Part shown: in pieces, positions 1 to 23,072 of the stretch | Layout of the letters: each line of letters begins with the position of its first letter | Position numbering within the stretch: position 1 is the first letter of the stretch | IMG/VR virus record: IMGVR_UViG_3300046780_000009 | Location: 1 to 23,072 of that record | Length of the DNA stretch: 23,072 nucleotides | Strand: one strand, 5' to 3' | Source: a virus | Notes under the pieces: model-generated | Seen by the model: only the letters and a program-made list of their open reading frames with translations | Databases searched by the model: none | Told to the model about the DNA's origin: nothing | Made by a program: the position numbers and the translations under genes

Positions 1-115
1 GGGAGGGCAAAAAATTGTAAACGGCAGGAGGCCGCGGCGCGCGCCGAGTTCCGTTTTAGAAGTCGCACATTTTCGGCAAAGCCTTGGCGCTACGCGAAAA
101 AAGGAAGGGCAGAAT
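1..115 (+). other. Leader upstream of terminase genes
   Basis: No gene is called here. The stretch is too short to show whether it holds the end of an upstream coding region; a TAA at 18-20 and a TAG at 57-59 close one forward frame. The useful element is a purine-rich ribosome-binding site, AAGGAAGGG at 101-109, six bases before the small-terminase ATG at 116. Cohesive-end or packaging sites often lie just upstream of terminase genes, but I see no repeat or palindrome that would identify one. Confidence 0.5.
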
Positions 116-571
116 ATGCGGAGAGGACCAAAGCCGGCGCCGACGCATCTCAAGCTGTTGCGTGGCAACCCGAGCCGAAACCTCGATCGGCTCAACCTCA
201 ACGAGCCGCAGCCGGAAGGGATTGTCGAGATACCCGAGCCGCCGGCGTGTCTGACGGGCGTGGCCGCGGATCAATGGCGTTTGGCGGCCGGACAACTGAT
301 AGTCATGGGTATATTCAGCAAGGTTGATCTGACTTTGCTGGCGGCTTGGTGCCTTGCCTATGGGGTTTGGTGGGACGCGGCGATGGCGTTGCGCGACAGT
401 CCTCGTCTCACACGCAACCCGCATGTGGCGATCGCGAGTAAGGCGGCGGCCGACATGATCCGGCTGGCGAGCGAATTCGGGTTCAGTCCGGCGGCGCGGA
501 CGCGGATCAATGCCGGCTCGAGCGGCGCCGGTCGCCGGCCGGGCAAGTTCGACCGCTTTCTGTCCGGCTGA
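116..571 (+). CDS. terS: Terminase small subunit, P27 family
   Basis: This 151-residue protein is the DNA-recognition subunit of the packaging motor. It binds the packaging site on phage DNA and hands it to the large subunit. The N-terminus RRGPKPAPTHLKLLRGNP matches the signature of the P27-type small terminases (usual form G-R-K-P-K-P-T-x-L-K-L-L-x-G-N-P). An alpha-helical region with the pattern of a small terminase core follows, and the basic, glycine-rich tail at about residues 135-151 could contact DNA. Length is typical. The start at 116 is supported by the strong purine-rich site at 101-109, even though the frame is open further upstream. The stop overlaps the large-subunit start as TGATG, so the two are translationally coupled. 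Confidence 0.9.
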   Translation: MRRGPKPAPTHLKLLRGNPSRNLDRLNLNEPQPEGIVEIPEPPACLTGVAADQWRLAAGQLIVMGIFSKVDLTLLAAWCLAYGVWWDAAMALRDSPRLTRNPHVAIASKAAADMIRLASEFGFSPAARTRINAGSSGAGRRPGKFDRFLSG

Positions 572-2142
572 TGCCCGTCCAGCGCACCGCGGAGGGCAAG
601 CGCCGCGCCCAGGACGTTATCGACTTCATCGAGTGCCTCACGATCCCGAGCGGGACCGGCCAGGGCAAGCCGTTCAAGCTGCATCCGTTCCAGCGGGCTT
701 TTCTCAAGGACATTTACGAGCCGCATATCGGTGGCCGGCGCGTGGTGCGCCGCGCGATCCTCTCGATGGCGCGCAAGAACGGCAAGACGGCGTTGATTGC
801 GACAATGGCGCTCGCGCATCTGGTCGGGCCGGAACGGGTCGTTAACGGCGAAATCTATTCGGCCGCCAATGACCGCGACCAGGCCGGAATTGTGTTTAAG
901 TTCGCAAAGCAGATCGTCGAGCTCGAGCCGCAGCTCGCGGCCGAGATCGAGGTCATCACCTCGACCAAGACCATGTTTTCCCGGCGCACCGGCTCGATCT
1001 ATCGGGCCGTGAGCGCGGAGGCCGGCACCAAGCACGGCTATTTGCCGAGCGTCGTGATTTACGATGAGCTGGCGCAGGCCAAGAGTCGGGCCTTGTATGA
1101 CGTTCTCGATACCAGTTTCGGGGCGCGCGACGAGCCGCTGTTCATCACGATCAGCACGCAATCCAACGATCCCGAGCATGTGCTTTCGAAGCTGATCGAC
1201 GACGGCCTGGCAGGCACCGACCCGGCGATCGTTTGCCACTTGCATGCCGCGACCGAAGGCTGCGAGCTCGACGACGAAGCGCAATGGGCGAAAGCCAATC
1301 CGGCGCTCGGCAAGTTCCGCGATCGCGAAGACCTCGTCGCCGCGGTGCGCCAGGCCAAGCGCATGCCGGCGGGCGAGCCGAAGGTCCGCAACCTGTTTCT
1401 CAATCAGCGGGTGGCGCCGATAGCCTCGCTGATCTCGCGCGCCGAGTGGATGGCGTGCGCCGGCGACGCCAGGATCGCGGACGGCGAGGAGGTCTACCTC
1501 GCGCTCGACCTCTCGAGCGTCATCGATCTGACCGCGTTGATGGTGGGCTCGATCTCCGACCCGACGCGCGTGGTGCCGTATTTCTGGAAGCCGGCCGACC
1601 ATCTGACCGAGCACGCCAATCGCGACTTCGGCAGCGGCACGCACCGCTATCGGGAATGGGTCGAGGCCGGGCATCTGCGGCTCTCGCCCGGCAAGACCAT
1701 CGATCCCGAGACGATCGCGCGCTTCGTCGGCGAGCTCACGCAACGCTATCGCGTCAAGGGCATGGCCTATGACCGCTGGCGCATGGGCGACATTCTGCGG
1801 GAATTCGATCGCATCGGCCTGCAGGCTTACGAGGATGGCGAGAAGGGCGGCGACGGCCTGCGGCTTGTCCCCTGGGGACAAGGGTTCAAAGACATGGCGC
1901 CCGCGATCGACGCGCTCGAGCTCGCCATCATGGAGCGGCGCCTCGTCCATCCGAGCAACCCTTGCCTGAATTGGAACATGGCCAATGCTGTCGCGACGAT
2001 GGACCCGGCTGGCAATCGTAAGCTCGACAAAGACAAAGCTCGGTTTCGCATTGATGGCGCTGTCGCGCTCGCGATGCTGCTCGGTCTGCGCTCGCGTGAC
2101 CGCGTTGCTAAACCGATCGATCTTGAAACGCTGATCGCCTGA
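571..2142 (+). CDS. terL: Terminase large subunit (TerL)
   Basis: This 523-residue protein is the ATP-driven motor and nuclease that packages DNA into the procapsid. The ATPase half shows a Walker A-like motif ARKNGKT (residues 67-73) and a Walker B motif VVIYDE (161-166, acidic D165/E166), followed by a possible coupling motif (FITISTQ, 191-197). The nuclease half has the first metal-binding aspartate in YLALDLSSVIDLTAL (D313) and a late aspartate in RIDGAVALAML (D495), as expected for an RNase H-like terminase nuclease. The family is Terminase_1, usually found with P27 small subunits and HK97-type heads. It starts one base into the terS stop (TGATG). Length is complete and no motif is missing. 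Confidence 0.96.
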   Translation: MPVQRTAEGKRRAQDVIDFIECLTIPSGTGQGKPFKLHPFQRAFLKDIYEPHIGGRRVVRRAILSMARKNGKTALIATMALAHLVGPERVVNGEIYSAANDRDQAGIVFKFAKQIVELEPQLAAEIEVITSTKTMFSRRTGSIYRAVSAEAGTKHGYLPSVVIYDELAQAKSRALYDVLDTSFGARDEPLFITISTQSNDPEHVLSKLIDDGLAGTDPAIVCHLHAATEGCELDDEAQWAKANPALGKFRDREDLVAAVRQAKRMPAGEPKVRNLFLNQRVAPIASLISRAEWMACAGDARIADGEEVYLALDLSSVIDLTALMVGSISDPTRVVPYFWKPADHLTEHANRDFGSGTHRYREWVEAGHLRLSPGKTIDPETIARFVGELTQRYRVKGMAYDRWRMGDILREFDRIGLQAYEDGEKGGDGLRLVPWGQGFKDMAPAIDALELAIMERRLVHPSNPCLNWNMANAVATMDPAGNRKLDKDKARFRIDGAVALAMLLGLRSRDRVAKPIDLETLIA

Positions 2143-2155
2143 ACTACCCAACATG

Positions 2156-2162
2156 AAAGAGG
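2156..2162 (+). promoter_or_regulatory. Ribosome-binding site deciding the 2168 start
   Basis: AAAGAGG lies five bases before the ATG at 2168. An earlier in-frame ATG at 2153 has no comparable site and would put four extra charged or polar residues before a normal signal peptide. The 2168 start is therefore preferred. Confidence 0.6.
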
Positions 2163-2167
2163 CAACT

Positions 2168-2926
2168 ATGAAACGACTTGCGCTTACAGCTTCCATCCTG
2201 GCCGCGCTCGCGCTGCCCGCATCCGCCAGCACCATCACGCTGGGCAGCGTGACCTGGGACACCACCAACTCGGGCAGTCTGAGTCTCGGAAACGTGGTGC
2301 CGGCCGGCAACCAGCCGCAGAACGCGCCGTGCGTGATTTGCGGCGCGACCCAGCCGCAACAGCCGGCAAACTTCGGCTACAACGATTACAGCAACAACGG
2401 AGCCACGTCATCGATCACCGCGTTCTCCGATGAGGGCAATGGCGGCCGCAACACGCTGGCCGACAACACCTTCGCGACCGGCTACACCGTCGGCGCCGGA
2501 AGTCCGTTCCTGCTGTTCCTGCTCGCCAACAACGACACGAGCTTGGGCTTCTCGATCGGCGTGGACGTGAACGACACCAATCAGGCGCAGACGCTCAACT
2601 CGTTTTTCTTCCTCGACTTCACGACGCGCACTGTGCTGGCCTCGTTCACCGGCGGCACCACCGGCAACGTGCCGTCGCAAAACAACGGCACTGGCTTCCC
2701 GGACTATTCCATCACCGGGGCACTACTCAACCTCAACGATGTCCACGTGGGAGATACGATCGGCTTCGTGGCGCTGATGAGCGGGTTGAACGATGGCCCG
2801 GACTCGTTCTTCATCGAGGCGGCACCGGCGGCTGTCGTCACGCCGCTGCCGGCGTCGCTGCCGTTCTTTGGCGCCGGCCTGCTCGGCCTGATGGCGTTGC
2901 TCAGGAAAAAGCGTTCGATTGCCTGA
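2168..2926 (+). CDS. Exported protein with VPLPA/PEP-CTERM sorting signal
   Basis: This 252-residue protein has a clear Sec signal peptide (residues 1-20, basic MKR, hydrophobic core, ASA cleavage site). Its mature part is Asn/Thr/Gly-rich and looks beta-strand rich. The C-terminal tripartite sorting signal consists of VTPLPAS (224-230), a hydrophobic helix (about 230-245) and the basic cluster RKKR (246-249). In bacteria, proteins of this PEP-CTERM/VPLPA-CTERM type are processed by membrane exosortases and sent to the cell surface or extracellular matrix. No exosortase is in the window, so processing would depend on the host. A CVICG motif (55-59) gives two close cysteines. The gene sits directly between terL and the HNH gene on the same strand, with only short gaps, so it is probably co-transcribed. 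It has no obvious virion role, and an accessory (moron) gene that alters the infected or lysogenic cell surface is the best inference. The specific function is unknown. Confidence 0.85.
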   Translation: MKRLALTASILAALALPASASTITLGSVTWDTTNSGSLSLGNVVPAGNQPQNAPCVICGATQPQQPANFGYNDYSNNGATSSITAFSDEGNGGRNTLADNTFATGYTVGAGSPFLLFLLANNDTSLGFSIGVDVNDTNQAQTLNSFFFLDFTTRTVLASFTGGTTGNVPSQNNGTGFPDYSITGALLNLNDVHVGDTIGFVALMSGLNDGPDSFFIEAAPAAVVTPLPASLPFFGAGLLGLMALLRKKRSIA

Positions 2927-2929
2927 GCC

Positions 2930-3256
2930 ATGCCGCGACCAGGCGAGGCCCGCACCGCCTGGTCGCATTTCTACGGCAAGGCGTCGTGGCAGCGGCGGCG
3001 CCGGTTGCAACTGCGGGCGCATCCGCTCTGCGCCTTCTGCCTGGCGCGCGGCGTCGTCACGGTCGCTCGCATCGTCGATCACGTCGAGCCGCACAAGGGC
3101 GATTGGAACAAGTTTGTAATCGGCAAACTGCAATCGCTCTGCGATGCCTGCCACAACTCGTCCAAGCGGTTTATCGAGCTTGATGGCTACAGCATCGACG
3201 TTGACGACGACGGCTGGCCGCTCGATCCAAATCATCCGGCAAACAAGGTGCGATAG
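2930..3256 (+). CDS. HNH endonuclease, packaging-associated type
   Basis: This 108-residue protein has a zinc-bound HNH (beta-beta-alpha-metal) nuclease core. The first cysteine pair is C34/C37 (CAFC), the catalytic motif is VDHVEPHKGDW with D50-H51 and H55, and the second pair is C71/C74 in LCDACHNSSK, with H75 after it. Small HNH proteins encoded beside terminase genes in HK97-like phages work with the large terminase in cutting packaging DNA (established for HK97 gp74). Size and location fit that role better than a free-standing homing endonuclease. It starts three bases after the stop of the preceding gene. In many genomes this gene directly follows or precedes the terminase pair, so the sorting-signal gene looks inserted between them. 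Confidence 0.88.
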   Translation: MPRPGEARTAWSHFYGKASWQRRRRLQLRAHPLCAFCLARGVVTVARIVDHVEPHKGDWNKFVIGKLQSLCDACHNSSKRFIELDGYSIDVDDDGWPLDPNHPANKVR

Positions 3257-3268
3257 GGAGGCGATCAA

Positions 3269-3505
3269 ATGGGAATTCTCATCAGCTTTGCTTACCTCCT
3301 GCTTTACATCGCGATCGTCATCTTCATCGCATTCTGCATTGTTTGGTTGATCACGAGCTTCATGGGTTGGTCGATCGACGCGAACGTCTACAAGTGGGGC
3401 AAGGTCATCGTCGGTCTGCTCTGCATTATCGCCGTTCTGGTCTGGCTTTCCGGCTTGCTCGGCTTCGGTCCCGGCATTCCGCAACCGCATCTGATGTACC
3501 GATGA
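3269..3505 (+). CDS. Small two-TM membrane protein, candidate holin
   Basis: This 78-residue protein has two strong hydrophobic segments, at about residues 3-31 and 44-65, joined by a short polar loop (GWSIDANVYKWGK). The C-terminal tail is short and polar. I do not recognise the family. The ribosome-binding site AGGGAGG lies a few bases before the ATG. The stop overlaps the start of the endolysin-like gene as ATGA at 3502-3505. Small size, two membrane helices and coupling to a cell-wall lysis gene suggest a holin that releases the endolysin through the inner membrane. That role is inferred from context only; a general small inner-membrane protein is the alternative. Confidence 0.6.
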   Translation: MGILISFAYLLLYIAIVIFIAFCIVWLITSFMGWSIDANVYKWGKVIVGLLCIIAVLVWLSGLLGFGPGIPQPHLMYR

Positions 3506-4482
3506 TCGAGCGGCCGGTTCTTAGCATCGGCTCAATCGGGAGCCAGGTCGCGCTCGTGCAGCGCGTCCTCGAGGTCGAGCCGATCGACGGAGAATTCGGC
3601 GAGGCCACCGCGGACGCGGTCGCTGCCTACCAGAGCGGTGCCGATTTGGTTTCCGATGGCGTCGTCGGGCCGCTGACCTGGGATGAGCTCAACGCCGAAT
3701 TCCGCCTGCCGCCCTATCCGCCGGCGCTGCTCGAGCCGCTCGATCCGGTGACGACCGACCACATCGTAACGATCGCGCGCTCGTCGGACATCGCCAGCTA
3801 TAGCTGGGACGACCGCGGCGTTGCGCCGCTGGCCTACATCGCCGGCATGGCGGTCGCCTTCGCGATGTGCCTGCGTAAGCTGTTGGCGTTTGATAGTTCC
3901 GCGCTCGATATGGCGCGGGCCAATTCCCACGACCCGGACACGGATGCGCTCGCATGGTACGCGGAGATATTCGACGATTTCGACATGAGCAACGAAGCCG
4001 CCGGCATCGCGACGCTGCGACACCTTTTCGTGTTGTTGCTCGGCCTGGGTATGCGCGAGTCGTCCGGCCGACATTGCGAGGGCCGCGATCAAAGCGCCGA
4101 GAATGTCGAGAGTGAAACCGCCGAGGCCGGACTGTTTCAGCAATCATGGAATTCCGCGGGTTGCTCGACCGAGATCGAAAAGCTCGCGGCCGAATACGCT
4201 GCGGCCTTGAGCAGCGACGTTCCGCAATGCGCGCTCGCGGTCTTCTCTGACGATGTTTCCTGCTCGGAGTCCGATTGGGAAAACTACGGCAGCGGCGCCG
4301 GTCGCGACTTCCAAAAGCTCTGCAAGTGCTGCCCGCAATTCGCGATCGAGGCCGCGGCCATCGGCTTGCGTCACCTTCGGCAGCACTGGGGCCCGATCAA
4401 TAGAAAAGAGGTAGAAATAGTTGCTGCGGCCGACGCCATGTTCGCGGATGTCGAGGCGTTGACAACGGCCGGCATCGTTTAG
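3502..4482 (+). CDS. Peptidoglycan-binding endolysin-like protein
   Basis: This 326-residue protein begins with a peptidoglycan-binding domain of the PG_binding_1 type (about residues 5-62: paired IGSIGSQVALVQRVL and DGVVGPLTWDEL features). A proline-rich linker (68-82) and a larger C-terminal domain follow. That domain contains GMRESSGRHCEGRD (183-196; E186 is a plausible catalytic acid, as in the ESSG motif of lysozyme-like transglycosylases) and TAEAGLFQQSWNS (206-218). Cysteine-rich stretches at 243-277 may form disulfides. No signal peptide is visible, so export would need a holin, and the upstream gene is a candidate. The start at 3502 is chosen because it gives an ATGA overlap with that gene; an in-frame extension back to 3343 would lie inside it. 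The enzymatic class is inferred, not proven. Confidence 0.75.
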   Translation: MIERPVLSIGSIGSQVALVQRVLEVEPIDGEFGEATADAVAAYQSGADLVSDGVVGPLTWDELNAEFRLPPYPPALLEPLDPVTTDHIVTIARSSDIASYSWDDRGVAPLAYIAGMAVAFAMCLRKLLAFDSSALDMARANSHDPDTDALAWYAEIFDDFDMSNEAAGIATLRHLFVLLLGLGMRESSGRHCEGRDQSAENVESETAEAGLFQQSWNSAGCSTEIEKLAAEYAAALSSDVPQCALAVFSDDVSCSESDWENYGSGAGRDFQKLCKCCPQFAIEAAAIGLRHLRQHWGPINRKEVEIVAAADAMFADVEALTTAGIV

Positions 4483-4503
4483 AACCAATAATTGGTCGGC
4501 GGA

Positions 4504-4884
4504 TTATCGCGATCGTTCCACTAAATGTGCGCTTTCATCGTTCAACTTGCGAATGAGTGGTGTCATGTCGGGCCCGTAAATAGCGCAAAATTTTTGGAGG
4601 CCAGCTGCCTCGATTTCCTCTTTCACTTCGGCCTTTGTGTCCAAGGCGATTTGATGACGATCGTCATCCGACAACAGTGCCAGCAAATTGCCCATCACAA
4701 TCTTGGTCGTCGGAGTGATGATAGTTGGTACATTGCAGAGCTTCTCGTATAGCATGAACGTACCGAGCGATTTGAAAAATGCCTTTGGTTCGGGCAGGGC
4801 CCCGGCGGGCCATTGTGCGTGAGCCGTTGACAAAAGAGCAGCAACCACGACGGCGGCGGGGGCAAGCGTTTTTTGAATCCTCAT
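4504..4884 (-). CDS. Exported hypothetical protein, minus-strand accessory gene
   Basis: This 126-residue protein is the only gene on the minus strand. It has a Sec signal peptide (residues 1-23, ending AHA before QW) and a small mature domain of about 100 residues that looks mainly helical. Two cysteines (C50, C100) could form a disulfide in the periplasm. I do not recognise the family. It is convergent with the endolysin-like gene, with only 21 bases between stops, and divergent from the gene at 5021. Its DNA is less GC-rich than its neighbours: 4501-4680 contains 89 G/C of 180 by hand count, whereas the first 60 bases of the portal gene contain 44. Opposite strand, odd composition and an export signal fit a moron, perhaps expressed from its own promoter in a lysogen. 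No function can be assigned. Confidence 0.75.
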   Translation of the reverse strand: MRIQKTLAPAAVVVAALLSTAHAQWPAGALPEPKAFFKSLGTFMLYEKLCNVPTIITPTTKIVMGNLLALLSDDDRHQIALDTKAEVKEEIEAAGLQKFCAIYGPDMTPLIRKLNDESAHLVERSR

Positions 4885-5020
4885 TTCCAGGCGACTCCAT
4901 TTTTTCAGTGTTCAAAGCAACAGCACCCGCACCATACAGCGATCTAGCCTTGGACCCTTGTTCAACCGCGCCAATCAGTTGCTTCAATCGGCCATGTGAC
5001 CTCAAACCAGGAGATGCCCT
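4885..5020. promoter_or_regulatory. Divergent intergenic region
   Basis: This 136-base gap separates the minus-strand accessory gene from the rightward head genes, so it must hold any promoter for the former and could hold one for the latter. It is less GC-rich than its surroundings. I found no pair of -35/-10 boxes at normal spacing on either strand. The only clear element is a ribosome-binding site, AGGAG, just before the ATG at 5021. Confidence 0.35.
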
Positions 5021-5443
5021 ATGCCGATCACCATCGTTGACGGCCCGACCATCCCGTTCGGCGAGTCGCTTTCGGACGCCGCAGACTGCTCCGCAGGCAA
5101 CATCGTCCGCATCACCGTCCCGCAGGAATTCACGCCCGCAAATTTGACTTTTCAGGTCTCGAGCGACGGCAACCTGTTCAACGACTTGTTTGACAGCAAG
5201 GGCGGCGAGGTCACCGTGGTCGCCAAGCCGAATACCTCGATCCTGATTTCGGAGGCGTGGGGCCGCTCGATCAATTTCGTGAAATTCAGGTCCGGCTCGC
5301 GCGACCATCCGGTCGTGCAGTCGCGCGATGAATGCAAGTTCGGCATCGCGGTCGAGACCGGCGCCGGCGCTGCCGCCGGTATGGCGGCCGGGCATTCGGT
5401 CGATCGCATTCAACGCTCCGACAATCCCGACCCGCACCGCTGA
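5021..5443 (+). CDS. Hypothetical virion-region protein
   Basis: This 140-residue protein is not recognised with certainty. Residues 1-90 alternate hydrophobic and polar residues in a pattern suggesting a beta-sandwich (for example IVRITVPQEF, LTFQVSSDGN, EVTVVAKPN). The C-terminal 40 residues are small-residue-rich (GAGAAAGMAAG) and then polar. There is no signal peptide. It has a good ribosome-binding site (AGGAG, about seven bases upstream) and precedes the protease-capsid gene by 97 bases on the same strand. A capsid decoration or other minor virion protein is possible from its position and predicted fold, but this is a guess. It is the first gene after the accessory insert. Confidence 0.65.
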   Translation: MPITIVDGPTIPFGESLSDAADCSAGNIVRITVPQEFTPANLTFQVSSDGNLFNDLFDSKGGEVTVVAKPNTSILISEAWGRSINFVKFRSGSRDHPVVQSRDECKFGIAVETGAGAAAGMAAGHSVDRIQRSDNPDPHR

Positions 5444-5540
5444 GAGGCATCAGTGCGGTAGGCTCGCTGGGGCCGCCCTAACCACGCCGTCCCCGGCGGG
5501 CCGCTTGTCCATTCCCGAAAGTTTGTAAGGAGGCGCCGCC

Positions 5541-7661
5541 ATGGACGCAGCCGCGAAGCTGTCTCGCCAAGACCTCGAGCCCGAGGAGGACGAGAGCGAG
5601 GACGATTTCATGGAGCGGTGCATCGATGAGATCGGGGACGACGAGGCGTGCCAGATACTTTGGGAAAATCGCGGCGCCGGCGACATTCGCCACAAGACCC
5701 ACGAGGGCAAGGTCGGGGCGCTTGAGTTCATCCTCTCCGACGAAACGCCGGATCGAATGGATGACGTGATCATGGCGGACGGCTGGGAGCTCGCCGCCTT
5801 CAAGAAAAATCCGATTGCGTTGTTTGCTCACAATAGCTCATGGCCGATAGGCAAATGGAGCAAGCTCCGCGTCGTGGACAAGCAATTGCGCGGCGAGCTC
5901 GAGCTGGCCCCCAAGGGCACGTCCGATCGCATCGACGAGCTCCGCGCCTTGATCGACGCCGACATATTGCGCGCCGTCTCGGTCGGCTTCCGGCCGATGG
6001 AAACCAAGCCGCGCAAGGAGTCCGAATGGGGCGTCTTTTACACAAAGGCCGAGCTGGTCGAGTGCAGCCTGGTCTCGGTCCCGGCCAATCCAAACGCCCT
6101 GGCAGTTGCCAAGGGCCTGCGAATTTCCCCTGCAACGATCGACCTCGTCTTCGCCGGGCATGGCGCAAAAGACCGGGCCGCTCGCCGCGGGGCTCAACCG
6201 GCGGGCAAGCCGACACGACCTCCCATCAGAAAGGGCACGACCATGTCGTCGTTTGCTCAACGTATTACTGCGGTCGAGCAGCGCCTCAATGGGCTGCGCG
6301 ATCAACTCACGGAACATTGGACGAAGACCGATGATACCAACGTCAGCGACGAGCAATTGAATGCGGCGAACGAGCTCACGGGTCACATCACGCAGGCGGA
6401 ACATACGCTCGCCGGCCTGCGCGATGCCGAGCGCCAACTTGCCGCGACCGCTGATGACGGCGGCTCGCGCGCGGTCGCGGTCGTGGCCCGCGGCTCAACC
6501 GCCATCACGCCCGTCCGTACTGCGGCCGACACGACGCGGCCGTTCGCGTTGCCACGCAAGAAGACCGAGCCGCTCGATTTGCTGGTGCATTGCGGCGTCG
6601 CGCAGTTGTTCGCGCATCAGAAGCGCCAGCCGATCGATGTGACGATGCGGGAAATCTACGGCGACGATGAGATCCATCGCCAGGCGGTTCAGTGGATCAT
6701 GCGCGCCGCCACCGCGCCCGCTACTACCACCGCGGTCGGATGGGCCGCGGAATTGGCGCAGACCACCTACGCCGCGTTTATGGAAGTGCTCTATCCCGCG
6801 GCGATCTATCCGCGGCTGGCGGGCAAGGGATTGTCGCTCTCGTTTGGTCCCTACGGCAAAATCCTGATCCCGACGCGCGCGACCACGCCGACGATCGCCG
6901 GCTCGTTTGTTGGTGAAGGTTTGCCGATCCCGGTTCGCCAAGGGCTGTTCACATCGCAGACCTTGACGCCGAAGAAAATGGCCGTGATCACGACTTGGAC
7001 CAGGGAGCTCGGCGAGCATTCCGTTCCCGCGGTCGAGGGCCTGCTCCGCGATGCGATCCAGAACGACACCGCTATCTCGCTCGATAGCGTCCTGCTCGAT
7101 GCCAACCCGGCGACCGTGGTGCGGCCCGCCGGCATCCTCAACGGCGTGGCCGGCTTGACGCCGACCGCCGGCGGCGGCTTCGCCGCCCTGGTCGGTGACA
7201 TCAAGCAAATATCCGGCGCGCTGCTCACCGGCACCAAAGGCAACGTCAGAACGCCGGTCTGGCTGCTAAACCCCCAACAGGTGAATTCGATCGGGTTGGT
7301 TGCTGCGCCGGGCGCGGGCGTTTTTCCGTTCCGCGACGAGATCAGCCAAGGCCAGCTTGGTGGCTGGCCGGTCATCGCGTCTGGCACGGTGCCGCTCGGC
7401 ACGGTGATCGCCCTCGATGCCGCCGACTTCGTGGCGGTTGGCGGCGACGCGCCAAGGTTCGAAATCAGCGACCAGGCTACGCTGGTTTTTGACGACACGG
7501 CACCGACCGACATCGGCACGTCCGGCGCGCCCGCCGTGGTCGGTGCGCCGGCCAAGTCGATGTTCCAGACCGACTCGCTCGCCCTTCGATTGATCCTGCC
7601 GACCAACTGGTGCATTCGCCGCGCCGGCGTCGTCGCCTGGGTCGCCGGCGTGACTTGGTAG
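5541..7661 (+). CDS. Prohead protease / HK97-type major capsid protein fusion
   Basis: A single 706-codon frame encodes two head functions. Residues about 58-190 are an S78-family prohead protease: LEFILSDETPDRMDDVI (61-77), the catalytic histidine in FAHN (H97), the catalytic serine in RAVSVGF (S147), and AELVECSLVSVPANPNA (170-186), which carries the conserved acidic position. Residues about 235-330 look like a coiled-coil delta/scaffold domain. From about 330 onward is an HK97-fold capsid protein (LVGDIKQISGALL, VWLLNPQQV and QLGGWPVIASGTVP are typical). In related phages these are usually two genes. The start at 5541 has the best ribosome-binding site in the window (AAGGAGG at 5527-5533, seven-base spacer). 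An in-frame internal ATG at 6243 also has one, so free capsid protein could be made separately. The protease would cleave the delta domain during maturation. Confidence 0.92.
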   Translation: MDAAAKLSRQDLEPEEDESEDDFMERCIDEIGDDEACQILWENRGAGDIRHKTHEGKVGALEFILSDETPDRMDDVIMADGWELAAFKKNPIALFAHNSSWPIGKWSKLRVVDKQLRGELELAPKGTSDRIDELRALIDADILRAVSVGFRPMETKPRKESEWGVFYTKAELVECSLVSVPANPNALAVAKGLRISPATIDLVFAGHGAKDRAARRGAQPAGKPTRPPIRKGTTMSSFAQRITAVEQRLNGLRDQLTEHWTKTDDTNVSDEQLNAANELTGHITQAEHTLAGLRDAERQLAATADDGGSRAVAVVARGSTAITPVRTAADTTRPFALPRKKTEPLDLLVHCGVAQLFAHQKRQPIDVTMREIYGDDEIHRQAVQWIMRAATAPATTTAVGWAAELAQTTYAAFMEVLYPAAIYPRLAGKGLSLSFGPYGKILIPTRATTPTIAGSFVGEGLPIPVRQGLFTSQTLTPKKMAVITTWTRELGEHSVPAVEGLLRDAIQNDTAISLDSVLLDANPATVVRPAGILNGVAGLTPTAGGGFAALVGDIKQISGALLTGTKGNVRTPVWLLNPQQVNSIGLVAAPGAGVFPFRDEISQGQLGGWPVIASGTVPLGTVIALDAADFVAVGGDAPRFEISDQATLVFDDTAPTDIGTSGAPAVVGAPAKSMFQTDSLALRLILPTNWCIRRAGVVAWVAGVTW
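6231..6235 (+). promoter_or_regulatory. Internal ribosome-binding site for separate capsid start at 6243
   Basis: AAGGG lies seven bases before an in-frame ATG at 6243 (residue 235 of the fusion), exactly at the junction between the proline/arginine-rich protease tail and the coiled-coil delta domain. It could allow independent production of a 472-residue capsid protein in the large excess that a capsid needs over its protease. Confidence 0.5.
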
Positions 7662-7708
7662 TCGTCGGCAGTCCAGCCGGCGAGGAGTAACAACGAAAGG
7701 AACGCAAA

Positions 7709-8044
7709 ATGACCGACCAGCCTCATTCCAGCGACGACGCCGCCGCCAACAAAAAGCGCGTCGAGGAAACCAAGAAGCGGCTCGCGGACGAAAAGGCCGC
7801 CCGCGAGAAAGAACACGCCGCGCAACGCGATGCGATGTCCGGCGTGAAGCCGACGCCGACCCAGGAGGAAAACGACCTGGCGGCGAGCGGCGTGCATGTG
7901 GTCGAAAAGGAGCCGGATGGCTCGGCGCCCGATACCGGCATGCTGCCGCTGGCCGAGCGCGAAAAGCGCCAGGCCGAGGCGGGCAAGACTCCGCAGCGCG
8001 GCACCTATCCGACCAGAGCGACCACGGCAAACCCATCGACGTGA
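7709..8044 (+). CDS. Small charged protein between capsid and portal
   Basis: This 111-residue protein is very hydrophilic. Residues about 12-45 form a Lys/Glu/Arg-rich helix (KKRVEETKKRLADEKAAREK), and the rest is low-complexity and rich in Pro, Glu, Ala and Thr, probably disordered. No family is recognised and there is no signal or membrane segment. An AAAGG-type ribosome-binding site precedes the ATG. The stop overlaps the portal GTG start as GTGA. Position suggests a head-assembly accessory protein such as a minor scaffold, but nothing in the sequence proves it. Confidence 0.65.
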   Translation: MTDQPHSSDDAAANKKRVEETKKRLADEKAAREKEHAAQRDAMSGVKPTPTQEENDLAASGVHVVEKEPDGSAPDTGMLPLAEREKRQAEAGKTPQRGTYPTRATTANPST

Positions 8045-9471
8045 GCGCACGCGCCTGGCTAGGGCGGATCGCCGATCGCCTCGTTCGCCGAGGCGAAGGC
8101 GACTTTCGCCCTGGCCCTTACAATCTGTCGGTGACGGGCGGCTGGTTGCCGGATGGCGCCGCTTGGAATTGGTGGCAACAGGGATACGACCCGATCACCG
8201 CGCCACGGTCGGCAATGGTTGAGGCTTGCGTCTCGGCCTATTCGCAGACCGTGGCGATGTGCCCTGGCGATCACTGGCGCCTCAACTCAAAGGGCGGGCG
8301 CGACCGCGTCAAGAATTCGGCGCTGTCCCGCCTGCTGCGCTATTTCAACGATTATCAGTCAACAAGCGATTTCATGCTCAATGCGACGCGCTCGCTCTAT
8401 GAGCACGGCAACACTTATGCGCTGGCGTTGCGCAACGATCGCTACGAGGTGGATGAGCTCCACCTTATGGACCCGCTGATGTCGCAGCCGCGGCTCGCGG
8501 TCAACGGCGAGATTTTCTATCAGCTCTACGGCAACGACGTTATTCAACGTCGGCTCGGCGCCGACAATCAGTTGTTGGTGCCGCAGCGCGACGTGCTGCA
8601 TATCCGCTTGCATACGAAGCGATATCGCCAGCCGACACCGCTGGTGGGCGAGTCGCCGATCGTTGCCGCCTATGCCGACATCGGCGCCGGCGCAGCTATC
8701 GTCAATCAGCAAGGGTCGTTCTACACGAACGAAGCGCGGCCGAGCGCCGTGCTCTCGACCGATCTCATCCTCGATAAGGATCAGGTTCAGGCGTTGCGCG
8801 ACCGCTGGAACGAGCAAGCGAAGGGCCTCAAGCAAGGCGGCACGCCGATCCTCACCGCCGGCCTCAAGGTGCAGCCGTGGGCCGTCGGCGGGCGCGACGC
8901 AGCGACCGCGGACGTTCTCAAGCTGACCAACGAGCACATCGCGCTCGCCTTCCGCATTCCGCTGCAAATCTTCGGGCTCGGGACCAGTGGGTTTTCGTCC
9001 ACCGAATTGTTGATGCAGAGCTGGATCGCGAGCGGGCTCGGCTTCGCGCTCAATCACATCGAGGAAGCCATCGGCGCGATGTTCCAGCTCAAGGGACAGC
9101 CGGACGAGTATGTGGAATTCGACACCGGCGCATTGCTGCGCTCGGCGCAGAAAGACCGGATCGACTCGCTGGCGCGCGGCGTGCAAGGCGGCATCTACGC
9201 GCCCAACGAGGCGCGCGAGATGGAGGGCCTCGAGGCCGTGCCATTCGGCGATGAGCCGCGCGTGCAACAGCAAGTCGTGCCCTTGAGCCAGGTCGGCAAG
9301 ATCCCGGCCGCGCCTGCGCCTGGCGCGCCGCCGCCGGCGCCCACCGACCAGCCGAAACCGGCCGACCAGCCGAAGCCGCCGCAGAAGGCCAGCCGCGATG
9401 ACATCCATCGAGAAGTCGGAAACATCTTTGCCAACGCCGATCGGATCGGACGCCGCCGAATGTCTGCTTGA
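8041..9471 (+). CDS. Portal protein, HK97 family
   Basis: This 476-residue protein is the ring at the single head vertex through which DNA enters and leaves. Recognisable portal features include the stretch with [20 protein letters not shown] (residues about 61-80), the segment around [14 protein letters not shown], the [19 protein letters not shown] region, and the helical core with [20 protein letters not shown] (301-320). The C-terminal part from about 420 is Pro/Ala-rich and repetitive ([12 protein letters not shown]) and is probably a flexible tail. GTG is the likely start, overlapping the previous stop as GTGA. Portal after capsid is the reverse of the common portal-protease-capsid order. 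The last 74 bases are also read in another frame as the start of the collagen-like gene. Confidence 0.93.
9383..9388 (+). promoter_or_regulatory. Ribosome-binding site inside portal gene for 9398 start
   Basis: AGAAGG lies nine bases before the ATG at 9398, within the portal reading frame. It supports the long 74-base gene overlap over a later non-ATG start for the collagen-like protein. Confidence 0.55.
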
Positions 9472-10417
9472 GGCGTGGCGCGAAGTCCTGGCCGAGGTGC
9501 TCGATAACGCCCGGTGCCAGTGGCAGCGCGAGCACGCCCTCGCCCAGGCGCAGACCGCGGCCACGCTGGCCGAGCTCCGCGCCGAGGTCGCGATCGCCCG
9601 CACCGACATGCGCGAAATGGCGGCGGCGCGCCTGGCCGAGCTCCGCAGCGGGGCCGATGGGGCGCCCGGCCCGGCCGGCGCGCCTGGTGCGCCCGGCGAG
9701 CCCGGCAAGGAAGGGCCTCCCGGCTTATCCGGGGCGCCCGGTGAGCGCGGTTTGCCCGGCCCGCTAGGTGACATAGGCCCTCCCGGCGAACGCGGCCCAG
9801 CGGGCGACCGTGGCGAGCCTGGCGGCCAAGGTGAGCGGGGCGAGCCCGGCCCTCCCGGAGCTCCCGGCCCGGCCGGCGAGCGCGGCGAGAAGGGCGCGCC
9901 CGGCATGTTGCGGTGCGTCAAGACCTTCGCCGCCGGCACGGTGCATTACGAGGGCGAGCTCGTCGCCGCCGCCGGCAGCACTTGGCAGGCGCGCCGGGAT
10001 ACCGCCGCGGCGCCGCCGCATGAGGATTGGGCGCTCGTTGCCGCGGCCGGGCGCGACGCGCCGGTCCCGGTCGTCCGCGGCACCTGGCGCGAGGGCGAGA
10101 GCTACCGCGCTCTCGAGGTCGTGGCATTGAACGGCTGTGGCTTCATCGCCCGCGCCGACAATCCGGGGCCGTGCCCTGGCGACGGCTGGCAATTGATCGC
10201 TTCGGCCGGGCGGCCCGGCAAGCAGGGACTTCCCGGCGGCAAGGGCGAGCGCGGCGAGCGCGGCATGCCAGGCATGGCGGCGCAGGCGCCGGCGATCGTC
10301 GCCTGGCGCATCGACCGCAAGACTTACACGGCAACGCCGCTCATGGACGACGGCAACGCCGGCGCGCCGCTCGAGCTGCGCGAGCTGTTCGCTCAATTTC
10401 AGGACGAGGCCGGCTGA
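9398..10417 (+). CDS. Collagen-like virion protein with CBM-like modules
   Basis: This 339-residue protein has a mosaic structure. Residues about 20-84 are an alpha-helical, probably coiled-coil, trimerisation region. Residues 85-171 are 29 uninterrupted Gly-X-Y triplets, rich in Pro at X or Y. Two related modules follow at about 180-218 and 227-270, each with the pattern (Y or W)-x-E-G-E, an aromatic or phenylalanine plus small-residue segment, a conserved tryptophan (W211, W264) and an ending of L-(V/I)-A-(A/S)-A-G; this resembles chitin-binding CBM5/12-like repeats. Eight more Gly-X-Y triplets occupy 271-294, then a globular end. Trimeric collagen segments are known in phage fibres and head decorations. 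Its place between portal and connector suggests a neck or head fibre that binds glycans, but the role is inferred. It overlaps the portal gene by 74 bases. Confidence 0.85.
9650..9910 (+). repeat. Gly-X-Y collagen repeat (29 triplets)
   Basis: An uninterrupted nine-base coding periodicity encodes 29 Gly-X-Y triplets within the collagen-like gene. Proline is frequent at both X and Y, and charged pairs such as GER and GEK are common, which favours a stable bacterial-type triple helix without hydroxyproline. Confidence 0.9.
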
Positions 10418-11046
10418 TGGTTGACATCATCACCAAAATCCTCACGCCCGCCGATACCTACGATCTGCTCACGCTCGACGCGATCAAGCTCGCAATGGGC
10501 ATCCCGCCAACGGACACGAGCCAGGACGCGCAGCTCGCCGAGGACATCACGCGCTATTCCGATGTCATCTCGTCGCTTTGCAATCGCGTCTTTGCCCGCG
10601 AGGAGGTGCGCGAGACGTGGCGCTGCCTGGGCTCGCGCCGCATGTTCTTGAGTCATTGGCCGGCGGCCGAGGCGGACATCGCATCGGTCGAGTCGCCGCG
10701 CGGTTCGACGCTCGATCCGAGCGTCTACGAATTCGAGGAGCAATCCGGCAAGCTCGAGCTGTTCGAAACGCGCAGCGAGCCGATCGTTGTCACATATACC
10801 GGCGGCTACAATCTGCCCGAAGATGCGCCGCCGGCATTGCGCCAGGTTTGCGAGATCATGCTGCTCGAGGGCCGCGCGCTGCGGCGCTCGTTCGGCTCGA
10901 GCGGCATCCGTTCGATTTCCCATCGTGAAAGCCGTGTGATGTTTTTCGATCCGCTCGTTTCGGGCGCGCGAGCGGCCCAGCAATTCGGCTATTCGATCAA
11001 TTCGATCAATTCGCTTTTGTCCGCTTACATCCGCTTTGAGGTCTAA
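10417..11046 (+). CDS. Head-tail connector, gp6-like adaptor
   Basis: This 209-residue protein resembles the phage gp6/connector family that forms a ring below the portal. The N-terminus (KILTPADTYDLLTLDAIKLA followed by a helix with DITRYSDVISSLCNRVFAREEV) is the characteristic alpha-helical start, and the centre has FETRSEPIVVTYTGGYN, a beta segment common in this family. The C-terminal region is longer than in the minimal HK97 gp6, which is about 110 residues. The start at 10417 overlaps the previous stop as TGATG; an open frame further upstream lies inside the collagen-like gene and is ignored. A short tandem repeat near the end (ATTCGATCA repeated at 10991-11013) encodes SINSIN. Confidence 0.8.
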   Translation: MVDIITKILTPADTYDLLTLDAIKLAMGIPPTDTSQDAQLAEDITRYSDVISSLCNRVFAREEVRETWRCLGSRRMFLSHWPAAEADIASVESPRGSTLDPSVYEFEEQSGKLELFETRSEPIVVTYTGGYNLPEDAPPALRQVCEIMLLEGRALRRSFGSSGIRSISHRESRVMFFDPLVSGARAAQQFGYSINSINSLLSAYIRFEV

Positions 11047-11049
11047 CCC

Positions 11050-11421
11050 GTGACGATCGGCGGCGGTGTCAATTTCTCAACGATGGTTTTGAGTCCGGCG
11101 TTCGATGTATTCGCGCGCCCGGTGACGTTCTATCCGTATGTCTCGCAGCCGGCGGGGACGTCCTTTTCCGGCCGCGGCTACTATTGGAGCGGTCCTGTCG
11201 ATATCCAAACCGAGGACGGTGCGATCTATTCCGATCAGAAAACCGCGCTCGATATTCGCGACGTGGAATTCGGCGAGCTGCCGCAACAAGGCGATCGCCT
11301 GGTCATCCCCGAAGCCGACGCCGGCCCGGCGCTCGGCGAATTCGAGGTCGTCGATATCGACAGTTACGACGGCGGCATGACCGTGCTGACGCTCCGCAAA
11401 TGGTTGCCGCCGGCGCCATGA
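11050..11421 (+). CDS. Head-completion / stopper protein, FII-like
   Basis: This 123-residue, beta-rich protein starts at a GTG (11050) three bases after the connector stop. The pattern of an N-terminal arm, a central beta sheet (YYWSGPVDIQTEDGAIYSD, ALDIRDVEFGELPQQGDRL) and an ending GEFEVVDIDSYDGGMTVLTL resembles head-tail attachment proteins of the lambda FII type, notably the element LPQQGDRLVIP that precedes a final beta hairpin. Such proteins close the connector after packaging and receive the tail. It overlaps the next gene as ATGA. Function is a family-level inference from pattern and gene order. Confidence 0.65.
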   Translation: MTIGGGVNFSTMVLSPAFDVFARPVTFYPYVSQPAGTSFSGRGYYWSGPVDIQTEDGAIYSDQKTALDIRDVEFGELPQQGDRLVIPEADAGPALGEFEVVDIDSYDGGMTVLTLRKWLPPAP

Positions 11422-12053
11422 GCATCTCGGACACGCAGAGTTATTCCGCGATCATCCGGGATGCGCTCTATGCCAAGGCGGTGACGCTGCCGTTCTTTGC
11501 CGGCTTCACGTCGCGCCGCTGCAGGCAGCTCCAAATCCAACCGCAGTTCATCCCCTATCTCGGCGTCTACATCGTCGAGGAAGCGATGGCGCCAGACGGC
11601 GAATATCAGACCAGCATGATCCGGTTTATCCATTCGCTGTGCATTGGTTTCTCGGTCATCATCAACAACAACGATCAGGTCGAAGGCGAGCTCAAGATCG
11701 ACGAAGCCTTCTGGGCGTTGATGAATGGGATATGGCGCGATCCCAAGCTGACGAATTTCTGGTTTTCCAGCTTGCCCGACAACGTCACGTTTCGCGGCGT
11801 CGAAAAAGGCACGCGCCGGCACAACTTCGGAACTTCCGGGACCAACGAGACGCCGTTCGCAGAGTTGCAATATGACGCCTGGGTCGTCTACGGCGCCGAA
11901 TACGGGCCGATCATTACCGACGATCTGTTGCGCATGCATGTCGAGATCGTCCCGGTTGAGGGCGACGAGGCGGTGCCGCCGGCCGACGCGGTCCAACGCA
12001 TCATCCGCGAATATGAGTTCACGCCTGCACAAGGAGGAAAGACCGATGGTTGA
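11418..12053 (+). CDS. Neck / tail-completion protein candidate
   Basis: This 211-residue protein is of a type often found between FII-like and sheath genes in Mu-like tails. I do not recognise a precise family. Features are an aromatic, beta-strand-rich centre (IPYLGVYIVEEAMAPDGEY, FIHSLCIGFSVIINNNDQ) and a C-terminal half with AELQYDAWVVYGAEYGP, with no signal or membrane segment. The chosen start, 11418, overlaps the previous stop as ATGA; an upstream in-frame extension would lie entirely within that gene. By position it probably caps the tail tube (tail terminator) or completes the neck. The last 8 bases overlap the next gene, whose ribosome-binding site lies inside this one. Confidence 0.6.
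   Translation: MSISDTQSYSAIIRDALYAKAVTLPFFAGFTSRRCRQLQIQPQFIPYLGVYIVEEAMAPDGEYQTSMIRFIHSLCIGFSVIINNNDQVEGELKIDEAFWALMNGIWRDPKLTNFWFSSLPDNVTFRGVEKGTRRHNFGTSGTNETPFAELQYDAWVVYGAEYGPIITDDLLRMHVEIVPVEGDEAVPPADAVQRIIREYEFTPAQGGKTDG
12031..12037 (+). promoter_or_regulatory. Strong ribosome-binding site for the DUF2635-like gene
   Basis: AAGGAGG lies eight bases before the ATG at 12046, inside the end of the preceding gene. It fixes the start of a small gene whose frame is open much further upstream. Confidence 0.8.
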
Positions 12054-12351
12054 GGTAAAGCTAACCGAGCGTCAAAAGCTGGTCGCCGAGCGCCAGGCGC
12101 AACTCAAGAGCCGGCTTCCGAAGGCCGAGGTCGTGCGCGTCGAGCCGTCAACCGACGTGCTGCGCAAGGCGGTGCGTCATCCCCGCGGCATCGGCTTCCC
12201 GCCGAGCGGCGCGGTCGAGTGGCCGCTTGACCGCTTCACCAAACGGCGGATCGCGGACGGCACCGTTAAGGTCGTGGGCGGCGAGAAGGCCGAGGCGCCC
12301 AAGCCTGCGCAGGCTGCGCCCGGCGGCCCGCCGCCGAAGCCGACCGCCTAA
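12046..12351 (+). CDS. DUF2635-like small tail protein
   Basis: This 101-residue protein has a charged N-terminal helix (residues 4-28). A short conserved block follows at about 42-75, LRKAVRHPRGIGFPPSGAVE plus the WPLDRFTKRRIADGTVKV region. That block resembles the DUF2635 motif of Mu-like phages, in which a proline-rich turn is followed by an aromatic residue, two arginines and A-D-G-(D/T)-V. The C-terminal 25 residues are Pro/Ala/Lys-rich and look disordered. In Mu and relatives a DUF2635 gene sits directly before the tail sheath gene, as here, which strengthens the call. The molecular role is unknown. Its start is set by a perfect AAGGAGG site. Confidence 0.7.
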   Translation: MVEVKLTERQKLVAERQAQLKSRLPKAEVVRVEPSTDVLRKAVRHPRGIGFPPSGAVEWPLDRFTKRRIADGTVKVVGGEKAEAPKPAQAAPGGPPPKPTA

Positions 12352-12381
12352 TCCAAAAATCAATCATTAGGAGACAGTGCG

Positions 12382-13947
12382 ATGCCCATCAGCTTCAATC
12401 AAATCCCGTCCAACATCAAGGTTCCCCTGTACTGGGTGGAGGTAGATCCGTCGAAAGCCGGGTTGCCGCAGCTCGGGCTGCGCGCGTTGCTCGTCGGCAC
12501 CGCGACCGCCGGCGGGGACGCGCCGCATGACATTCCGATCGCGGTCGGATCGCAGGCGCAAGCCGACGCGCATTTCGGCCAGGGCTCCGAGCTCTCGCGG
12601 ATGTTCAAGGCTTACTACGCGAGCAACCTGGCCAACGAGGTGTGGGGCCTGCCGGTCGCCGAGCCGAGCGGCGGGGCCGCGGCCACCGGCAAGATCATTG
12701 TCACCGCGGCGCCGACCGAAGCCGGCACGATCCATCTCTACATCGCCGGCGATCATATCCCGGTCAATGTTGGCGCCACCGACACCGTCAATTCGATCCA
12801 CACCGCTATCTCGTTCGCTATCAACGAGAACTTTGATCTTCCGGTTCATTCGGTCGGCGGCCCGACCGACGTGACACTGACCGCGGAATTCAAAGGCGTT
12901 CACGGCAACGAGATCACGGTCGGGCTGAACTACTACGGCAGCATCGGCGGCGAGCGCCTGCCGCCCGGTCTGGTCATGACGCTGCCGGCCGGCGGCGTGC
13001 TTGCCGGCGGCGTCGGCGTTCCGGTGTTCGATGCCGCGATCTCGAACATGGGCGAGCAGGAATTCGAATATGTCGCCATGCCCTATACCGACTCGACCTC
13101 GCTGTTCGCGTGGGATCAGGAATACGGCTTCACCGATGGCGGCCGCTGGGGCTGGATGCGCGAGCATTTCGGCCACGTCTTCTCGGCCAAGCGCGGGCTC
13201 TATACCGACCTCATCACGTTCGGTAATACGCAGAATTCCGGCGTGATCTCCGTGCTCGGCTTCGAGGTGGCGAGCCCGTCGCCGTCGTTCGAATGGGCCG
13301 CGGCCTATTGCGGCAAGGCGCAGCGCGCCCTCATCGACGACCCGGCGCGCCCGCTGCAAACGCTCTCGCTCAATCAGATCAAATGCGCACCATTGCACAG
13401 CCGTTTTGATTTCGAGGAGCTCAACTCGCTGGCCGAAAACGGCATCGCGATCCAAAAGGCCGGCACCGACAATCAGCCGATGATCGCGCGGGAGCAGACG
13501 CTCTATCAGCTCAACCTCTATGGCCAGAGCGACGACGCCTATGAGCTGGTGACCACGCTGGCGACGCTGGCGAAGCTGTTGCGCAATCAGAAAGCCGCGG
13601 TGACCTCGCAATTCCCGCGCTGCAAGCTCGCCGACGATGGAACGCGCTTCGGGCCGGGCCAGGCGATCGTCACGCCCGGCATCGTTCGGGCGGCATTGAT
13701 CGCGCAGTATCGGATGGACGAGTTCAACGGGCTGGTCGAGAACGTGACTCAGTTCAAGAACAACCTTCTGGTCGAGCGCAACGTCAACGATCCCAACAGG
13801 CTCGATGTCCTTTATCCGCCGGACCTCATCAACCAACTGCGCATCTTCGCGGTGCTGGCGCAGTTCCGGCTGCAATACGACCGCGGCATCGACACCACCA
13901 CGCTTCCGCCGATCGGCGTCACCGGCACGCTGCCGGCCGTCGCCTGA
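12382..13947 (+). CDS. Contractile tail sheath protein, Mu gpL-like
   Basis: This 521-residue protein forms the contractile outer sheath of the tail, surrounding the tube and driving injection. The N-terminus FNQIPSNIKVPLYWVEVDPS and the following LRALLVGTATAGG match Mu-type sheath proteins (gpL). The C-terminal third contains the conserved beta/alpha domain that makes sheath-to-sheath contacts (VTPGIVRAALIAQYRMDEFN, then NNLLVERNVNDPNRLDVL). Length is close to Mu gpL. A ribosome-binding site, TAGGAGA, lies about eight bases before the ATG. Its presence shows that the phage is a myovirus, in contrast to its HK97-like head genes. The long antisense open frame over this gene is a composition artefact. 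Confidence 0.95.
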   Translation: MPISFNQIPSNIKVPLYWVEVDPSKAGLPQLGLRALLVGTATAGGDAPHDIPIAVGSQAQADAHFGQGSELSRMFKAYYASNLANEVWGLPVAEPSGGAAATGKIIVTAAPTEAGTIHLYIAGDHIPVNVGATDTVNSIHTAISFAINENFDLPVHSVGGPTDVTLTAEFKGVHGNEITVGLNYYGSIGGERLPPGLVMTLPAGGVLAGGVGVPVFDAAISNMGEQEFEYVAMPYTDSTSLFAWDQEYGFTDGGRWGWMREHFGHVFSAKRGLYTDLITFGNTQNSGVISVLGFEVASPSPSFEWAAAYCGKAQRALIDDPARPLQTLSLNQIKCAPLHSRFDFEELNSLAENGIAIQKAGTDNQPMIAREQTLYQLNLYGQSDDAYELVTTLATLAKLLRNQKAAVTSQFPRCKLADDGTRFGPGQAIVTPGIVRAALIAQYRMDEFNGLVENVTQFKNNLLVERNVNDPNRLDVLYPPDLINQLRIFAVLAQFRLQYDRGIDTTTLPPIGVTGTLPAVA

Positions 13948-13975
13948 TTTCAACTCGAGCAAAGGAGACTAGCAG

Positions 13976-14341
13976 ATGGCCCAACTATTCGCGGGCACGG
14001 CCTTCCTCTGGGCCGACAACCGACAACTCGCGCTGCGCGGCAACTTCACCGTCTCGCCGAGCAACGTCGAGCGCACCATGATTGCCGGCCAGGACCGCGT
14101 CCACGGCTATCAGGAGATCCCGCGCGTTCCCTACATCGAGGGCGACATCTCGACCACGCCCGACTTGCTGATGGAAACGCTCGAGGCGGAAACCGACGTG
14201 ACTGTCATCGCGCAGCTCGCCAACCGCAAGCAGTACACGCTCATCCAGGCGTCGTGCAAAGCCGGGTTCGATATCAATACCCGCGACGGCCAGGCGCGCG
14301 TCCGCTGGGAAGGCGTGCAATGCGACGAGAGCTCGTGGTGA
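13976..14341 (+). CDS. Tail tube protein, Mu gpM-like
   Basis: This 121-residue protein polymerises as hexameric rings into the inner tail tube. The short length, the N-terminus MAQLFAGTAFLWADNRQLAL, the GQDRVHGYQEIPRVPYIEG segment and the late beta strands (RVRWEGVQC) match the Mu-type tail tube family. It directly follows the sheath gene, as expected, with an AAAGGAGA ribosome-binding site. The next gene starts four bases after its stop. No anomalies are seen. Confidence 0.92.
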   Translation: MAQLFAGTAFLWADNRQLALRGNFTVSPSNVERTMIAGQDRVHGYQEIPRVPYIEGDISTTPDLLMETLEAETDVTVIAQLANRKQYTLIQASCKAGFDINTRDGQARVRWEGVQCDESSW

Positions 14342-14345
14342 GCGC

Positions 14346-14726
14346 ATGAACATACCCGTCCGCGAAGGGTTCGTCGCCGAGCAGCCGGTGGCGCCGGAAG
14401 CCGCGCCGGCCGCGGCGCCGGCGCGCGTCGAGACCTGGCCGATCAAGGTGAAGCTGCTCCATCATCCGATCCGCAATCATAAGAACGAGGAAGTCCACGA
14501 GATTTCGTTCCGCGAGCCGACCGCGGCCGACATCATCCGCAACGGCAACCCGTGCCGCATCGATGCCGATTGGGAAATCATCATCGACGACCGAAAAATG
14601 GCGGCGATGGTGGCGACGCTCGGCGGCATCCTCACGCCCGAGGTCGAGCGGCTCGATCCGCGCGACTTTGCTTCCTGCGCCTTTAGGCTGCGGGGTTTTT
14701 TTCTGCCGGAGCCGGCGGCCTGGTAG
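14346..14726 (+). CDS. Tail assembly chaperone (TAC), zero-frame product
   Basis: This 126-residue protein is the short form of the tail assembly chaperone, equivalent to Mu gp41 or lambda gpG. It binds the tape measure protein during tail assembly and is absent from the finished virion. Residues 1-30 are Pro/Ala-rich. The core at about 32-115 has VKLLHHPIRNHKNEEVHEIS, a beta segment, then FREPTAADIIRN and a helical region, all characteristic of Mu-type TACs. The gene lies between tube and tape measure, as in most tailed phages. Near its end (14696-14702) is a heptanucleotide slippery site. A minority of ribosomes should shift there into the -1 frame and continue to 14902. Confidence 0.85.
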   Translation: MNIPVREGFVAEQPVAPEAAPAAAPARVETWPIKVKLLHHPIRNHKNEEVHEISFREPTAADIIRNGNPCRIDADWEIIIDDRKMAAMVATLGGILTPEVERLDPRDFASCAFRLRGFFLPEPAAW

Positions 14727-14902
14727 GCACCGACGCCGGCGAAAACTTCGTCCTCGATTGCTACTGGCTTGCGCGTTGGTATCACCAATGCCCGGACGTT
14801 TTTCTGTCCATGCCGATCTCGCATGTGCAGACGCATCTCAAATATACGCACCGCATCGGCGAGCTTAGGCGCCAGGCAAACGCCGACCGCGAGGATCGTT
14901 GA
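14346..14902 (+). CDS. TAC-T fusion made by -1 ribosomal frameshift
   Basis: This is the predicted 185-residue extended chaperone (equivalent to lambda gpGT or the Mu gp41-42 fusion). It consists of 119 zero-frame residues, ending in two phenylalanines, joined to 66 residues read in the -1 frame from 14702. The -1 frame is closed by a TAG at 14684-14686, just before the slip site, and then open to a TGA at 14900-14902. It has no ATG before about 14810, so it cannot be translated usefully on its own. Its sequence is plainly protein-like, with an aromatic helix DCYWLARWYHQCPDVFLSMP and an amphipathic end, and it resembles the T domain that recruits tail proteins to the tape measure. It ends three bases before the tape-measure ATG. 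Confidence 0.85.
14696..14702 (+). other. -1 frameshift slippery heptamer
   Basis: T TTT TTT sits in the canonical phase (X XXY YYZ) of the chaperone reading frame, so both P- and A-site tRNAs can re-pair after slipping back one base. It is followed by an eight-base spacer and a GC-rich hairpin, the standard arrangement for stimulated -1 frameshifting. The preceding GGGG makes the whole stretch GGGGTTTTTTT. Confidence 0.88.
14711..14740 (+). other. Frameshift-stimulating hairpin
   Basis: GCCGGCG (14711-14717) pairs perfectly with CGCCGGC (14734-14740), an all-GC seven-base-pair stem. It can be extended by GCC (14718-14720) pairing with GGC (14726-14728), closing a five-base loop with a bulge on the 3' side. 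The stem starts eight bases after the slippery heptamer, the distance expected for a stimulator. Folding was done by eye only. Confidence 0.7.
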
Positions 14903-14905
14903 ACG

Positions 14906-17272
14906 ATGGCTGAAACCGAAGAACTACAAATCAAAGTAACGCTGGTCGAGGGGAACACCGTCGAGAAATTGCGCGAGATGCGCAAGGAGATCGAGGCGCT
15001 CGGCGGCGGCGGGACGGCAGCACAGCTTGAGCGGTTCAGCCGCCAGGCGCGGGACGCGCGGGAAAAGGGACTCAAGCCGTTCTCGGAAGACCTCGAGGTC
15101 GCGGCCAAGCGCATGGTCCCGTTCATCGGCGGGATCGGCGGCATCGCCACCGGCTTAATTGCGGTCGGCTATGCGGCGGACAAGGCGCTCGATGCGCTCA
15201 ATGACTTCGCCAAGGTGCAGGAGCGCATCGGTGTCCTGAGCAAGCAAACCGGATTTGATCCAGCGTTCGTCAAGGTATTTCAGGAGCAATTCAAGCTCGC
15301 CGGCGTTGAGGACGCCTCGCGCGACCTGCAAGGTCTGGCGCACATCATGTCTGACATCACGCGCGCCAACAGCGAGTTCCGGCGCAAGATGATGGAGGGC
15401 CAGAAGCCGGGCTCGGCTGAAGCCGGCGCGATGCAGGAATACCTCGCGCAACTGACCGAGATCAAAGACCCGACGAAGTTCGCCAACAAATTGCGCGAGG
15501 GTCTCGAGAACATCAGAAGGAACGCTATCGCAAAGTTCGGCGAGCAGCGCGGCGCCGAGGCGTTCCGCAAGTTTGAAACCGAGCTCGGAATGCCCGACCT
15601 CGACCGGCTGAAAAAGGATTTGCCCGCGGTGTCCGCGGAGGAAAAGAAAATTCAGGCCGATCGCCAGAAGGCGGCCGACGACTATCTCACGACATCGCGC
15701 CTGATCGATGAGCATTGGGAGCACATCAAAGCGGCTTGGTGGGATCAGACGCTCGGCGGCAGTCCGCTGATGGACGCGATGAAATACATCGAGGGCGTGC
15801 TCGCACGCTGGGAAACGCAATCCAATAAGGCGTCCGAAGTAATGAAAGAGCATCCCTCGCCCGAGGGGTTCTGGAACAAGCTCAATCCGTTTGATCCGAA
15901 GGTGATCGAGCAACATAAGGCGCTCGACCCTGGCAGCGTCAGTGAAGCGCCATTGGCGAAGTGGTGGAGCGATCATTTTCAAAGCGGCAATGTCCCTAAG
16001 CTCCAACACGGCGGCATCGTCACCAAGCCGACGCTTGCGATGATCGGGGAAGGCGGCCCGGAAGCGGTCGTCCCACTTGGCGGCGGCAGAGGCGGCGGCG
16101 AGTCGACCGAAGACAACAACACGCGCGAGACCGCAGACAACACTAAGCAACTCCAAAAGCTCAACGACCAATTGTTTGAGATGTTGCATCCCGCCGCTCT
16201 CGTCGATCCAGGCGGAATGGGCGGTCTCCCTGGGCTCGGTGCCTCAATGCGCGGCCTCGGCGGCCTTCCTGGCTTCGGCGGCGGCGGCGGCGGGCTCGGA
16301 GCCGGCGGCGGCGGCGGCCCTCGTGGTGGTGGCGGCGGCGGCGGCGGCGGTGATGGCGGTGATGGCACTGTCACCTATCCAGGCGGTGCTCTGCGTCGTC
16401 GCTTTGGAGGCGGCCCCAAGGGTGCTCTTCCGACGACGGGGCCAGATGATGGCGGCGGTTCAAGCGGAACTCTTGCCGAGCAACGCGCACAGTTTCAGAA
16501 GGAATTAGATGCTGATCCAAAACTAAAAGCCTTTGCCATCGACGCGATGCAACACGAAGGCGGCATCCAATCAAACATGGAACAATTGATGAATATGGCG
16601 GCCATGCGCCATCAGACGATAAGGAAGGCGCTTTTCTCTGGGCAGTATGGTCCGGTCCGGCATGGCTTGATCAGTGGAAACATCTCCGCAAAAACCGCAG
16701 CGGAAGGCAATGCGGCGCTCGCAAAGGTCTATGCCGGATCAAACATCACTGATTATTCGACCGACCAAGGTATGGCGGGCGATCCTAACTTCGCCAAGTA
16801 TATGGCGGACCCCAAATATTGGGGGATGCACAAAGTTGAGAACGCTTGGTTTTCGGCTCACGGCGAGGAAGGCCGCAAATGGGCGGCAGAACAGCGCGCG
16901 AGGGATGCAGCCGCAGCCCCGGCGCCCGGCAATGTTGCAGCACCGCGCAACTCTTTTACTTCGCAGGCGTTTGCCGGCCGCCGCCGATCACAGGCGGCGG
17001 ACGATACGGCCGATGACGGTTCTCAGCCCACAATAAGATCGCAAGAGGAGGCCGACGATTGGGTTTTCGGCACGGGTGCTTCGCGCGCCGCGCTCGACAA
17101 CCAAATGGCGCAGAAGGTCGAAGGCACCGGCAAGCTATCGGTTCACGTCAACGCGCCGCGGGGAACCAAGGTCGGGGCCGAGGGCGGCGGGCTGTTCAAG
17201 AAGACCGAGGTTACGCGCCAGACCCAGATGGAGCCGGCGGCCTCGTCGATGGCCTCGCAGTATCAGGAATAG
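14906..17272 (+). CDS. Tail tape measure protein with inserted hydrolase-like region
   Basis: This 788-residue protein sets tail length and is ejected ahead of the DNA. Residues about 1-70 are a helical start, 70-99 a hydrophobic segment, 100-340 helical tape-like sequence. The tape-measure signature is at 369-391: it begins GGIVTKPTLAMIGEGGPEAV and continues to a proline-leucine. After a Gly-rich linker (about 440-490), residues about 524-668 form a compact region with MQHEGG (E551) and then NMAAMRHQTIRKALFSGQYG, a pattern reminiscent of lysozyme-like or cell-wall hydrolase domains. The final residues (about 731-788, KLSVHVNAPRGTKV then GLFKKTEVTRQTQMEPA) are again typical tape-measure sequence. 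The middle region is AT-richer than the first part, suggesting an acquired domain that helps the tail cross the peptidoglycan. Enzymatic activity is unproven. Confidence 0.88.
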   Translation: MAETEELQIKVTLVEGNTVEKLREMRKEIEALGGGGTAAQLERFSRQARDAREKGLKPFSEDLEVAAKRMVPFIGGIGGIATGLIAVGYAADKALDALNDFAKVQERIGVLSKQTGFDPAFVKVFQEQFKLAGVEDASRDLQGLAHIMSDITRANSEFRRKMMEGQKPGSAEAGAMQEYLAQLTEIKDPTKFANKLREGLENIRRNAIAKFGEQRGAEAFRKFETELGMPDLDRLKKDLPAVSAEEKKIQADRQKAADDYLTTSRLIDEHWEHIKAAWWDQTLGGSPLMDAMKYIEGVLARWETQSNKASEVMKEHPSPEGFWNKLNPFDPKVIEQHKALDPGSVSEAPLAKWWSDHFQSGNVPKLQHGGIVTKPTLAMIGEGGPEAVVPLGGGRGGGESTEDNNTRETADNTKQLQKLNDQLFEMLHPAALVDPGGMGGLPGLGASMRGLGGLPGFGGGGGGLGAGGGGGPRGGGGGGGGGDGGDGTVTYPGGALRRRFGGGPKGALPTTGPDDGGGSSGTLAEQRAQFQKELDADPKLKAFAIDAMQHEGGIQSNMEQLMNMAAMRHQTIRKALFSGQYGPVRHGLISGNISAKTAAEGNAALAKVYAGSNITDYSTDQGMAGDPNFAKYMADPKYWGMHKVENAWFSAHGEEGRKWAAEQRARDAAAAPAPGNVAAPRNSFTSQAFAGRRRSQAADDTADDGSQPTIRSQEEADDWVFGTGASRAALDNQMAQKVEGTGKLSVHVNAPRGTKVGAEGGGLFKKTEVTRQTQMEPAASSMASQYQE
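16276..16365 (+). repeat. GGC/GGT triplet repeat tract (poly-glycine linker)
   Basis: Runs of GGC and GGT triplets with few interruptions encode an almost pure glycine linker (with single L, A, P, R and D residues) in the tape measure protein. Such tracts can change length by slippage in steps of three without breaking the frame. The linker separates the tape-measure signature from the hydrolase-like region. Confidence 0.8.
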
Positions 17273-17278
17273 CGGACG

Positions 17279-17869
17279 ATGCTGATCACCGACCTACCAA
17301 ATACCAAGTGGCGCGACGAGCTGTTGCCGGCGTCTTTCCGCGGCGCGTTCTTTCACGTCGAGGCCGGCAGCAAGGAGAGCGGGCGCGCGATCGTCGTGCA
17401 TGAGTTCCCCAAGCGCGATTTACCGTACCCGGAGGACATGGGCCGGCGGACGCGGCAATTCTCGGTGCGCGGCTATTGCATCGTCTATCCGGTCAACACC
17501 GGCGAGCCGCTCTATAACCGCGACTACCGGATCGCGCGCGATTTGTTGTTCACCGCGCTCGAGGAGGAAGGCAAGGGCGTGCTCCAATTGCCGACTATCC
17601 CGCCGATGCTGGTGGTCTGCCCGCAATACCGTTGGACCGAGGAGCAAAAGCTCGGCGGCTATTGTACGTTTGATATGACTTTCGTCGAGTGGGGCGACCC
17701 GCCCGGCGCCGCGCCGACCGACTCACGCGACGAGCTCATCAATCAATCGCAGGCGGTGACCGCCCGCATGCTCGAGGTCATGAAAGGCAGCGACGCCGCG
17801 ATCCGCGCGCTCGCCGGACTGCCGCCGCGCGCACCGGCGGTGACGCCATCGGGCGTCGGCCATGCTTAA
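17279..17869 (+). CDS. DNA circularisation protein N-terminal part (Mu gpN-like)
   Basis: This 196-residue protein corresponds to the N-terminal DNA_circ_N domain of Mu gpN, a tail/baseplate protein whose family name comes from an early assignment as a DNA circularisation factor. Evidence is the pattern LPASFRGAFFHVEAGSKESG, then VVHEFPKRDLPYPEDMGRRT, then QFSVRGYCIVYPVN, a glycine-rich turn before LQLPTIPPMLVVC, and GGYCTFDMTFVEWGDP. All are family hallmarks. The usual protein is over 400 residues and continues into a helical C-terminal domain. Here the frame stops at 17869 after a Pro/Ala-rich tail, and the missing part is in the next gene. It follows the tape measure gene by six bases, as in Mu. 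Confidence 0.85.
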   Translation: MLITDLPNTKWRDELLPASFRGAFFHVEAGSKESGRAIVVHEFPKRDLPYPEDMGRRTRQFSVRGYCIVYPVNTGEPLYNRDYRIARDLLFTALEEEGKGVLQLPTIPPMLVVCPQYRWTEEQKLGGYCTFDMTFVEWGDPPGAAPTDSRDELINQSQAVTARMLEVMKGSDAAIRALAGLPPRAPAVTPSGVGHA

Positions 17870-18530
17870 AAGCGAAGCGATCGAAGCCGCCGGCATCTTG
17901 CAGCGCAGCCTGGGCGTGCTGGTCGCCGCGGTGCCGGCGCAAGGGCGCGCGGGCTCCGATCTGCGTCTGGCGTGCTTTGCGTTGCAGGCGAATGCTATGC
18001 GGCTCACCGGCGCCGACGCCGCGGGGCCGTATCTCGCCAATTGCTTCGACCTCGCGCGCGCCGCCGGCGTGACGCAGCCGCAGCTCGCCCGAGTGCGCGT
18101 CTCGACGGGCGCCGAGCCGACCACGATGAGCGGCGCGACGCGCATCAAGTGGTCGATCATCGGCATGTGCCTGGCCGCCGAGGGGCGCGTGATCTCGGCG
18201 ATGACTTTCACCAGCCGGGAGGATGCCGACGCGCTCAAGCTGCAAATGAATACGGTCTTTGCGCAAGTCGAGGAAGCGGTCGCCGACGCGATGGATCAGA
18301 TGACGTTCCAAGCAATGGTCTCGCTGCACGCCAGCATCATGTTTTATCTGGTCGAGACGGCGCGCCCGCTCCCGCGGCTTCTGCAATTCGCCTTCGCGCT
18401 GCCGATGCCAACGTTGGTCATGGCCTATCGGCTCTATGCCGACGCCAGCCGGGCCGACGAGCTTAGAGAAGAAAATAAAGTGGTTCATCCCGCATTCGCG
18501 CCGCCGGCCGGCCTGGCGCTGTCGGCTTAG
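17862..18530 (+). CDS. Mu gpN-like C-terminal part, separate gene
   Basis: This 222-residue protein is mainly helical and matches the C-terminal region of Mu gpN-type proteins. The best anchor is near the end: ALPMPTLVMAYRLYADASRA, then DELREENKVVHPAFAPP, which corresponds to the family pattern P-x-x-V-x-A-Y-R-L-Y-G-D-A-x-R-A-D-E-(I/L)-x-x-(R/E)-N-x-(I/V)-x-H-P-x-F-x-P. It begins in the +1 frame relative to the preceding gene, at ATG 17862, and overlaps it by eight bases, so reinitiation at the overlap is likely. Together the two genes encode about 418 residues, near the length of an intact gpN. The two parts presumably assemble into one baseplate component. A +1 frameshift that joins them is less likely. 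Confidence 0.75.
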   Translation: MLKSEAIEAAGILQRSLGVLVAAVPAQGRAGSDLRLACFALQANAMRLTGADAAGPYLANCFDLARAAGVTQPQLARVRVSTGAEPTTMSGATRIKWSIIGMCLAAEGRVISAMTFTSREDADALKLQMNTVFAQVEEAVADAMDQMTFQAMVSLHASIMFYLVETARPLPRLLQFAFALPMPTLVMAYRLYADASRADELREENKVVHPAFAPPAGLALSA

Positions 18531-19733
18531 ATGGCCGACGACGCCGCGTCCGCGCCCGCGCCCGCGCCCGATCAGCTTCCGGGGCCGATCTTCAACCCGG
18601 ACGAGATTGCGACCGTCGTCGTCGAGGGCCGCAAGTTCCAGAGCTGGAAATCCGTTTGGGTGCAGCATCGGTGGGCCGAGGCTTATCCGCTGTTCCGCTT
18701 CACGTCCGCGGACATCGAGCAAGTCCCGGCCGATTGGCAATTGCTCCAATTCAAGCCGGGCGACGAAGCTGCGATCTATCTCGGCAACGAGCTCGCGATC
18801 ACCGGCGTCATCGTCACGCGCCAGACCGCCTATTCGAAAGAAGCCAAGGGCATCCAATTCCAAGGCATCGGCGTCACGTGGTACGCCGCGCGCGCGAGCG
18901 TCATCCACAAGACCGGCAACTTCGACAACAAGTCGTTCATGCAAATTGCCGAGGAGGTGCTGGCGCCGACCGGGATCAAGATCATACCGATCGGCAACGT
19001 CAATGCGGAGCCGTTCGTCAAATGCCAGGTCGAGCCGGGCGAAACGATCTGGAATTTCCTCGAGCGCCTGGCACGCCCGCGCGGCATCGTGATGGGGAGC
19101 GACAAAGACGGCAACTTCCTCGCCATCGACGACCACACGATGCCGATCAGCGCGAGCTTGGTCGAAGGCGTCAACATCATAAGTTGCCAGGCGGTCATCT
19201 CGATCGAGAACATCTTTACCGACTACATTATCCGCGGCCAGACCGCGGCCAGCGACACGCAGAACATGGCGGCTGCTTCCGAGCAGGAGGCGCACTATCC
19301 CGGCACCGCGAAACGCTACTCGCCGGTGCTGACGCCGGCCGAGCAACCCGTGTGGAGCATCGGCGAGCTGCAAGAGCGCGCCAAGAACGAGTCGATATGG
19401 CACGAGGGCACCATCATCGAGGCGACCATCGTCGTGCAAGGCTGGATGCGGCCAGGCACGCATCAGCTATGGCGCGCCGGCGATGACGTGAGCGTCTACT
19501 CGCCGATGGCGATGCTCAATATGGTTCTCAAGATCAAGACCATCACGTTCACGCAGGACCGCAATCAAGGGACGTTGACCGCGCTCGAGCTGGTCGCACC
19601 GTGGTTGCTCAAGGATGCCGGCGACTTTGACGTAAGCAATCCAACCGCACCGCAGGCGCCCGATCCAAATGCCACGCCGGCGCCGGCGGCGACATCGCCG
19701 AGCGAGCCGCCGCCGCCAAACTTGGAGGAATAA
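18531..19733 (+). CDS. Baseplate hub protein, Mu gpP (gp44)-like
   Basis: This 400-residue protein is of the gpP/gp44 type that forms the hub holding the tail tube and spike in Mu-like phages (related in fold to T4 gp27). The core runs from about residue 25 to 375 and includes IATVVVEGRKFQSWKSVWVQ, FRFTSADIEQVPADWQLLQF, the ring-forming ITGVIVTRQTAYSKEAKGIQ segment, and PWLLKD at the end of the core. The first 20 residues (Ala/Pro, from a repeated GCGCCC run) and the last 30 (Pro/Ala-rich) are low complexity. ATG follows the previous TAG with no gap, so it depends on reinitiation or coupling. The gene sits in the standard Mu order between gpN and gp45. Confidence 0.88.
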   Translation: MADDAASAPAPAPDQLPGPIFNPDEIATVVVEGRKFQSWKSVWVQHRWAEAYPLFRFTSADIEQVPADWQLLQFKPGDEAAIYLGNELAITGVIVTRQTAYSKEAKGIQFQGIGVTWYAARASVIHKTGNFDNKSFMQIAEEVLAPTGIKIIPIGNVNAEPFVKCQVEPGETIWNFLERLARPRGIVMGSDKDGNFLAIDDHTMPISASLVEGVNIISCQAVISIENIFTDYIIRGQTAASDTQNMAAASEQEAHYPGTAKRYSPVLTPAEQPVWSIGELQERAKNESIWHEGTIIEATIVVQGWMRPGTHQLWRAGDDVSVYSPMAMLNMVLKIKTITFTQDRNQGTLTALELVAPWLLKDAGDFDVSNPTAPQAPDPNATPAPAATSPSEPPPPNLEE

Positions 19734-19735
19734 AG

Positions 19736-20656
19736 ATGCACCGCGCTACGCCGCTCAATACCAGCTTCCGCGCCTACTCGTCGGGCGGCGCCCGCACCAT
19801 GATCAGCGGGGCCGACGACGGCAAAATGATGCAGGAGATGGCCGGCAACTTTATGAAGGGCGAAACGCGCGACAAGGTCGAGTCGCCGCAAAACTATGGG
19901 TTCTCGTCGGTGGTGCGCGCCGCTACCAAAGACGCGCAGGGAATGATCAAGGAAGCCGCCGAGGGCTTCGTCAGCTTCATGGGCGGCAACCGATCGTTTC
20001 CGGTCTGCGCCATCATGGACGACCGGCGGCATCGCCCGATGGGTTTGAAGGAAGGCGAGAACGCGCAATATGACGATCTTGGGCAGATGACTTTGTTGCG
20101 CCGCGCCGGGCTGTTCCTGTTGTCGCTCGACGGGCCGGACGACAGTCAGAAAAGCCAAGGCGGCCAGGGCGGAAGCGGCTCGAGCGGCGGGCAGCAACAA
20201 ACCGTCAAACGCTTTGTTTCGATCCGGCACGTCGAAAAGAAAAAGCAGCAACGCAAAGGCGGCAGCGTTTCCGGCGGCGGCGGCTCGAGCTCGAGCAGCG
20301 GAAGCGGCGGCATCGGTAGCGCGCGCGATACCAGCGGAGGAAGCGGGAGCGCCCAGAGCGGCGGGCAAGGTCAACAGGACTTCAAGCACGAAGGCGAGAG
20401 CGTCAATCACGAAATCCGCGTCAGCAAGGGCCGCATCGAGTTCCGCTCGGGCGACAGCGTGGTCGGTTACTACGACGGCCAAAGCAAGACATGGGTCTTC
20501 ATCGGCAAGATCAAGCTCGGCACCGAGAGCGCCTCGCATCCCGTCTACGGCGTCAATCAAGGGGTCGGCATGACCACCGATCCAAACGGTAGCGATGCGG
20601 TGCTGGTCAACGCGCCGAAGCCGGGGCCGCCGACCTCGCTGGACACGAAGCCTTAA
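19736..20656 (+). CDS. Baseplate assembly / spike protein, Mu gp45 (V)-like
   Basis: This 306-residue protein matches Mu gp45, the central spike that pierces the outer membrane. The diagnostic stretch is GGNRSFPVCAIMDDRRHRP followed by MGLKEGENAQYDD (about residues 83-114), an oligosaccharide-binding-like fold in this family. A long Gly/Ser/Gln-rich stretch at about 141-155 and 178-225 separates this from a beta-rich end (HEIRVSKGRIEFRSGDSVVG, about 226-260), likely the triple-stranded spike needle. Mu gp45 is about 197 residues, so this protein is considerably longer, mostly through the low-complexity part. It has a strong GGAGG ribosome-binding site (19724-19728) overlapping the end of the hub gene. 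Confidence 0.85.
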   Translation: MHRATPLNTSFRAYSSGGARTMISGADDGKMMQEMAGNFMKGETRDKVESPQNYGFSSVVRAATKDAQGMIKEAAEGFVSFMGGNRSFPVCAIMDDRRHRPMGLKEGENAQYDDLGQMTLLRRAGLFLLSLDGPDDSQKSQGGQGGSGSSGGQQQTVKRFVSIRHVEKKKQQRKGGSVSGGGGSSSSSGSGGIGSARDTSGGSGSAQSGGQGQQDFKHEGESVNHEIRVSKGRIEFRSGDSVVGYYDGQSKTWVFIGKIKLGTESASHPVYGVNQGVGMTTDPNGSDAVLVNAPKPGPPTSLDTKP

Positions 20657-20660
20657 AGCG

Positions 20661-21164
20661 ATGCCCGACATCCGGCTTGTCCAGCGCACCGATTTTCCGG
20701 GCCGCACATCGGTTTCGGTCGATTGGCTGTTGCTCGGCGACGGCACGCTCGACGATACCGAGGCGCTCGCGACCGCGGTCATCGTCGCGCTCGGCACCGA
20801 TCGCCTGGCCGCGATCGACGACGAGCTGCCCGACCCGGACTCGACTGATCGCCGCGGCTGGTGGGGCGACCTCGACGCGCAGGAGATATGGAGCGGCTGG
20901 GAGATAGGCTCGCGCCTTTGGCTGATGCAGCGCGCCAAGATCACTGGCTCGAATGCCGCGGTCGGCTCAACGCTCGTTCGCGTCAAGCATTATATCCAAG
21001 AGGCAATCCAGCCGTTCCTCTCGCTGCGGATTGGCACGTCGATGGATGTGCAAGTCGAGCGGTTCGATACCCAGCGCATCGACGCCCTGGTGCGCCTCTA
21101 TCGCGGGCCGTTCACAGCGGTCGAGCTCCGCTATCAAATTCTTTGGCAAGACATCATCGAGTGA
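20661..21164 (+). CDS. Baseplate wedge protein, Mu gp46-like
   Basis: This 167-residue protein belongs to the phage GP46 family of Mu-like baseplates (functional counterpart of gpW or T4 gp25). Hallmarks are DWLLLGDGTLDDTEALATAV near the N-terminus, DRRGWWGDL, the motif IGSRLWLMQRAKIT, and a helical region leading to a C-terminal beta strand (VELRYQILWQDI). The start at 20661 follows the gp45 stop by four bases; the frame is open upstream into gp45 but that extension has another codon character. It leads to gp47 six bases later. Confidence 0.9.
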   Translation: MPDIRLVQRTDFPGRTSVSVDWLLLGDGTLDDTEALATAVIVALGTDRLAAIDDELPDPDSTDRRGWWGDLDAQEIWSGWEIGSRLWLMQRAKITGSNAAVGSTLVRVKHYIQEAIQPFLSLRIGTSMDVQVERFDTQRIDALVRLYRGPFTAVELRYQILWQDIIE

Positions 21165-21170
21165 CGCCGC

Positions 21171-22259
21171 ATGCCGTGGTCAACGCCGACGCTCAAATCC
21201 GTTCGTAGCCAAGTCCGCGATTTCATCCGCGGCTCGCTGCCGGGCGCCGACGCGAGCGTGCCGAATTCGGTCTTGCGCGTCATGTCCGATACGCAGGGCG
21301 CGCTCTGCCATCTCAATCTGCAATATCTCGATTGGCTCGCGCTGCAATTGATGCCGGACACCGCCGAGACGGAATGGCTCGACCGGCACGGCGATATCTG
21401 GCTCACGAACGCCGACGGCTCGACCGGCCGCAAGTCGGCGACGCTGGCCGAGGGGACCGCGAGCTTTCAGGGCCTCGTCGATGGCGCGCTCCTCCCGATG
21501 GGGACGCAGCTCTCGGCGGGCGGCACGCCGGCGGTCAGCTACGAGACGACGCAGGACATCACTTGCTCGAGCTCGGCCCTGGTCGTCGGGCCGATCCGCG
21601 CGCTCGATCCCGGCTCGGCCGGCAATCAAGTGGACGGCGCGGTGCTGACGATCGCGCCGGCGGTCAATGGCATCGATAGTTCCGCGACGGTCGTTCATCT
21701 CACCGGCGGCGTCGATACCGAGACCGACGACCAGCTTCGCGCCCGCATCTTGCTGCGCATTCGCCAGCCGCCGATGGGCGGCGCGCTGGCCGATTACGTC
21801 AATTGGGCGCTCGCGGTGCCGGGCGTGACGCGCGCTTGGGCTGCGCCCGAGCAGGGTATTGGGACTATGACAACGCGCTTCCTGATGGATGATCTGCGCG
21901 CCGCCGATGACGGCTGGCCGACGCCGGACGACGTGACCGCGGTGGCGACTTACATCGATCTGATGCGGCCGGTCACGGTGAAGGACTGCTACGTGGTGGC
22001 GCCGATTAAGGAGTTCATCGACATCACGATCGCAAACCTCGAGCCGGACACGTCGGAGGCGCAGGCCGAAATAGAGCAGAGCGTCCGCGATATGCTGTTC
22101 GCCAAGGCCGCGCCTGGTCAGACCATCTATGCGTCCTGGGTGAGCTACGCGATCATGAGCGCGCCGAGCGTCCAATCATTCCAGCTTGTGACGACCGCCG
22201 ATTATGTGATGCCCTCGCTCGGCCACATGGCGGTCCTTGAGACAATCCTTTACCAATGA
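21171..22259 (+). CDS. Baseplate protein J (Mu gp47)-like
   Basis: This 362-residue protein is the baseplate wedge protein J (equivalent to T4 gp6 or P2 gpJ), which holds the baseplate perimeter together and moves during contraction. The N-terminal helical part contains LKSVRSQVRDFIRGSLPGAD. The central domain has GTASFQGLVDGALLPMGTQL, the segment SAGNQVDGAVLTIAPAVNGI and GGVDTETDDQLRARILLRIR, a strong family motif in Mu-type J proteins. A PPMGGALADYVNWALAVPGV segment follows. The stop overlaps the next start as ATGA. Length is in the expected range. Confidence 0.95.
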   Translation: MPWSTPTLKSVRSQVRDFIRGSLPGADASVPNSVLRVMSDTQGALCHLNLQYLDWLALQLMPDTAETEWLDRHGDIWLTNADGSTGRKSATLAEGTASFQGLVDGALLPMGTQLSAGGTPAVSYETTQDITCSSSALVVGPIRALDPGSAGNQVDGAVLTIAPAVNGIDSSATVVHLTGGVDTETDDQLRARILLRIRQPPMGGALADYVNWALAVPGVTRAWAAPEQGIGTMTTRFLMDDLRAADDGWPTPDDVTAVATYIDLMRPVTVKDCYVVAPIKEFIDITIANLEPDTSEAQAEIEQSVRDMLFAKAAPGQTIYASWVSYAIMSAPSVQSFQLVTTADYVMPSLGHMAVLETILYQ

Positions 22260-23056
22260 CGGCGCTCGGCTTCTGGGCAGAGCCGCTGCCGACCGACCGG
22301 CATATTCGCCGCAGCGGCGACGACTACACGCGAGCCTTTCTCTCGCTCTTGCCGCAAGGCCAGGCGTGGCCCAAGCACGATCTCGGCGGCGTGTTGTTCG
22401 GCGTCTGCGACGGGCTATCGCAATATTGGGGCTTCGTGGACGGGCGCGCCGGCGATCTGCTTGAGCGCGAGAGCGACCCACGGCAGACGATCGAGCTATT
22501 GCCGGATTGGGAGCGCAATTTCGGGCTTCCCGATCCTTGCTACCAAAGCCCACAGACCATAGGGCAGCGGCAGCTCGCGCTCGTGATGCGCATGACGATG
22601 GAAGGCGGGCAGTCGCGCGCGTTTTTCATCGAGGTAGCCGAAATGATCGGCTACCACATCACCATCAGCGAGTATCGCGTTTTCGTCGTCGGCATCGACC
22701 GCTGCGGTGACAATCGTGTCTACGGCGACGGCTCCAACCCGATGATGAACGAGTGGAACCAACCGATCGTAAATCCGAAGGGCGTTCCCGTGGCTGGCGG
22801 CGAGCTCTCGGAATGGCCGAATTACGGGATCGGCCCGCCGGAAAATCGCTTCTATTGGACGGTTCACGTCGATCAAGCCAGCTTGGTTTGGTTCCGTGTC
22901 ACCAAGGGGCAGACCGGCGTCGATCCGCATTTGCGCATCGGGCTCGCGAACGATCTCGAATGTTTGTTGAACCGTTGGAAACCAGCGCACACGCAGATCA
23001 TCTTCGATTACTCAGGCTTGAGCGATCCGGGCGATCCGATGGAAGGGACGCCGTGA
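22256..23056 (+). CDS. Tail protein, YmfQ/DUF2313 (Mu gp48)-like
   Basis: This 266-residue protein resembles YmfQ/DUF2313 and Mu gp48, a baseplate component acting between J and the fibres. Typical features are DDYTRAFLSLLPQGQAWPKH near the N-terminus, LLPDWERNFGLPDPCY in the middle, EMIGYHITISEYRVFVVGID and the ending LECLLNRWKPAHTQIIFDYS. It is longer than usual (often about 190-210 residues), with an extra polar loop at about 150-195 (GDGSNPMMNEWNQPIVNPKG). Its start overlaps the J stop as ATGA. The stop is followed by a ribosome-binding site for the next gene. Confidence 0.9.
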   Translation: MTALGFWAEPLPTDRHIRRSGDDYTRAFLSLLPQGQAWPKHDLGGVLFGVCDGLSQYWGFVDGRAGDLLERESDPRQTIELLPDWERNFGLPDPCYQSPQTIGQRQLALVMRMTMEGGQSRAFFIEVAEMIGYHITISEYRVFVVGIDRCGDNRVYGDGSNPMMNEWNQPIVNPKGVPVAGGELSEWPNYGIGPPENRFYWTVHVDQASLVWFRVTKGQTGVDPHLRIGLANDLECLLNRWKPAHTQIIFDYSGLSDPGDPMEGTP

Positions 23057-23057
23057 G

Positions 23058-23072
23058 AGGAGATAGGTAGAT
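23058..23072 (+). promoter_or_regulatory. Ribosome-binding site and first bases of next gene
   Basis: AGGAG (23058-23062) lies eight bases before the last two bases of the window, AT, which are probably the start of an ATG. In Mu-like gene order the next gene would encode a tail fibre or host-recognition protein, but it is outside the window. Confidence 0.5.

Follow-up and report, generated by a model that had tools for sequence, protein, structure and literature searches.

A putative exosortase-type secreted protein as probable exchangeable cargo in phage genomes

Results

A gene for a predicted secreted protein in the packaging cluster

The stretch of DNA analysed here, referred to below as the window, is an entire IMG/VR virus record of 23,072 bases. 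Close to one end, a gene for a 252-residue protein (2168-2926, plus strand) begins 25 nt after the terminase large subunit gene terL and ends 3 nt before an HNH endonuclease gene, all three on the same strand:

571..2142, plus strand: terL, terminase large subunit, upstream flank (profile searches)
2133..2142, plus strand: left copy of a short direct repeat, GATCGCCTGA, at the end of terL (sequence, comparison with locus L274)
2168..2926, plus strand: gene for the predicted 252-aa exosortase-type (PEP-CTERM-like) secreted protein (open reading frame, profile, relatives)
2168..2227, plus strand: N-terminal signal-like segment, residues 1-20 (sequence by eye and hydropathy filter)
2228..2833, plus strand: ectodomain, residues 21-222, beta-rich, with conserved C55, C58 and NDGPDSFF (alignment, model, dN/dS)
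2834..2926, plus strand: C-terminal sorting tail, TPLPAS plus helix plus RKKR, followed by the stop (profile, model)
2917..2926, plus strand: right copy of the repeat, GATTGCCTGA, at the end of the cargo gene, where homology to L274 resumes (sequence, comparison with L274)
2930..3256, plus strand: HNH endonuclease gene, downstream flank (profile searches)

The reading frame starts with an ATG preceded by AAAGAGG, and an alternative in-frame ATG at 2153 would give a product five residues longer. Nearby genes encode a hydrophobic protein of 78 aa and a putative endolysin. The terminase is HK97-like, its best cultured relatives, HK97 among them, being about 40% identical. The prohead protease and the major capsid protein are fused into a single 706-aa frame (5541-7661, plus strand), and the frame behind this fusion is taken for the portal because of its place. 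A scan for promoters of the sigma-70-like type gave no match in positions 1-5600, and the number of terminators equals that of shuffled sequence. Together, the row of packaging genes and the lack of a sigma-70-like promoter match suggest that the gene is expressed during lytic growth.

Two further frames of the window are worth recording. Downstream of the capsid genes, a frame of 339 aa (9398-10417, plus strand) contains a long collagen-like run of Gly-X-Y, and a 126-aa antisense frame with a signal-like N-terminus lies between endolysin and capsid (4504-4884, minus strand). L007, L065 and L273 contain a match to the latter and L003 does not; profile searches assigned this antisense frame to no family.

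The N-terminus of the 252-residue protein, MKRLALTASILAALALPASAS, is signal-like by eye and by hydropathy. Its C-terminal tail, VVTPLPASLPFFGAGLLGLMALLRKKRSIA, combines the PxP motif, a single helix and a basic cluster at the extreme end (TPLPAS, residues 231-249 and RKKR); AlphaFold2 models residues 231-249 as a helix, though with low confidence in that region. The preliminary description of an exosortase-type substrate gene in a packaging cluster is borne out by this arrangement, with terL and HNH as flanks.

The ectodomain model has a pLDDT of 64.9, an earlier one built from 25 near relatives having been poor (57.2). Its best VIA match is 8pxu_B (3.1 A over 118 residues), with a Z of 7.7 that falls within the range reached by unrelated models, followed by CBM32 domains (Z up to 6.0) and ConA-like folds (up to 5.5). 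Foldseek returned nothing at E<=0.001 among PDB or viral models. The modelled ectodomain resembles a lectin- or CBM-like beta-sandwich at most weakly. Beta-glucosidase chains that appeared in a PDB sequence profile search (E 0.02-0.08) were taken as chance matches.

The slot between terL and HNH in related phages

A scan of viral contigs with the window terL yielded 126 relatives, 80 of which were kept. In L274, whose terL is 96% identical, HNH follows terL after 3 nt and the cargo is absent, leaving an empty slot; homology with the window stops at 2142 and resumes at 2917, between the two copies of GAT(C/T)GCCTGA. In L273, with a terL also 96% identical, the slot encodes a protein of 179 aa whose ectodomain is unrelated and whose tail is nearly identical. 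Here homology extends up to 2153 and resumes at 2831 with 98.8% identity, which indicates that signal and ectodomain alone were replaced; the HNH, 78-aa protein, endolysin and capsid segments are 100% identical. The insertion, which had been proposed as a feature to look for in relatives, is present in some of them, missing from L274 and occupied by another ectodomain in L273.

Farther away, L328 (terL 71%) carries a 37% relative of the protein behind terL, and so do L353-L360, L362 and L364 where terL is in view, while in L323 terS and terL are separated by a gene for an unrelated tailed protein. In many other loci of the terL clade, HNH follows terL closely or the slot contains different small genes. 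Among the loci lacking the surface protein, L277, L282, L283 and L284 encode small slot proteins behind terL with VTVQGSSDG or VSVLVSTEG motifs, which look similar to the product of window positions 5021-5443. An open reading frame with both signal and tail was found in 24 of 80 viral loci of the clade (527 kb), whereas 80 terL loci taken from bacteria (554 kb) had none, a difference beyond chance; because some phages are represented more than once among the viral loci, the 24 do not amount to 24 independent events.

Viral relatives, neighbourhoods and selection

Scanning viral contigs with the whole protein gave 113 relatives (80 kept), and with the ectodomain alignment 188 (80 kept), mostly on the same contigs. 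Seventy-two of the 80 protein-scan loci are complete and, after the eight truncated ones were dropped, they give 45 distinct complete proteins, one of them identical to that of the window. The packaging context of the window is found in 25 of the 80 loci: 24 have the gene right behind a window-type terL, and to these we add L026, whose sequence ends before terL. The layout between terL and HNH therefore recurs, but the gene is not confined to it, since the window's packaging neighbours are absent at the gene in the other 55.

In all, the gene family, which is mobile among phages, occurs in at least seven gene neighbourhoods. In L001 and L002 it is flanked by another type of terL (phrog_2) and a phrog_146 portal; in L018 and L037 it follows a phrog_146 portal, and in L055 and L064 a phrog_1216 one. 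L056 has it downstream of a head-tail adaptor gene, L044 and L035 have it close to RecE-like or primosomal genes, and in L060 and L069 its neighbours are virion or tail-fibre genes. In L019 and L028 a window-type terL is joined to the portal region of the phrog_2/phrog_146 background, with the gene at the joint, and L007 has an L003-type gene (96%) with a downstream neighbourhood identical to that of the window. When window positions 1701-3700 were compared with seven loci of other backgrounds, DNA similarity was limited to the gene itself (71-84%).

The position beside head or portal genes in several of these backgrounds might suggest a virion component displayed on the particle. We regard this as very improbable: the protein has no PHROG match, and a signal peptide plus a C-terminal membrane helix do not fit the assembly of capsids in the cytoplasm.

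Ectodomain dN/dS lies between 0.06 and 0.27 in 16 chosen pairs, and the ectodomains are under purifying selection. An assembly chimera at 2143-2930 can be rejected, the junction of terL and the gene recurring in other records, and L065 is identical to the window over the 2,000 bases compared; the gene is neither chimeric nor decayed, two outcomes that would have spoken against the preliminary description. That many relatives lack it in the matching slot would fit a passive hitchhiker or an assembly artefact, an explanation to which we give hardly any credence in view of the many separate assemblies, the dN/dS well below 1 and the identical copy in L065.

A tyrosine integrase was detected in 10 of 27 records (nine above cut-off), so that some carriers are probably temperate; none was found in the other 17, many of which are fragments. 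Collections of cultured phages and plasmids contained no match to the protein. The ectodomain profile matched none of 265 Bradyrhizobium genomes and none of 397 genomes drawn from the order (a set that overlaps the former, e.g. G031), yet as a positive control it recovered seven of nine viral records and missed only those with the swapped and the empty slot, and an origin from the host chromosome was rejected on this basis. A scan of 84,980 species with two peptide patterns, which remote homologues could escape, matched 36 stretches, none of them confirmed.

Exchange of tails and ectodomains

Within the family, tails are of the TPLPAS, VPEPGS and VPGPxxGAGLPGL types, and the L328 group adds TPIPGAAWLF, VPVPGAVWLF and VPIPPA. 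Among the 990 pairs formed by the 45 proteins, nine have tails more alike than their ectodomains by at least 0.10. At the nucleotide level, L062 and L063 are 0.71 identical in the ectodomain and 0.94 in the tail, and L038 and L040 about 0.78-0.79 and 0.96, respectively. Conversely, 96 pairs have ectodomains at 0.85 or above and tails at least 0.20 lower. Faster evolution of the tail could be part of the cause of these 96 divergent-tail pairs but not of the nine tail-alike pairs. In several of the 96, synonymous change too is higher in the tail (0.40 versus 0.15 for the window and L003, 0.70 versus 0.39 for L059 and L066). In addition, L332, L336 and L378 combine the ectodomain of L273 with a tail of the G(A/T)GLPGL type. 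By these sequence comparisons, tails and ectodomains are exchanged independently of each other.

Across 265 sequences (the window plus overlapping viral loci) the distinct signal-plus-tail proteins number 83 and fall into 11 ectodomain clusters, some of the proteins standing in tandem. Unrelated signal-plus-tail proteins stand in tandem at L067:5186-5935, L059:3441-4169, L378:3264 and 3995, and L241:4007 and 4816. For one of the second tailed proteins 15 viral relatives were found, several of them in other metagenomes, and for another three. Second tailed proteins match the flocculation protein PepA with E-values of 2.2e-9 and 1.6e-5, their scores of 37.5 and 24.8 bits lying below the cut-off of 80.

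This weak resemblance to PepA, the weak lectin/CBM-like beta-sandwich and the integrase in 10 of 27 records would all suit a matrix protein for lysogen fitness, serving adhesion, flocculation or EPS binding as host PEP-CTERM matrix proteins do, with the lysogen as beneficiary and not phage competition. We nevertheless consider such a role unlikely. The gene sits immediately behind terL and has no sigma-70-like promoter match, which suggests late lytic expression, and no integrase was detected in most of the records, many of them fragments. A location among packaging genes also speaks against a role in lysogeny alone, and lytic expression would favour a part in infection, shielding the cell or its progeny from competing or wasted adsorption, over a benefit to lysogens only.

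Tails and curated sorting models

The Pfam PEP-CTERM model (PF07589) matches the window protein at residues 225-247 with 16.0 bits, below its cut-off of 20.7, and NCBIfam gave no TIGR02595 or TIGR03370 match at E<=1. The description of a full VPLPA/PEP-CTERM C-terminus accordingly holds for motif, helix and basic end but goes further than the curated models do. Relatives with the same ectodomain exceed the cut-offs of PF07589 (L032 21.4, L059 23.8) and of TIGR02595 (L055 20.0, L059 22.5; cut-off 16). The tails of L003 and L074 match neither model, that of L003 giving only a non-significant XDP1 match (E 0.3). For TIGR03370, the best of eight relatives scanned is L051, with 23.7 against 25.35. 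We do not file the window protein as a VPLPA-CTERM member, and say only that it may work like one. In three relatives (L061, L063 and L064) the motif is weakened, because TEP or LEP stands in place of PxP.

That sorting models miss some tails could be read as a sign that the PxP motif is incidental and that the helix anchors a periplasmic domain in the inner membrane for lysis or assembly in the lytic cycle, a reading to which the proximity of terL, HNH, the 78-aa hydrophobic protein and the putative endolysin also lends itself. We find it improbable, since the location varies, most loci lacking the window's packaging neighbours and some having recombination or primosomal genes instead; moreover, some tails fall in curated sorting classes, tails are exchanged as units, and the gene is dispensable in the near relative L274.

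Likely host and its exosortases

Among the best 80 of 569 genomic terL relatives, the nearest are from Bradyrhizobium (81, 74, 73 and 64%), followed by 54% elsewhere, which makes Bradyrhizobium the likely host genus as judged by terminase similarity. None of the four nearest Bradyrhizobium loci has such a gene within 3 kb behind terL, and the four genomes with these nearest prophages have no PF09721 exosortase. Neither the window nor 30 further viral records searched whole, which may be fragments, contain a PF09721 exosortase. An exosortase is present in 39 of the 265 Bradyrhizobium genomes, a PEP-CTERM tail in 47, and both in 35. The dependence on a host exosortase put forward in the preliminary description is in keeping with the lack of phage-encoded ones and with those 39 genomes, but no PF09721 match was found in the other genomes, those with the nearest prophages included.

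Four of the 39 exosortases have frames longer than 540 aa, and all four are XrtD (439-547 bits, cut-off 400), the class specific for VPLPA tails. The other 35 measure 301-392 aa, and one of them was classified, as XrtV. With a class assigned for five of the 39, XrtD is thus present in at least four of 265 genomes. An enzyme class that fits the phage tail therefore exists in the genus, though among the 39 it is established for these four only.

With E<=0.01 as the threshold, a profile of the PLPAS phage tails matched seven of 265 genomes; its best matches are in the XrtD genomes G075 and G135, and the XrtD genomes G149 and G249 have none. In G149 and G249, VPLPA-tailed host genes follow XrtD immediately, and in G075 the distance is about 4 kb; G135 has no convincing one in the 18 kb around XrtD, a 655-aa frame flagged by the tail scan having been dropped for want of a basic end. 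Host tails are mostly VPEPSTWAMM-like and unlike the phage tails (11 tails, 9 of 20 loci), these having been taken from the best-scoring PEP-CTERM matches and so not forming an even sample.

A profile of the GAGLPGL tails matched 29 of 265 genomes, strongly in five that have one to eight copies and no PF09721 match (G187, G081, G222, G064 and G279). The tail VPGPxxGAGLPGL plus helix plus RRRR occurs on secreted-looking host proteins (up to eight per genome) and on phage proteins (tails of this type at L071, L074, L078, L325, L332, L336 and L378), and is a candidate sorting signal. Twelve Bradyrhizobium genomes have PEP-CTERM tails and no PF09721 match (e.g. G159 with 23 tails and G188 with 31), which may reflect missing contigs or another enzyme.

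Discussion

We consider it probable that the gene encodes an exchangeable, exosortase-dependent cargo protein that the phage displays on the surface of its host; processing, display, function and the actual host are inferred. Following the exosortase (EpsH)/PEP-CTERM sorting model (Haft 2006, PMC1569441), the phage protein would be exported by Sec and retained in the inner membrane by its C-terminal helix, and a host exosortase, for the TPLPAS tail most likely XrtD, would recognise the tail and hand the ectodomain to the surface or to exopolysaccharide. The tail would then be an exchangeable adapter fitted to the sorting class of the host, and the ectodomain the working part. An infected cell whose surface is altered in this manner might adsorb fewer competing or sister phages, which we tentatively put forward as the likeliest use, while holding it to be far from assured.

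A broader reading, to which we give a little less than even odds, is that soil phages share a pool of secreted ectodomains and sorting tails, joined by recombination and displayed by whichever exosortase or, for the GAGLPGL tail, other sorting enzyme the host provides. On this reading the pool would serve viral surface display, with the tail as an address label specific to the host.

Judging by titles and the opening parts of abstracts, none of the papers listed in literature searches reports a phage-encoded PEP-CTERM protein, save for a mention of TIGR03118 proteins (n=13) among transferred proteins of cellular origin in a Yellowstone virus community (PMC11003980). In the passage concerned these figure as a name in a list, without a slot, tail exchange or function. 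The words 'phage' and 'virus' are both absent from the main text of the exosortase paper (PMC1569441).

Exosortase substrates are usually treated as chromosomal matrix proteins. If they also travel as exchangeable phage cargo, this would represent a phage route to the Gram-negative cell surface, and the same ectodomain with different tails would be a natural experiment in the specificity of sorting signals. Both exosortase specificity and phage control of host surfaces would then become directly testable.

Phage T5 provides a known case of a small envelope protein that alters adsorption, the superinfection-exclusion surface lipoprotein Llp. The window protein may be comparable to it as a small phage-encoded envelope protein, with the difference that Llp is not an exosortase substrate. 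With the flocculation protein PepA (NF033554) the likeness is confined to the tandem second phage proteins, far under the cut-off, and the window protein has no match. A further likeness is to the VPLPA-CTERM (TIGR03370)/XrtD (TIGR04152) system, whose tails look like the TPLPAS/TPLPGA tails of the window type and which is represented by XrtD and VPLPA-tailed genes in some Bradyrhizobium, although the best phage score stays under the cut-off. With PEP-CTERM/exosortase substrates in general (PF07589, TIGR02595; PMC1569441), the phage proteins share the signal peptide, the PxP motif with helix and basic end, and mostly unrelated ectodomains, often several per genome. Unlike them, they are carried by phages, here in a packaging slot and with no exosortase found in the phage, and the type of tail varies inside one ectodomain family. 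Exosortase substrates as such are a known kind.

Follow-up and report, generated by a model that had tools for sequence, protein, structure and literature searches.

The question raised by this locus was whether the tail assembly chaperone gene is read in two frames, so that a second chaperone with an additional domain is formed, and which signals in the RNA would direct such a switch. The window, i.e. the whole stretch of 23,072 nucleotides that was analysed, was a 23-kb virus contig from IMG/VR carrying tail genes of the Mu type: sheath, tail tube, chaperone, tape measure and baseplate hub proteins. Its source is a soil phage related to Bradyrhizobium prophages. The features of the chaperone region were as follows.

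13976 to 14341, + strand: tail tube protein, used as syntenic marker (PF10618, E 8e-27)
14346 to 14726, + strand: tail assembly chaperone, zero frame, 126 aa, in the role of gpG, P2 gpE or Mu gp41 (PF10109, phrog_166)
14684 to 14686, + strand: stop codon TAG of the -1 frame upstream of the slip site, separated from the heptamer by nine bases (from the sequence)
14696 to 14702, + strand: slippery heptamer T TTT TTT (from the sequence; conserved among lineages)
14702 to 14902, + strand: T domain in the -1 frame, 66 codons (14702-14899) followed by TGA (14900-14902) (conserved -1 relation, dN/dS and AlphaFold)
14724 to 14726, + strand: zero-frame stop codon TAG, 21 nt past the heptamer
14906 to 17272, + strand: tape measure protein, used as syntenic marker (weak PHROG tape-measure matches, best E 7e-5, and position)

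The chaperone ORF belonged to a recognised family of zero-frame chaperones. It matched PF10109 (Phage_TAC_7) with 41 bits at a cut-off of 25 (E 2e-10), a family that Pfam describes as comprising the proteins E, 41 or 14, and phrog_166, a tail protein, with E 1.3e-8. In a fold search, the top match of the zero-frame protein was a Burkholderia tape-measure chaperone (E 7e-4), and Mu FS-gp41 was found at rank 7 with a weak E of 0.095. The gene was flanked by the tail tube and tape measure genes, as are frameshifted chaperones of the gpG/gpGT type. Several other genes of the window were also characterised. A single ORF of 706 aa at 5541-7661 (+) comprised a prohead protease fused to the major capsid protein (PF04586 and PF05065), and a collagen-like protein (PF01391, E 4e-17) was encoded at 9398-10417 (+) between the portal and the head-tail genes. 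Between the terminase and an HNH-like phage ORF, a secreted-looking protein of 257 aa with a signal peptide was located at 2153-2926 (+). Its C-terminal PLPASLPFFGAGLLGLMALLRKKRS tail resembled a PEP-CTERM sorting signal, with a weak NCBIfam match far below the cut-off.

The initial annotation had proposed a complete -1 frameshift cassette at the end of the chaperone gene, and its coordinates for ORF, heptamer, spacer, stem arms and stops were all correct. The heptamer was located in the codon context GGT TTT TTT CTG, which is the canonical X XXY YYZ phase in the chaperone frame. As had been described, the -1 frame was blocked by a TAG just before the site. It was open from 14687, and its TGA ended three bases 5' of the tape measure ATG at 14906. 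The predicted fusion comprised 185 aa and contained the join RGFFSAGAGG..., with the join peptide (R)GFFSAGAGGLVG....

Relatives with 32-100% identity were obtained from scans of IMG/VR and GTDB genomes and included three Bradyrhizobium genomes. About 300 to 385 relatives were present in IMG/VR, and 80 per scan were taken into the comparison. Both domains were located by profile at 179 loci, which were collapsed to 84 lineages with less than 90% nucleotide identity. Three loci were omitted from the counts: L044 held only the first chaperone part before running into other sequence, and L180 and L181 gave no significant match in the T-domain profile search. Loci were picked on amino-acid patterns of either the chaperone or the T domain, so that their selection carried no codon bias.

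The heptamer was present in 84/84 lineages, of which 68 had TTTTTTT and the remaining 16 TTTTTTC. The preceding codon was NNT in every lineage, though the amino acid varied (G, R, S, N, T, P, V), and ten different codons were used at the Leu/Ile position right after the heptamer. In these phages, TTT accounted for 22% of Phe codons and T for 16% of third positions. Elsewhere in the loci of the relatives, runs of seven T were found five times in 389 kb. The window itself contained one such run, with 1.3 expected from shuffles; the run by itself is thus unremarkable, and it is its phase, place and conservation that are remarkable. The zero-frame stop was also similarly placed, 21 nt past the heptamer in 61 of the 84 lineages, 24 nt in 12 and 27 nt in six, and was TAG in 72. 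The closeness of the upstream -1 stop was lineage-specific, with a median distance of 111 nt in the relatives. A Shine-Dalgarno-like stimulator 5' of the slip site was found in only two of 84 lineages, no more than in controls.

At all 179 loci with both domains, the second domain was in the -1 frame of the first. This bore out the claim that the frameshifted chaperone exposes a hidden T domain, and it ruled out a -2 shift of the Mu gp41 type with access to the +1 frame. Frame offset 1 contained a stop codon across the T span in every lineage. Past the zero-frame stop, the -1 frame showed a median dN/dS of 0.17, and the other two frames had values above 1.5. Sequence conservation began right at the heptamer. 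Conservation of the -1 frame in relatives, the lack of which had been named as a refuting outcome, was therefore evident from the 179 loci and their dN/dS. AlphaFold confidently predicted three helices after a disordered linker (mean pLDDT 81, with a pLDDT of at least 90 for 43 of 68 residues).

The T domain had no significant match in Pfam or the PDB, and in PHROGs it matched one weak family without function (best E 9e-4). No match was obtained by Foldseek of the model against PDB and BFVD at E 0.001, or by tblastn of the domain against phage records. SfV-like phages were reached through a chaperone match in Pantoea phage AH07. The profile comparison with T domains of Mu-like phages, which had been suggested, was carried out against the -1 extensions of nine phages (L182-L190) and gave an hhalign probability of 97% (E 6e-11). 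These phages were SfV, Pantoea AH07, Edwardsiella EPP-1, Yersinia YeP1, Burkholderia BgVeeders33, Serratia BZS1, Citrobacter phiNP, Bordetella PBb001 and Pseudomonas PG1; P2 was not in the alignment. An in-phase T TTT TTN site was present in each of the nine, and the -1 extension was left blank in the annotation of all nine records, in line with the expectation that a gene caller would leave 14727-14905 of the window empty.

The structure downstream of the slip site was a different matter. Two candidate elements were considered.

14711 to 14740, + strand: GC stem of 7 bp proposed in the initial annotation, arms 14711-14717 and 14734-14740, present in the window and kept only in its lineage
14721 to 14766, + strand: window copy of a family hairpin, UGGUAG at 14721-14726 (Trp codon and zero-frame stop) with CUACUG at 14761-14766

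The GC stem consisted of GCCGGCG (14711-14717) and CGCCGGC (14734-14740), with seven GC pairs, a loop of 16 nt and a spacer of 8 nt (14703-14710). It had been counted as part of the complete cassette, and breakage of heptamer or stem in relatives had been named as evidence against it. The heptamer stood this comparison in 84/84 lineages; the stem was kept in one, the window's own, and the other 83 formed at most four of the seven pairs. A role of this stem as a conserved stimulator was thereby ruled out. Stems of at least 6 bp at a spacing of 4-12 nt occurred in 13/84 lineages, with 13.6 expected by chance. No conserved stem was found 5-9 nt past the heptamer in the 84 lineages, and an Rfam search of the window gave no match. 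A functional stimulator specific to the window's lineage appears unlikely. The spacing of 8 nt is canonical, the stem was the predicted fold once the bases before 14711 were masked, and it was kept across the window's cluster, the members of which are nearly identical. Against this, apart from its absence elsewhere, the stem was rivalled by folds of equal energy, with a pair probability of 0.07-0.10 in the window, and dinucleotide shuffles of the region folded equally well in 10-15 of 200 cases (5-8%).

The family hairpin had a wider distribution. In its outer stem, UGGUAG, which contains the zero-frame stop, pairs with the T-domain codons for Cys-Tyr-Arg/Trp, and all six pairs were present in 64/82 lineages. 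The stretch 17-67 nt from the heptamer start showed a folding excess over both controls, with a mean z of -1.6 against dinucleotide shuffles and of -1.16 plus or minus 0.11 against synonymous-codon permutations. For the latter value, the background ranged from about +0.2 to -0.4 within the chaperone gene and from 0 to -0.7 over most of the tape measure gene. Swapping arms among 40 lineages reduced hairpin stability, with none of 2000 permutations as good, and the same test on non-overlapping control stretches was not significant in that direction. RNAalifold found no common structure for all 84 lineages because their lengths differ; with 40 lineages of equal length, UGGUAG/CUACCG was the only structure. 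Column-wise covariation was weak (score 0.134 versus 0.120, with 28/500 shuffles as high), the doubly coding outer stem was nearly invariant, its arms were shared by related lineages, and a similar folding excess was seen in two further stretches, 105-155 nt past the heptamer and at the start of the tape measure gene. The hairpin is therefore regarded as a candidate. In the window itself it was weak, with a pair probability of 0.003-0.04 and several competing folds; in the relatives L037 and L161 it was strong. Tentatively, it may be a conserved structure that holds the chaperone stop in its stem, 10-18 nt past the slip site, with a variable upper stem, and that tunes frameshifting or couples it to termination there, unlike in P2, which has no hairpin.

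Each of the two further stretches was also observed in its own right. At about 14800-14850, within the T domain, the excess over synonymous controls had a mean z of -1.0. At 14936-14986, between 30 and 80 nt past the tape measure start, the mean z against synonymous permutations was -1.49 plus or minus 0.16 in 73 relatives, the strongest value seen, and an inverted repeat TTGCGC/GCGCAA was located nearby in the window. A structure at this position might dampen translation of the tape measure protein, of which few copies are needed.

The long form could also originate from the RNA polymerase instead of the ribosome, with slippage on the T run adding one extra U to the mRNA. Fusion proteins are known to arise in this way (PMC5009743), the seven-T homopolymer is present, and in lineages with seven T both modes of slippage look alike from sequence alone. 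Such an origin is nonetheless very unlikely because 16 of the 84 lineages and nearly all named phages have six T. In the 16 lineages, the six T are followed by C. Six T were likewise found in SfV, AH07, EPP-1 and BgVeeders33 (T6C), BZS1 (T6A) and P2, PG1, PBb001 and phiNP (T6G). Furthermore, the X XXY YYZ phase was always kept, and polymerase slippage would need no phase.

Still less probable is a separate gene in the -1 frame, translated from an internal start without any frameshift. The ORF exists and has an ATG at 14810, but this codon lies past the most conserved stretch (LDCYWLARWYHQ), and the window has no ATG, GTG or TTG in the -1 frame ahead of this conserved core, which makes internal initiation highly improbable. 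The first ATG was more than 60 nt past the heptamer in 33/84 lineages. An internal start is also at odds with the onset of conservation at the heptamer, and it leaves the invariant heptamer unexplained. An assembly error or a decayed gene, suggested by the indel-prone homopolymer in a metagenome contig, has a negligible probability and was ruled out by the relatives, with the identical break at the same run in 179 loci, mostly on separate contigs, and in Bradyrhizobium isolate genomes.

The best explanation, to which we assign a probability of about 0.94, is that a phage with a Mu-like contractile-tail module makes its pair of tail assembly chaperones by programmed -1 ribosomal frameshifting. 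Established here were the reading frames, the conservation of the slip site, selection for protein coding in the -1 frame and, for both parts, homology to tail chaperones of P2, Mu and SfV; the comparison of sequences provides strong evidence for a programmed shift. At such heptamers, tandem slippage of two tRNAs is accepted as the mechanism. The slip event itself, its rate and the binding roles of both products, as we infer them, would be as follows. The majority of ribosomes would read GGT TTT TTT CTG up to the TAG and release the 126-aa chaperone. A minority would move one base back on T TTT TTT, where each of the two Phe tRNAs would pair with UUU again, and append the 66-residue three-helix T domain, yielding the 185-aa fusion. 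On the model of lambda gpG/gpGT, the 126-aa form would coat the tape measure protein, and recruitment of tail tube subunits would fall to the few fusion molecules. T TTT TTT was less shifty than A AAA AAG in E. coli constructs (PMC5009743), so the slip rate may be low.

The slip site of lambda differs from T TTT TTT. The likeness to lambda is one of functional model, a short and a frameshifted chaperone, in which the short form binds the tape measure repeatedly and the tube protein is brought in by the rare long form (PMC5009743). P2 gpE and gpE+E' are closer, with the chaperone gene just 5' of the tape measure gene and an in-phase T TTT TTN (PMC3091744). In the P2 record, E+E' is listed as the product of a -1 frameshift. 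The zero-frame stop of P2 is 18 nt past the slip site, compared with 21 nt in the window, and its -1 extension is similar in size, with 57 codons compared with 66. P2 differs in shifting at T TTT TTG instead of T TTT TTT and in doing so without a downstream hairpin (PMC3091744). SfV, AH07, EPP-1, BZS1 and PBb001, with Mu-type contractile tails, share the gene order, the in-phase T TTT TTN and the homologous -1 T domain. They differ in the chaperone itself, for which similarity by tblastn was restricted to AH07 (31%). Mu gp41/FS-gp41 resembles the window in gene position, in the weak fold match and in the type of its sheath, tube and hub genes; unlike the window, Mu uses a -2 shift (PMC5009743), and no X XXY YYZ site was found in its annotated gene. 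For D3112-like Pseudomonas phages, a -1 shift at T TTT TTC was predicted (PMC4378225), a likeness by description, and these phages have siphovirus tails. As P2, SfV and D3112-type phages share the type of slip site, and P2 shifts without a hairpin (PMC3091744), the claim that the cassette of the window is unusually complete was not supported.

Frameshifted tail chaperones are widespread in tailed phages and are a standard device. The programmed frameshift described here is new only as a further member of this device. The 84 lineages provide a large, clean comparative set for the T TTT TTY slip site. The T domain is dropped by automatic annotation, as seen from the blank stretch in the nine phage records examined. 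The hairpin with the stop codon in its stem, if true, would add a testable element to the means by which these phages adjust the proportions of their two chaperones.
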